Assembly: GCF_030463535.1 (NCBI RefSeq)
Contig: NC_132878.1
Span: 97,049,591-97,113,590, forward strand
DNA: 64,000 nucleotides
Direction: 5' to 3'
DNA from: Salminus brasiliensis
Taxonomy: Eukaryota > Chordata > Actinopteri > Characiformes > Bryconidae
How positions within the stretch are numbered: the first letter of the stretch is position 1; each line of letters starts with the position of its first letter. The position numbers and the translations under genes are program-made. Below are positions 1 through 64,000 of this stretch, piece by piece. The notes beneath the pieces are model-generated. The model had not been told where the DNA came from and searched no databases. It worked only from the letters and a program-made list of their open reading frames with translations.

Positions 1-312
1 TTTATTTATTAACTACGACGAATTATTCAGTATCCACTATGAATTATTTATTAACTACTATAAGTTATTCCATATCCACCATGAATGTAATATGTCCAGT
101 ATTAATTATCCATTAACTACTATGAATAATTCCTTAATTACCATGAATTACAAAGTAACTACGAGTAATTCAGTATCCACTATGAATTGTTTATTAACCA
201 ATATAAATTATTCAGTATCTACTATGAATTATTTGCGGTCCTTTATTATATATCCATTAACTACTATGAATTATTCAATACCCACTATGAATTATTTATT
301 ACCTCCTATTAC
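1..312. repeat. 21-bp minisatellite, first block
   Basis: Degenerate tandem units of 21 bp alternate two forms, beginning TATGAATTATTCAGTATCCA and TATGAATTATTTATTAACTA. The unit is a multiple of three and has few stops, so one + frame reads as a seven-residue MNYSVST / MNYLLTT pattern; I regard this as an accident of the repeat. The same family returns at 2395-3345, with about 2 kb of unrelated sequence between the two blocks. Confidence 0.85.
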
Positions 313-439
313 CACACTTTACCGTCTTTACCGTTATGTCCTTCTACCTTACACTTCTATTCACTGGCCATTTTATCAGAAACCATAAAAAACAGATGTA
401 TAATAAATGGACCACCACATATCTATTATACTGCAAAAA

Positions 440-930
440 GCCTGGCAACCATTCCCTCATTACAGCAACATCATAACAACCCCTTGGAACAACCACTCTA
501 CTGTTTCTTTGGGTCATGCCAAGGTTATATTGGCTCAAAAATACAGCAGCCCCCCTGCAGGAACCCCCAGGGGTACCCCAGACCCACTTTGACCATGTAA
601 AATGTGATCCCAGCACTGGAGAACCCAGCAGGAGACTAAACCCAATGGGTTTACTACGGCAACCAGGTTCGAAATGTGGGTTGGTCACAGACACAGAGCC
701 CCCAAGTCAGTCATAGGCAGAGAAGTCCACCACCTGGGATACCACAGCAACCACCTAGCAACCCCATAACAACCACCCGGGGTACCTGAGGAGCAACATC
801 TTGGAACAATCACATGTTTTTTGGCTCATGGCGAGTTAATAGCAACTCAGAAATATAGTGGACCCCTGCAGGAACCCCTGGGGGTCCCCAGACCCCACTT
901 CAAGAACCATGGCCATGTGAAGCTGCAGAG
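440..930. repeat. Dispersed repeat, two related blocks
   Basis: Two blocks (about 500-610 and 815-930) share a GCAGGAACCCC core followed by CCCCAGACCC and CACTT, then an ACCATG segment. A third partial match, CACTTTGAGAAGCATGGACC, lies near 4538. The stretch between carries CAACCACC-type short repeats like those at 20730-20880. No coding signal was seen. Probably debris of an unidentified mobile element. Confidence 0.5.
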
Positions 931-2394
931 GAACCTTCTTCTGAAGTGTGTTCGACTGCATTCTCTTCTGTTTAGCTCTTTCTGACACCCTGGGTCCTAA
1001 AGAGTCAGAGATCACAGATTTTTTTATTATTATAATTATGTCGTAATCTGCCATAAAATGTATAATTTTGCTCAAATATCTTTAACATAATAAAGAATCC
1101 ACACTAGAGTATGAATAAAAGCATGAACGGTCAAACGTGGCTCTGCTCTCAGGAGGTCACAACTGTAATCCTGGTGATGCCACAGCCATCCGTAAGTAGG
1201 AGTCCTGGAGAGCCAACTGTCCTCTCTCTCTCTGGGAGGGTAGGATGGCCCTCTCTTTCATTTCCCATCACTCAGCATGGGAGACCACAGCCAATGTGGG
1301 CAGGTGTTAGCATTTAGCATTCTGTTAGCATTTAGCTAACAGAATTAGCAGTTAGCTCTAGTGGTAGAATTTCAGACTGCAGCTCCTCTGTTTGATTCAC
1401 AGTATTTGTTAACCATCCTATAGCTCTTACCCAGGGGTCAGTTTCTGAGCACAAAGCTACTCCTGTCCAGATATTTTTGGGTGGTGGCCCACTCTCAACC
1501 AAGCAATGACACTGAATTGTGGAAAAACCCAGAAGCATCACCTGCTGTGCCTGATCCACTCGTACCAGCAGCACACACTACCATGAACAGTGACTCGGCG
1601 GTCCTAAGAACAGGCCTAGTCAAATCTGGTCAGTGGTGGTCCTCTGGCGGGCCCTGGTGGGGTGGGGTGGGGTGGGGTGCAGCAAGTAGTCTGAAACTGT
1701 TTGCAGATATAATTGATTAGAATTCTAGAGTTTCTGATAAATTGGCCAGAGGTTGCAAGTACAGTTTTATGAAAATAAAGGTGCAACCAAGGGTCCTTCA
1801 CGCGATACCATAGCCAAGGTCCACCTTTGACTCCAGAAGGACCATTTTTAGGGTGAACACGTGTGTGTAGAACCTTTTAATGGTTAAAAAAGTCTTCTTT
1901 AAACAATTCAGAGGTTCTTCACACTCGCATCTCTCTTACACAAGTGCTTCTTCTATGGCATTGCTCAAACAACCCTTTTGCAGGACCCCTACAGTAAAAG
2001 CCACGCACAGCGTAACCCGCTGACCGGCTTGTTTAGCGGGAAGCATGAGAACAGATGCAGTGTCGAAACGCTTTCTAAGCATTTATTGTTTCCAACTAAA
2101 AACCCGAGATGTAGTGATTTCACAACAGTTAGAACATCTGTCTGCAGCTGACCCACCCTCTTCCTTTTTTTACATCACTGCAGACCAAGCACACACATTT
2201 TGGGTCACTATCATGCTATCGTACGCACTGGGCTCCGTACTGGGCAGCCCTTTCCGATCACTCTGCAGCGTCTGACTGAACCTATAGCTGCAGAATGTCT
2301 CAGTCAGTCATTAAGAGCTATCCCCCCTATGAAACCGATGCCCGTCTGTGTTCTTCCATGTTCAGCATCCCCCTACGAGTTATTCATTACCAAC
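931..2394. other. Non-coding stretch, no gene recognised
   Basis: No exon with convincing protein similarity or splice signals was found. It holds short TTAGCATTTAGC direct repeats at about 1305-1345, a GGGGT run at 1656-1679, and at about 1850-2010 a fragment like the teleost GGTTCTTCACACTCGCATCT class of miniature elements. Confidence 0.5.
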
Positions 2395-3345
2395 TACCAC
2401 AGATTACAAAGTAACTACGAGTGATTCAGTATCCAGTATTAATTATTTATTACCCACTATAAATGATCCTGTATCTCCTATGAATTATTTATGAACTATT
2501 ATGAATTATTTAGTATCCACTATGAATTATGTACCATCCAGTATTAATTATCCATTAACTACTATGTATAATTCCTTAATTACCATAAATTACAAAGAAA
2601 CTACAAGTGATTCAGTATCCACTATGAATTGTTTATTAACTTATATAAATTATTCAGTATCTACTATGAATTATTCTGTATCCACTATGAATTATTTCTT
2701 AACTACTAAAAACTATTCAGTGTCTATTATTAATTATTTACAGTCCTTTATTAATTATGCAGTATCTATTATGAAATATTCAGTATCTACTATGAATTAT
2801 TTATTAACTACAATGAATTATTCAGTATCCACTATAAATTACTTACCATCCAGTTTTAATTATCAATTTACTACATTGAATAATTCCTTAATTCCTTAAA
2901 ATAAATGAATTACAAAGTAACTACGAGTGATTCAGTATCCACTATGAATTATTTATTAACCAATATAAATGATTCAGTATCTACTATGAATTATTCAGTG
3001 TCCACTATGAATTATTTATAGATTATATATTTATGTTATAATATATATACACATTTTTATTCTATATACTATAAACTATTCAGTGTCTTATTAAATATTT
3101 ACAGTCCTTTATTAATTATTCATTAACTACTTTGAATTATTCCATATCCACTATGAATTATTTGCCACCCAGTATTAATTATCAATTAACTACCATGAAT
3201 TATTCAGCATCAATTATAAATTATTTATTTAGTACTATGATTTTTTCCACGACCAATATGAATTATTCTGCATCCACTACAAATGTTTTCTACAAATGAA
3301 TGATTAATCAACTACTATAAATTATTCATCTTCCACTATAAATTA
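2395..3345. repeat. 21-bp minisatellite, second block
   Basis: Same 21-bp family as 1-312 (TATGAATTATTCAGTATCCA type), about 45 degenerate units. A short TA-rich interruption lies at 3018-3065. One + frame stays open for 132 codons (2501-2899) through the seven-residue periodicity; no start context, splice site or known domain supports a gene. Confidence 0.85.
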
Positions 3346-3379
3346 TTAACATTTTGACTGACAGCTATACGTCAATCAA

Positions 3380-3530
3380 TACATCACAACATTAACACCA
3401 CCTCCTTATTTCTACAGTCACTGTTCATCCTATCAGCTCCACTGACCGTACAGCGGCACTGTGTAGGTCTATAGTTCCAGACCCCACAGGACTGACCACC
3501 GCATAGCAGACTGTAGGATTGGGGTGGTGG
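3380..3530. mobile_element. End fragment of a miniature DNA transposon
   Basis: Matches the termini of the complete element at 35897-36372: ACATTAACACCACCTCCTTA, then CCACTGACCGTACAGC and CACTGTGTAGGTCT, ending with the CAGACTGTAGGATT segment. One end and part of the interior only. Confidence 0.65.
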
Positions 3531-4023
3531 GTCAAATGATTTTTACCACTACTGATTATTCTCTGCTATTAACTGCTATGAAAGCGTATCAGGAAGCATG
3601 TACGCTGTCAGGACGGTACCTTTAACATGATCACAACAAAACTTCCAGGCCATAATGGCAAACACCAAAATTCCCAGTAGGTGTAAACACCTAAAGGCTC
3701 TGGCAAACTGCCCCATGCTGTTAATGCCTCCCTCTGCATCAGTATTTCCCTGTAAATACCGTACCAGCTCATCACACATGGCCTTACTAAGATCAGCAGG
3801 ATGGACGTTTCAATATTTGTGTTTCTAAAATGGACCTTTTTATCTGTGTGGCGCTAACATGCCGCATGACTGCACCACAGAGGCTTATTAGCCGTGCAAT
3901 TCAGCCTCGGACGCACCAAGCCGGACTCTGTTTGGGTCAAATCTCAGAAATGCAACCCCACGTGCCTTCAAGCAGTCCCATTCTCTGGCCATTTTAACAG
4001 AAACCCACAACAGCAAATAAAAA

Positions 4024-4448
4024 CTGGACACCCCTTCTAATGAGCACATTCAGCTGCTTTAATGCTTTATGCACCCTATCAGCACCATGCTGGCTAACGC
4101 CAGGCGTGGGCTAGTAGAGGGGTATGAAGCCCCCCAGCATTGAGGAGCTGTGGAGCAGTGAAAGAACTCAATTGGAATGATGTATGATTGAGATGAGTTA
4201 GTGTGGTTATCATAATCATCATCATTATCATCATCATCATCCAACATCCTGACCTTACTAAAGCTCTTGCCTGTCTCTGAATGCAATCAAATCCTCACAG
4301 CAATGCTCCTCCTCCAGAATCTAGTAGGAAGTCTTCTTCTCTGGACAGTAGAGACAGTTACTCCAACAGAAGCAGCAGATAAACTCTTTTTAATAGCCTT
4401 GATTTCAGAAGAAGCAGTGAATAAGAAGGTGTCCAAATACTTTTTTTT
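4024..4448 (-). mobile_element. Miniature Tc1/mariner-type element, family 1 (minus orientation)
   Basis: Begins with GGACACCCCTTCTAATG and ends with AAGGTGTCCAAATACTTTT, the terminal repeats of the most abundant family in this window. The interior shows the family landmarks: GCCAGGCGTGGGCTAG, CCCCCCAGCATTGAGGAGCT, and CTAGTAGGAAGTCTTC near the far end. Non-autonomous, with no transposase frame. Superfamily is inferred from the terminal sequence and TA-rich flanks. Confidence 0.75.
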
Positions 4449-4734
4449 GTTTGTGTTAGTGACTGTAACCTGTAAAACCCTGGCCACGTTTATACCAGAT
4501 TGGGTCAGAAAAAACAAAACAACATCCCTTACACCCCACTTTGAGAAGCATGGACCTAAGGAACTACAGAGGAACCGTCCTAGGCCCATCATAGGGCCGG
4601 AAGGGTTACACACCATTCGTCTAGACCTCGTCTGATCGCCGTCCATCACTTGAAACTTTAACCTCATCAGCTTAACCTCATCAACCCCATGAGCTACTGT
4701 GCATTTCTGGATCTACAGGTCCTTACCATGATCC

Positions 4735-5040
4735 TGCCATCTCCTCTGAGAAGCTGAAGGCTTTGGTGTAGTTGTGGATGACGAGCTGTCATTCTCCCCT
4801 CATGCTGCAACTGGCCTACAAAGCCAAAAATGGACCATCTGCCTCCTAACTGGTGTTCAAAACCAGATCTGGACCAAGAGCCCTTCGAGCTTCAGGTATG
4901 GCTCAGCTTGAGAACATTGATAGATAAGATTCCAGACTTTTCTGATCAGGTAAAGACATCTCTGGACTCTCTAGTCTCTAAAGAATCAGGAGATAAACGC
5001 TGAGTGATGGAGATGGAAGAAAGTGGATTCCACACCATCT
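4735..5040 (+). pseudogene. Remnant of a non-LTR retrotransposon (L2/CR1-like reverse transcriptase tail)
   Basis: One frame near 4750-4820 reads GFGVVVDDELSFSPHAATGL, which resembles the LGVxxDDxLSFSPH segment at the C-terminal end of fish L2/CR1-type reverse transcriptases. Stops and frame breaks follow at once, so this is a decayed 5'- and 3'-truncated copy. Assignment rests on this one motif. Confidence 0.55.
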
Positions 5041-5084
5041 CCTCACTGATGTGGTTGAATGTAGGCAAATATGACTACACTACA

Positions 5085-6057
5085 TGTCCAAAGGTCTTCA
5101 GATACCTCTCCTAACTGCAACCTTATTTAGCATATGACATTTCTTGCATGACTTGTATGAAATTGTGACTGCAAATATTAAAATATTGACTAGAAATCTA
5201 GAAATTTCAAAACAATTATGTATTTTCTAGAAATTATGACTTAGAATTTGTAAATAACAATAGACAAAAGTTCAAATTAAATAAAAACAACTAAATTTTT
5301 TTATGAGACAATTTTACCTAGAATTTTACATTAATTATGCATTTCATGCAACTTTAAATTTAGGGTTAGAATTTACCTTAAAATACTTAAATATTCCAGA
5401 AAATAATTTGGTATTTCCTAGAAATTTTGACATAGAATTTTAAAATAAAGACAGAACCTTTTTGTTACTTCAAAATAACTACATGAAAATGTTTAGCTAG
5501 AATAACAATAGTTATGTATTTTCTTATAATTGAGACAGAATTTTTATTTTAGTTTTTAAAATAGACTAAAGCCTCTTACCTCTTACCTAGAAATGTTTAG
5601 CTTTAATTTTGTAATTATACTTAGAATTTCAAAATAACTCTTTTCTAGAAACTGACAATTTAAAAATAAAGACAAAAGTTCTAATAATTAAAAAAATGAA
5701 ATGTTTAGCTAGAATTTGTTAATATTTATGTATTTTCTAGAAACTGAAACATTGGATTTTAAAGTTTTTAAGTTCTAATAACTTCAAAATAACTACATTT
5801 TTGAGAAACGTTTAGCTAGAATTTTTTTAATAATGATGTATTTTCAGAAAACATTTAAATTACTTTAAAACAACAAAATCTTTGAAACAATGTTTAGCTA
5901 GAATTTTGTTTTTATTATATATATTTTCTAGAAACGACGAAATGAAAGAGACATTGCATTTTAAAAAACAAAGACAAAATTTCTAATAACTTTTTGAGAA
6001 ATGTTTAGCTAGAATATTTAAAAAATATGTATTTTCCAGAAATTGACATAGAATTGA
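5085..6057. repeat. AT-rich degenerate array (TTCTAGAAAT / TTTAGCTAGAATTT words)
   Basis: About 1 kb with very high AT content in which TTTTCTAGAAA, GACTTAGAATTT and TGTTTAGCTAGAATTT recur at irregular spacing, consistent with a heavily diverged tandem array. The same vocabulary resumes at 7200-8900 beyond the cmtm6 exon. No gene. Confidence 0.6.
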
Positions 6058-6325
6058 AAAGGTAAAGGTGCACGTATTTGTCACTGTACAGTGTCCTCCG
6101 CATTTAACCCATCTGGTAGTGAACACACACTCACACACACACACACACACACCTGTGTGTTAGGGGCAGTGAGTACACACACACACCTCAGAGCGGTGGG
6201 CAGCCAACTCCAGCGCCCGGGGAGCAGAGAGGGTAAAGGGCCTTGCTCAAGGGCCCAACAGTGGCAGCTTGCCGAGCCCGGGAATCGAACCCACAACCCT
6301 GTTATCGATATCCCGGCGCTCTATG
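6058..6325 (-). mobile_element. SINE-like element, family S1
   Basis: Contains CGCATTTAACCCATCTGG, a CA microsatellite, GGGCAGCCAACTCCAGCGCC, GGGCCTTGCTCAAGGGCCCA and a tRNA-like GGGAATCGAACCC. Relatives in the opposite orientation lie at 11375-11740, and partial copies at 40080-40195 and 61395-61520. The promoter-like GGGAATCGAACC is the complement of a B box, so the element reads toward lower coordinates. Confidence 0.65.
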
Positions 6326-6445
6326 AGAAATATACAGCTGTATTTTTTAATAATTACATATTTCCTAGAACTTTTGAACTGACAAGAAAATGATGATGAC
6401 CCAGAATTTCAAATCCTCACAGCAATGGTTAAAAGACTCACTCAC

Positions 6446-6568
6446 CACTTCCAAAGCTTTAATGCAGCACCTTGGGGTGTCCAGGTGGACTGAGGGCACC
6501 ATGAAATATTTGCCTTTGGTCTGCTGGTCAGTTGTGGTTGTTGGCCTGTAAACTTCTGCGGGCTCCAT
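6446..6568 (-). CDS. cmtm6: CKLF-like MARVEL protein 6, first coding exon (partial gene)
   Basis: A 41-codon exon begins MEPAEVYRPTTTT and ends CCIKALEV followed by a consensus donor (GTGAGTGAG). The start resembles the mammalian CMTM6 N-terminus (ME-x-A-x-VY-x-PTT). The exon ends in phase 0 just where the first MARVEL transmembrane helix should begin, the same boundary as exon 1 of cmtm7 in this window. In mammals CMTM6 is a four-helix membrane protein that keeps PD-L1 from lysosomal degradation, and it lies next to CMTM7. The order and strand here agree with that neighbourhood. No later exon was found between 1 and 6445, so the remaining exons probably lie beyond the left edge, giving an intron longer than 6.4 kb. 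The start codon is the only ATG before the conserved VYxPTT segment. Identity is inference from a short exon plus synteny. Confidence 0.7.
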
Positions 6569-6644
6569 GATTTAGCTCTGCTGACCCTCCTGAGGACACA
6601 TATGCAGAATAAGGGGTGTTAAACAGCTGTTTCCTAGATAGCTT

Positions 6645-6751
6645 GGGAGAATTGTCCGTTCCACCTTAAATGGTGCAGCAGTTACATTCTGGCGCCTGAG
6701 GCGCCAGAATGTAACTGCTGCACCATTTAAGGTGGAACGGACAATTCTCCT
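6645..6751. repeat. Near-perfect 105-bp palindrome (foldback element)
   Basis: Arms 6646-6696 and 6700-6750 are exact reverse complements by eye, with only TGA between them. The arms run from GGAGAATTGTCCGTTCCACC inward to CATTCTGGCGCC. It lies about 80 bp upstream of the cmtm6 start, in what is probably a 5'UTR intron. It resembles a small foldback MITE; no clear target duplication was found. Confidence 0.9.
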
Positions 6752-6897
6752 AAGAAGCCTCCTACATGAAGAAAGTGAAAGCAAACGGTTTCCCACACTA
6801 AAACCCACTTTTACAGCTCAAATAAACACATTTTAACCATAAAAACTTACAATACGTTTAGACAAAACATCTTACACCACATTTAGCAGACGTTTAC

Positions 6898-7065
6898 CTG
6901 TCGTTGTCCCTCACTTCGTCAGTTCTTGTCGTCTTTTGTTGTGTAGACACCCAAACGTCTGGAACCACTTCCGCAAATGGGCTCAAACACGTAGATCTAA
7001 AAAGCCCAACCAACGCTTCCCAGTAAGTGATCACACGCGCCAAAATGGGCGTGGTTACCCCAAAC
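6898..7065 (-). promoter_or_regulatory. Candidate cmtm6 5' non-coding exon and promoter
   Basis: On the minus strand a good donor (ACGACAG followed by GTAAAC) ends a possible 5'UTR exon at 6898. A matching acceptor (GTGTCCTCAG) lies about 20 bp before the cmtm6 start. Further upstream, TTTTGGCGCG at about 7036-7045 matches the E2F consensus and CCACGCCCA overlaps a KLF/GC-box-like site. The transcription start is not determinable. Functional role is inference. Confidence 0.4.
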
Positions 7066-7199
7066 AGGGGAACGTCATGTGCCTTCTCCAGGGTGTTGAT
7101 GGAGTTTTGCTGGTGTGGTCATCTGCTGCTACCCCAAGAGTCCCTATGCTGAGCTGATTTACTGGTGGACTAAAAACTAGGTTTATTAACCTCGAACCA

Positions 7200-7666
7200 C
7201 AAATACACTGAATGGGAAATTAGTTCTAAACTTTTTGTTTAACCAGTAGAAATTGATTTCTAGAAATTTGTAAACATTTGAAACTATGTAATTTTCAGAA
7301 ACGGTGACTTACAATTTCAAAAGTTCAATTCCAAAGTCTTTTTCGAGAAATTATAACTTAGAATCTCTAAATATTGCTTTCTAGAAATTTTGAAATGTCG
7401 ATTTTTCAGTAATTCAGAATTTTTGTGAAATTGTCACTTTTAAGTCAATTTTGTGATATAATAACTCGGAATGAAAAACAATTGAAAAGAAATTCAAAAG
7501 TTCAATAACAAAATGTAAAATAATTCTGTCTTTTTTGAGAAATTATAACTTAGATTCTCAAAATAATGCTTTCTAGAAATTTTGAAATCTAGATTTTTTC
7601 AATAATTCAGAATTTTTCTGAAATTGTAACTTTTAAGTCAATTTTGTAATATAATAACTCTCTCTT

Positions 7667-7710
<44 letters not shown>

Positions 7711-8900
7711 ATTGAAAAGAAATTGTAACAGAATTTCAAAACTATGACATTCCGGAAATTCTAGAATGACATTTGAAAAGAATTTTGACTTACAATTTCA
7801 AAAGTTCAATTCCAAAATTTTAAATATTTATTCTATTTTTGAGAAATTATAACTTAGAATCTCAGAATAATGCTTTCTATAAATTTTTAAATCTAGATTT
7901 CTCAATAATTCAGAGTTTTTTGTACTAAAATAACTCATTGAAAATAAATTGTAACATAATTTTAAAACTATGACATTCTGGAAATTCTAATTCTAATTTT
8001 TTTAGAATTTTAAGAATTATGTAATTGTCAGAAACTGTGACTTACAATTTCAAAAGTTCAATTTCAAAATATTAAATAATTCAGAATTTAAAATATTTAT
8101 GTATAGTTTTGAGAAAGTATGACTTATAATCTCAAAACAATGCTCTCTAGAAATTTTGAAATTTAGGTTTTTAAATAATTCATGACTTTGTATTTCACAA
8201 TAGTTCCAGATTTCTGTGAATTTCCTACTTCAAATGTCAAAGTAATGACTTTCTACATCTATTAGACTTCTAATTAGATTGTCTGAAATGACTTCATGTG
8301 GTAACAAGCAGCTGATCCAAGTTCATTTGACTAGAATAAACAGTAAAAGCTTTATGCAAAGTATTTATTTGAGTTATATGAGTTATATATTGAGATAAAA
8401 TTAGGTTACAATTAAGTTATCATTCATCATTTTTAAAATAATGATGTTTTAGGAATTTATGGCTTGAATTTCAAAATATTTCATATTTTTGAGAAAATGT
8501 GTAGAATTTCAAAATATATTTTTATGAATAATTAATGATTTATAATCTTGAATGAGGACATTCTAAAAATTAACTCAGAATTTAAGATAATTACATAATG
8601 TTCAGAAATTGTGACATATAATTATTAAATATCAATTTAAAAATGTAAATAATATTGAATATAAAATAACTACGTATATTTTTAAGAAACTGTGACTTAG
8701 AATTTAAAATGACGACATTCTGAAAATGAAAACCAAATTATAATAATTATGTAATTTTCAGGAATTGTGACTTACAAAATAATGACATTCTGGAAATTAG
8801 CAGCAATAATTTTTTCGTATTATTTCTAAATTCTTAACTAAGTTTATAAATACTTATTTTCTATAAATCCTACAATATAGTGGCTTATATATTTAAAAAA
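7200..8900. repeat. AT-rich degenerate array, second part
   Basis: Recurring words TTTTGAGAAATTATAACTTAG, CTTTCTAGAAATTTTGAAAT and CAATAATTCAGAATTTTT at variable spacing show a diverged tandem structure related to 5085-6057. A TC then TA microsatellite interrupts at about 7660-7712. No gene is visible. Confidence 0.6.
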
Positions 8901-9014
8901 AAATTTAATTATCTTATAAAGAATAATGAGTAACCTGATGCCAATATTTTACTATCACTTTTGACCCAAATAATTCTATGCTTTAATTTCAATTGTTGAA
9001 TTATTCAGTGATTT

Positions 9015-9195
9015 ACATTCATAGCATTTATCAGACGCTCTTATCCAGAGCCACTTACAAGGTTACTCGTATTACAGAGGAGGGCCAATGTAGTGTCAGG
9101 AGTCTTGCCCAAGGACTCTTATTGGTGTAGCGCAGCACCCACAGTCATCCAGACCGGGAATCGAACACACTGCACCACAAACCTACAAGGAATTT
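9015..9195 (+). mobile_element. SINE-like element, family S2
   Basis: Contains the widespread teleost segment CAGACGCTCTTATCCAGAGC followed by CACTTACAAGG, then GTCTTGCCCAAGGACTCTTA and the tRNA-like GGGAATCGAACAC. A partial opposite-strand copy lies at 29560-29655. Confidence 0.65.
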
Positions 9196-9439
9196 ATGCC
9201 ACACAGCTTAGTCATTACTTTAGTGCACAGAGGTGTGTGTGGGAGTTGGAGTGTGTGGCTAATGCCTGGTACTGATAACGATCTCTAACAGCCTGAGAGA
9301 TACGATCTTTCAGCCAGGTCAATATTTGGGTTTTCCTCAAAGCAGCTGAGCCAGTTCCAGTTCCTCATAGCTGTGACTGAAGCCCCCCCGGCTACGGCTG
9401 TAGAAGCCCACTGTTTACAGGGAGGGAGGAGACCAGTGG

Positions 9440-9725
9440 ACGGGGTGTGTGTGTGTGGGGTCTGAAGGTGTCCTGTGCTGTGGTATCTGGCACCAAGCCA
9501 TTAGCAGCAGATCATCCTATAGGTCCTGTAAGTTGTGAGGTGGGCTGGGCCTCCATGAGCTTCACTGAGCAGCCTTGTCACCTGTCGCCGGTTCACCACT
9601 TGTCCTTCCTTGGAGCTCCACCGGACAGGAACACCCCACCACAAGGCCGGCCCGATGTTTTGGAGATGTTCTGACCCAGTTCGGTTCTTGTCAAAGTGTT
9701 TTCTCCACCTTCAAGAACTAGGCAG
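9440..9725 (-). mobile_element. DNA transposon fragment (family 2)
   Basis: Shares CCTGTAAGTTGTGAGGTGGG, CCTGTCGCCGGTTCACCAC, GGAGATGTTCTGACCCAGT and CTTGTCAAAGTGT with 43720-44010, and its first part with 33100-33200. These are dispersed pieces of one longer fish DNA transposon. Only non-coding debris remains here. Confidence 0.6.
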
Positions 9726-9939
9726 TTTCAGATCTGAGCGCAGACTCTAAAGGTCACAGGTTTGACCTTAGCTGAGAGGACCACACTGCTGTAGTGACCT
9801 TGAGAAAAGGTCTGGAGGAAACACTGCTGCAGGTGATTACTGTAAATCATCAGCAAAAAAGACTGGGATTAAATACAGTACTTGGAAACAGTCCATGAGG
9901 AAGTGTGTAGAACCTGGCCTGTAGGTTACAGTATAACAC

Positions 9940-9942
<3 letters not shown>

Positions 9943-9971
<29 letters not shown>

Positions 9972-9972
9972 T
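9943..9972. repeat. (CA)n microsatellite
   Basis: About 15 uninterrupted CA units. Confidence 0.95.
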
Positions 9973-9974
9973 GT

Positions 9975-10715
9975 GTACTTAAATTAACTTGATTTTAATG
10001 AGTTTAGAATATTAATTAAAATATAATCTGATATATTAATATCTAATAATGTATTCACTAATTTCTTGGCCATAACAAACTTCCCAGAGTACAATAATAA
10101 TAATAATAATATTAACAATTTATACATAATAATTAACAATAAACACAACATAACATAAATACATAAATCAATTAAAATTAATATTTATTCATTAATAAAT
10201 TACATTATTAACAACAAAAATAATAATAATGATAAATAATAAACATAACTAGTAGATAATAATAATAATGATTCCTAAACATGAATTATTAATACATATA
10301 ATAATATTAGCTAATAATACATAAATAAATACTTATGTTGGTAATACTAAAATACTAATATTATTAATTATTATTCATTTTTTCTAATTCACTTTTAATT
10401 ATTTATAATTAATTAGATTCCTTTATTACTAATTATTGTTTATCACCATTGTTATTATGATGTATTTATTATTTATTATATCATTTATCATTATTATTAG
10501 TTTTTTATTGGTAATAATGTAATACTATATGAATAATAATAAATAATCAAAAAAATAATAATAAATGAACAATAATTTGTAATACATGTATGTTAAATAA
10601 TATTTATTTAATAAATAAATACTAATGAGGAATGAATTAATAGTAATTATATAATTAATAGTAATACATAAATAAATATTAATTAATACAGAAATTAATG
10701 GTGTGTTTTTTCTAT
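9975..10715. repeat. AT-only low-complexity tract (TAATAAATA)
   Basis: Roughly 740 bp made almost only of A and T, built from TAATAATAA, ATACATAAATAA and TTATTATTA words. A similar tract resumes at 11740-12060, beyond a 1-kb patch with ordinary base composition that holds no gene I can recognise. Confidence 0.8.
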
Positions 10716-11374
10716 TTATTGTCTAAGAGCTAGAGGCTAACATTCCTAACAGGACTTAGACTCGTGTTTCTTCTGTAAGCAGTTCCAGGTCTGAGGTCAG
10801 CGTTTCTCTACAGGTCACAGGTTTGACCTCACAGGTTTGAGGAAAGGCACTGAAACCTGAGCTCAGCATGAACCGTCCCTGGAGAGAATCTCATCAGAGG
10901 CCCACCAGGGTCAGCGATGGGACCAGCAGGGGTTAAATATGGGCCCTATCTGGACTGTACGCTGCATACGGGGCCTAGATGGGACCCATGCGAGATTAAG
11001 GTGGGCCGTACAAACCCACTCAGAGCCCACACCCACCTGGAACCCACCTAGCCTACGCTCCACCCATGTAAGCCCCACACACACGAGCATGCAGGCCGGA
11101 ATACTCTAGAGGTCGCAGGTTTGACCTTGAGCTCTGCAGTGTGAGCAGCTCCTCCAGCTACAGTGGCTTTAGCTGATGTGCTGCTGCAGGTAATACATCT
11201 GTCCAGCTTTAGAAAAACTGACCTCTACATCAACAGTAAACTGGCTCCCTCTAGTGGTGGGCCTTGTGAGTTTAACTACAGTTTGAGTGTATGTTTTCAT
11301 TTTTTTCAGCTGTACACCACAAATACTGCCCATACAAACAAAATAATTCAATCATTAAATTACTTATATAACCA

Positions 11375-11679
11375 CTAGGGGCAGTGGTGCTCAGCGGTTA
11401 GAGCTCCTTGAACAAGACCTTCACCCTCTTTTTCCCGGCTGCCCACCACTCCGGGCATGTGTGTGCTCACTGTCCACTGTGTGTGTTTCCCCTGTGTGTG
11501 TGTGTGTGTTCACTACACGGATGGGATCAAAGCGGAAGCCAAATTCCATCTGTGTCCGTCATAAATGGTTGTGGGTTCGATACCCGGGCTCTGCAAGCTG
11601 CCACTGTTGGGCCCTTGAGCAAGACCCTTTACCCTCTCTGCTCCCCGGACACTGGAGTTGGCTGCCCATTGCTCTGGGT

Positions 11680-11715
<36 letters not shown>

Positions 11716-11740
11716 CACTGCCCCTAGTTCACTGGTGTGT
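11375..11740 (+). mobile_element. SINE-like element, family S1, with GT microsatellites
   Basis: Starts GGGGCAGTGGTGCTCAGCGG and TTAGAGC (tRNA-like A-box region), then GCTGCCCACCACTCCGGGCA, GTGGGTTCGATACC (B-box-like), GGGCCCTTGAGCAAGACCCT, and a long GT run at 11681-11713. It is the counterpart of the reverse-oriented copy at 6058-6325. Confidence 0.65.
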
Positions 11741-12060
11741 AATTAATTTGTAATTAATTAATAATGATGAATAATAAATAATAACCAGCAATAAATTAAT
11801 CCAGTTTAATAATAAATAATAATTATTAGTAATAAATGAATAATTATAAATAATGAAAATAAATCACTGTAATACATGGATAACAAATAATAACTAAATA
11901 ATAAGTAATACTATATAAATAACAAAATAATTAATGAATGAAAGATAATTAATAATAACTAAAGAACAAATTAAAAAAAGGAAAGTAATACATTAATAAT
12001 AATTCATAATACATTAATAATAAATAAATTATTAATAAATCATTAATAATAATGGTGTTT
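11740..12060. repeat. AT-only low-complexity tract
   Basis: Continuation of the TAATAAATA composition of 9975-10715. No coding potential. Confidence 0.8.
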
Positions 12061-12094
12061 TGTTTTTTTTACTGTTTATTTTTTGTTAAAGCAA

Positions 12095-12170
12095 AACAAA
12101 AATCCCAGGTACTGGATGGAGCTCCACCATCATGGGACTAGACTAGACAACAGGGACTAGACTAGTGTGT
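12095..12170. mobile_element. Small fragment of miniature element family 1
   Basis: GTACTGGATGGAGCTCCACC and CAGGGACTAGACTAG are internal landmarks of family 1, here brought close together by deletion. Confidence 0.5.
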
Positions 12171-12422
12171 GTGGTGAAGCACCATTATATTAATACAGAG
12201 CTCATGTGTAATATTAATAATAATATTGTGTAAACCAGATTAAATACTTATTTACTGTGGCTTTAATAGAAAAATGTGTTTAGATCATATTGGGAAAATA
12301 TTGCACGTGATAATATTAACACTGAGGCTCATCTTTAATGATAAACAAAGCCAGAGTTACTGATACTGCTGTTTAACACTTTGGCCACAAGGGGGCATTT
12401 GAACGCCATGAATCCACGCAGG

Positions 12423-12460
<38 letters not shown>
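12423..12460. repeat. (GT)n microsatellite
   Basis: About 19 GT units. Confidence 0.95.
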
Positions 12461-12463
<3 letters not shown>

Positions 12464-12829
12464 GTATAACTAGCCTGGGTAATTCTATGCAAATGCTTTG
12501 AAACATCTAAAACATTTGCATACTGCAGATTTTGCAGATTTAAAATGTATAAATGTGTGTGTGTGGGTCTTCAAGTATGCTGTAACTTTTATGTCCCCGG
12601 GTTATAAAAAAGTCATGTTATAATTACTTTATTACAAAAAACAAAGTTAAGGAATTAAATTCATGATTTATTATACCACCAAAACGATGCACCCAAATTT
12701 ATTATGATTTCCATGTTTTAAAAACTTTGCTACCTTGGTTTTGTCCCCAAACTAGTCTTATAAACTTCTCTGTAAACTTTGTCTTGACATAATTAAATCA
12801 TAATTGCTATTTTTTATTTGATTTAATAT

Positions 12830-14056
12830 AGATTTGTTTAAACCATAAGCATTGCCTTAATTTTTACCTTATTTTATTTCAAGTATAAGTATCGCTACTT
12901 ATTTTTATTTTATATTTATTTTATTTGCATTGAAATATAAAGTATTGCTTGTATTTTCATTTCATTTTATTTTACAATAAATAAAATACAAAAATACAAA
13001 TACAAGTATTGCCATTTATTTTAGTTTATTGTATTTTATTTTTATTTTAATATAAAAATTGCTATTTATGATTATTTTATTTTTATTTTACTTGTTTTTC
13101 AAAATATATGTTTATTTAAATATAAGAATTGTCATTTATTTTATTTTATTTTATTTTATATATAAGCATTGCATTTTATTTGTATAATATTTTATTTTAT
13201 TTTAAATAGAAGCACTGCATTTTATTTTTATTATATTTTATTTAATTTTAAATATAAGCACTGCATTTTATTTTTATTATATTTTGAATTTAAGCATCGC
13301 TATATATTTTTATTTTATTTAATTTTAAATATAAGCATTGCTATTTATTTTCATTTTATTTTATTTTAAATATAAGCATTGCTTTTTATTTTCATTATAT
13401 TTTATTTTATTTTAAATAGAAGCATTGCTTTTTATTTTATTTCATATATAAGCATTGCTATGTATTTTTATTTTATTTTAAAGAGAAGCATTGCTATTTA
13501 TTTTATTTTATTTTAAAGAGAAGCATTGCTATTTATTTTTTATTATATTTTATTTTCTTTTAAATAGAAGCATTGCTATTTATTTTATTTTCTTTTAAAT
13601 AGAAGCATTGCTATTTATTTTTATTATATTTTATTTTATTTTAAATAGAAGCATTGCTATGTATTTTTATTTTATTTTATTTTAAATAGAAGCATTGCTA
13701 TTTATTTTTATTATATTTTATTTTATTTTAAATAGAAGCATTGCTATGTATTTTTATTTTATTTTATTTTAAATAGAAGCATTGCTTTCTATTTTTATTA
13801 TATTTTATTTTATTTTAAATAGAAGCATTGCTATTTATTTTTATTTTATTTTATTTTAAATAGAAGCATTGCTTTCTATTTTTATTATATTTTATTTTAT
13901 TTTAAATAGAAGCATTGCTATTTATTTTTATTTTATTTTATTTTATTTTAAATAGAAGCATTGCTATGTTTTTTTTAATTTTATTTCAAATAGAAGCATT
14001 GCTATTTATTTTTATTTTATTTTATTTGAAATAGAAGCATTGCTATGTATTTTTAT
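12830..14056. repeat. 42-bp AT-rich minisatellite (AAGCATTGCTATTTATTTTT unit)
   Basis: Tandem units each carry AAGCATTGCTATTTATTTTT followed by TATTTTATTTTATTTTAAAT. From about 13480 the units are regular, and between 13600 and 14040 alternate forms (GCTATGTATT, GCTTTCTATT, GCTATTTATT) recur, suggesting two- or three-unit blocks. The left part (12830-13450) is more diverged. A minisatellite with high local similarity implies recent expansion at its right side. Confidence 0.85.
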
Positions 14057-14287
14057 GACATACTTTTCAAAAGTTAAAAAGGGAGGAAGAGCGCCCAACT
14101 GAAACATCCCCCATGTCTTACAGCACAGCATCCATACTGATCTCCAGCCTTTTCCACATCACTCCTCCTCTCTATTACAGTCCAGCCACTTCAATCCAAG
14201 CACAGCTATGAATTTCCTGTTTACTGAAATGCCCATTACTCCCATTACACTAAGAGCAAATGGGAGCGGCCTCTACAATGTGGAAGA

Positions 14288-14289
<2 letters not shown>

Positions 14290-14335
<46 letters not shown>
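14290..14335. repeat. (GT)n microsatellite
   Basis: About 22 GT units, uninterrupted. Confidence 0.95.
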
Positions 14336-14463
14336 TTTTTTCTTCAGTATTCTGGAATGGCTGTAACAGGAGATAGGGAATGTAAATTCATATCCAGCTC
14401 CAGCGCTGCGGCCTGTAGAGCATCACTCGTGCCTCAGGCTGCAAGAAGGCCTCAGTAAACTAG

Positions 14464-14545
14464 CCGGCGGAGGCCTGGTGGAGGCCTATCGGAGGCTGGG
14501 GGGAGGCCGGGGGGAGGCCGGGGGGAGGCCTGGGGGAGGCGCTCA
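14464..14545 (+). repeat. G-rich short tandem repeat (GGGGGGAGGCC)
   Basis: Successive GGAGGCCTGG / GGGGGGAGGCC units give runs of four to six G separated by short spacers on the + strand, a pattern able to form G-quadruplexes. No gene nearby. Confidence 0.7.
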
Positions 14546-14877
14546 GCCTGCATGACTCATGCTTCCATATTAGCAGCGAAGGCCGACTTTCTTTTTCCAC
14601 TTAAGGCCAAACGGCAGCTCTGTCCCACGCTCACTTCTTCCATCCAGGATCCTGCGGTTCTGCCCTTCTTACAGGCTCTCACTGAACTAACTCTCGCCCA
14701 CCACTCAAGTACAGGACCACCCGCCACCATGACTACAACACAAACACAGCCGGGCTATTTACCATCCAAACCCACTGATTCTGGACCTCCAGGTTCAGAT
14801 TGAACTTGGGGACTATTTTGCCAAACAACATCCTGCATGTATCCCTCCACCATTTTCAGTAGAACAGGGTCTAATTT

Positions 14878-15165
14878 ATACACTATTTTGACAAAAGTAT
14901 TGGGACACCTGCTCATTCACTGTTTCTTCAGAATTGAGGGTGTTAAAAAGAGCTGATCCGGCTTTATTAGGAGTAACCGTCTCTACTGTCCAGAGAGGGA
15001 GACTTTCTACTAGATTTTGGAGGAGGAGCATTGCTGTGGGGATTTGATTGCATTCAGCCACAAGAGCGTTAGTGAGGTCAGGATGTTGGATGATAATAAG
15101 TACCACCCACCTCATCATCCCCAAATAATCCCAAAAGTACTGGATGGAGCTCGACCAACCATCCA
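14878..15165 (+). mobile_element. Family 1 miniature element, truncated at the satellite junction
   Basis: The left terminus TTGACAAAAGTATTGGGACA is followed by the family interior (CTACTAGATTTTGGAGGAGG, GAGGTCAGGATGTTGGATGA) and runs to TGGATGGAGCTCGACCAACC. The 52-bp satellite then begins and the right half of the element is missing on the far side of the array. Confidence 0.8.
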
Positions 15166-18100
15166 TCGAAGGGGGATCAGCTCGACTGGCTAACTAGTAT
15201 CATGCTAGCTAATACAATGGAAGGGGGATCAGCTCGACTGGCTAACTAGTATCATGCTAGCTAATACAATCAAAGGAGAATCAGCTCGACTGGCTAACTA
15301 GTAGCATGCTAGCTAATACAGTCAAAGGGGGATCAGCTCGACTGGCTAACTAGTAGCATGCTAGCTAATACAATGAAAGGGGGATCAGCTCGACTGGCTA
15401 ACTAGTAGCGTGATAGCTAATACAGTCGAAGGGGATCAGCTCGACAGGCTAACTAGTGGCATGATAGCTAATACAGTCGAAGGGGGATCAGCTCGACTGG
15501 CTAACTAGTAGCATGCTAGCTAATACAATCGAAGAGGATCAGCTCGACTGGCTAACTAGTAGCATGCTAGCTAATACAGTCAAAGGGGGATCAGCTCGAC
15601 TGGCTAACTAGTAGCATGCTAGCTAATACAATGAAAGGGGGATCAGCTCGACTGGCTAACTAGTAGCGTGATAGCTAATACAGTCGAAGGGGATCAGCTC
15701 GACAGGCTAACTAGTGGCATGCTAGCTAATACAATGAAAGGGGGATCAGCTCGACTGGCTAACTAGTAGCGTGATAGCTAATACAGTCGAAGGGGATCAG
15801 CTCGACAGGCTAACTAGTGGCATGATAGCTAATACAGTCGAAGGGGGATCAGCTCGACTGGCTAACTAGTAGCATGCTAGCTAATACAATCGAAGAGGAT
15901 CAGCTCGACTGGCTAACTAGTAGCATGCTAGCTAATACAGTCGAAGGGGGATCAGCTCGACTGGCTAACTAGTTGCATGCTAGCTAATACAATGAAAGGG
16001 GGATCAGCTCGACTGGCTAACTAGTAGCATGCTAGCTAATACAGTCGAAGGGGGATCAGCTCGACTGGCTAACTAGTAGCATGATAGCTAATACAGTCGA
16101 AGAGGATCAGCTCGACTGGCTAACTAGTAGCATGCTAGCTAATACAATCGAAGAGGATCAGCTCGACTGGCTAACTAGTAGCATGCTAGCTAATACAATC
16201 GAAGAGGATCAGCTCGACTGGCTAACTAGTAGCATGCTAGCTAATACAATGAAAGGGGGATCAGCTCGACTGGCTAACTAGTAGCGTGATAGCTAATACA
16301 GTCGAAGGGGATCAGCTCGACAGGCTAACTAGTAGCATGCTAGCTAATACAGTCGAAGGGGGATCAGCTCGACAGGCTAACTAGTAGCGTGATAGCTAAT
16401 ACAATGGAAGGGGGATCAGCTCGACTGGCTAACTAGTAGCATGCTAGCTAATACAATAGAAGGGGGATCAGCTCGACAGGCTAACTAGTAGCATGCTAGC
16501 TAATACAATCGAAGAGGATCAGCTCGACTGGCTAACTAGTATCATGCTAGCTAATACAATCGAAGAGGATCAGCTTGACTGGCTAACTAGTAGCATACTA
16601 GCTAATACAGTCGAAGGGGGATCAGCTTGACTGGCTAACTAGTAGCGTGATAGCTAATACAATCAAAGAGGATCAGCTCGACTGGCTAACTAGTAGCGTG
16701 ATAGCTAATACAATGGAAGGGGGATCAGCTCGACAGGCTAACTAGTAGCATGCTAGCTAATACAATGGAAGGGGGATCAGCTCGACTGGCTAACTAGTAG
16801 CATGCTAGCTAATACAATGGAAGGGGGATCAGCTTGACTGGCTAACTAGTAGCATGCTAGCTAATACAATGGAAGGGGGATCAGCTTGACTGGCTAAGTA
16901 GTAGCATGCTAGCTAATACAATGGAAGGGGGATCAGCTCGACTGGCTAACTAGTAGCATGCTAGCTAATACAATAGAAGGGGGATCAGCTCGACAGGCTA
17001 ACTAGTAGCATGCTAGCTAATACAATCGAAGAGGATCAGCTTGACTGGCTAACTAGTAGCGTGATAGCTAATACAGTCGAAGGGTATCAGCTCGACAGGC
17101 TAACTAGTGGCATGATAGCTAATACAGTCGAAGAGGATCAGCTCGACAAGCTAACTAGTGGCATGATAGCTAATACATTTTAATGGGGATCAGCTCGACA
17201 GGCTAACTAGTATCATGCTAGCTAATACAATGAAAGGGGGATCAGCTCGACTGGCTAACTAGTAGCGTGATAGCTAATACAATCAAAGAGGATCAGCTCG
17301 ACTGGCTAACTAGTATCATGCTAGCTAATACAGTCGAAGGGGGATCAGCTCGACAGGCTAACTAGTATCATGCTAGCTAATACAGTCGAAGGGGGATCAG
17401 CTCGACAGGCTAACTAGTATCATGCTAGCTAATACAGTCGAAGAGGATCAGCTCGACTGGCTAACTAGTATCATGCTAGCTAATACAGTCGAAGAGGATC
17501 AGCTCGACTGGCTAACTAGTATCATGCTAGCTAATACAGTCGAAGAGGATCAGCTCGACTGGCTAACTAGTATCATGCTAGCTAATACAGTCGAAGAGGA
17601 TCAGCTCGACTGGCTAACTAGTATCATGCTAGCTAATACAGTCGAAGGGGGATCAGCTCGACAGGCTAACTAGTATCATGCTAGCTAATACAGTCGAAGG
17701 GGGATCAGCTCGACTGGCTAACTAGTATCATGCTAGCTAATACAGTCGAAGAGGATCAGCTCGACTGGCTAACTAGTAGCATGCTAGCTAATACAATCGA
17801 AGAGGATCAGCTCGACTGGCTAACTAGTAGCATGCTAGCTAATACAGTCGAAGGGGGATCAGCTCGACAGGCTAACTAGTAGCATGATAGCTAATACAGT
17901 CGAAGGGGATCAGCTCGACAGGCTAACTAGTAGCATGATAGCTAATACAGTCGAAGGGGATCAGCTCGACAGGCTAACTAGTAGCATGATAGCTAATACA
18001 GTCGAAGGGGATCAGCTCGACTGGCTAACTAGTATCATGCTAGCTAATACAGTCGAAGGGGGATCAGCTCGACAGGCTAACTAGTATCATGCTAGCTAAT

Positions 18101-20048
18101 ACAGTCGAAGGGGGATCAGCTCGACAGGCTAACTAGTATCATGCTAGCTAATACAGTCGAAGAGGATCAGCTCGACTGGCTAACTAGTATCATGCTAGCT
18201 AATACAGTCGAAGAGGATCAGCTCGACTGGCTAACTAGTATCATGCTAGCTAATACAGTCGAAGAGGATCAGCTCGACTGGCTAACTAGTATCATGCTAG
18301 CTAATACAGTCGAAGGGGGATCAGCTCGACAGGCTAACTAGTATCATGCTAGCTAATACAGTCGAAGGGGGATCAGCTCGACTGGCTAACTAGTATCATG
18401 CTAGCTAATACAGTCGAAGAGGATCAGCTCGACTGGCTAACTAGTAGCATGCTAGCTAATACAATCGAAGAGGATCAGCTCGACTGGCTAACTAGTAGCA
18501 TGCTAGCTAATACAGTCGAAGGGGGATCAGCTCGACTGGCTAACTAGTATCATGCTAGCTAATACAGTCGAAGAGGATCAGCTCGACTGGCTAACTAGTA
18601 TCATGCTAGCTAATACAGTCGAAGGGGGATCAGCTCGACAGGCTAACTAGTATCATGCTAGCTAATACAGTCGAAGGGGGATCAGCTCGACTGGCTAACT
18701 AGTATCATGCTAGCTAATACAGTCGAAGAGGATCAGCTCGACTGGCTAACTAGTAGCATGCTAGCTAATACAATCGAAGAGGATCAGCTCGACTGGCTAA
18801 CTAGTAGCATGCTAGCTAATACAGTCGAAGGGGGATCAGCTCGACAGGCTAACTAGTAGCATGATAGCTAATACAGTCGAAGGGGATCAGCTCGACAGGC
18901 TAACTAGTAGCATGATAGCTAATACAGTCGAAGGGGATCAGCTCGACAGGCTAACTAGTAGCATGATAGCTAATACAGTCGAAGGGGATCAGCTCGACTG
19001 GCTAACTAGTATCATGCTAGCTAATACAGTCGAAGGGGGATCAGCTCGACTGGCTAACTAGTATCATGCTAGCTAATACAGTCGAAGGAGGATCAGCTCG
19101 ACAGGCTAACTAGTATCATGCTAGCTAATACAGTCGAAGGAGGATCAGCTCGACTGGCTAACTAGTAGCGTGATAGCTAATACAGTCGAAGGGGGATCAG
19201 CTCGACTGGCTAACTAGTATCATGCTAGCTAATACAGTCGAAGGGGGATCAGCTCGACTGGCTAACTAGTATCATGCTAGCTAATACAGTCGAAGGGGGA
19301 TCAGCTCGACAGGCTAACTAGTATCATGCTAGCTAATACAGTCGAAGGGGGATCAGCTCGACAGGCTAACTAGTATCATGCTAGCTAATACAGTCGAAGG
19401 AGGATCAGCTCGACTGGCTAACTAGTATCATGCTAGCTAATACAGTCGAAGGAGGATCAGCTCGACTGGCTAACTAGTATCATGCTAGCTAATACAGTCG
19501 AAGGGGGATCAGCTCGACTGGCTAACTAGTATCATGCTAGCTAATACAGTCGAAGGAGGATCAGCTCGACTGGCTAACTAGTATCATGCTAGCTAATACA
19601 GTCGAAGGGGGATCAGCTCGACTGGCTAACTAGTATCATGCTAGCTAATACAGTCGAAGGAGGATCAGCTCGACTGGCTAACTAGTATCATGCTAGCTAA
19701 TACAGTCGAAGGGGGATCAGCTCGACTGGCTAACTAGTATCATGCTAGCTAATACAGTCGAAGGAGGATCAGCTCGACTGGCTAACTAGTATCATGCTAG
19801 CTAATACAGTCGAAGGAGGATCAGCTCGACTGGCTAACTAGTATCATGCTAGCTAATACAGTCGAAGGGGGATCAGCTCGACTGGCTAACTAGTATCATG
19901 CTAGCTAATACAGTCGAAGGAGGATCAGCTCGACTGGCTAACTAGTATCATGCTAGCTAATACAGTCGAAGGAGGATCAGCTCGACTGGCTAACTAGTAT
20001 CATGCTAGCTAATACAGTCGAAGGGGGATCAGCTCGACTGGCTAACTA
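15166..20048. repeat. Satellite array, about 94 units of 51/52 bp
   Basis: The unit runs GGGGGATCAGCTCGACTGGC, TAACTAGTATCATGCTAGCT, AATACAGTCGAA (52 bp). Variants with GAAGAGGAT or GAAGGGGAT are 51 bp. Further variable sites are CTGGCT/CAGGCT and TATCATGCTAG/TAGCATGCTAG/TAGCGTGATAG/TGGCATGATAG. Blocks of several units recur: the stretch around 17693-18060 is repeated about 977 bp later, and another match is offset by about 668 bp. The right end (19380-20048) alternates GGAGGAT and GGGGGAT forms. Each unit carries an inverted pair TCGACTG/CAGTCGA. Runs of 51-bp units stay open in one frame (MLANTVEEDQLDWLTSI), but every 52-bp unit shifts the frame, so this is not a protein. Confidence 0.97.
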
Positions 20049-20720
20049 TTTAGGTGTGTATTTCTGAAACCCCGGCTGCTAGCGTAGCTCCGGCCTGAGC
20101 GGCTCTTTAACAGATGCAGTCAGGTCCTTCCTTCCTCCTCCTCTCTTTCCGGCCTTTGTGGTGGAGCCCCACCCGGCCACATTCCTGACCGCTGAGTCTG
20201 AGCCCTATAACTTACTTTATTTTTAAACCGTTGTCATAATTAGCCTGCAGCTAAATATCCCTGTAGCCAAAGCCAGAGTTCACAAACCCGATGCATATTG
20301 TTCATAATTATTATTCATAAAGGCTTAATATTCGTTTCTCAGATGAACACACTGAAACTGATTCCTTTGTACGGGTCAAAGAGGAACTACTGAATAATCA
20401 AAAGCTAGGATTCTGTGCAGAGCCGCCCCAAGGCACACTCGAATTACGCCCCAAACACCACCAGGGGGCCCCCAAGAGCATGATTTTTTCATATTGATTT
20501 ATTTTCATAGTTGGCTCACCGATCCTAGGTTAATCAGCTCCTGATATCAAATATGAGACTAAAAAATGAGCAATAAAAATGGTAATTTTGTCCAATGTTC
20601 TACTTAAGTACCGACGGCTCGGTGGCCGGTGGACCGCTGGCTTCCCCATTAGTGGGCCAACAGTGGTCCGCTATCCTCTGGCTATCAGTGTATTTAGTAA
20701 TCTAATTGATATCAGGGTAC
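20049..20720. other. Unique-looking stretch without a recognised gene
   Basis: Ordinary base composition after the satellite. I found no exon, promoter or repeat family that I can name. CACCACCAGGGGGC at about 20457-20470 resembles a CTCF core, which could be chance. Confidence 0.4.
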
Positions 20721-20724
20721 TTAG

Positions 20725-20885
20725 CAAACTTAGCAAATAGTACTCACCTGGGATACCATCGTAACCATCTGGCAACACTATAGCAACCACTTAGCAACAC
20801 CTTAGCACCAATCTAGAAACCACTTAGCAACACTACAGGAATCACCTAGCAAAAACATGGCAACAACCTAGTAGTTCATAACAAC
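20725..20885. repeat. Short degenerate repeat (AACCACTTAGCAACAC)
   Basis: About ten imperfect units of CAACCACTTAGCAACAC type. The complement (GGTTGCTATGGTGTTGCTAG) recurs at 39030-39200 and 40195-40330, and a related patch lies at 730-790, so this is a dispersed class. Confidence 0.65.
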
Positions 20886-20954
20886 TGCCTATGAATATAT
20901 ATATATTCCACAGTTCACAAGCTATCTCATCTGTATCATCACACCATCACTTTC

Positions 20955-20958
<4 letters not shown>

Positions 20959-20994
<36 letters not shown>
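20959..20994. repeat. (CA)n microsatellite
   Basis: About 15 CA units with minor variation. Confidence 0.9.
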
Positions 20995-20997
<3 letters not shown>

Positions 20998-21189
20998 ACT
21001 CTGCACTTACGACTGGAAACCCTATGCACAGTCACACTGCACCCACAAAGACTTTCCCCAACCGCACACACACACCCTACACCTGAATTCACACCCGTCC
21101 AGTGCCTTTTATAAATAATTTAAATATTTTTAATAATAATAAACATTCAGATTCTCTCAGACCTGTACAACGGCTTTAACCTGAGCAAC

Positions 21190-22978
21190 ACTGTACATAG
21201 AGTGTGTGTGGTGTGTATAATGTGTGTATAATGTGATTAATGTGTGTAGTGTGTATGTCTGTATAGTGTGTGTATAGTATGTATAATGTGTGTATGGTGT
21301 GTATAGTGTGATTAATGTGTGTATGGTGTGTGTAGTATGTATAATGTGTGTGTGTGGGGTGTGTGTAGTGTATATAATGTATGTGTATTGTGTGTGTATG
21401 GTGTGTGTATGTGTGTATGGTGTGTATAATGTGTGTATAGTGTGTGTATAGAGTGTATAATGTATGTATAATGTGTGTATAGTGTATATAATGTGTATAG
21501 TGTGTATAATGTGTTTATAATGTGTGTATAGTGTGTGTATAGAGTGTATAATGTGTTTATAATGTGTGTATAATGTGTGTATAGTGTGTATAATGTGTGT
21601 ATAGAGTGTATAATGTATGTATAATGTGTGTATAGTGTGTAGAATGTATGTATGTGTGTATAGTGTATATAATGTGTGTATAGTGTGTATAGTGTGTATA
21701 ATGTATGTATAATGTGTGTATAGTGTGTATAATGTGTGTATAGTGTGTATAATGTGTGTATGTGTGTATAGTGAGTGTATAGAGTGTATAATGTATGTAT
21801 AATGTGTGTATAATGTGTGTATAGTGTGTATAATGTATGTATAGAGTGTATAATGTGTGTATAGTGTGTATAATGTGTGTATAATGTGTATAATTTGTGT
21901 ATAGTGTGTGTATAGAGTGTATAATGTATGTATAATGTGTGTATAATGTGTGTATAGTGTATAATGTGTGTATAGTGTGTATAATGTGTATAATGTGTGC
22001 ATAATGTGTGTATAGTGTATAATGTATGTATAATGTGTGCATAATGTGTGTATAGTGTGTGTATAGTGTGTATAATGTGTGCATAATGTGTGTATAGTGT
22101 GTATAATGTGTGTATAGTGTATAATGTATGTATAATGTGTGTATAGTGTGTATAATGTATGTATGTGTGTATAATGTGTGTATAGTGTGTATAATGTGTG
22201 CATAATGTGTGTATAGTGTATAATGTATGTATAATGTGTGCATAATGTGTGTATAGTGTGTATAATGTGTGCATAATGTGTGTGTGTATAGTGTATAATG
22301 TATGTATAATGTGTGTATAGTGTGTATAATGTATGTATAATGTGTGTATAATGTGTGTATAGTGTGTATAATGTGTGCATAATGTGTGCATAATGTGTGT
22401 ATGTGTGTATAGTGTATAATGTATGTATAATGTGTGTATAATGTGTGCATAATGTGTGTATAGTGTATAATGTATGTATAATGTGTGTATAGTGTATAAT
22501 GTATGTATAATGTGTGTATAGTGTGTATAATGTATGTATAATGTGTGTATAATGTGTATAGTGTATAATGTATGTATAATGTGTGTATAGTGTGTATAAT
22601 GTATGTATAATGTGTGTATAGTGTATAATGTATGTATAATGTGTGTATAGTGTGTATAATGTATGTATAATGTGTGTATATTGTGTATAGTGTATAATGT
22701 ATGTATAATGTGTGTATAGTGTGTATAATGTGTGCATGTGTGTATAGTGTATAATGTATGTATAATGTGTGTATAGTGTATAATGTATGTATAATGTGTG
22801 TATAGTGTATAATGTGTGTATAGTGTGTATAATGTGTGCATAGTGTGTGTATAGTGTGTATAATGTGTGTATAATGTATGTATAATGTATGTATAATGTG
22901 TGTATAGTGTGTATAATGTATGTATAATGTGTGTATAGAGTGTGTATAGAGTGTATAATGTGTGCATACACACACTTT
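21190..22978. repeat. 1.8-kb TG/TA-rich array (TGTGTATAATGTGTGTATAG)
   Basis: Tandem repetition of about 20-bp units (TGTGTATAATGTGTGTATAG with TATGTATAATG and TGTGCATAATG variants). The complement has no TAA, TAG or TGA in any frame over long distances, so three overlapping minus frames stay open for more than 500 codons with Tyr-Thr-His-Ile text; this is compositional. The array ends about 0.8 kb 3' of the cmtm7 stop codon. Confidence 0.95.
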
Positions 22979-23769
22979 GTCCTTTTTATTTCCATGTTCA
23001 TGTTTTCCAGATTCTCCCTGGCGGATGAGAACCCTGTTACTGTACAGGATCTTTAAACATGACAACACTGGAATCACCACAAACACACACAGACTCTCCA
23101 GACTGAAATGTGGCACTTTTATATTTTTTAGTTGCCAATAATAGATCAATAATTAAGAGCAGGAAAAAAACACACATGGACTTGTAGAAAAATAATAACA
23201 CTGTGAATCACTGCTGAGCCGGCCGGCTTCAGGGTCGAGGGTTTAAGTGCTCAGGCGGTGAAGTTAGCTCATATTCTCTCCAATAATCAAATGTAAACAG
23301 TCCTTCCAATAAATGTGGATAAATGGCCCCTTGGCTTCTTCATAAAAACACCCTCCAAACCAAAGCTGGAGCGCCACCATCGTCTTCACTCTTCAGTAAA
23401 CCTCTTCACCTCAAAGCTGCAGCGCAGGATCAGCTCTGTAGCAACAAACCTTCCTCCTTAAAGCGACAGTTTGGCCATGAATGAAACTGACGGAGAGGCC
23501 CTCCACCCTTAAAATGTAGTCAATCAGCCAAGTCAGGTTCGGTGTCTGAAGCTACGGGCTAGCTAATGTAGACGACAAGTAATGGAAGCCTATGTACACC
23601 AAATAGCACGGTGCTAACTGCAGGCCTAAACCCCAACACCCGCTCCTCTAAGGCTCTCTAATGTGTCAATTTCATTAAGGTTGAACTGCCGCTTTCAGGA
23701 GAGGGTCAAACACTTCGGAGGCCCTTGGCACAGCTACTGGAACAGTCCTGCCTGCTTCTTCAGGTCCTG

Positions 23770-26700
23770 TTACACAGCTGCACCTGCAAATCACAGTAAT
23801 ACAGAGGTTACAGAGCGGAGGAGAACCAAAAATCCAAAAATCCAGTGGATTTAAACACACCACATATGGACAAAAGTATTTGGACACCCGCTCAATCACT
23901 GAATTCAGCTATCTGATTCAGTCCCATTGCACCACAGGTGTATAAACTCCAGCCCCTAGTCCTGCAGTCTGCCTTTCTTCCACACATCAGTGAAAGAACA
24001 GGAGGTTCTGAAGAGCTCACTGAACTCCAGAGTGGTTCTGTATGTAATAGGAGCTCAGCATCACTGCACCAACAACTACAACAAGTCAGCTGGTGAAATT
24101 TCCTACCTGCAGTTTAACAAGCTGATTTACCACCCTGTTATTTCACACACAGGGTGGTAACTAGGCTGCACCTGAGCATTTTCCCACCCCAACCAATGGC
24201 ACACACTTACTATTTATTAGAGATGCCACTAATGATTGTTGTTCTATCGATTAATCTATAGATTATTTAGTTGATGAAAAAAAAAAATCTATTATTTTGA
24301 TATAACTGTCTGTTACTGTACCCCTTATGAAAGTGTGTGATCTGGTGTATTCAGGCCGTTCCCCACACAAAGAAATGAGCTTGAAATAGCGAGCAAATAG
24401 AGTCATTAGACCTGGTTTATATCCAGTCAAGCTCAGAGCACACAAACACTAACACACACTGGCACCGTCAACCAACGCAAACATACCCGGCTTTGATGCA
24501 CAACCCAGCCCACAGACGCCAGTTTTTCGGCCACCCTGGAGAGAGAGCAAGGCCAACTGTGCTCTCTCTGGGCCTCGGCTGCTGATGGCAAGCAGCATGA
24601 CCGGGATTCGAACCGGTGATCATAAATTTATTGCCAATTGTGGTAATTTATACAGCAGTAGCAGCAGCATTTTACTACCTGCAGTGCTATAAAGGTGCTA
24701 TGGTAGAAAGCGTAGCTTTAAACAGACGTTAGGACCCCCTTTAAGAAAAGCTCAGGTTTGGCAGTATTTAGGAAATGAAGGCAAGTTAGGATCTTCTGTA
24801 TAATGTGCGAAATCAGATCAGATCAGATTCTTCAGACCTCAATTTAGCAAGAACTGAGGTTGTCAGAGTTAGGATCTAACGCTTGGGGGGGAGCTAAACT
24901 GCTCCAATTGGGTTAACTGGTAAGTAAATGAGTAGAGAATCAGACTCACTGGTTGGCTGCGAGCCACACGTGACCTTGTACGACGTCCATATGCTGATTG
25001 CGAGAAGAAAGGTTGCAATAAAACCAAAAACCTGTGAAAATAAATTAGATATGAATATAATAAAGCAACAGAGCACTTGCTGGTGAGTTCTGCAGCTGTG
25101 ATCACCGAACAGACCACGTTAGGAGCACTGTATTTAAATGTTTTGCAGTATCTGAACGAGTGAAACAGCTACTCTTATTATTTTCAGATTTCCTTAAGCA
25201 TGTGATTTATTGCTGCATCTGTAGCACATGACCGTAGCAGCTGGGGAAGCGGTGCTGCCTGTGTGCAGAGCTGTGAAATAACATCCTAATGACAGATAAG
25301 CTGCTGCAATTACTCACAGATCCAGCTACGAGGGCGGAGACACCACCACTTTTCACTGCGGCTACTATGGAGGCGATGAAGACCAGGATGGTGCCCACGG
25401 CATAGTGCAGAAACTCCTGCAAAACAGACAGACATACAGACCTTAATAATACTGCACTGAGCTCCCTACGCCTCCTGTAGTGTATTACAGTCTGTCAGAA
25501 TGAGCGTGTGGATCATATGATCATTATAGAGCATTATAGAGCGCCCCCTACGCTTCCTGTAGTGTATTACAGTCTGTCAGAATGAGCGTGTGGATCATAT
25601 GATCATTATAGAGCATTATAGAGCGCCCCCCTACGCTTCCTGTAGTGTATTACAGTCTGTCAGAATGAGCGTGTGGATCATATGAACATTATAGAGCATT
25701 ATAGAGCGCCCCCTACGCTTCCTGTAGTGTATTACAGTCTGTCAGAATGAGCGTGTGGATCATATGATCATTATAGAGCATTATAGAGCGCCCCCTACGC
25801 TTCCTGTAGTGTATTACAGTCTGTCAGAATGAGTGTGTGGATCATATGATCATTATAGAGCATTATAGAGCACCCCCTACGCTTCCTGTAGTGTATTACA
25901 GTCTGTCAGAATGAGCGTGTGGATCATATGAGCATTATAGAGCATTATAGAGCGCTCCCTACGCCTCCTGTAGTGTATTACAGGATGTCAGAATGAACGT
26001 GTGGATCATATGAACATTATAGAGCATTATAGAGCGCCCCCTACGCTTCCTGTAGTGTATTACAGTCTGTCAGAATGAGCGTGTGGATCATATGATCATT
26101 ATAGAGCATTATAGAACGCCCCCTACGCTTCCTGTAGTGTATTACAGTCTGTCAGAATGAGCGTGTGGATCATATGATCATTATAGAGCATTATAGAGCA
26201 CCCCCTACGCTTCCTGTAGTGTATTACAGTCTGTCAGAATGAGCGTGTGGATCATATGAGCATTATAGAGCATTATAGAGCGCTCCCTACGCCTCCTGTA
26301 GTGTATTACAGGATGTCAGAATGAACGTGTGGATCATATGAGCATTATAGAGCATTACAGAGCGCCCCCTACGCTTCCTGTAGTGTATTACAGTCTGTCA
26401 GAATGAGCGAGTGGATCATATGAACATTATAGAGCATTATAGAGCGCCCCCTATGCCTCCTGTAGTGTATTACAGTCTGTCAGAATGAGCGTGTGGATCA
26501 TATGAACATTATAGAGCATTATAGAGCGCCCCCTACGCTTCCTGTAGTGTATCACAGTCTGTCAGAATGAGCGTGTGGATCATATGAACATTATAGAGCA
26601 TTATAGAGCGCCCCCTATGCTTCCTGTACTGTATTACAGTCTGTCAGAATGAGCGTGTGGATCATATGAACATTATAGAGCATTATAGAGCGCCCCCTAC

Positions 26701-29700
26701 GCTTCCTGTAGTGTATTACAGTCTGTCAGAATGAGCGTGTAGGTCATATGAACATTATAGAGCATTATAGAGCACCCCCTACGCTTCCTGTAGTGTATTA
26801 CAGTCTGTCAGAATGAGCGTGTGGGTCATATGAACATTATAGAGCATTATAGAGCACCCCCTATGCTTCCTGTAGTGTATTACAGTCTGTCAGAATACAG
26901 AACAAAGTCCACTCACCGTCAGTGTCCAGTTAATGCAGGGGATTTTGGACTGGAGTCTGAGGATGTACATGAGGAGGAAGATGAGGAAGGCGATGAGGAA
27001 CCATAATGTGACGACCTCAAAGTACCGAAAGGCCGAAATATCCGTCCATCCAGGTGCACAGTGCACACACAGGAAGGCAATGAGGAGAGAAATCTGCAAG
27101 GGCAAAACAGTATCACACACACTGTTCATATAATATTCCCTTAAATTATACTGTATATTCTATATGAAATTATGTAATTATGTCATATTTATAAACATAT
27201 CATTACATGCGTATAGTTAGTATTAAACCAAAATGACGAAACATACATTTCCATGTAAGAAGAATGAAGGTTTTGGTTAAAAGACAACAAACCATATTAC
27301 AAAAATGAAATATCATACACGTGTGATTGCCTATTTTGCTTATGAACTTTGTCCAAATGTTTGTGGACACCCCTTCTAATAAATGCATTCAGCTACTCTG
27401 AATTGCACCCTTTGCTGACGCAGATTCCTGTCTAGTCCCTGTAGAGGATATTTGCATTGCCAATAGAATAGGACTCCCTGGAGCAGATAAACACTATGAC
27501 CCTATTGGCACCATGCTGCCTAATGCCAGGTGTGGGCTAGAGGGGTATAAAGCCCCCCAGCACTGAGGAGCTGTGGAGCGATGGATGGTGGAGCTCCATC
27601 CAGTACTTTTGGGATGAGTTGGGGATGATGAGTTGGGGTGGTGATCATCATCCAACATCCTCATCCTCACTAATGCAGCTCCTGTGGCTGAATGCAATCA
27701 AATCCTCACAGCAATGCTCCTCCTCTAAAATCTAGTAGAAAGTCTTATTCTCTGGACAGTAGAGACAGTTACTCCAACAGAAGCAGGATCATCTCTTTTA
27801 ATACCCTTGATTTCAGAAGAAAAGATGAATGAGCAGGTGTCCCAATACTTTTGTCCATATATTGAACACTGTATTAGCATGCTGGCTAACTCGCCTACTG
27901 TAAACAGCTCATACAGCCTGACCACCCTGTCAGAAAGCCTCCTGAGAGACTCTGTGGAGCTAACTTAGTGATTAGCATGCTGGCTAACTATCCTACGGAG
28001 GAAGGAATGGCCGCGTTTAGTTTAGCCTCGGCCAGCTAAAGTTAGCACGGCTTCTGTTGTGGAGCCCTATCTTCTAGCTAGCTCCTTTGGGTCTTAACTA
28101 TATTTGGCCTCGTCTCGGCCTCGGGGTGAGGTTGACTCGTCTCTCTGAGGTAGAGTTCATTAGAAAATTAAATATCTTTTTTTAAATATCTCCCCAATCT
28201 GGACCGCCAATTGCCCGATGAGCAGGTGTCCCAATACTTTTGTCCATATTTTGTATTTGGTTGTATGTGGGGATTAAGTGTATATTAGCATGCTAAAAGG
28301 ACAGTGCGTACAGAGCGACGGGTCAGCCCTATCGTTTATGGGCTCATACGTACCCCACCCTTGGTACGGGATGTCCCCGACACTAGTGAGGGCGGCAATC
28401 CGATGAAACCTCAAACGATGTGGGTGGAGAGCGCCATCTACCCACCCTGGAGAGAGAGCAAGGCCAATTGTGCTCACTCTGGGCCTCGGCTGCCGATGGC
28501 AAGCAGCATGACCGGGATTCGAACCAGCGACCCTCTGAACATAGTGCTCATAGGTTCATTCACCCTATCAGTGAGCAAGTCGCTGCAGGGAGTGGTTTCC
28601 TGTCACTCCACGGCCAGAGCAAAAATTAGCCATAACATTAAAACCACTGACAGATGAAGGGGCGTCAAGGGGTGGAGATTTTAGGCAGCGAGTGGACAGT
28701 CAGTTCTCAAAGCTGATGAAGGTGAGGTCTTACAAGGTAGGTGTTGGGGGGTGTTCCTACTTTCTACTAGATTTGAGGGACCATTGCTGTGAGGATTTGA
28801 TTGCAATCAGCAACAAGAGCGTTAGAGCATCATCCCATTAAAAGAAATGGATGGAGCTCCACCACCATCATTCCAGAGAACACCACTGTTCCTCCACTGC
28901 TCCTCAATGTTGCTGGGGGGCTTTATTATCCCCCTCTAGCCCACGCCTGGCATCATCTGCTCCTGCATTACTTCTCTACAGGGACTCGACAAGCCGCGTG
29001 CGAGTGTGTGTCAGCAGCAATGAGTGCAACCTAAAGTAGCTGAATGCATTCATTAGAAAGGCTGTCCACAAATATTTGGACACGCAATGTATTGCTTACA
29101 CACACACACTTTCCATGACCTAATTCAGCTCACAATTCATTTCTGGACGCAAACATTCACCGCTGGACTAACGCTGGAAACGCCGCCCCGCTAAATACAC
29201 ACCGTGTCCACGCAGAGGCCGTGCCTGCCAAAAGCCTACCACCGACAGAGGCCCATTGTTCCCCAGCCCTCATTTCTCAGCTGCACACCTTCCATCCCCG
29301 AGGCTGTCCAGGACTGTGTCCAGCCCTATAACTTCAATAACCCTGCAGCAACTTCTCAGTGGAGCTTCTGGGGCCATCCTGGGCCGACCACCTTGCGCTT
29401 GGATCTTCTCGTCTGGTGTGTAAAAATAGCTAAAACCCCATAACTCCAGAGCGAGAGGAGTGACCTACAGCAAGGCAGCTCACTGAGACACATCTGGAGC
29501 AGAAGGGGGCTTGTCGGTGGTTGGGGTGGTGCAACAGAGAACACCACTACCTACCTGTGAGCTTCCACACTGGGGTTCGATTCCTGGTCTGGGTGACTGT
29601 GGGTGCTGCACTACACCCATAAGAGTAAGGGCAAGACTCCCAACCCTACATTGGCTCACCCCTTAGCTCTGGAGAAGAGTGAGAAGATCCTGGAGAAACA

Positions 29701-30043
29701 TCTGGATTCTTTCTGCACCTGATTTTAGAATGTATTCACCATCACATTGAGATCTGCAAGCTAAAAACTTGGCCTTACTCTCATATAATGACTCAGGGGT
29801 GGACAGTCAGGGGTCCCACAGTAAGCTCGCTCTGACCTCGACCCCTTATCCGGCCCTGCTGCTGTGCTCGTTGGAGAAGTTGCTCAATCTAACGGCAGGA
29901 AAACGACGTGTTCTCACCACTTGTGCGACTTTCAGCAGCCCATGGAAAGTCCTCACGTAGCCGATGTTCAGGAAGCCCCCCTCGCTCGACGAGCTGCTTG
30001 TGGTAGTCGTAGTCGTCCTGGTCGTGACCACAGTGTGAGACAT
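23770..30043 (-). CDS. cmtm7: CKLF-like MARVEL transmembrane protein 7, five coding exons
   Basis: Coding exons on the minus strand: 29918-30043, 26917-27093, 25318-25416, 24950-25031, 23770-23783. All have GT donors (GTGAGA, GTGAGT, GTGAGT, GTGAGT) and AG acceptors, and the frame is continuous, giving 165 residues (human about 175). The protein starts MSHTVVTTRTTTTTTSSSSS, then LLKVAQV|ISLLIAFLCV, WTDISAFRYFEVVTL, PCINWTLT|EFLHYAVGT, VFGFIATFLLAISIWTSYKV and ends TSAAV. This matches CMTM7 (LLKVAQ, SYFEVVT, LLHYLIGT, GFMATF, final AAV) and a four-helix MARVEL domain at about residues 34-155. The last exon has only 14 coding bases. Reading through the exon 4 donor would give a different tail (SESDSLLIYLPV); I prefer the spliced form because AAV matches the family. 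In mammals CMTM7 is a tetraspan protein tied to B-1a cell development and receptor trafficking. A possible AATAAA lies near 22985. Introns hold repeats listed separately. Confidence 0.9.
23866..24112 (+). mobile_element. Tc1-like element, 5' fragment (in cmtm7 intron 4)
   Basis: Starts with TATGGACAAAAGTATTTGGA and CACCCGCTCAATCACTG, then a leader and the beginning of a decayed transposase frame (GAGCTCACTGAACTCCAGAG, AACAAGTCAGCTGGTGAAAT). The rest of the transposase is absent. A reverse-oriented relative is at 49270-49530. Confidence 0.65.
24525..24625 (-). mobile_element. SINE-like element, family S3
   Basis: CCACCCTGGAGAGAGAGCAA, GGCCTCGGCTGCTGATGGCA and a tRNA-like CCGGGATTCGAACCGG (complement of a B box). 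Copies also at 28425-28530 and 53035-53165. Lies in cmtm7 intron 4, in the gene's own orientation. Confidence 0.6.
25463..26897. repeat. 82-bp tandem array in cmtm7 intron 2
   Basis: About 17.5 units of 82 bp, each with CGCCCCCTACGCTTCCTGTA, GTGTATTACAGTCTGTCAGA, ATGAGCGTGTGGATCATATG and AACATTATAGAGCATTATAG. Units are highly similar, with variants ATGATC/ATGAAC/ATGAGC. The array stops 20 bp short of the exon 2 donor, so nearly the whole 1.5-kb intron is repeat. Confidence 0.97.
27347..27870 (-). mobile_element. Family 1 miniature element, full length (in cmtm7 intron 1)
   Basis: Runs from TTTGTCCAAATGTTTGTGGA, CACCCCTTCTAATAAATGCA through GCCAGGTGTGGGCTAG and CCCCCCAGCACTGAGGAGCT to GTGTCCCAATACTTTTGTCC. 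This is the best full-length copy in the window, about 520 bp, with no transposase frame. Confidence 0.85.
28208..28530. mobile_element. Family 1 terminal scrap and S3 SINE copy
   Basis: GTGTCCCAATACTTTTGTCC at 28227-28246 is a lone right terminus of family 1. At 28425-28530 an S3 copy follows (ACCCTGGAGAGAGAGCAAGG to GGGATTCGAACC). Both are in cmtm7 intron 1. Confidence 0.55.
28628..29090 (+). mobile_element. Family 2 terminus joined to a partial family 1 element
   Basis: TTAGCCATAACATTAAAACC and CTGACAGATGAAGGGG at 28626-28660 are the start of the family 2 transposon. From about 28768 a family 1 copy lacking its left end runs CTACTAGATTTGAGG through GGATGGAGCTCC, GGGGGGCTTTATT and GCCCACGCCTGGCAT to TGTCCACAAATATTTGGACA. 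Confidence 0.6.
29100..29560. other. cmtm7 intron 1, no repeat family recognised
   Basis: About 450 bp of ordinary composition. Nothing here reads as an exon with supported splice sites. Confidence 0.35.
29560..29655 (-). mobile_element. SINE-like element, family S2 (partial)
   Basis: GGGGTTCGATTCCTGGTCTG (B-box-like) followed by TAAGAGTAAGGGCAAGACTC, the reverse arrangement of 9015-9195. Confidence 0.55.
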
Positions 30044-30083
30044 CTTGAAGAAATGAAGGCTGTATAACAGCAGGGCTCTCTAC

Positions 30084-30114
<31 letters not shown>

Positions 30115-30262
30115 GTCTGGCTGCGCCCATGAGGGGGAAAGCCTGTCGTCAACAGAGGAACTCTTACAATGGGTGTGACAGCGAGGGGGAGGGGCGATTA
30201 CGCAACCGTATCCAGGAACGCCCCGCCCCCGCTGCGTTGGGATTGGCTGTTGAACGTCAGCA
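30044..30262 (-). promoter_or_regulatory. cmtm7 promoter region
   Basis: Directly upstream of the cmtm7 start on the minus strand. A GC box (GGGGGCGGGG on the minus strand, 30223-30232), a CCAAT box (GATTGG on +, 30241-30246) and a CRE-like half-site (AACGTCA, 30253-30259) cluster within 40 bp. A GT microsatellite (30087-30112) lies in the presumed 5'UTR. No TATA box is evident. Use as a promoter is inference from position and motif clustering. Confidence 0.55.
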
Positions 30263-30269
30263 ACAACAA

Positions 30270-30565
30270 CAGGAATAATAATTTTTAATAATAATAATAA
30301 TAATTATTATTATTATTATTAGTAGTAGTAGTATGCTCTGTATGTGTTTAGCATAATCTATTTACAAAACTGCAGCTCTAAATGTTTTTACATAAAAAAA
30401 TAAATATCAAATATTAGAAAAAAAGAAACATGAAAGAATTATCTAAAAACTAATAAAATGTGAAAATTAGCTGAAAATCTAAATCCTAAAATTAACTGAA
30501 AGAGGGAAAAAATATAAACTACAACCTAAAAATATTTAAAGATGATATAATAACAGATTTAAAAG

Positions 30566-30607
<42 letters not shown>

Positions 30608-31030
30608 CACAAATACATATACAAAAAATATATATAGGATACACTGAAAATATATATCCTAATAGCTGAAAATCTAAATCTTAAAATTAACTGAAAGAGG
30701 GAAAAAATATCAACTACAACCTAAAAATATTTAAAGATGATATTAATAACAGATTTAATATATATATAACACAAATATATATACAACAATATATATAGGA
30801 TACACTGAACATTCTACATTTATATATCAATAATACAATGTTATACATAATATAATATACAATTATACAACATATTTGTTTATTTATACAATTATACAAT
30901 ATTTTATAAACACAAATTATTTTATTTATAAACAATTCACTACCTGTTGTTTAAATTGCAGTTTTAGGTCAGATTTATACAAGATAGATACAAATATATA
31001 GGATAGAAATGTATTTGTATATATTTCAAA
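30270..31030. repeat. AT-rich low-complexity tract with TA microsatellite
   Basis: Starts with (TAA)n/(TTA)n, which is a hairpin-forming inverted microsatellite (about 30282-30322). (TA)n follows at 30568-30606, with two near copies of an AACTGAAAGAGGGAAAAAAT segment at 30495 and 30690. No gene. Confidence 0.7.
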
Positions 31031-31115
31031 TCAAATCAAATCAAATTTTATTTGTCACATACATAGTCATACACAGTATAACTTGCAGTGAAATGCTTTT
31101 ATGACAGTCTGCCCA
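31030..31115 (-). mobile_element. 3' tail of a LINE/SINE (ATCAAATCAAAT repeats)
   Basis: CAAATCAAATCAAATCAAAT followed by TTTATTTGTCACATACATAG and GCAGTGAAATGCTTTTATGA is a common teleost retroposon 3' end, written here in reverse with its short terminal repeats first. Confidence 0.5.
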
Positions 31116-31414
31116 CATTAAATATCTATTATTTTTGCCATCTTGACTTTTATCTTATATTTTTATGTTTTTGTTTGTTTGTTTGTTTGTTTTTTGTGTT
31201 TCACTGCTACGTAGCACGTATGACCAAATCAACTTTAATTTGAAATGTGAAGTAACTAAATAAAATATTTTGTGTTCTTGTGTTAATGTAATACATAAAT
31301 AAAAAAACTATAAACATAATAAATAAATAAATAAATAATACGTTTTTAAGTTTTTAAACTTTTTTAACGTTTTTTTTTTTTGTTTTTTGTTTTTTTTTTT
31401 TACAAACGTCCTGA

Positions 31415-31530
31415 GCTACGATTGGCTGGTAGTACAAGTCAGCACAAACTAGTAGCCAATCCCAGCGAAGTAGGGCGGGGCTTGTACGAAAACGGGTGGG
31501 ATTTTGAAAAGGGGCGCTTAAAGCACTTCC
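31415..31530. promoter_or_regulatory. Orphan promoter-like cluster
   Basis: An inverted CCAAT (ATTGG in GATTGGCTGG), a forward CCAAT (AGCCAATCCCAG) and a GC box (AGGGCGGGGCTT) lie within about 60 bp. No recognisable coding exon follows on either strand within 1 kb. Could drive a non-coding transcript, or be chance. Confidence 0.35.
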
Positions 31531-31719
31531 ACAAGCAGCTCAGAATCAGTGGCAACAATAACAGTGAACCAGTGAAAGCTCCACAGAAGGGTCTGGAACA
31601 GTCATGCCTTTCTCTCGTGCAGGTTTCCACTCCACCAGAGTCACAGTCTACATTCATCAAGTGCAAACAGATTACCAGCATAGCTAGAGCGTCAGTGTGG
31701 AAGTTGTACACATGCAGAA

Positions 31720-32000
31720 AGGGCCATAAGTATTTGGACAGTGACAGTATTTGTGAGTTTGCCTCTGTGCACCACCTCAACGTATCTAAAAAACAGGCTG
31801 ACAGTCATTTTTACAGTCCCACCATTTTTACAGGCTCAAAACTCAAATGAACATAATTATAGATATGAGGATTATTTTTAATACTTGGATGCAAATATTT
31901 CCTCATTGAGAGGCCTTCACTGCAGCCACCTTCAGTTGCCGACCTCTGTGAGAGTGTCCTGGACTTGACTAGATGTTGAAAGACTTCTCCAAGCATCTAC
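31720..32000 (+). mobile_element. Mariner/Tc1-type miniature element (family 3) fragment
   Basis: GGGCCATAAGTATTTGGACA and GTGACAGTATTTGTGAGTTT, then TACTTGGATGCAAATATTTC and CTTCACTGCAGCCACCTTCA, are landmarks of a fish element related to Tc1. Large internal deletions, no frame. Confidence 0.6.
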
Positions 32001-32885
32001 TTTAGTCGACTCTTGTGGTCTTCTGGGTTTGGGTTGGATCTGCTGAACAGAATAAACAGAACAAAACCGGGATCAGCGGTATGTCTGGTGAAGCATGGCG
32101 GTGGCTCTGTGATCAACTACCTCGTCTGGCACTGGAAACCTGCAGAGTGTGGAGGAAGAGGAGGAAACATCAGGCCTTCGGTGAGCAAGCTGAAGCCCAG
32201 GCGCCATTGGACCTTCCAACGGGACAGCTTACAGTCCACCATGGCTCGGTTTCAGAAGAAGTCCTGGAAGAGTGAACCCCACTTGAACCCCATAGAAAAT
32301 CTTTGGTGGGTTGGTAGAAGGTGGCTGCAGAAGCAAACCCCAGGGTATCAGGGAGCTGGAGGCCACAGCCCATGACCATGAGGAGGTTGCTCCTCAAGTA
32401 CTGAAGGTGCTTGTCCTGAAGGAACTGGGTAATTCTGAGACTGGTGAAAGCACTTGTTCTATTAGTTGTGTGGAGATATTTAAATTAGCTAGTTTTGATT
32501 GGTTTATTGCATAAATAGATTTATTTATTGATTATGATATTAAAACCATAATAAAATACTTGAAATATGGCGGTACAGAAGGCTATAACACAGTTCCTAC
32601 ACTGATTTTATGTAGATAACAGGGTTGTAAAGTATAGATTGCTTGCATAAGCTGCCAAAGCCTAATTTACTGATTAACTGTAATTTATTAACCTATCACT
32701 TCCCCAAAAAGGTCATTTTTTCCCCACAATTAACATCATTTTTCAGTTTTTAGTTAATTTAACTCAGTAACTAAATACTATTTAAGGTCACTGGACGTCA
32801 CTGTACCATTGCAAGCTATTCAATGGACTTAATGTCAATAAAAACTATAGAAAATTGGGAGTGTTCTAAAACTTTTGACCAGTAG
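32000..32885 (+). pseudogene. Decayed Tc1-like transposase (C-terminal half)
   Basis: Frames near 32080-32130 read VCLVKHGGGSV, matching the KHGGGSVMVWG segment of Tc1/mariner transposases. Frames near 32275-32305 read PHLNPIENLWW, matching the DLNPIENLW segment that follows the catalytic D/E residues. Frame shifts separate them. The end at about 32862-32886 (CTAAAACTTTTGACCAGTAG) resembles a Tc1-class terminus. Non-functional. Confidence 0.65.
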
Positions 32886-32889
32886 AGCC

Positions 32890-33850
32890 TGTAGCTGCTG
32901 ACCGGTCCATATGTTGTGACCAGTCACTCAGTGCAGCTTTCGCGCCAGGCCTCCCCCCTTTACTAAAGAGGGATCCTATAGCATAGAGCAATCTGATGTA
33001 TTTGGACAGCTGGGCTCGAAGACTCTGTCCCCTTGGGTGAGTCCCAGTCGCTTGCCTTCAGCTTAAAGCAGCCAGATTTAGGGGGTAATGCCCAGCCCTG
33101 ATTCTCGAGGCATGGACTCCACAAGATCTCTAAAGGTGTCCTGTTGTCTCTGGCCACAAGACCAAGAACGTTAGCAGCAGATAATCCTGTAATGCGCAGT
33201 GAACTGTGGGATTTTATGAGTGCACAGGTCATTCTGCACTGCCAGCTCCTCCCACAAACCCCATTTGGCTTTGTGCACTGGTGTGAGCGTGGTTCCTGTG
33301 GTTTCCTGTAAGCATCTGCGTTTCTCAGTTCTCAAACTTGTGAAAACACACCGTTCAAGACCACAATTAATACACACACGTTTGCTGCTACTGCTCCTGC
33401 ACAGACTATAATACCCAGTTCATCATGAAATGTGTAACATAGGGTGGTCAAATTGTAGGGGCCTGCAAGTAGGCCTAAGTTCTCAGACCTTGGCAGTGTG
33501 GGAGGGTGGGAGGAGTTAAATAGCTTTAAAACCATGCATGAATTGAATTTTGGAAGAAGGACCACACCCAAACTGTCATTATTTACAGACAAAACAAGCT
33601 AGTATGACGGGGTGGTAAATTTCACCCTAAAATGTCCACAGTCCTTCAAGTGGTTCTGGCAAGTTCCTGCCCTGGGACACCTGCCAATCAATCTGAAATA
33701 TCATTTTCTTTGCATTAATAGTGTAATAGTGTACAAATATATATTAAAAACTTGTGTTTGTATTTTGTGTGACGGGGTGGTTGGGTTGAGCTTGACAGAA
33801 CTTGTCACATGAAAAAAAAACAACAACAAGCCTTTCTTTGTTCTTGGCTG
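32890..33850. other. Intergenic stretch with dispersed fragments
   Basis: No gene recognised. A family 2 scrap (GGCATGGACTCCACAAGATC, TTAGCAGCAGATAATCCTGT) lies at about 33105-33195. ACGGGGTGGTAA-type words occur at 33605 and 33771 and again at 35538, on the other side of the LINE, suggesting that the LINE inserted into a repeat of this kind. Confidence 0.45.
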
Positions 33851-35512
33851 CTCCAGAGGCTCACATGATGTCACTTCCTCTTTTTAGATGTCATTTAAAG
33901 CAAACATAGGTCCTGATGGAATCAGTGCCAGGCTCCTCAAGTCCTGCGCTGATCAGCTGTGCAGGGTAGTTGAGCATTTGTTCAACATGAGCCTGAAACT
34001 GGGAAGAGTACCACAGCTGTGGAAAACATCTTGTGTGGTACCTGTGCCCAAAACACAGCACCCAAAGGACCTAAACAGCTACAGGCCGGTGGCACTGACT
34101 TCCCATCTAATGAAGTCACTGGAGAGGCTGGTCCTCAACCACATCCGCCCTCTGGTGAGCCCATCCATGGACCCTCTTCAGTTCGCCTACCAGCCTGGTG
34201 TCGGGGTGGATGATGCTGTCATCTATCTTCTACACAGAGCTCTTTCTCACCTGGAGAAGCCCGGCAGCACTGTGAGGATCACCTTCTTCGATTTCTCCAG
34301 TGCTTTTAACACCATACAGCCAGGCCTCCTAAAGGACAAGTTGGGACATTGTGGAGTGGACAGTCACCTGTCAAACTGGATACTGGACTACCTCACCAAC
34401 CGACCACAGTATGTGAGGGCACGGGACTGTGTCTCTGACTTGGTGGTCAGCAGCACAGGAGCCCCTCAAGGAACGGTCTTGGCACCGTTCCTCTTCACCC
34501 TGTACACTGCTGACTTCATGTACAGCTCACCGACCTGTCACCTCCAGAAGTTCTCTGATGACTCAGCGATCGTCGGCCTCATATCCAATGAGGAGGACAG
34601 CGAGTACAGAGAACTTATTCAGGACTTTGTGGACTGGTGTCTGCAGAACCATCTGCAGATAAACGCTGGAAAAACCAAAGAACTGGTGGTGGATTTCCGC
34701 AGATGCAGACACCCCCCTCCATCAGTGAACATCCGCGGTATGAACATCGAGAGTGTGGACTCTTATAAATACCTGGGTGTTCATCTGAACAACAAACTGG
34801 ACTGGTCAGTCAACACTGCAGCTCTCTATAAGAAAGGCCAGAGCAGACTCTACCTGCTGAGGAGATTGAGGTCCTTTGGAGTGCAGGGAGCGCTCCTGAG
34901 GACGTTCTTCGACACAGTGGTGGCATCTGCCATCTTTTATGGAGTGGTCTGCTGGGCCAGTAGCATCTCGACGGCAGATAAGAAGAGACTGGACAAACTC
35001 ATAAAGAGGGCCGGCTCTGTCCTGGGGTGCTTCTTAGACCCAGTGCAGGTGGTGGGAGACAGGAGGATGACAACCAAGCTGGCATCCATGCTGGAGAACA
35101 GCTCCCACCCCATGCATGAGACTCTGGCAGCACTGGGCAGCTCCTTTAGCGACAGGCTGCTTCACCCCAAGTGTGTGAAGGAGCGGTATCGCAGGTCCTT
35201 CCTTCCTGCTGCCGTCAGACTACACAACCAACACTGCTCCCAGCGGACCACATACACACACACTTAACTACACACACATGTTCATGTTCAGGGAATACTA
35301 TGTGCAATATCCCACCCCCATGTGCAATTAAGAGTCTTTTGCTGTAAATAATATTGTTTATTGCTTTTTTAATTCTTATTTATATTGTGTATATAGTGTA
35401 AATTATTTATCCAACTAACTGCGTGTCCTGCTATCCCTTTCTGCTGTTACACTGTGAATTTCCCCACTGCGGGACTAATAAAGGACTATCTTATCTTATC
35501 TTATCTTATACA
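33850..35512 (+). mobile_element. LINE insertion (CR1/Rex1-like) with 3' UTR and TATCT tail
   Basis: Encloses the reverse transcriptase frame and its 3' UTR (TGCAATATCCCACCCCCATG, GTGTCCTGCTATCCCTTTCT, GTGAATTTCCCCACTGCGGG, ACTAATAAAGGACTATC). It ends in the short tandem tail TCTTATCTTATCTTATCTTA at about 35490-35510. The same 3' UTR in reverse lies at 56735-57000. The 5' boundary is approximate. Confidence 0.8.
33888..35267 (+). CDS. Non-LTR retrotransposon reverse transcriptase (5'-truncated ORF2)
   Basis: An intact 459-codon frame holds most of a reverse transcriptase: GPDGISARLLKSCADQL, NSYRPVALTSHLMKSLERLV, DPLQFAYQPGVGVDDAV, FDFSSAFNTIQPGLL, STGAPQGTVLAPFLFTLY, KFSDDSAIVG (catalytic xDD box) and YKYLGVHLNNKLDW. 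It continues to LLHPKCVKERYRRSFLPAAV near the end. This order is typical of the Jockey/CR1 superfamily, and I think it is nearest to fish Rex1-type elements; the clade is tentative. The endonuclease domain and first reverse-transcriptase block are missing, so the copy is 5'-truncated, as most LINEs are. The catalytic box is FSDD rather than the usual FADD. The absence of stops suggests a fairly recent insertion. Confidence 0.9.
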   Translation: MSFKANIGPDGISARLLKSCADQLCRVVEHLFNMSLKLGRVPQLWKTSCVVPVPKTQHPKDLNSYRPVALTSHLMKSLERLVLNHIRPLVSPSMDPLQFAYQPGVGVDDAVIYLLHRALSHLEKPGSTVRITFFDFSSAFNTIQPGLLKDKLGHCGVDSHLSNWILDYLTNRPQYVRARDCVSDLVVSSTGAPQGTVLAPFLFTLYTADFMYSSPTCHLQKFSDDSAIVGLISNEEDSEYRELIQDFVDWCLQNHLQINAGKTKELVVDFRRCRHPPPSVNIRGMNIESVDSYKYLGVHLNNKLDWSVNTAALYKKGQSRLYLLRRLRSFGVQGALLRTFFDTVVASAIFYGVVCWASSISTADKKRLDKLIKRAGSVLGCFLDPVQVVGDRRMTTKLASMLENSSHPMHETLAALGSSFSDRLLHPKCVKERYRRSFLPAAVRLHNQHCSQRTTYTHT

Positions 35513-35569
35513 TTGTTACAGACAAAACAAGATGGTGTGACGGGGTGGTAAGTCAAACTGCTGGGCTCA

Positions 35570-35850
35570 CAGCTCAATTATATATTTATTTGTATATATT
35601 ACATTACATTACATTATATTACATCTAAAAATATATATATTTTTATTATTATTTATTTATATGTATTCTTTTTTTAAAATAGTGTTTATTTTTTATTAAT
35701 ATAAATATATATATATATAGGCTTTTATTATTGTAAATAAATGTGTACATAAGACATATTTAAAAAAAATATCCATTATTTTAAAAAGAATATATTTATT
35801 TATTTATTATTTTTTAAATAGTGTTTATTTTTTATAAATATGTCTTATGT
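35570..35850. repeat. AT-rich low-complexity tract
   Basis: TACATTACATTACATTA and TATATATTTATT words. Two near copies of TTTTTAAATAGTGTTTATTTTTTAT at about 35675 and 35812 indicate a small local duplication. Confidence 0.6.
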
Positions 35851-35896
35851 AAACAAGAGTTTAATGGTTGCTTGTTAAGAAATGGTATTTTCCAAT

Positions 35897-36372
35897 ACAC
35901 CAATTAGCCATAACATTAAACATCCTTGTTTCTACACCTACTGTCAATCCTACCAGCCCCACTGACCGTACAGCAGCACTGTGTAGGTCTGTAAGTCCAG
36001 ACTGTATCCAGCTGTTTCTCTGCAGACTCTGTTATCAGCCTCCTTCCACCCTGTTTGTTCTCCAATGCTCAGGACTGACCCCACAGGACTGACCACCACA
36101 GAGCAGACTGTAGGATTTGGGTGGTGTCTGTCCACTCACTGTCGCTTGTAGATGAAGGTGAAGTCAGAGCCAGAAGCTCTAACAGTGCTGCTGCTTCACA
36201 GTCAGTGGAGGTCATCCTCTAGTCCTTCATCAGTGCCCACCGGACCGGACGCTGCTGGCTGGGTGTTTCTGATTGGTGGACTGTACTGCTGTACGGTCAG
36301 TGGGGCTGGTAGGATAGAGGACAGTGAGTGTAGGAACAAGGAGGTGGTGTTAATGTTATGGCTCATTCGTGT
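35897..36372. mobile_element. Miniature DNA transposon with long terminal inverted repeats
   Basis: Left end ACACCAATTAGCCATAACAT, right end the complement of ACACGAATGAGCCATAACAT, flanked by TA. The inverted repeats continue about 85 bp (CCTTGTTTCTACACCTACTG, CCTACCAGCCCCACTGACCG, TACAGCAGCAC). About 476 bp, no transposase. TA flanks suggest the Tc1/mariner superfamily. Confidence 0.8.
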
Positions 36373-36717
36373 ATGTTGTGTGTCAGGCTTTTTGTTGCTC
36401 AGTCCTCCTGAAACACTGTCACTTCCTGTGGGTAACACATGCTCAGTGAATATGATAGTTGTCATGGTGATGGACTAAATAACAGCTCATTTTTGGAGGA
36501 GCCTCGTTGTAAACAGGAAAAAAACAGTGTAGTCTCTGAGGAAGTGAGATTAGAATATGCAAAAACGAATGGTGCTGGTGCCATGGTGACGATGCACTTC
36601 GTACAGGTGTGCACTTCGTACAATTGCGCTCAAACAGTCACACCTATCATATGTGTGTATGTGTGTGTGTGTGTGTATCGGCGGTGTAACTGCCTTCAAA
36701 TATATATACAGATTATA

Positions 36718-37909
36718 CACTATATGGACAAAAGTATTGGGACACACCTCTTACATTTAGGCCTGCGCTCTGCCAAACCTCCTCCGGCATCATAGCATCT
36801 CCTCGCCCAATGCTAAGCATAAATGGTAAAGCTCACCACCACTGGACCCTGGAGCAGTGGAACCGTGTTCTGTGGAGTGAGGAATCACACGTCTCTATCT
36901 GATGGGTGTGGGTTTGGCGAATGCCAGGAGAACCTTACCTGCCTGACTGCACTGTGCCAGCTGTAGAGTTTGGTTGAGGGGGGGGTAATGCTATGGGGCT
37001 GTTTTTCCAGGCTTGGCCAGCTGTAGAGTTTGGTTGAGGGTGGGGGTAATGCTATGGGGCTGTTTTTCCAGGCTTGGCCAGCTGTAAAGTTTGGTTAAGG
37101 GGGGATAATGCTATAGGGCTGTTTTTCCAGGCTTGGCCAGCTGTAGAGTTTGGTTAAGGGGGGATAATGCTATGGTTTTTCCAGGCTTGGCCAGCTGTAG
37201 AGTTTGGTTAAGGGGTGTAATGCTATGGTTTTTCCAGGCTTGGCCAGCTGTAAAGTTTGGTTAAGGGGGGATAATGCTATAGGGCTGTTTTTCCAGGCTT
37301 GGCCAGCTGTAGAGTTTGGTTAAGGGGTGTAATGCTATGGTTTTTCCAGGCTTGGCCAGCTGTAGAGTTTGGTTAAGGGGGTATAATGCTATGGTTTTTC
37401 CAGGCTTGGCCAGCTGTAGAGTTTGGTTAAGGGGTGTAATGCTATGGTTTTTCCAGGCTTGGCCAGCTGTAGAGTTTGGTTAAGGGGGGATAATGCTATG
37501 GGTTTTCCAGGCTTGGCCAGCTGTAGAGTTTGGTTAAGGGGGGATAATGCTATGGGTTTTCCAGGCTTGGCCTGTAGGTCTCTTAGCTCCAGTGAGTACA
37601 CAAGGTAAGTTTTACTGACTTAACATCATCCAGAGTTAGTCCACAGCCAAAAAAGAGGCCCTCCTAGGTCTCCCAGATTCCCCTTCTAAATCTATAGCCC
37701 CGCCCCTAATCTACCTAGGCTCTACCTACATTACTACAGACAGGAGTTAACCAGAAAATACAAGCATCTTAGTTTAGCAATACCCAGTGTCCATTAAAAT
37801 GTCCCCAAGGAAGCTTGGTGTTCTGACTACATCACAGGGACTTCAGTTGAATGCCTATGCATTTGGAAAAGCGCCTGTAGGTGTCCAAATACTTTTGTCC
37901 ATACAGTTT
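36718..37909 (+). mobile_element. Tc1-like transposon with decayed transposase and internal minisatellite
   Basis: Left terminus CACTATATGGACAAAAGTAT, right terminus GTGTCCAAATACTTTTGTCC. Between them, 36829-36960 translates as HHWTLEQWNRVLWSEES, an in-frame stop, then WVWVWRMPGEPYLPDCTVP, the mid-transposase region of fish Tc1 elements. The acidic catalytic position that is usually Asp in WSDES is Glu here. From 36950 the next transposase segment is amplified (separate entry). After the array, GGCCTGTAGGTCTCTTAGCT continues the transposase order. Inactive. Confidence 0.8.
36950..37577 (+). repeat. Minisatellite of about 60 bp made from transposase coding sequence
   Basis: About ten units: GGCTTGGCCAGCTGTAGAGT, TTGGTTAAGGGGGGATAATG, CTATGGGGCTGTTTTTCCA, with 47-61 bp variants through deletions. 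The unit corresponds to the conserved transposase stretch between VPSVKFGGGG and WGCFSGxGLG. Confidence 0.9.
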
Positions 37910-38574
37910 ACTATATACTGCATACGAATAGTACAGGGCTAAGTCTATAACCATGTCTCTGTAGTCACTCTAGGGGTGCGTCCTCATCGGGCCTTTTTGA
38001 GGGCTGTGTTTCTGGGCTGTGTTTCTTCCCGTTGCTAAGCAACAGTAACAACATAACAACCGCCCCACTCAAACATCTTTACTGGACCCCTATTATTGCT
38101 ACTTATGCTTATATAACTTTTTAAAATCACATTAGCTGTAGGTACTTGTGATATCTTACAGAATTCATCTCCAAAAACTGGCAACTTTACAGGAGAGGCC
38201 CAGCTTAAGAAACCCAGCTTAACTTTCAGTGGAAGTCAGGGTAAGAAGATTGTACTCCAGGTCATTTTGGAGCATTTCTATTGGTCCACTCATCATACAA
38301 TTCTGACGCAATGTAAAATACAGATGCCAGATTCACATTCTGGAGAAAAGTGATTCATTTCAAAGCCATTCATTCATAGGCCTCAGTTTTAGCCTGCTCT
38401 GGTAGCTTTTCACCGTGATTTAAAGACCTCTCAGAGGGAGAACATGACCCTGACCAGTCTCGTGATGTGCTATTATCACACAGCCCGACCACATTCCATG
38501 CTAATTTCTCATTTATTAAAAAAAAAAAAGCTTAATTGGGAATTTCAAGCCAATACAAAGCAAATACATCAAGT
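37910..38574. other. Intergenic stretch, no feature recognised
   Basis: No exon, SINE or tandem repeat that I can support. Ordinary to AT-rich composition. Confidence 0.35.
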
Positions 38575-38840
38575 TTGGAGTCATCTGGGGTGATGAAGCT
38601 CCATCCAGTACCTTTGGGAGGTGTTAGATCATCCACAAAATAATCATCCAACATCACTACAAGACCTACCTGATGCTCTCGTAGGGCCGTATGCAATCAG
38701 ATCCCATATTCAGCAATGTTCCAACATCTAATCTCGAATCCAGGAGAGTAGAGACTGTTACTGTTACAACAGGAAGACACAAGGAACATTGAATGACATG
38801 TCCACAAACTTTTGTCAACTTTACATTTATATTGATCCTT
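38575..38840 (-). mobile_element. Heavily decayed family 1 element
   Basis: GATGAAGCTCCATCCAGTAC, ATCATCCAACATC, GTAGAGACTGTTACTGTTAC and TGTCCACAAACTTTTGTCAA follow the minus-orientation order of family 1, with many substitutions. This is the oldest-looking copy in the window. Confidence 0.5.
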
Positions 38841-39009
38841 AAAGTAGACCTTGTCCAGTATTGTCCACTCAACTGTCCCGCGGTCCTCCTTCGTTTTCCT
38901 TCCAGGTCAGGGGATAGAGGATCCTATCCTGCATGATGCTGCCACCTGGTGGCCAAGAATACCCACAGCAACATTAACTGCACTGACATTAACTGCAGTA
39001 ACTTGCATT

Positions 39010-39345
39010 GAGTGAGTATGTTTAAATACAGTGCAAGTGGTTGCCATGGTGTTGCTAGATGGTTGCTAGACCGATGCTATACAGTTGTCTGGTGTCTGCT
39101 TTTGGTGCTTCAGGTGTTTTATTGATAGTGTTGCTTAGATGTTGTTAGGGTGTTGTTCTCAGCAAATGCTAGGGTATTCCAGGTGGTTGCTATGGCATCT
39201 CGGGGGACCCCATGGGGTGCAGAAACTTTTGCACCCTTTTATTCCTATGGGGAAACAAATCCAACAAAAATCTGTTGCTATGCAGAAACTGCACGTCCAG
39301 TCAAAACACTGTATAGTGAGTATGTTTAATTACAGTGTATAAATT
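39010..39345. repeat. GTTGCTAGATGGTTGCT-type repeat with paired GGGGACCCCATGG segment
   Basis: Imperfect units of GGTTGCTATGGTGTTGCTAG, then GGGGGACCCCATGGGGTGCA and TTTGTTGCTATGCAGAAACTG. The same order is repeated at 40195-40480, so the two blocks are dispersed or duplicated copies of one element. Confidence 0.6.
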
Positions 39346-39439
39346 TGGTCATTATGGGATGCCGGCGTTACTACCATAGTCAACAGTAAGGTATTCAGCT
39401 ATTATTAGCTATTCATTTTCATATGAATCAATCAATCAG

Positions 39440-39745
39440 TGCACATTTGCAGTGAGGATTTGGTTGCATTCAGCAACAAGAACATTATTGGATGTGATGA
39501 TCACCACCCCACCTCATCATCCCCAACTCATCCCAAAAGTACTGGATGGAGCTCCACCACCATCATTCCAGAGAACACAGCTCCTCCACTGCTCCACAGC
39601 TCCTCAATGCTGGGGGGCTTTATACCCCTCTAGCCCACGCCTGGCATTATTAGGCAGCATGGAGTCAATAGGTACATCTGGTCTGTCTGCTCCAGTGAGT
39701 CCTATTCTATTGGCAGTACTTCTTCTCTACAGGGACTAGACTAGC

Positions 39746-39748
<3 letters not shown>
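39440..39748 (+). mobile_element. Family 1 miniature element, both ends missing
   Basis: GTGAGGATTTGGTTGCATTC, ACTGGATGGAGCTCCACCAC, CTGGGGGGCTTTATACCCCT, TAGCCCACGCCTGGCAT and CTACAGGGACTAGACTAGCT in family order, then a GT microsatellite (39748-39772). It ends about 160 bp upstream of the siglec15 start. Confidence 0.7.
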
Positions 39749-39781
<33 letters not shown>

Positions 39782-39857
39782 TATATATATAGAAACAGAG
39801 AAGTGGCCTCTATTTTTAGAGTTATGAGTGCTGTTAGAGGTGGGGACGTCTGCAGGG

Positions 39858-39903
39858 GATATAAAGCTCCTTCCCCAGCCGCAGGCAAAACTGTGGTCAA
39901 GCT
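39858..39903 (+). promoter_or_regulatory. siglec15 core promoter (TATA box)
   Basis: TATAAA at 39860-39865 in GGGATATAAAGCTCC, 38 bp before the ATG, implies a very short 5'UTR or a start just downstream. A transposon copy and GT/TA microsatellites lie immediately upstream, so the proximal promoter is only about 100 bp of non-repeat DNA. Confidence 0.5.
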
Positions 39904-42735
39904 ATGGACACCCAAACCTTCAGCATCACGCTGACCCTGCTGCTGCTGCTGCTGCTCCAGTCAACAGGTTAGTAGCTGTAGGCCTTATCCCTGCACTGGT
40001 GGCTCAGTGGGGGAATCCTCACCTACCATGCGAGAGACCCGGGTCCGATTCCTGGCCAGTGCAGCCATCACAAGCTGAGGGATGGTGGTACCTCAGTGGT
40101 CAGAGCACTGGGTTGCTGAGAACAGGGGTCGTGGGTTTGATACCTGCGTCTGTTGGGCCCCTGGAGCAAGGCACGTAACCCTCTCTGCAACTGTTTTTGC
40201 TAAGCGGTTGCTATGGTGTTGCTAGATGGTTGCTAGACGAATGCTACAGAGTTGCTAATTCAGGTGTTTGTTATAGTGTTGCTTAGAGGCGTCCTAGACG
40301 GTTGCTATGGCAGTGGTGGATCAGCGGTTTGAGCACCGGGCTATTGATTACTGGTGTCTTGTTGACAAGTGGTTGCTGTGGTACCCTATGTGGTGCACTA
40401 GCCTTTGCAGTCTATTTATTCCTAAATCTGTTGCTATGCGGAAACTGTACGTCCAATCAAAGCGCTGAATCACAGTCACACTGAACAATCTGGAGTTCGT
40501 CCGATATCTCTATGACAACCAGCTAAACAGTGCTGGGGAAATAACCGTAAGCTACATTTGCTAATTAACCTAATGCTAATCTGAGTGTTAATATGTTATA
40601 TTATATAAAGTAATGATTAAGTCAGTCCTGATGCTGTAAATCTCTCCCACATGGTAAGGAATACGGTTTATTAATTTAGCAATGGTATCGGATCGGTATC
40701 GGATATCGACGATATGCAAAGTTTATGTATCATATCGGTATCGAAACTAGTCTTTGCTATGGTAACGATGAGAAAAGTTTGCCTTGCTCGGCTCGAAACA
40801 CTCAAAAGTCGCGTACTGAGTCTCTTAATGAATCATGGGTGTGTTTGTTTTGGGCGTAACATTAAGATCCCTTTAAGAGCCAGGTGCGGTCAGAATGACC
40901 TTGGTGGGTTGATATTTCAGTGGCTGTTTTCAGTCAGTGGAGCTCCTGCTGTGTTTTCCGTTTCCATCAGAAGAGAGATATTCACAAGCAGCGCTGCTGT
41001 TGCCGGGGTGTAAGATAGCAACGAGCATCGCAGGGTGTAAGATAGGGCCCTGAGTGTACTAACCTGCCAGGCCCGCACTATTAGTATTAGTATGTAGTGT
41101 TAGTGTGTAGTACGCAAGTGGGACGCAGCCAGTGTTTATCTCAGCAATATTAGCATTTCTGTGTGAAGTTTACTGTGACTAGCATTGACCTTCCCCAGCA
41201 GGACATGGCAGCTGGTCCATTAAAATGTAGATGTTCAGGATACTAACTGGACCTTAAAAGCATCCATTCAGAATTTGCAGTAAATCCACTGATATGGTAA
41301 CGGTCAGCGGATTTTATAGCTTAAAACAGGTCTGTTTAAGCCCCGCCTTCTCTCAGCTGCTATTGGTTGACATGTACATGCATCTACATGCAACTAGACC
41401 TAGTGGTCAAACCGTTTCCCACCACAGTCGACTGACCACAGCCTAAAAATGAATGGACACAAACGTAAATAAACACAAATCAGTGGAACTGAGTGACCAA
41501 TGAGAGTGTAGCGTACACACCAGCAAGGCTGGTATAATCGGATGATTTCTTTATGGCAACTGACTTTAATTTACATATTTGTCATTTATTTTTTGCATTC
41601 TTTTTGGCATGAAAATAAAAATAGTGTTCTGTAACAGGGTGGTAAAAGTGAAACTCATTAATGTTTTATTTATTTTGCTTGTATTAATGAAGCAATATTG
41701 GCTAGTAAGGTAGTTAAGGTATTAGTGTTGGTAGCATTTCTAGCCTTTTACTAGCATTAACCCTCTGTCCACAGCTCCAGCAGCCCACGATGATGGCTGG
41801 TCTATGACAGTTCCCACAGAGGTCCTAGCTAGGGAGGGTTACCCGGTTGTGCTGCCCTGCTCATTCACCCACCCCCACCAAACTCACCACTCCTCCATGC
41901 ACGTGGTGTGGCGTCTGGGTCATGGCCACACGGGCACGGTGTTGTTCCGCTGCTCGAGTCTCAATGGCAGCCAGCACTGCCAGCCCCAGCAAAACCAGGA
42001 CCAGCGCTACCGTCTGGAGGGAAACTACCGCGAGCATGACCTGTCACTGCGCATCAACAGTGCCTCCCTGCAGGACAGTGGCCGCTACTACTGCCGCGTA
42101 GAGCTGCCGGGACAACCACATGGTAGCTACGAGAATAAACTGGGGACGAGGCTGCGAGTGGAAGGTAATATTGACTTTATAAAAGGACAAAAGTATTGGG
42201 ACACTTGCTTATTTATTATTTCTTCTGAAATTGAGGGTTGAGTTTAGAAAACCTTTTTTGGAATAACCCCCATTTCTATTGTTGTTCTTCTGAACCAGCT
42301 CCACCACGCATCCTGAGCTTGACCGTAGAAGGCAGTGTGGACGCTACTCTCAAAGCCCTGTGTCAGGTTCAGGGCTACCCCTTACCGGACGTCCAGTGGA
42401 TGGTTCCAGATGATGTTTTCGAGGGCGATACTGGACTCCCGCTCGCTCAAGAGGCCCCTGTTCGGCACCGGACCACTAGCCAGCTGCTGGATGTCCAGCC
42501 GGGGGGGCAGTACACCTGTACTGCCTCAAACCACCTAGGCAAAGACCAAGCCATGGTGTACATTTTACCCCGCGCTCCAGAGAAGATTACCAGTGAGGCC
42601 AACTCTTCCGCTCTGCCACTGATGCTAGGGTTAGCATTAGTGGCTAAAGTGCTACTAGCCTTGGGTTTGGGGGCTTGGGTACTTAACCCCTTCAACTCAA
42701 AGGAGCCAACAGAGGGTCCAGATTTTACCTCCTAA
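39904..42735 (+). CDS. siglec15: Sialic acid-binding Ig-like lectin 15, three coding exons
   Basis: Exons 39904-39967, 41775-42164, 42299-42735, all phase 1 with GT/AG ends, 296 residues. Exon 1 is a signal peptide rich in Leu (MDTQTFSITLTLLLLLLLQS). Exon 2 is a V-set domain starting WSMTVPTEVLAREGYPVVLP; human SIGLEC15 has WSMQVPPEV at the same place. It keeps the FTHPH motif, the extra Cys pair FRC/HCQ (81, 90), the core Cys 50 and 128, and Arg129 in YYCRVE, which aligns with the essential sialic-acid-binding Arg143 of human. Exon 3 holds a C2-set domain (Cys 173, 225), a transmembrane helix near 256-280 containing Lys268 (the charge that pairs with DAP12 in mammals), and a short tail ending PDFTS. 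The mammalian tail with its YENL motif is absent. Role by family: myeloid sialic-acid receptor linked to osteoclast development and immune suppression. AATAAA is at 42781. Confidence 0.92.
39993..40063 (+). pseudogene. tRNA-Gly-like sequence, probably a pseudogene
   Basis: 71 nt, the length of tRNA-Gly. The acceptor stem GCACTGG/CCAGTGC pairs fully and the A box TGGCTCAGTGG is intact. The T arm CCGGG/CCTGG pairs with one wobble, but the B box is GGTCCGATTCC, with C for the invariant T. The anticodon loop CTACCAT would give ACC where tRNA-Gly has GCC, and one anticodon-stem pair is broken. It lies in siglec15 intron 1, directly before an S1 SINE copy. Confidence 0.6.
40080..40197 (+). mobile_element. 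SINE-like element, family S1 (partial, in siglec15 intron 1)
   Basis: GGTGGTACCTCAGTGGTCAG and AGCACTGGG (A-box region), TCGTGGGTTTGATACCTGCG (B-box-like), GTTGGGCCCCTGGAGCAAGG. The same order as 11375-11740 without the GT expansion. Confidence 0.6.
40198..41774. other. siglec15 intron 1, remainder
   Basis: Holds a second GTTGCTATGGTGTTGCTAG / TGTTGCTATGCGGAAACTG block (40195-40480). The rest is ordinary sequence with no exon I can support. AACAGGGTGGTAA at about 41632 echoes the words flanking the LINE. Confidence 0.45.
42178..42245 (+). mobile_element. Family 1 left-end fragment inside siglec15 intron 2
   Basis: GGACAAAAGTATTGGGACAC followed by TTGCTTATTTATTATTTCTTC and TGAAATTGAGGGTT is the first 65 bp of family 1. 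It makes up half of the 134-bp intron 2. Confidence 0.75.
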
Positions 42736-42784
42736 GGTTACTAACTACTTAACTCACATATAGGGGCGGGTACCCTGCCGAATA

Positions 42785-43605
42785 AACAGCCTGGCTGGCT
42801 CAAGCTGGTCAGGCTGGTTAAGCTAGTTGACCAGCTTAGCTCCTGACCAGCATTGGCATGTTTGTGTTTGAGTTTAATGGTTTAGCTGGTCTACCAGCAT
42901 GGCCAACCTGACAAAGCTAGTTAACCAGTATGACCAAGCTGGTCCACCAGCATGGCCAATCTGACAAAGCTAGTCAACCAGCATGACCAAGCTGGTCTAC
43001 CAGCATGGCAAAGCTAGTTAACCAACCTGACAAAGCTAGTCAACCAGCATGACCAAGCTGGTCTACCAGCATGGCAAAGCTAGTTAACCAACCTGACAAA
43101 GCTAGTTAACCAATATGACCAAGCTGGTCTACCAGTATGACCAAGCTGGTCTACCAGTATGACCAAGCTGGTCTACCAGTATGGCCAATCTGATGAAGCT
43201 AGTTAACCAGTATGACCAAGCTGGTCTACCAGTATGGCAAAGCTAGTTAACAAACCAGACAAAGCTAGTTAACCAGTATGACCAAGCTGGTCTACCAGTA
43301 TGGCCAATCTGATGAAGCTAGTTAACCAGTATGACCAAGCTGGTCTACCAGTATGGCCAATCTCATGAAGCTAGTTAACCAGTATGACCAAGCTGGTCTA
43401 CCTAACAAATCTGGTCTACCAGCACGGTCAACCTGACGGAGCTAATCAACCAGTAAGACCAAGCTGGTCTACCAGCATGGCCAAAGAGGTTGAGTAACAT
43501 AACCAACTTGACTAAACTGGTCAATTAGCTTTACCAAACTACTTAACCACTATGACCAGCTTGATGACCCCAATCAGACCCAAATAAAAATATACTCTAT
43601 GCTGG
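42785..43605. repeat. Minisatellite 3' of siglec15 (GACCAAGCTGGTCTACCAGT)
   Basis: Composite units built from GACCAAGCTGGTCTACCAGT, ATGGCCAATCTGATGAAGCT and AGTTAACCAGT, about 50-54 bp when complete, with many partial units. CCAGCTTGG/CCAAGCTGG inverted pairs recur in each unit. It begins right after the siglec15 polyadenylation signal. Confidence 0.9.
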
Positions 43606-43719
43606 TCAAGCGCTCAACCGGTTAACCAACCTAACCAGTTGGTTTTCCAGTATAGAGTATGTTTTTACTTGGATGACCAGAATTTCGACCATGTTCACCA
43701 TCAAAATCTGCCAAAACAG

Positions 43720-44015
43720 CTCTGACCCATTGAGGCATCTGACTCCACAAGACCTCTGAAAAGTCCTGTAAGTTGTGAGGTGGGCGGGGCCTCCATGAAC
43801 ATCACTGAGCCTCAGGCCTCCATGCCCCTGTCGCCAGTTCACCGGTAGAGTCCTTTCTTGGAGCACTTTTGGTAGGTATTGACCACTGCATACCCCGGAC
43901 AGGAGCACCCCACAAGACCTGCATGATGTTCTGGAGATGTTCTGACCCAGTCTTCTATCTAGAACATCACAGTCTGGTTCTTGTCAAAGTGTCTTAGATT
44001 CTTACACTTCACCAT
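43720..44015 (-). mobile_element. Family 2 DNA transposon fragment
   Basis: CCTGTAAGTTGTGAGGTGGG, CCATGCCCCTGTCGCCAGTT, GGTAGGTATTGACCACTGCA, GATGTTCTGACCCAGTCTTC and TTCTTGTCAAAGTGTCTTAG, matching 9440-9725 with more of the sequence kept. Confidence 0.65.
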
Positions 44016-44062
44016 TTTCCTGCTTCAAAAACAAGCACCTTCGTCACCTCCAGGACCTCACC

Positions 44063-44238
44063 TGTTAAAAGTATAAGATCCTTGAGGAACCGTGCAGGAA
44101 CCTCTTACGTTGCTTTGAGGTACCTTCAGGAAAAGGGTTCCTTGAAGGTTCCTCAAAGCACCTTAAGAGGTTCCTCCATAGTTTCAAACTATAGAACCTC
44201 CAAAAGCTCCTCAAGGATGCTTTTAACAGTGCAGGAGA
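44063..44238. mobile_element. Foldback miniature element (CTGTTAAAAG ends)
   Basis: Left end ACCTGTTAAAAGTATAAGAT with CCTTGAGGAAC, right end the complement AGCTCCTCAAGGATGCTTTT with AACAGTG. The interior also shows GGTTCCTTGAAGG and GGTTCCTCAAAGC. A short palindromic element with no coding capacity. Confidence 0.65.
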
Positions 44239-44239
44239 G

Positions 44240-44585
44240 ACATGATATTGACTGAAAATGAGCAGAGGATGAGGTAGACGTCTCTCCTCACTGATTTATC
44301 CGGTGGCTCGGCCGTTGTGGAATAATGGAATACGTTCTAGAGAGCAGGGATTTAATGGAATTACTTGGCTGGTGATCGTGGGGGATTTGGGTTGGTCATA
44401 CAATAAAGGTCCAGTTTTCCACTGTTTTAAATATAGCCTTGCTTCCTCTTTCCTGGTGAATCTGCCAGACTTATGACTCTTACTGTCTGTCTCTCAGGCT
44501 AATACTCATATATACAGCGGTGCTCGAAACTCTGTGACCCCTTTAGAATTATTTTTGACCTCAGATTTTCACACAAATCCTAAAA

Positions 44586-44668
<83 letters not shown>

Positions 44669-45112
44669 TATGTGTTATTCTATAATTTACACATGTAAAT
44701 ACACACGTGTATATATATATATATTTCTTCTGAAGACTCTTCCATTCAATGACTTTTATCTATCATTAATAATAGTTCTGATCAGAGGAGGATGGGTTGA
44801 GTCCCCCTTGTGAGCCCATACCCCTTCCTTGCTTTTGGCTGCTCACCGGGGGTCTTCTTACTGATTACTAATTGTGTAAAAATAAGTAGAAATGTTGGTT
44901 CTCTAAACCTTAATGGAGTAATTATTTATTTTTCAGACTTTTTGCTTCTACTTCTCACATTTTCACCCAATTATCTGACCTTTCTCCTCCTTACATTTTA
45001 AAATCAGCCTCGTTCCTCCTATTTCATTCCCCTTAGTTTTCATTCCGGCTCGTCATCAATAAAAACCCTCTCCAGATAAATCTCTCCATCCGGAAAGTGA
45101 GAGTCTGATCCT
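44240..45112. other. Intergenic stretch with a long TA microsatellite
   Basis: (TA)n of about 34 units at 44588-44656 followed by (CA)n. The rest shows no gene or known repeat. Confidence 0.6.
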
Positions 45113-45350
45113 GATTGGATGAGAAGTGTAAACAGACACCATTCTGACTCCCTGTTGGTTTATAAGCGATCCACCACACCTGCACACGTCCCTCTCCAGC
45201 GAGCTCACAGCAGACGTCTGTAGTCTAGTATGAAGACTGTGTCCGTGGCAGAGACTCAAGAGAGCTGCAGTGAAACGTCCCGACTGAGCCCCACATTTAC
45301 ATTCCAATAAAGCTTATTGATCACATTTACATTCCAATAAAGCTTATTGA
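45113..45350 (+). other. Candidate small transcription unit (26-codon frame with TATA and polyA signals)
   Basis: An inverted CCAAT (GATTGG, about 45113-45118) is followed at 45161 by TATAAG, then an ATG at 45230 opening a 26-codon frame (MKTVSVAETQESCSETSRLS and six more) that stops at 45308-45310. The stop overlaps AATAAA, and a 29-bp segment containing ATTCCAATAAAGCTTATTG is duplicated in tandem, giving two AATAAA signals. Spacing is promoter-like but no homologue is recognised. Could be a non-coding RNA, a first exon, or chance. Confidence 0.25.
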
Positions 45351-46019
45351 TCACACGCCTCTGAAGTCTGACTTTCTGCAGCTTTACAGAACTTCTAGAC
45401 AACGACTCCTCATATTTTCCTCCATGAAGCTCATGTTGATGCTCAGTAGAGCACAGAGACGCTCCTTTAATAGAGCTGATATTACTGAAATGCTTCATTT
45501 TCAATGGGCAGATCTGCAGCTGAAACAGGAGCCTAGTGCAGCCCAACATTTTTAACATCAACATTTTAATAGATCATTAGAATATCAGACATTAATATTA
45601 ATATACAACAGTATCCTCATTATGACTTTTAGAGAAATGGGTTTTTGGGGGGGGGGGGGCCTAAGCTTTCGGTCTTTGTTTTCCTTACATTACTTTTACT
45701 TTTCTACTTGAAGTGGTTCTGAAACCAGTACTTTTACACTTTTACTGGAGTAAAAAGCTTCAGTTGATTCTTCAGCTTCTATAGAAGTCTTTTAAACCCT
45801 CGTATCTCCACTCACTTCTACCTGAGGAATGAATGGCTATTCTTTTGACACCTTTGGTCAGCACCAAACCGAACTGAATGAACTGAACTGAACCGAATGT
45901 TTTATGCTAATATTGCTTTTATTAATGCAGATATACTCATAACTGTACTGCACATATAAATAAACAGCAGATATGCTTACTTAGACTGATTATATATATA
46001 TCTATATATCTATATCTAT

Positions 46020-46020
46020 A

Positions 46021-46109
<89 letters not shown>
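46020..46109. repeat. (TC)n(TA)n microsatellite
   Basis: About 10 TC then 34 TA units, lying just 3' of the first lectin gene's stop codon and before its candidate polyA signal (45918-45923, minus strand). Confidence 0.95.
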
Positions 46110-46112
<3 letters not shown>

Positions 46113-46171
46113 GGTGGGGGCTACTTTAAAGAAGCAAAAGTAAACAGGGCTGTAAGCCACAAGTGTTGTGC

Positions 46172-48774
46172 TCAGCCAAATGGGTTGATGAGACTCAGGT
46201 AGCTGGGTGGGCTGAAACACATGGGCTTCATGGATGAGCAGCATCGTGCACTGCCCCACGTATAGCTCCCGTTGGGCTCCATCTTGACAAACACACACAT
46301 GCCTTTCTCAGGATTGACCGGCTGGCCGCTGTCCCAGTTGAAGAAGCTAAAGACTTGTCCGCTTTGCCAGTACCACTCCATGGTCTGTAGGCTGCGCCGC
46401 AGGCCGATCCACGCCTGACCTTTAGCTCCAATCTTGGTCAGCTCCAGGGCCATGTAACGCTGAGCAGCGGCCCAGCTAGGGCTGGCCAGCTGACCGCCTT
46501 TCTGCATGCAGTACTGACGAGACTCTGGCCAGCTCACTGATTGATCACTGACCTTCAGGATTGCCGGAGAGACCAAACAGCCGCTGGGGTCTGAAAGAAA
46601 ACACACACTTAAGCTGTGTTTGCACTAAAATTAGAGCCTGTTTACACCTGGAATTACCAGCGCTTTGGTTCATCGGATCAATTTCGGATTACACTTGGCT
46701 GCATGAAAAGCCTGGTGTCAACAACCGGCATTACGCGCTGTAGTCGGATTAAGATCGGATCACTCAAACCTCAGAGTACCCCCCAAATCTCCTCCCAGTA
46801 CAACAGAACCCTCCCATTACCTCCAAAACTCCTCCCAGTACAACAGAACCCTCCCAGTACCTCCAAAACTCTTCCCAGTACAACAAAAACACCTCCTAGT
46901 ACAACCAAACCCCCTCCCAGCACAGCAGAAACAACTCCCAATACAAGAGAAACAACTCCAAATACAACAGAACCCTCCCAGTACCTCCAAAACCCCTTCC
47001 AGTACAACAAAAACACCTCCTAGTACAACAGAAACAACACCTAGTAAAACTCCTGTAATCGAATGACGATCGGATCACTCAAACCTCCTAGTAACCCAAA
47101 AAAAACCCTCCCAGTACAACAAAACCCCTCCCAGTACAACAACTGCCAGTACAACCCCTCCCAATACAACAGAATCACCTCCTAGTACAACCCCTCCAAG
47201 TACAAGAGAAACAACTCCCAGCACAGCAGAAACACCTCCCATTTCAACCAAAACCCATCCCAGTACAACATATACTCCCAATACCACCAAAACTCCTCCC
47301 AGTAGCACCAAAACTCCTCCCGGTACAACTTAAAGTAGCTAAAGCATTCATTAGTCCACAAACATTTGGACATATAGTGTATTTGTGGTCACTTACCTGG
47401 TTCTTTATTTATAGAGATAGCTGGACCACCATATTCAACCGAAGTCTGCATTTTCTCAAGGACGTACACTGCCATCTTTGAGGAGGGATGCCAAATGACG
47501 TGGGACATCAGGAGAAAAAGATCCACTGTGGCCCAGGAGTACGCCGTGCCATTTATGTCGTTCCACTCTAACGATGAGCCAAACGTGTTGCTGTCTAGAC
47601 GTACATCTGAGACATGGGCCGTTTCAACGATGAGCAAAGCCTCTGATTTGGTGACCGAGGTGACGTGGACCAGGTAGCAGGCCGAGAACATGGAGACGGG
47701 GATGAGATCCATCAAACTTGCGACACCCATGAGCCTCAGGGACACAGGTTGGGAGGCTGAGATGTTGGAGAACCCCATCGTTAGCTGTTGGTAGAAGGGT
47801 AGGAAGTCGGAGCTGCCAGCATCCAACATCTCAGAGCCAGTCAGGGGTGGAGAACCGTACCTGAGCTCCACTGACTCGTCTGACGTCGAGAACATTCGGG
47901 AATTGTTGGTAATGTAGGACGGAGGTACGAGGAAACTGTCCCCCAGGAGGTTTGCGGGCCTGAGCTGATGGACCACCATCGTGCATCTGCAGAGCGAGGT
48001 GTCCAAGCAAGGGTGGGTTAGCAAGATGGAGATGTTGGCTTTAGCGGTGACCTTCATCAAGGAGTCGCTGCTCTTCATCTGGAGAACCTGGAAGGGGCTG
48101 AGCTTGACGCTCGTCTCCGAGCCGCTTTGTTCGTTGGTGACCTTCACCGTGTTCTCCTTATCTTCTGCGTTGATGATGAGAACCCTGAAGTAGTTGTAAG
48201 TCTGGGCCTGACTGGAAGAATCTGAAGAGACGACCCAGTCGGAGACGTTGTAGTCGTTTAGCATTAAGAGGAGCTCTGTGAAATTGAGGAAGGGAACGTG
48301 ATACTCCTGACCCAGGTTAGTCACAGGTTGGACAACGTTGGTCTGGACGCTGTTCGCCCTCTTGCTTATCGAAAACACAGTGATGTCATTGCTGCTGGTG
48401 ATTCGGACAGACTTTGAGGATTGGCCGAGTTGGTGCTCCTCCACCTCACTGGGAAGATACACAGCTTGCGTCTGGCCTGCGTTCAGGGTCCCCGTTATGA
48501 AGTTTGCGCCGTTGTAGATGACGTGGAAGTTAGTGTTGGCGTGGAGGGCGGTGATTTTGAGGACGTTGGTGAGAACGGACGGATAGTAGTAGGCGATGTT
48601 CTCCGGAAAGGCTGTGACGAAGTCCCTACCGTAGTCCTCCGCGGCATGGCCTGGTAGAAGAGGCAGAGCGGGTTATCGCTGTACGCCTGAATCATTCCAA
48701 CTGCAGAAAATGACCAAGCACCTTACCAGCTTACCTTGGTAAATCACAGATACCGTGAGCAGGATGGTCAGCAT
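46172..48774 (-). CDS. Secreted IgGFc-binding-domain / C-type lectin protein, copy A
   Basis: Coding exons on the minus strand: 48735-48774 (signal peptide, MLTILLTVSVIYQ), 47397-48650 (1254 nt) and 46172-46590 (419 nt). All junctions are phase 1 with GT/AG, giving 570 residues. Exon 2 codes for one domain starting GRDFVTAFPENIAYYY and containing NAGQTQAVYLPSEVEEHQLG, SSNDITVFSIS and SHVIWHPSSKMAVYV. This is the IgGFc-binding domain found at the N-terminus of FCGBP and related vertebrate proteins. Exon 3 codes for a C-type lectin domain (SWPESRQYC, AWIGLRR, FFNWDSGQPVNPEKGMC, SARCCSSMKPMC). The usual calcium-ligand motifs are missing: QPV stands where EPN/QPD is expected and there is no WND. 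Several NxS/T sites suggest glycosylation. A 5' non-coding exon probably ends at 50630, with exon 1 starting at 48836. Function not known; an extracellular, perhaps mucosal, defence lectin is a guess. Confidence 0.85.
46755..47332. repeat. Minisatellite in copy A intron 2 (CCTCCCAGTACAACA)
   Basis: About 35 imperfect units of 15 bp (CTCCCAGTACAACAGAACC type). Two near copies of a GATCGGATCACTCAAACCTC segment at 46753 and 47070 show that the array has been duplicated as a block. On the + strand one frame reads PSTTKTPPSTT, mucin-like but antisense to the gene. Copy B lacks this array. Confidence 0.9.
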
Positions 48775-48892
48775 GATTATGGAGATGGGACAGGTGTTCG
48801 ACCGGACAGCTTCAGCGCTTTTAGCAAGGGCTTGAGCTGTGAAGAAGAACAGCAGCAGTTACACAGCAGGTTCCTTCGGTGTGTGTTGACAC

Positions 48893-49090
48893 CATAGACC
48901 AGGGCTGCTCAATCCTGGTCCTGGAGATCTACCACCCTGAGGAGTCCAGATCCAACACAGCTGACTCTGATGTTCAGATGCTCCTGAAGGCCTTCATTAC
49001 CTGGATCAGGTGTGGTAGATTTGAGGTGGAGCTAAACTCTGCAGGGTGGTAGATCCCCAGGACCAGGATTGAGCAGACCTGCCATAGACT
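48893..49090. mobile_element. Foldback miniature element (TCCTGGTCCTGGAGATCTAC)
   Basis: Left arm CCAGGGCTGCTCAATCCTGG, TCCTGGAGATCTACCACCCT. Right arm is its near complement AGGGTGGTAGATCCCCAGGA, CCAGGATTGAGCAG. A widespread type of teleost palindromic element, here in the 5'UTR intron of copy A. Confidence 0.75.
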
Positions 49091-49269
49091 GTATATAAGG
49101 TTGGACTGGATGACGGAGGTAAGACCCTTTACTACTGCAGCAGCAATGATCAGGCTGGTCAGGAAGAGTCAGTTTGCATGTCCTTCACGCATGAGGCGTG
49201 TTCTTTGACTGGGTTTTGACCTGCAGTGAACCGTTCCTGACCTTCGCCATTGTGCACTGTCCAATAATA

Positions 49270-49530
49270 ACACCACTCACAGCTGATGGAGGAAGATCTA
49301 GGAGGGAGGAAATTTCACCAGCTGACTTGTTGTTGGTGCTGAGCTCCTATTACATACAGAACCACGCTGGAGTTCAGTGAGCTCTTTAGAACCTCCTGTT
49401 CTTTCACTGATGTGTGGAAGAAAGGCAGACTGCAGGGCTAGAGGCTTGATTTTACACACCTGCGGCAATGAGACTGAATTCAATGATAAAGAGGTGTGTC
49501 CCAATACTTTTGTCAATATAGTGTATACAC
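49270..49530 (-). mobile_element. Tc1-like element, 5' fragment (minus orientation)
   Basis: Mirror of 23866-24112: GAAATTTCACCAGCTGACTTG, CTGGAGTTCAGTGAGCTC, TGTGTGGAAGAAAGGCAGAC, ending GTGTCCCAATACTTTTGTCA. Carries only the first codons of a decayed transposase. Confidence 0.65.
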
Positions 49531-49594
49531 TCTTGCTGTCATGTGGGGGAAAAAGTAACTATTTCCAAAACAATAGTAGAAGGAAGCAGCTCTC

Positions 49595-49800
49595 AGAGGT
49601 CGATGTTCTACGGAAACGAGAGGTTCTAAAGACACAAGAGGTTCTAAGGATATGAGATGTTCTACAGATTTGAGAGGTCTTAAGGATACAAAAGGTTCTA
49701 AGGATAATAAAGGTTTAACAGATATGAGAGGTTCTAAGGATACAAGCGGTTCTACATATATGAGGTCTTATAGATACGAGAGGTTCTAAGGATACCAGAA
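49595..49800. repeat. 18-bp minisatellite (GAGAGGTTCTAAGGATAC)
   Basis: About 11 imperfect units of GAGAGGTTCTAAGGATAC, with TTCTACAGATATGAG variants, in the 5'UTR intron of copy A. Confidence 0.8.
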
Positions 49801-50099
49801 GGGAGGAATTTCGTGGTACTGAACAAGAGTATAAGAATAACAACAGTTCTTCTGTTCACGTCTTTTATGGAGCACGTTGAGTAAACATCCACAGAGCAGG
49901 CTAGAAAAAGTAAGTGAACCTCTGTGTTAATGAATTCTCAGAGAGCTAATTGGCGAAAGGTGTTTCAGTAAAGATGATGATTGGATGGATGGGTTTCACA
50001 GACGCCTTGCCCATGAAATCCAGGCACACAGAACTGAAGTTATTATCTGAATATTATTAACAAAGTTAATAATAAAAGTTTTTGAATGTTTTGACTGCA

Positions 50100-50326
50100 A
50101 TTAAACATGAAGTATAATTACATTTATATTTATTTAAATATGTAATAAGTTACATTTATTTAAATGATTTCATACACACAACTAGATGTAATCAGAATCA
50201 GACGGTTGCTCAGAATTTTATGATGAATGAACCAATAGAAATGCTCCAAAATTAGGAAATAAAAGTTACTGTTGAAGATACAGGTGTTTTGTGTGATGAC
50301 TATATATATATATAAATAAATATTAT

Positions 50327-50380
<54 letters not shown>

Positions 50381-50580
50381 ATCACCTCCCATGATTTTAT
50401 ATATATATATAATATATATAAAATACAATATATTATTATATAAATACTTCTTTTTTATCATTTATTTATTTTTATTATTTATATATTATATTTTAAGAAC
50501 TTATATGGTTGGAATAATGTTATTTATAATTATTATATATACACATGGTATGTAATATTTATAACTGATAATCATAAATA
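50100..50580. repeat. AT-rich tract with (TA)n
   Basis: (TA)n at 50333-50378 and several shorter TA runs. No gene. Confidence 0.8.
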
Positions 50581-50629
50581 AACTAAAGGTCATGATGTGT
50601 GTTTATTAAAAATTTTAGAAAGTCCTTAC

Positions 50630-50691
50630 CTGTGGAGAAAACACACTCCAGCCCTCCAAACTATCCGTTTTGTGGGATCTATCCTCTACAG

Positions 50692-50748
<57 letters not shown>

Positions 50749-51150
50749 TCATTTGATTTTCAAATGCCTGTATTTACACTCACGTTTGCATGACATGCTG
50801 CAGACCCTGGACCTTTAAGGACAAGGTGTTTCAGGTGACATGAAGGCAAATGAGCTGCTTTACCACAACCACAACCACAACCACCCACTATAGAGGGGAT
50901 ATACTGTTCAAGGGGAAATCCACCCATTTTCTACAATTCTGCATAATAAACAGTTAAGATATGAGAACAGAGTGAGTCTGAGAGGGGGGTGGTGGTGTTG
51001 GTGGGTTTAGTGTGAAACGCTTGGTTCTAGATAAGCTCCCCCAGTCAGAGCTGGAGTTCTAAAGTGGAGGTGAAGGGAAGCAGACGTCTGAAGCTCTAAT
51101 AAAAGCTCCTCACAGAAAGTTCTTCACCTAATGCCTGATGTCTGAGACAG
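50630..51150 (-). promoter_or_regulatory. Copy A 5' non-coding exon and promoter block
   Basis: On the minus strand a donor (CCACAG then GTAAGG) ends a likely first exon at 50630. Upstream, in the same order as at 57411-57920, come a CA microsatellite (50710-50746), the 14-mer TTTGCATGACATGC (50785-50798), CAAGGTGTTTCAGGTGACAT, GATAAGCTCCCCCAGTCAGA and GAAGCAGACGTCTGAAGCTC. On the minus strand the 14-mer gives ATGCAAA, an octamer-like core. The true transcription start is unknown. Confidence 0.45.
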
Positions 51151-51356
51151 AGGAGGGTTAGTAAATAAATTAAAAAATGAATAATAATGTAATGTGGGGG
51201 TATTCATGTAATTAACGTGATCTAATTAATCCATTTGTGGTAAAATCTGAAAGTACACCGCTGCGTCACCATAAAGCTATAACATAAAGCGAAAAGCAAT
51301 AACTATACATTCTACAATAACTTTTTAGCACAACCTGAATTTATTTAGGCATTTAG

Positions 51357-51359
<3 letters not shown>

Positions 51360-51394
<35 letters not shown>

Positions 51395-51402
51395 TAATAA
51401 TA

Positions 51403-51442
<40 letters not shown>

Positions 51443-52260
51443 TCAGTGGTTCAGCTCATCCCACAATGACCATACAGATAATTTACAGTGATTGGTTCAG
51501 CTCCTCCCCCAATGACCATATAGATCATATAGATTATATATACACTTAGTGATTCAGCTCCTCCCTCAATAACTGTATAGATCATATATATATATATATA
51601 TATATATTCTGTGAGTGGTTCAGCTGAATTTTTGGTTCAGTATGGATCATATATATCATATATACATTCAGAGGTCCAGGCCCCCCCCAATGGTTGTATA
51701 TCATATATAAAGTTATAAAGTCAGAGGTTCAGCTCCGCCCCTCCCAATGACTGTATGTATATATATATATACATATATATAGTGAGAGGTTCTGCTCCAC
51801 CCCCTGACCATATAGATCATATAGGCCACATATATCATATTCTGTGAGTGGTTCAGCTCCTCCCCCAATGACTGTATGGATCATATATATCATATATACA
51901 TTCAAAGGTTCAGCTCCCCCCCAATGACAGACTGTTTATACAATATATATGATCTATACAGTGTTTCAGCTCCACCCCCTAATTGGCAGTATAGATCATA
52001 TGTATTAAACATAAATAGTCAGTGGTTCAGCTCCACCTCATGACCATATAGATCATATATATGGTGAATGGTTCAGCTTCTCCCCAGTAACCATAGAGAT
52101 CATATTATATATATATTTTTTTTTTTTTCAGAGGTTCAGCTCCTCCCCCAATGATTGCATATCATATATAAAGTCAGTGGCTTAGCTCCGCCCCTCTTAA
52201 TGGCTGTATAGATTATTTAGACCATATATACAGTGACAGGTTCAGTGGTTATATTTGGCT
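51360..52260. repeat. Degenerate 60-75 bp array between the two lectin genes
   Basis: Starts with A and TA runs (51357-51440). Then about 11 imperfect units contain GTTCAGCTCCTCCCCCAATG, ACCATATAGATCATATATAT and CATATATACAGTCAGTG. It lies between the candidate promoter of copy A and the 3' end of copy B. Confidence 0.8.
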
Positions 52261-52434
52261 AAATAGTGTACATAAGCTTTCACTGCCTGTTAACTACATT
52301 AGTTTAAAACTAAAAAAAAAAACAGTAAAAAGTATAAACTGATTAGCTACATTTGGGGTAAGAAGCTGGGTTGATTGTACACCAAACTGTTCTGTTTATG
52401 AAAGCTAATGCTAAGGTGAAGTATTAGCAGGCTC

Positions 52435-55400
52435 TCAGGACAGCGTGTTGGTGAGAGTGAGGTAGCTTGTCGGTATGTAACACAAGGGCTTCAAGGATGA
52501 GCAGCAACGTGCAGTGCTCCATTTGTAGCTCCCTTTGGGCTCCATCTTAATGGAAACACACATGCCTTTCTCCGGATTGACCGGCTGGCCGCTGTCCCAG
52601 TTGGAGAAGCTGAAGTCCAGCCCACTCTGCCAGTACCAATTTGTGGTCAGCAGGCGGCGCCGCAGGCCGATCCACGCCTGGCCTCGGGCTCCAATCTTTG
52701 TCAGTTTCAGGGCGGTGGAAACCTGGGCCTCTGCATAACTAGGACTGGACAGACGACCACCCTCCTGTATGCAGTACTGACGAGACTCCGGCCAGCTTAA
52801 CCCATCATTTTTGACCTTCAGCATTGCCGGAGAGACCAAACAGCCGTTGGCGTCTGCAAGAAATCACACACTTAGAGTAATAGTGCTTTTAATTTCACTC
52901 CACTTATCTGTGCATTTCTAATTACGTGGCCTCTTTCTGCATCTTTTCCAACTGCCATCGATGCGGCATCGCCAGGCAGCCAACACGCTCTGAGGAAAGC
53001 GCCGGGGGCAGTCAGATGCCTGTGCCGGCCAACATTGCTTAAGAGTAATGAGGGGATAGAGCGCCGTCTACCCACCCGGAGAGAGAGCACGACCAACTGT
53101 GCTCCCTCAGTCTCCGGCTACTGATGGCAAAGCATGGCTCGGGATTCAAACGTGTGACCCCTGGGCCATAGGGGTGGTACATTAGACCAGGGAGCCCCTT
53201 TGAGCCCTACATTTTGGGAGTTTTTTATGGCTATTTAAGACATCCACAAATGTGTTGTCATAATTAAATAAGTAAATTGAATGTATGTTCGTTACTGCAG
53301 TTCAAAATATATATATCCAGTAGGGGGCATGTGGAATTTTGACTGATTTGAAGATGTAAACAAGCTCATTGAGAGTGGGGGTATGGTGGGTTTGGTGTGA
53401 AACCTACCCAGTCAGAACTGGTCACAGCACCAAATACCAACATAAGTAACTACTCAAGTACTCAGGCCTGTATTCTGATTATTTGGGCCAACCCTGACCA
53501 AGAATTTCCAGTTTCGCGTCTGATGTGTTCAGTTGGTAGCAACTTCTACTTCCGACCTCATCATTAACCATAACAGTAGCTTTTCTAGCTTTACCTGGTA
53601 TGTCACTGACTGAGATAGCCGGACCTCCATAAGGAACCCCCATCGCCATATTCTCAAAGACGTACACCGCAATCTTCGAGGAGGGATGCCAGATTACATG
53701 CGACATCAAAGAATGAAGATTCACTCTGGCCCAAGAGTATATGGTACCAACTATGACGTTCCAGACCACCGTCGAGTCAAAAGATCCACCATCCAAGCGC
53801 ACACTTTGTGCTTGCAGTGTTTCGACGATGACAAAGGCCTGAGATTTGGTCGCAGAGGTGGTGTGGACCAGGTAGCAGGCCGAGAACATGGAGACTGGGA
53901 GGAGATCTACCAAACTGCCGAAGCGGAGGAGCCTCAGGGACACAGGCTGGGAGGCTGAGATGTTGGAGAAGCCGTCCTTTAGAAGTTGGTAAAAGGGTAG
54001 GAAGGCAGAGCTGCCAGGATTCAACGTCTGAGAGCCGTAGCGTGGTGGAGATCCATACTTGAGCTTGACAGGCTGGTCTGACGTCGAGAACATTCGGGAA
54101 TTGTTGGTAATGTAAGGCGGAGGTACGAGGAAACTGTCCCCCAGGAGGTTTGCGGGCCTGAGCTGATGGACCACCATCGTGCATCTGCAGAGCGAGGTGT
54201 CCAAGCAAGGGTGGGTTAGCAAGATGGAGATGTTGGCTTTAGCGGTGACCTTCATCAAGGAGTCGCTGCTCTGTATCTGGAGAACCTCGAAGGGGCTGAG
54301 CTTAACGCTCGTCTCCGAGCCGCTTTGTTCGTTGGTGACCTTCACCGTGTTCTCCTTATCTTCTGCGTTGATGATGAGAACCCGGAAGTAGTTGTAAGTC
54401 TGGGCCTGACTGGAAGAATCCAAAGAGACGACCCAGTTTGTGATGCTGTAGTCGTTTAGCATTAAGAGGAGCTCTGTGAAATTGAGGAAGGGAACGTGAT
54501 ACTCCTGACCCAGGTTAGTCACAGGTTGGACGACGTTGGTCTGGACGCTGTTCGCCCTCTCGCTTATCGAAAACACAGTGATGTCATTGCTGCTGGTGAT
54601 TCGGACAGACTTTGAGGATTGGCCGAGTTGGTGCTCCTCCACCTCACTGGGAAGATACACAGCTTGCGTCTGGCCTGCGTTCAGGGTCCCCGTTTTAATG
54701 ACGGAGCCGTCGAAGACGACATAGAAGTTAGTGCTGGCGTGGAGGGCGGTGATTTTGAGGATGTTGGTAACACTGGATGGATCGTAGGAGGCGACGTCCA
54801 CCGGAAAGGCCGTGACGAAGTCCCTACCACAGTCCACCACAGCATGGCCTGGTGAAAACACACAGGTTGTTATTGGTGAAGTCCAGGGTCTTCAATCTCA
54901 CCTCACAGTCTACTGCTCCAACACATTCCCCTCATAGGTCTTGTTTAGACTTCTGACTTACACAGCAACTGAATCCTGATGGTTACAATGTTCAGAAAAC
55001 AAAGCCGTGTGGGACACCCCTGGTGGTCAACTGTGGTACTGACGTATAGCTATCTGTGCTCACCTTCTTCACCCAGTGTCCAAATAAATACACTGGATCA
55101 CATAATCAAACCAATCAAAATGACCACACTGACTAACACTCTGGCTATTGAGTGCTAATTGGCTGTTGTTCTGGGCTACTGAGCGCTAATTAGCTTGTAT
55201 TCTAATTACCGAGCACTGATTGGCTGGAATTCTGACTACTGATTTGCCTGTTGTTCTGGCTAGTGAGTGCCGACTGTCTTGTTCTGGACTAAGTGCTAAT
55301 ACGCTGGCATTCTGGCTACTGAGCGCTGATTGGCTGTTGTAATGGCAGTGAGTGCTGATTGGCTGGCATTGTAACTACTAAGTCCTGATTGGCTGGTATT

Positions 55401-56487
55401 CTGGCTACTGAATGCTAAATATCTTCAATTCTGGCTACTGAGTGCTGAATGTGTTTTTCTAGCTAATGAGTGCACACTAGTTGGAATTCTGGCTACTGAG
55501 TGCCGACTGGCTGGCATTGTAACTACTGAATGCTTATTACTGAGTGCTGATTGGCTGGTATTCTTGCACTGAGTTCGGAATGGTTGCTATTCTGGCTACA
55601 GAGTGCTGAATGTTATTTATTCTGGCTACTGATTGGCTGGTATTCTGACTAGGTGCTAATTGGCTGGCATTGTAACTACTTAGTGCTGAACATCTTATTA
55701 CTGAGTACTGATTGGCTGGCATTCTGGCTACTGAGTGCTGATTGGAAGGCACTGTAACTACTTAGTGCAACGCGTCTTATTACTGAGTGCTGATTGGCTG
55801 GTATTCTAGCTACTGAGTGCTGACTGGTTGACAGTCTTTCTACTGAGTGCTGATTGGATTGCATTGTAACTACTTAATGCTGAACGTCTTATTACTGAGT
55901 GCTGATTGGCTGGTATTCTGGCTACTGAGTGCTGATTGGATGGCATTGTAACTAGTTAGTGCTGAACGTCTTATGACTGAGTACTGATTGGCTGTTGTTC
56001 TGGCAGTGAGTGCTGATTGGCTGGCATTGTAACTGCTAAGTCCTGATTGGCTGGTATTCTGGCTGCTGAGTGCTGACTGGCTATTGTCCTGGCTACTAAG
56101 TGCTGAATGTGTTTTTCTAGCTAACGAGTGCTGATTGGCTGGTATTCTGGCTACTGAGTGCTGACTGGTTGGCAGTCTTTCTACTGAATGCTGATTGGAT
56201 GTCATTGTAACTACTTAGTGCTGAACATCTTCTGACTGAGTGCTGATTGGCTGATGTTCTGGCTACTGAGTGCTGATTGGCTAGCTTTGCTGTTCTATGT
56301 GGAGAAATTGAGAGCAGCTTTGTGTGTTAAAATTCATAGCATTTACAAACAAGGCTTTAAATGGACACTTGCTCAGGAGCGCCCTCTAGTGTCTGAACAA
56401 ACCAGAAGACATTACAAGCTCTCAGGTTTAGTCCTGGACTAACTTACCTTGATTAAACACAGACATAACGAGCAGCAAGGCCAACAT
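52435..56487 (-). CDS. Secreted IgGFc-binding-domain / C-type lectin protein, copy B
   Basis: Coding exons on the minus strand: 56448-56487 (MLALLLVMSVFNQ), 53595-54848 (1254 nt), 52435-52853 (419 nt), giving 570 residues. Exon lengths and phases are exactly those of copy A. The mature protein begins near AVVDCGRDFVTAFPVDVASY, with a Cys not present in copy A. The IgGFc-binding domain spans roughly residues 20-425 and the C-type lectin domain 435-560 (SWPESRQYC, AWIGLRRRL, FSNWDSGQPVNPEKGMC, STARCCSSLKPLC). QPV replaces the calcium-binding EPN/QPD motif, and WST replaces WND. The central part of exon 2 is nearly identical to copy A while both flanks differ at about a third of residues. Exon 1 probably starts at 56532 after a TTTTTTAG acceptor and is joined to a 5' exon ending at 57411. 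Intron 1 is 1.6 kb here but 84 bp in copy A because of a minisatellite. Function unknown. Confidence 0.85.
53035..53165 (-). mobile_element. SINE-like element, family S3 (in copy B intron 2)
   Basis: GGGATAGAGCGCCGTCTACC, CACCCGGAGAGAGAGCACGA, CTACTGATGGCAAAGCATGG and CTCGGGATTCAAACGTGTGA: an S3 copy with a decayed B box. Confidence 0.6.
55140..56290. repeat. Minisatellite in copy B intron 1 (CTACTGAGTGCTGATTGGCT)
   Basis: About 35 imperfect units of roughly 30 bp: CTACTGAGTGCTGATTGGCT followed by GGTATTCTGG or GGCATTGTAA. A larger block containing both spacer types also repeats. About 20 units keep ATTGG, which on the transcribed minus strand is CCAAT. One minus frame reads as SNQHSVARIPANQHSV-like text; not a gene. 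Confidence 0.9.
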
Positions 56488-56734
56488 GGTCACACAGGAC
56501 GGACTCTTCTAACAGGCCTGATGGGTTTAGCTCTAAAAAACAAAAAGTTACACAACTGCAGTTCAGCAATTCCTGACCAGGACTGACACCAGACACAAAC
56601 TAGGACAGGGTGCGGCCCAACACTTTTGGTTTCTGCAAGCTAATCTGAGATAAGGGACAAGCTGTAACAGCTACTGAACAGAGTGGTAAATCCATACAAC
56701 CCAGCTAATCCAGCTCAGTTCTATAGTGTTTAAG

Positions 56735-57000
56735 ATAAGATAAGATAAGATAGTCCTTTATTAGTCCCGCAGTGGGGAAATTCACAGTGTAGCAGCAGAA
56801 AGGGATAGCAGGACACTCAGTTACAAAAAATTGGATAAATAATTTACACTATATACACAATATAAATAAGAATTTAAAAAGCAATAAACAATATTATCTA
56901 CAGCAAAAGACTCTTAATTGCACATGGGGGTGGGATATTGCACATAGAATAGATATTGCACATAGAATAGACCATATTGCACATAAAATAGACCAGCTTC
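56735..57000 (-). mobile_element. 3' end of the CR1/Rex1-like LINE, minus orientation
   Basis: TAAGATAAGATAAGATAAGA tail, then CCTTTATTAGTCCCGCAGTG, GGGAAATTCACAGTG, AAAGGGATAGCAGGACA and GCACATGGGGGTGGGATATT: the complement of the 3' UTR at 35310-35512. 5'-truncated with no coding part. It inserted in the 5'UTR intron of copy B. Confidence 0.85.
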
Positions 57001-57410
57001 CCCACCTAAACACATTGAAATCTATATCTGTGTCCAAATACTTCTGACCTCTCTGTTTCTTTAGTTATGTGAGTTTAGTAAGATCACCTCCATCTCTCAG
57101 TGTTGATCAGATGAAGATCAGATCCAGATCAGATCCAGATGATTAAATATGTGCAAAAAGAGACCGAGGCTTTCATGGGGTGTCCTCATATTTTTTCATA
57201 CATCTATATTTATAGAAATGGACCAAGTTCAGCTACAGAACCCAACCCAATACAACCAGAAACTCTCATTTAAACATATCAAATGTACTTCAATCAGCTT
57301 CAGACTGAGGTTCCCAAATCAGACCCCTCTCATCATTAGGGGGGTCTGATCAGGGGTCTCATCCCAGAACCAGTCAGTTTTCAAACATCAGAAATGAGGA
57401 AAGTTCTTAC

Positions 57411-57920
57411 CTGGTGGAGAAGACCCACACTCCAGCCTGCCAGACTCAACCTCTGAGACGGGACCTTCACAAACATGACTAACACATGCAGTTTAGACAC
57501 ACACACACACACACACACACACATTTGACATTCAAACCTCACTATTTTCACACACTTTTGCATGACATGCACTGGACCCAGAGCCTCAAGGACAAGGTGT
57601 TTCAGGTGACATTAAGGCAAATGAGCCTGAACCAAAACCACCACAGGTTTGGTGCGTTCACTGTGAAACACTCGGTTCTAGATAAGCTCCCCCAGTCAGA
57701 GCTGGAGTTCTACAGTGGAGGTTCTAGATAAGCTCCCCCAGTCAGAGCTGGAGTTCTACAGTGGAGGTTCTAGATAAGCTCCCCCAGTCAGAGCTGCAGT
57801 TCTACAGTGGAGGTGAAGGGAAGCAGACGTCTGAAGCTCTAATAATAAAAGCTCCTCACAGAAAGTTCTTCACCTAATGGTGATGAAGACGCTGCCTGAT
57901 GCCTGAGACACGGTTCTACC
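57411..57920 (-). promoter_or_regulatory. Copy B 5' non-coding exon and promoter block
   Basis: Donor CCACCAG then GTAAGA ends a likely first exon at 57411. The block then repeats the order at copy A: CA microsatellite (57496-57523), TTTGCATGACATGC (57557-57570), CAAGGTGTTTCAGGTGACAT, GATAAGCTCCCCCAGTCAGA. In this copy a 45-bp piece (GGTTCTAGATAAGCTCCCCC, AGTCAGAGCTGGAGTTCTAC) is present three times in tandem (57670-57800), against once at copy A. Confidence 0.45.
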
Positions 57921-59330
57921 AGAGTTCTGAGAAGAGCTCGGCTCTAGAACCTGCTTTTAAAATCAGATCATTAAAATGGTGGAGGGATACATGCTGCAGG
58001 GTGTAGTGCAGCTACAGAAAGTAGTCCCTAAAGAGAACTGCATTAGTTCAGATTCTCTATTCACTATTTTACCACCATCATCATCATCATCATCATCTTC
58101 ATCATCATCATCAACCAACTCTGGTTTTAAACCCCTACAGAAACAAACCCACAGATCCTTCACGCCTCCAAAAAGCCAAAACCAATCAAAACTCTCAGAC
58201 TGATCTCTATATTATTCTTTTATTCCAAACAAAAATAGTCATTTTACATAAATCCTGACTTTTCTGGATGAAAATACAAAAAAAAACATGAATTTGATTG
58301 ATTCAGCCCTGCAGATAAAGCTCCCTGATTGGTTCTTGACTGGGGTGTAAAGGTCCTTCAAGTAGTACAGAAGCATTTCATCGGGAGCCTCCAACCCTGC
58401 TCCTGGAGAGCCACCTTTCCACAGATTTCGGACCAAACCTCAATCCACCCACCAGACCCAACTAATCTCTGCCTTCAGAAGTTCTTGACTGGCTTCCAGA
58501 AGGAGGGTTGGAGAACACTGAATTATAAAGGCGAAGGTTCTTCACAGTTCTTCATAGAAGTATCTACTGAAAGGTTCTATAGGGAAACCACTGTTTGGCA
58601 CTGTTTCTGATGTGTCTCAAGAAATCAATACTTTTATTTCCTAATAAAATAAAAATTTAACTAAAAAAATCTACAGAACTGTGCAAAAGTCCCAGCACTC
58701 TTCATTTATTTCATTTTTGGTCCAAAAGCATCGTTCAGGAGAACTTTCTGAGGAGATCGGTTAGAAGATAATCCACTTCCAAAACAAATGAAAGCAGAAA
58801 AGTCAAAGAGTGAAAATGAGTTTCCAAAACTTCCAAAACCCCTGGGAGACCTGGTAGACCCCCCCCCCAACACTGCCCCCCGTCAGATAAGCAGCACTGA
58901 AATGCTTTTCTCCTCAAGAGAGAGAAGAAAATCCAGCTCCGCTCAACTTCAGATCCGAGAACATCCTACGTCCTACATCTTACATCCGCTGCAAGAAGAC
59001 GTATCAGCACCACAGGTCTGGGAGGACGTGGCTGGTGAGAAGCAGGAAATATAAATGCTCCATGTCTTCTAAGACTGAACCTTGTGGTTAGATCTCCTGC
59101 AGGTTTCACAACACTCCCACCACCATGTTTAACAGATGAGATGGTGCGCTGTGGATCCTGGACAGGTTGGGAGGTGTGGTAAGATCTCCTGCAGCTTTAC
59201 TAAAGGTAAAGGTGGACCATCTTCACATCTCAAAAATCTGATTTTAGATTTTAGAACAACGAAAAACTTGATAAATGAATAAAAGAAGGGTGCTCAGACT
59301 TTCGAACAGCACTGTAAGAACATTTCTTTG
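57921..59330. other. Intergenic stretch between copy B and rpp25
   Basis: An (ATC)n run at 58076-58112. A foldback-type fragment at 58388-58525 (CCAACCCTGCTCCTGGAGAG with its inverted partner CCAGAAGGAGGGTTGGAGAA). A GGTTCTTCACAGTTCTTCAT scrap at 58540-58600. The right part should contain the rpp25 3'UTR; an AATAAA on the minus strand is possible near 58704. No other gene seen. Confidence 0.45.
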
Positions 59331-59365
59331 ATCTTCAGGTGTCCTAGGTTAAGGAATAGCTGTCC

Positions 59366-60073
59366 TCACTCTTGTCCTCCTCCTGCTGCTGTTGTTGTTT
59401 TTCGTCCTTCCCTGGGACGTCCTGTCTGCTTCCTTGGGCCTTTACCTCTCCCTCCTTCTCCTCCTCCTCCTCCTGCACTTCCAGGACCTCCAGGACCTCC
59501 ACCCCGTCCTCCTCCTCCTCCTCCTCTTTTCCTCCTCTGTTGATGCCTCTGGCTCTGAGACTCCTCTTTAACAGCTTGAGCCCAAAGCGCATCGAAGCTG
59601 CCCGGCGCTTGGTACCCAGGCTGGCCGGAGTCCAGCGGGTCTCTGGAGAGCAGAACCCAAATCCCAGGCACGTTCCTGCTGACCGTGAGGTTGTCCAGGC
59701 CAGCCTCCGGCTCCAGCGGCTCCCAAGTCTCCTGCACGGTCCGGTAGAGCAGCCGGGTGCACTGGTGCAGGCCGCGGACTCGCCGCTTCAGGATCTCCAC
59801 GCAGGTGATGGCCTTGGCCACGCTCGGACCCACTCCGGTGAACACGATCTGCCTGCACAGGCTTCCCCCAGAGGCTGGAGCGCTCTGCTGCGGTTCCTCT
59901 GCAGCCCCGCTTTCGGCCGGCGCTCTCCCCTCCATGCGGCTCAGAGCGAACTTCATGAGGTTGCGGATTTTGCTGCCGTCCCGAACTCGGACCTGAGGGG
60001 TGTCGGCAGAGAGGCTGGGGAAGGGACACGGGCAGGGCTGCTCCACCACACCTGCCTTTCTGTAGTTCTCCAT
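59366..60073 (-). CDS. rpp25: Ribonuclease P/MRP subunit p25 family protein (Alba domain), coding sequence in one exon
   Basis: 235 residues. The start MENYRKAGVVEQPCPCPFP matches the N-terminus of the RPP25/RPP25L family. The Alba core follows at about residues 25-150: RVRDGSKIRNLMKFALSRME, RQIVFTGVGPSVAKAITCVE, ILKRRVRGLHQCTRLLYRTV, then NVPGIWVLLSRDPLDSGQPG. This protein pairs with RPP20 and binds the P3 region of RNase P and RNase MRP RNAs, acting in pre-tRNA and pre-rRNA processing. An insert (APAESGAAEEPQQSAPASGG) separates the first helix from the second strand. The tail from about residue 180 is Gly/Arg-rich (RKRGGGGGGRGGG), longer than in human RPP25L. The start is preceded on the minus strand by a strong acceptor (TTCTCTGCATCCAG, about 60103), so a 5' non-coding exon is likely upstream. 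Whether it is the rpp25 or rpp25l orthologue cannot be settled here. Confidence 0.9.
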   Translation of the reverse strand: MENYRKAGVVEQPCPCPFPSLSADTPQVRVRDGSKIRNLMKFALSRMEGRAPAESGAAEEPQQSAPASGGSLCRQIVFTGVGPSVAKAITCVEILKRRVRGLHQCTRLLYRTVQETWEPLEPEAGLDNLTVSRNVPGIWVLLSRDPLDSGQPGYQAPGSFDALWAQAVKEESQSQRHQQRRKRGGGGGGRGGGPGGPGSAGGGGGEGGRGKGPRKQTGRPREGRKTTTAAGGGQE

Positions 60074-60149
60074 AGTTCACCTGCAGCTGCAGCTGGAGCT
60101 CACCTGGATGCAGAGAAAAAAAATCACATTCATTTAGAACTATTAGTTA

Positions 60150-61470
60150 TTGATTATTGATTACCACTCAAACAGCAAAACATACGTTATCAATTTAGCA
60201 CTATTGATTAGTATTCATTGATAAGTACTGCTCAGACAGTGTAACTGATATTAGTGTAGAACTACTAATATTTATTGATTAGGATCACTCATACAGTAAA
60301 AAGTGTTATTAATTTAGCACTATTAGTTATTATTTATTGATCATCACTCATACAGTAAAAAGTGTTATTAATTTAGCACTATTAGTTATTATTTATTGAT
60401 CATCACTCATACAGTGTAACTCGTTATTAATTTAGCACTATTAGCTATTATTTAGAACTATTATTTCCTGATTATCACTACAGTATAGTTATTTATTGAT
60501 TACCACTCAAAAAGTGTACATTTTATTAATTTAGCACTGTTATTATTTATTGATTCGTATCACTCATACAGCGTAACTAGTATTAGTTTAGAACTATTAT
60601 TATTTATTTATTATCGATTGTAGATTGTTAACTGTTACTAATGTAGCACTTTTAATTATTTATTGATTACCACAGTGTAAATTACATCACTACTTTAAAA
60701 GAATTTAAAAGTATAAGTAAAAGTTATTATTTATTGATTATGATCACTCATACGGTGTAACACGTTATTAATTTAGCATTATTAGTTATTCTTTATTGAT
60801 TATGATCACTCATACGGTGTAACTCGTTATTAATTTAGCATTATTAGTTATCATTTATTGATTAGTATCACTCATACCATGTAATTTGTTAATAATTTAG
60901 CACTATGAATTATTATTTATTGATTATGATCGCTCATACAGTGTAACTCGTTATTAATTTAGCATTATTAGTTATTATTTATTGATTAGGATCACTCATT
61001 CAGTGTAACTTGTATTGGTTTAGAACTATTATGTGTTCATTTTCACTTGTACATTAATTGTACATTGGTAATTTAGAACTATTAGTTATTTTTGATTATC
61101 ACTCATACAGTGTAAATTACATTATTAAATAATTACTCATTATTGATTAGTACCACTCAGGATAAATGGTATTAGTAGAATGATTATTTATTGATTTTCT
61201 CTGTAACAAATTGTTACAAATTTAGCAATATTAATTATTCATTATTTAACACTTTGTGTAAATTACTTTATTATTTAGAAGTATTAGTTATTATTTAATG
61301 ATTACCACTCGTATAGTGCAAATTATTATTAAGTTATTAATTATTATTAGTTTATTTATTTACTGACCATTAGTATCAATAAATAAAGAAGAGTGTATGT
61401 CAGCGGTTGGAGCTCCGGGCTATGGCTGCCCACCGCTCTGGGCATGTGTGCTCACTGTCACTGTATGTGT

Positions 61471-61502
<32 letters not shown>

Positions 61503-62060
61503 TCACTGTACACATGCTTAGCTTAGAATGATTATTTATTGATCATTCGTACAATAAAAGTATTAGTTATTTATTGATTAGTACCACTCACAGTGTAAAT
61601 GGTATTTGTTTAGAATGATTAATTTATTGATTATCATACTGTGTAAATTGCTTTTCATTCAGAAGTATTAGTTAATTTATTGATTACCACTCAGTTTAAA
61701 TTACAATATTAATTTAGAAGTGTTAGATATTATTATTGATGATCACTCACACAGTGTAAATTCTTAACTGTAATCATGTTATTAATTATAGTGTAAATTA
61801 TGTTATTAATTTAGAATGATTCTTATGTATTGATCACCAATTAGTTATTATTGATCAATTACCACTTGTACAGTGTAAATGATTAGTTTAGTACTATTAG
61901 TTATTGTTTATTGGTGTCAATACTTAAGTACTATTAGTATTTAGCTAGTACTGTCTGCACAGGGCAAATGACAATATTAGTTTAGCTCCATTATTGTTTA
62001 TTGATTAGTACCACATATGCAGTATAAAATATAACTATTCATAAGTATTAGGTATTGATT
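60150..62060. repeat. About 60-bp AT-rich minisatellite, presumed rpp25 5' intron
   Basis: Degenerate units with TTATTAATTTAGCACTATTA, GTTATTATTTATTGATTA and TCACTCATACAGTGTAACT. More than 25 units, diverging toward the right. Interrupted at 61395-61520 by an S1-like fragment (GCTGCCCACCGCTCTGGGCA) with a GT run. Confidence 0.85.
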
Positions 62061-62289
62061 ATTAGTCAGAGCCAGCATCACTGCTGCAGCCTGTGTTACT
62101 CAGTAATAGTATTAGCTAGAACCATCAGGACAGTCTGTATGGCACTATTAGCTGATCACTCTGTTCGATCACTCTGATTATTGATGAGTCTCCACTCAGT
62201 GCAGGATGTACTGTACCTTTCACAGCAGGAGAGAGAGCTTCCCCCAGACGGTGCTGCAGTGCAGGCTGTGGACCTCAGACTGGGCTGTG

Positions 62290-62345
62290 AGTTAGCAATC
62301 TGCTAGCTAAGCTAAGCTAACTAAGCTAAGCTAAGCTAACTCAGT
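62290..62345. repeat. Short GCTAA repeat
   Basis: About nine units of GCTAA/CTAAGCTAAG type. Confidence 0.8.
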
Positions 62346-62489
62346 GTATGGTAGTATCAGTAGGACATACTGACACCTCCACCTGTCCAGACCCCTCTCT
62401 CTCTCTACCGCACACACTCCTGGTCCTCTCACACACCCCGCTGATGGAGGTGTAGCTCGGTTTAGCTGACTGTCAGTTAGCCTCCACCG

Positions 62490-62605
62490 GCGGCCACGTG
62501 GTCTCTCCCCGAAGCACATCTGCAGATAAGCGGTCGAATCTGCTGCAAACCGCCGAACGGGCTCATGGGAAATGTAGTCCAGTTCGAACAAGCGCTATTA
62601 AAGGC
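62490..62605 (-). promoter_or_regulatory. Candidate rpp25 promoter with ZNF143/THAP11-type element
   Basis: On the minus strand ACTACATTTCCCATGAG (about 62562-62578) matches the ACTACAnnTCCCA element bound by ZNF143/THAP11 in housekeeping promoters. CACGTGG (E-box-like) lies at about 62496 and the surroundings are GC-richer than the intron. A possible donor (GAAAG then GTACAG) for a first exon is near 62217. Linking this promoter to rpp25 is inference from strand and the 5' acceptor at 60103. Confidence 0.45.
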
Positions 62606-62607
62606 TT

Positions 62608-62619
62608 GCTGAGTGTGTG

Positions 62620-62655
<36 letters not shown>
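62608..62655. repeat. (GT)n microsatellite
   Basis: About 21 GT units with one TT interruption. Confidence 0.95.
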
Positions 62656-62699
62656 CAGTATTATGCACCCCCACCCCCTCTCCTCACACACACACACAC

Positions 62700-63086
62700 A
62701 CTATATGGACAAAAGTATTGGGACAGCTGTGTTGACGCTTGAAGGGAAGAAGGCTTTAGGTTGATTTCTAGTAGATTTTGGAGGAGGAGCATTGCTGTGA
62801 GGATTTGATTGCATTCAGCCAGAAAAGCGTTAGTGAGGTCAGGATGGAGGTACTGGATGGAGCCAGAGACCACCGCAGTTCTTCCACTGCTCCACAGCTC
62901 CTCAATGCTGGGGGGCTTTATTATACCCCCCCTCTAGCCCACGCCTGGCATTAGGCAGCATGGTGCCGATAGGGCCATGAGGTTGATCTGCTCCAGGCAG
63001 TGCTCCTTAAAAACCGAGTGCAACCTAAAGTAGCTGAATACATGCATTAGAAGGGGTGTCCACAAACATTTGGACATACAGTGTAC
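62700..63086 (+). mobile_element. Family 1 miniature element, both ends present
   Basis: CTATATGGACAAAAGTATTG to TGTCCACAAACATTTGGACA with TACAGTG at the right end. Internal order is as in the other copies, with a deletion near the middle (AGGTACTGGATGGAGCCAGA). About 387 bp against about 520 bp for the copy at 27347. Confidence 0.85.
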
Positions 63087-63179
63087 TTATATTAGAAATC
63101 CACTGATCTGACATTTCTATAAGAGGTCGGTCTCTAGCATGACACCCTATAGGAACTGTCAGCGTGTCTCTGACCCGGA

Positions 63180-63345
63180 GCCATGACTATATATGGCATG
63201 AAGAAGACGGGTTCTTCCTTTTTAAGTGAAGTTGCCAAACCACTGTTACAGAAGTGGAGTTACGATAAGTCCACTTCTTCTCAGACCTCCGCAGAACTGC
63301 TCTGCTGTCAGCAGCCTGAGAGGCATCGAGGAGGAAGGAGGTAGG
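63180..63345 (+). promoter_or_regulatory. Possible TATA promoter and first exon of a gene to the right
   Basis: CTATATATGG at 63187-63196 could be a TATA box or an imperfect CArG box. About 145 bp downstream GAAGGAG then GTAGGA could be a donor. No coding sequence is recognised before the window ends. Speculative. Confidence 0.2.
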
Positions 63346-63459
63346 ACTGTACAGCTAAAGTTTATACAATCAACCGTTTAGTGCTTTATCAGTCAGCAGA
63401 AGTTCAGAGAAGTGCTGAAATTAATATTAATGGCATAATATGGATCTATAATCTAAAGA

Positions 63460-64000
63460 TGTCGCTTTGCCTTTAAAGGATCCTTATGCTATGTTTTTTT
63501 GTGAGGGCCTTTTAGGCCTTTTAGACCTTTTAGGGATTTTAATGGTTCATCTAGCAAAAAAAAGCAGGATTAAATCGTAAATGTATTTTTTAATTAATTA
63601 TATTTATTAATTTTATTAAACTGGATGTTTTTTTGGTACTGGCCCTTTAATACATGCTGCATATCTCCATATTTGATTTTTAATTTTTCATGTGACTGTA
63701 TCTTATTAGTTGTTCTATACATTGCATTATTTATTTATAATGATGAATATTCATGATGAATGGACCAATAGAAATGCTCCAATGACTTGAAATCTAATAT
63801 AATATAATAAATAACATTGACTTCCATTGAAAGTTTAGATGTTTTTATATGTTATATATATTATGTATCTTTTATACACTCGTGCTCGCTACGAAAAAAA
63901 CACCAACAATTAAAATTTCCATTGAACGTTTAGATGTTTTTTTATTCTCCTGTAAAGCTGCATTTTGGAGCTCTGAATGTTTTGTTTTGATGATATCATT
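63460..64000. other. AT-rich right edge, no gene seen
   Basis: A GATGAATGGACCAATAGAAATGCTCC segment at about 63757 resembles (complement) sequence near 50220-50250 (AACCAATAGAAATGCTCCAA), so some dispersed repeat is present. Two near copies of CATTGAAAGTTTAGATGTTTTT / CATTGAACGTTTAGATGTTTTT lie at about 63825 and 63922. Confidence 0.4.

Follow-up and report, generated by a model that had tools for sequence, protein, structure and literature searches.

Two tandem genes of Salminus brasiliensis were found to encode known modules in a new combination: an IgGFc-binding domain, as at the head of FCGBP, joined to a C-type lectin-like domain (CTLD). The gene structure is real; the function is what we infer. 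Our preferred reading, to which we give a probability of about 0.5, is that both are intact, duplicated genes for secreted proteins of an FCGBP head plus a CTLD, acting as a soluble bridging factor.

Gene structure and domain content

The window, meaning the whole 64,000 nt stretch analysed (NC_132878.1:97,049,591-97,113,590), contains the pair at positions 46172..56487 on the minus strand, from the end of the gene A stop codon (46172) to the start of the first codon of gene B (56487). Each gene has coding exons of 40, 1254, and 419 nt and a product of 570 aa. The exons and predicted flanking features are as follows:

48774-48735 (40 nt), minus strand: first coding exon of gene A, with the start codon and a hydrophobic segment that is signal-peptide-like by eye
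48650-47397 (1254 nt), minus strand: second coding exon of gene A, encoding the IgGFc-binding domain (FCGBP head), flanked by predicted phase-1 introns
46590-46172 (419 nt), minus strand: third coding exon of gene A, encoding the C-type lectin-like domain and ending in the stop codon
56487-56448 (40 nt), minus strand: first coding exon of gene B, with the start codon and a hydrophobic segment
54848-53595 (1254 nt), minus strand: second coding exon of gene B, encoding the IgGFc-binding domain, flanked by predicted phase-1 introns
52853-52435 (419 nt), minus strand: third coding exon of gene B, encoding the C-type lectin-like domain and ending in the stop codon
50630..50875, minus strand: gene A predicted noncoding first exon and upstream region, donor after 50630, 5' end undefined, resembling that of gene B
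57411..57644, minus strand: gene B predicted noncoding first exon and upstream region, donor after 57411, 5' end undefined
45918..45923, minus strand: candidate polyadenylation signal (AATAAA) for gene A, located 248 nt beyond its stop

All introns of both genes are bounded by GT-AG. An earlier sequence-only reading had proposed two tandem genes of equal exon lengths, and the same coordinates and models were recovered here; the tandem duplication that it proposed agrees with the 77% identity of the two proteins and with an upstream block and predicted 5' exon donor, missing from that reading, that are common to both genes. Since the two copies keep the same frame, exon lengths, and splice phases, a chance arrangement is not reasonable. 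A tblastn search of the window returned no further convincing copy. For gene B the closest AATAAA or ATTAAA lies 1089 nt beyond the stop. The last intron of gene A holds a long minisatellite (46775-47330); a mucin-like repeat in this intron was considered as an exon and rejected, as the Thr/Pro/Ser repeats lie on the opposite strand and are interrupted by a stop. No transmembrane segment was seen by eye downstream of the CTLD, and the predicted products are most likely secreted and soluble, at about 61 kDa before glycosylation.

That a single gene carries both domains, also claimed earlier, held in both 570-residue models when they were searched with the suggested Pfam profiles. IgGFc_binding (PF17517; curated cut-off 25.6 bits) scored 69.4 bits in gene A (E 4e-19) and 71.5 bits in gene B (E 9e-20), and Lectin_C (PF00059; cut-off 22.6 bits) scored 44.4 bits (E 3e-11) and 43.9 bits (E 4e-11), respectively; E-values of 1e-11 to 1e-20 rule out chance matches. 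When exons were run singly, each domain was recovered from its own exon in both copies, with Lectin_C at 9.2e-13 (gene A) and 3.9e-12 (gene B) for exon 3 by itself. Arena_nucleocap and a few other Pfam families gave weak matches under their own cut-offs. NCBIfam returned no family for any of three proteins, and Rfam, at gathering score, only a tRNA.

IgGFc-binding exons across the genome

A genome-wide search with the Pfam model located eight IgGFc exons, and a protein-query search up to E 10 returned the same eight loci. All six of the other genes continue into VWD, C8, or TIL exons, like FCGBP; the 10 downstream ORFs chosen for this check were all positive, with at least one for each gene. 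A CTLD exon follows the IgGFc exon at two of the eight loci only, genes A and B. Among the matches listed, no VWD domain fell near C1:97.09-97.11 Mb in the genome search, which scored the best 150 of 190 candidates; the genome counts of VWD and of Lectin_C (best 150 of 753 scored) are thus lower bounds. The statement made previously, that FCGBP bears VWD repeats rather than a lectin domain after its head, is borne out in this genome. Six heads with VWD against two with a CTLD make a clear case of domain-sized exon re-use.

Phase-1 introns on both sides of the IgGFc exon, as proposed before, were again predicted from the sequence, and the FCGBP-type IgGFc exons also have predicted phase-1 borders. 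These assignments depend in places on choice: the donor pattern searched was GTRA only, the donors of C1a-C1c (GTAGGA, phase 1) were assigned by eye, alternative phase-2 acceptors are also offered at C3b, C11, and C1a-C1c, and gene A has one alternative phase-2 donor. The predicted phase-1 borders make exon shuffling plausible. We infer an ancient fusion, in which an IgGFc exon flanked by phase-1 introns became linked to a CTLD exon of phase 1, and a later tandem duplication. The fusion would not be recent, because the IgGFc parts of A and B are just 25-28% identical to the FCGBP ones.

Divergence between the copies

The two genes have not diverged evenly along their length. Silent divergence (dS) was 0.057 in codons 67-275 and 0.27-0.59 elsewhere, and none of 5000 random placements of the silent changes left a 209-codon window so empty. 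The corresponding tracts are:

47920..48496, minus strand: putative gene-conversion tract of gene A, 97.6% identical to gene B over 577 nt
54118..54694, minus strand: putative gene-conversion tract of gene B, partner of 47920-48496

This near-identity, which the sequence-only reading had not reported, is best read as recent gene conversion; constraint on silent sites could in principle produce the same pattern. The tract lies within exon 2, over the front to middle of the head.

Most of the protein is under purifying selection: dN/dS was about 0.41 in residues 276-431 (Fisher p 5e-5) and about 0.38 in the CTLD (Fisher p 9e-5). The exception is codons 1-66, which are near-neutral (dN 0.242, dS 0.273, ratio near 0.9). 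An assembly duplicate was rejected as the source of the pair, as the introns gave no match at E 1e-3 and exon 3 is only 79% identical between copies.

The C-type lectin-like domain

Both copies match the Lectin_C profile and carry cysteines 459, 530, 548, and 556, which match those of relatives, and so belong to the CTLD superfamily. We take these to be the four conserved CTLD cysteines, paired as in the C-type lectin fold; together with WIGL, present in A and B, they are presumably features to be expected of that fold. The best solved relatives, with gene B as query, were the CTLDs of LY75 and MRC2.

EPN or QPD plus WND is the signature of Ca2+-dependent sugar binding in C-type lectins. This motif is absent from both copies, which have QPV and WGS/WST in the places of EPN and WND in the second matched stretch of MRC2. 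The term "two-headed lectin" used in the sequence-only reading therefore goes too far in a functional sense, the canonical Ca2+/sugar residues being missing from both copies. The first matched stretch of MRC2 has QPD and WQN at those places, so known relatives also vary there. Among the 14 further CTLD exons of the genome that were compared, drawn from at least 110 CTLD matches outside the pair, two have EPN and WND, one has QPN and WND, and 11 are without that pair of motifs; since most lack it, its loss says little about new function.

The best CTLD matches listed outside the pair were single-frame exons at C27:24.5-25.2 Mb (33% identity; E 2.8e-10 with one internal stop, 1.2e-9 stop-free), with a phase-1 start by eye. 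A tree of 16 CTLD sequences, which drew on the same 14, joined the A/B pair instead to C15_2.308, on a long branch with support of 0.86, and the C27 exons are thus not supported as donor of the A/B domain.

Possible roles

To our knowledge, the target of the FCGBP head is unsettled; a PDB search with a profile of the eight IgGFc exons gave no match up to E 1. Immunoglobulin Fc binding is reported for FCGBP in the excerpt from PMC10880436. IgG is implausible as the ligand in a teleost, given that the isotypes named in the portion of PMC7566178 concerned are IgM, IgD, and IgT/Z.

In our preferred reading the soluble proteins would form bridges, either in plasma or at mucosal surfaces. Docking would fall to the FCGBP-type head, with a mucus component or a host glycoprotein as its partner; the CTLD, lacking the usual Ca2+ site, would bind a target, either a microbial surface or a host protein. 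Between the two copies, gene conversion may keep the head alike from its front to its middle, with the remaining head and the CTLD diverged. An immune or mucosal role is suggested solely by analogy with relatives. More speculatively, and probably going beyond the truth, the pair could represent an old, separate class of soluble recognition proteins in fish, with a backbone-free FCGBP head and a Ca2+-independent CTLD, a host side fixed by conversion and a variable target side; the front to middle of the head would then be the docking face, and the rear head and CTLD the diversifying part.

The strongest competitor, though we think it unlikely, is a structural role: the protein would cross-link glycoproteins as a small component of matrix, mucus, or egg envelope and would recognize no microbe. 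The missing Ca2+/sugar residues are consistent with this role, as is the description of FCGBP, in the part of PMC9354016 concerned, as belonging to the intestinal mucus scaffold. Gene B has an odd number of cysteines (11); the additional one, residue 20, might link molecules to each other through a disulfide. However, gene A has an even number (10), neither protein has a VWD assembly for network building, and the divergence of rear head and CTLD is explained no less well by a changing binding face. A working glycan-binding lectin with a non-canonical CTLD site, close to what the sequence-only reading proposed, is less probable again: the Lectin_C score above cut-off, WIGL, and the four cysteines expected of the fold argue for it, and the substitution of QPV and WGS/WST argues against it, with the reservation that the first MRC2 stretch varies too. 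Finally, it is very improbable that the pair are decaying pseudogenes, or IgGFc-only genes beside unrelated CTLD exons not spliced to them: the fused model is predicted from sequence, a minisatellite sits in the last intron of gene A, and codons 1-66 look near-neutral, but arrangement, lengths, and phases recur in both copies, frames are open with consensus-like splice sites, and dN is well under dS over the rear head and CTLD. In the gene A frame, moreover, the CTLD has no ATG ahead of it, and exon 2 of gene A left unspliced meets a stop just past the donor.

Comparison with known systems

The viral contigs gave 32 pattern matches and the bacterial and archaeal contigs 16, with no confirmed relatives in either set. 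Among the literature matches listed, as excerpted, no fish protein with both domains is described; in a paper on sponges, the legend of the pattern-receptor figure mentions an IgGFc-binding domain (PMC8242945, in part). A small natural protein that bears the head without the long repeat backbone would offer a tractable route to FCGBP head function in animals without IgG.

Like FCGBP, genes A and B place an N-terminal IgGFc-binding domain behind a signal peptide (judged by eye). Their 1254-nt exon can be aligned from end to end with the one IgGFc exon in each of the six FCGBP-type genes of the same genome; the predicted phase-1 borders are the same, and two cysteines are invariant in all eight exons. 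They differ in the low identity of the head and in what follows it: in FCGBP the head leads into VWD-C8-TIL repeats, whereas in A and B none was found and a CTLD exon closes the reading frame.

The Pfam IgGFc family presumably postdates the 2004 classification of CTLD proteins. As excerpted, the account of groups I-XVII and the fish-specific groups (Zelensky and Gready 2004, PMC514892) describes no IgGFc partner domain; the likeness of A and B to vertebrate proteins covered there lies in a single CTLD and apparent secretion. A secreted mollusc protein, the limpet adhesive P-vulgata_1 (PMC7333891), also carries a C-type lectin-like domain and resembles IgGFc-binding protein in BLAST; it differs in its VWD domains and six EGF domains, among others, and the domain table, in the part of the paper concerned, gives no IgGFc head domain.

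Gene models and domains

The tandem pair, genes A and B, lies on the minus strand in one orientation, with B upstream of A; the window containing it spans C1 97049591-97113590. Coding exons of 40, 1254, and 419 nt, equal in both genes, encode predicted proteins of 570 residues each. All coding introns have GT-AG ends, and the exon lengths put them in phase 1. Coordinates and exon lengths in the sequence-only reading match the checked models exactly; it is sequence evidence that supports the gene structure.

Features of genes A and B
56487-56448, 54848-53595, 52853-52435, minus strand: coding exons of gene B (gene model)
48774-48735, 48650-47397, 46590-46172, minus strand: coding exons of gene A (gene model)
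Donor after 57411, minus strand: predicted noncoding first exon of gene B (similarity to A)
Donor after 50630, minus strand: predicted noncoding first exon of gene A (similarity to B)

A 153-nt upstream block is common to both copies (82% identity) and is followed by a simple-repeat stretch; next comes an exon edge, alike in the two copies, that carries a splice donor. From this similarity, each gene probably starts with a promoter and a noncoding first exon of its own, which would bring its total to four exons. An AATAAA signal occurs 248 nt past the stop of gene A; the nearest such signal for gene B is 1089 nt past its stop.

Both domains named in the sequence-only reading were recovered by Pfam from the 570-residue models, each within its own exon. 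IgGFc_binding (the head, coding exon 2) matched residues 118-410 of A (4e-19) and 119-411 of B (9e-20); Lectin_C (the C-type lectin-like domain, or CTLD, coding exon 3) matched residues 449-556 of A (3e-11) and 450-557 of B (4e-11). All four matches exceed the curated cut-offs. Judged by eye, the first 14-16 residues have the character of a signal peptide, and the rest of the protein shows no membrane segment. Four N-glycosylation motifs are common to both proteins and A has three more. There are 10 cysteines in A and 11 in B; the surplus one, residue 20, might link one molecule to another. Two cysteines of the head are invariant across all eight IgGFc exons of the genome.

Several other features were observed in the window. 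The last intron of gene A contains a minisatellite (46775-47330) which, when read on the opposite (plus) strand, gives Thr/Pro/Ser repeats of mucin type (TPPSTT), divided by a stop into two open stretches; a 52-bp minisatellite of about 95 copies (94% matches) occupies 15166-20048. Plus-strand open frames at 41744-42735 encode Ig V-set and I-set domains, then a hydrophobic segment, and are presumably siglec-like. A minus-strand frame at 59366-60076 encodes an Alba domain, which we take to resemble the RNase P subunit RPP25. A predicted tRNA-Gly (39992-40067, anticodon ACC, 36.7 bits, Rfam) may be a tRNA-derived repeat.

IgGFc heads across the genome

A Pfam model search of the 1.066-Gb assembly (103 contigs) placed the IgGFc domain at eight loci. 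The head of B as a protein query, up to E 10, returned the identical eight and none besides (nine rows, one locus being split). Outside the pair, two loci lie on C3, one on C11, and three on C1 at 89.92-89.98 Mb. VWD, C8, or TIL domains were found in 10 of 10 chosen downstream open frames (206-267 residues, at least one for each of the six genes); these six genes are therefore FCGBP-type. Among the genome matches listed (150 candidates scored in each case), there was no VWD near the window pair and no Lectin_C in the three regions around the FCGBP-type genes, the Lectin_C list being non-exhaustive as it omits the window's own CTLDs. The C1 trio forms a tandem at about 30-kb spacing, some 7 Mb from A and B on their shared contig, and its heads are 92-96% identical.

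Each of the eight genes has its IgGFc domain in a single long open frame, the borders of which are predicted to be phase 1. A splice-site script gave a phase-1 acceptor and donor for five genes; for C1a-C1c, it gave phase-1 acceptor candidates but printed no donor, its pattern having missed GTAGGA, which was read as phase 1 by eye. The script's alternatives also included phase-2 acceptors for C3b, C11, and C1a-C1c, and one phase-2 donor for gene A. The CTLD exon of the pair likewise starts in phase 1. The phase-1 borders proposed in the sequence-only reading are thus upheld as predictions, and their compatibility makes the exon shuffle that it built on them plausible. Such a shuffle would not be recent, because the A and B heads are only 25-28% identical to FCGBP heads; these share 29-96% among themselves, and A and B 80% with each other.

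Divergence between the two copies

Over the whole coding region, dS between A and B is 0.30 and dN 0.14. Codons 67-275 depart from this sharply (dS 0.057, dN 0.028), as compared with dS of 0.27 in codons 1-66, 0.59 in 276-431, and 0.48 in the CTLD; none of 5000 random placements gave a 209-codon window so empty of silent changes. The alignment delimits a 577-nt tract (codons 65-257) of 97.6% identity, with flanks within the exon at 81% and 76%.

Near-identical tract
A 47920-48496 and B 54118-54694, minus strand: tract from the A-B alignment

Recent gene conversion between the two adjacent copies is the best reading of this pattern. The dN/dS ratio is about 0.4 both for residues 276-431 and for the CTLD, where silent changes are in excess (Fisher p of 5e-5 and 9e-5, respectively). 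For codons 1-66 it is near 0.9 (0.242/0.273), which does not demonstrate purifying selection.

The lectin-like domain

The residues at the EPN and WND places of CTLDs bind Ca2+ and sugar. With gene B as query, LY75 and MRC2 supplied the nearest CTLDs of solved structure. Of the matched stretches of MRC2, the first carries QPD and WQN and the second EPN and WND; at the places of the latter, B has QPV and WST, and A has QPV and WGS. Judging from these replacements in both copies, the standard sugar site is absent, as it is from many CTLDs of this genome, and the "lectin" label of the sequence-only reading is not supported in that sense; another binding mode is possible. We compared 14 (one partial) of the 110 genome matches outside the pair: two CTLD exons, C1_48.473 and C9_4.919 (named by contig and Mb), carry EPN and WND, one (C13_28.085) carries QPN and WND, and 11 are without that motif pair. 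The closest genomic CTLDs are on C27 (33% identity). In a small tree, by contrast, the pair groups with C15_2.308 (support 0.86) on a long branch. At 24.53-24.80 Mb, C27 has many single-frame CTLD exons at close spacing, in a large array.

Proposed role and relation to known proteins

We favour, by inference, a role for A and B as secreted, soluble bridging factors: the FCGBP-type head would attach to mucus or a host glycoprotein, and a target would be bound by the CTLD independently of the usual Ca2+ site. The main rival is a purely structural role for the protein. IgG should not be taken for granted as a ligand, because the teleost isotypes are IgM, IgD, and IgT/Z (PMC7566178, available part). 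Fc binding is reported for human FCGBP (PMC10880436, available part), whose head spans 450 residues (PMC9354016, available part).

No fish protein with both domains was seen among the papers listed in searches of the open literature, and the available part of a Fugu CTLD survey does not mention the combination (PMC514892). As the search covered open literature only, and this fish alone, this domain combination may be present in databases already, without a name. We class A and B as known modules in a new arrangement; the nearest printed precedent found, in the available part of its source, is a limpet adhesive protein that has VWD and C-type lectin-like domains (PMC7333891).
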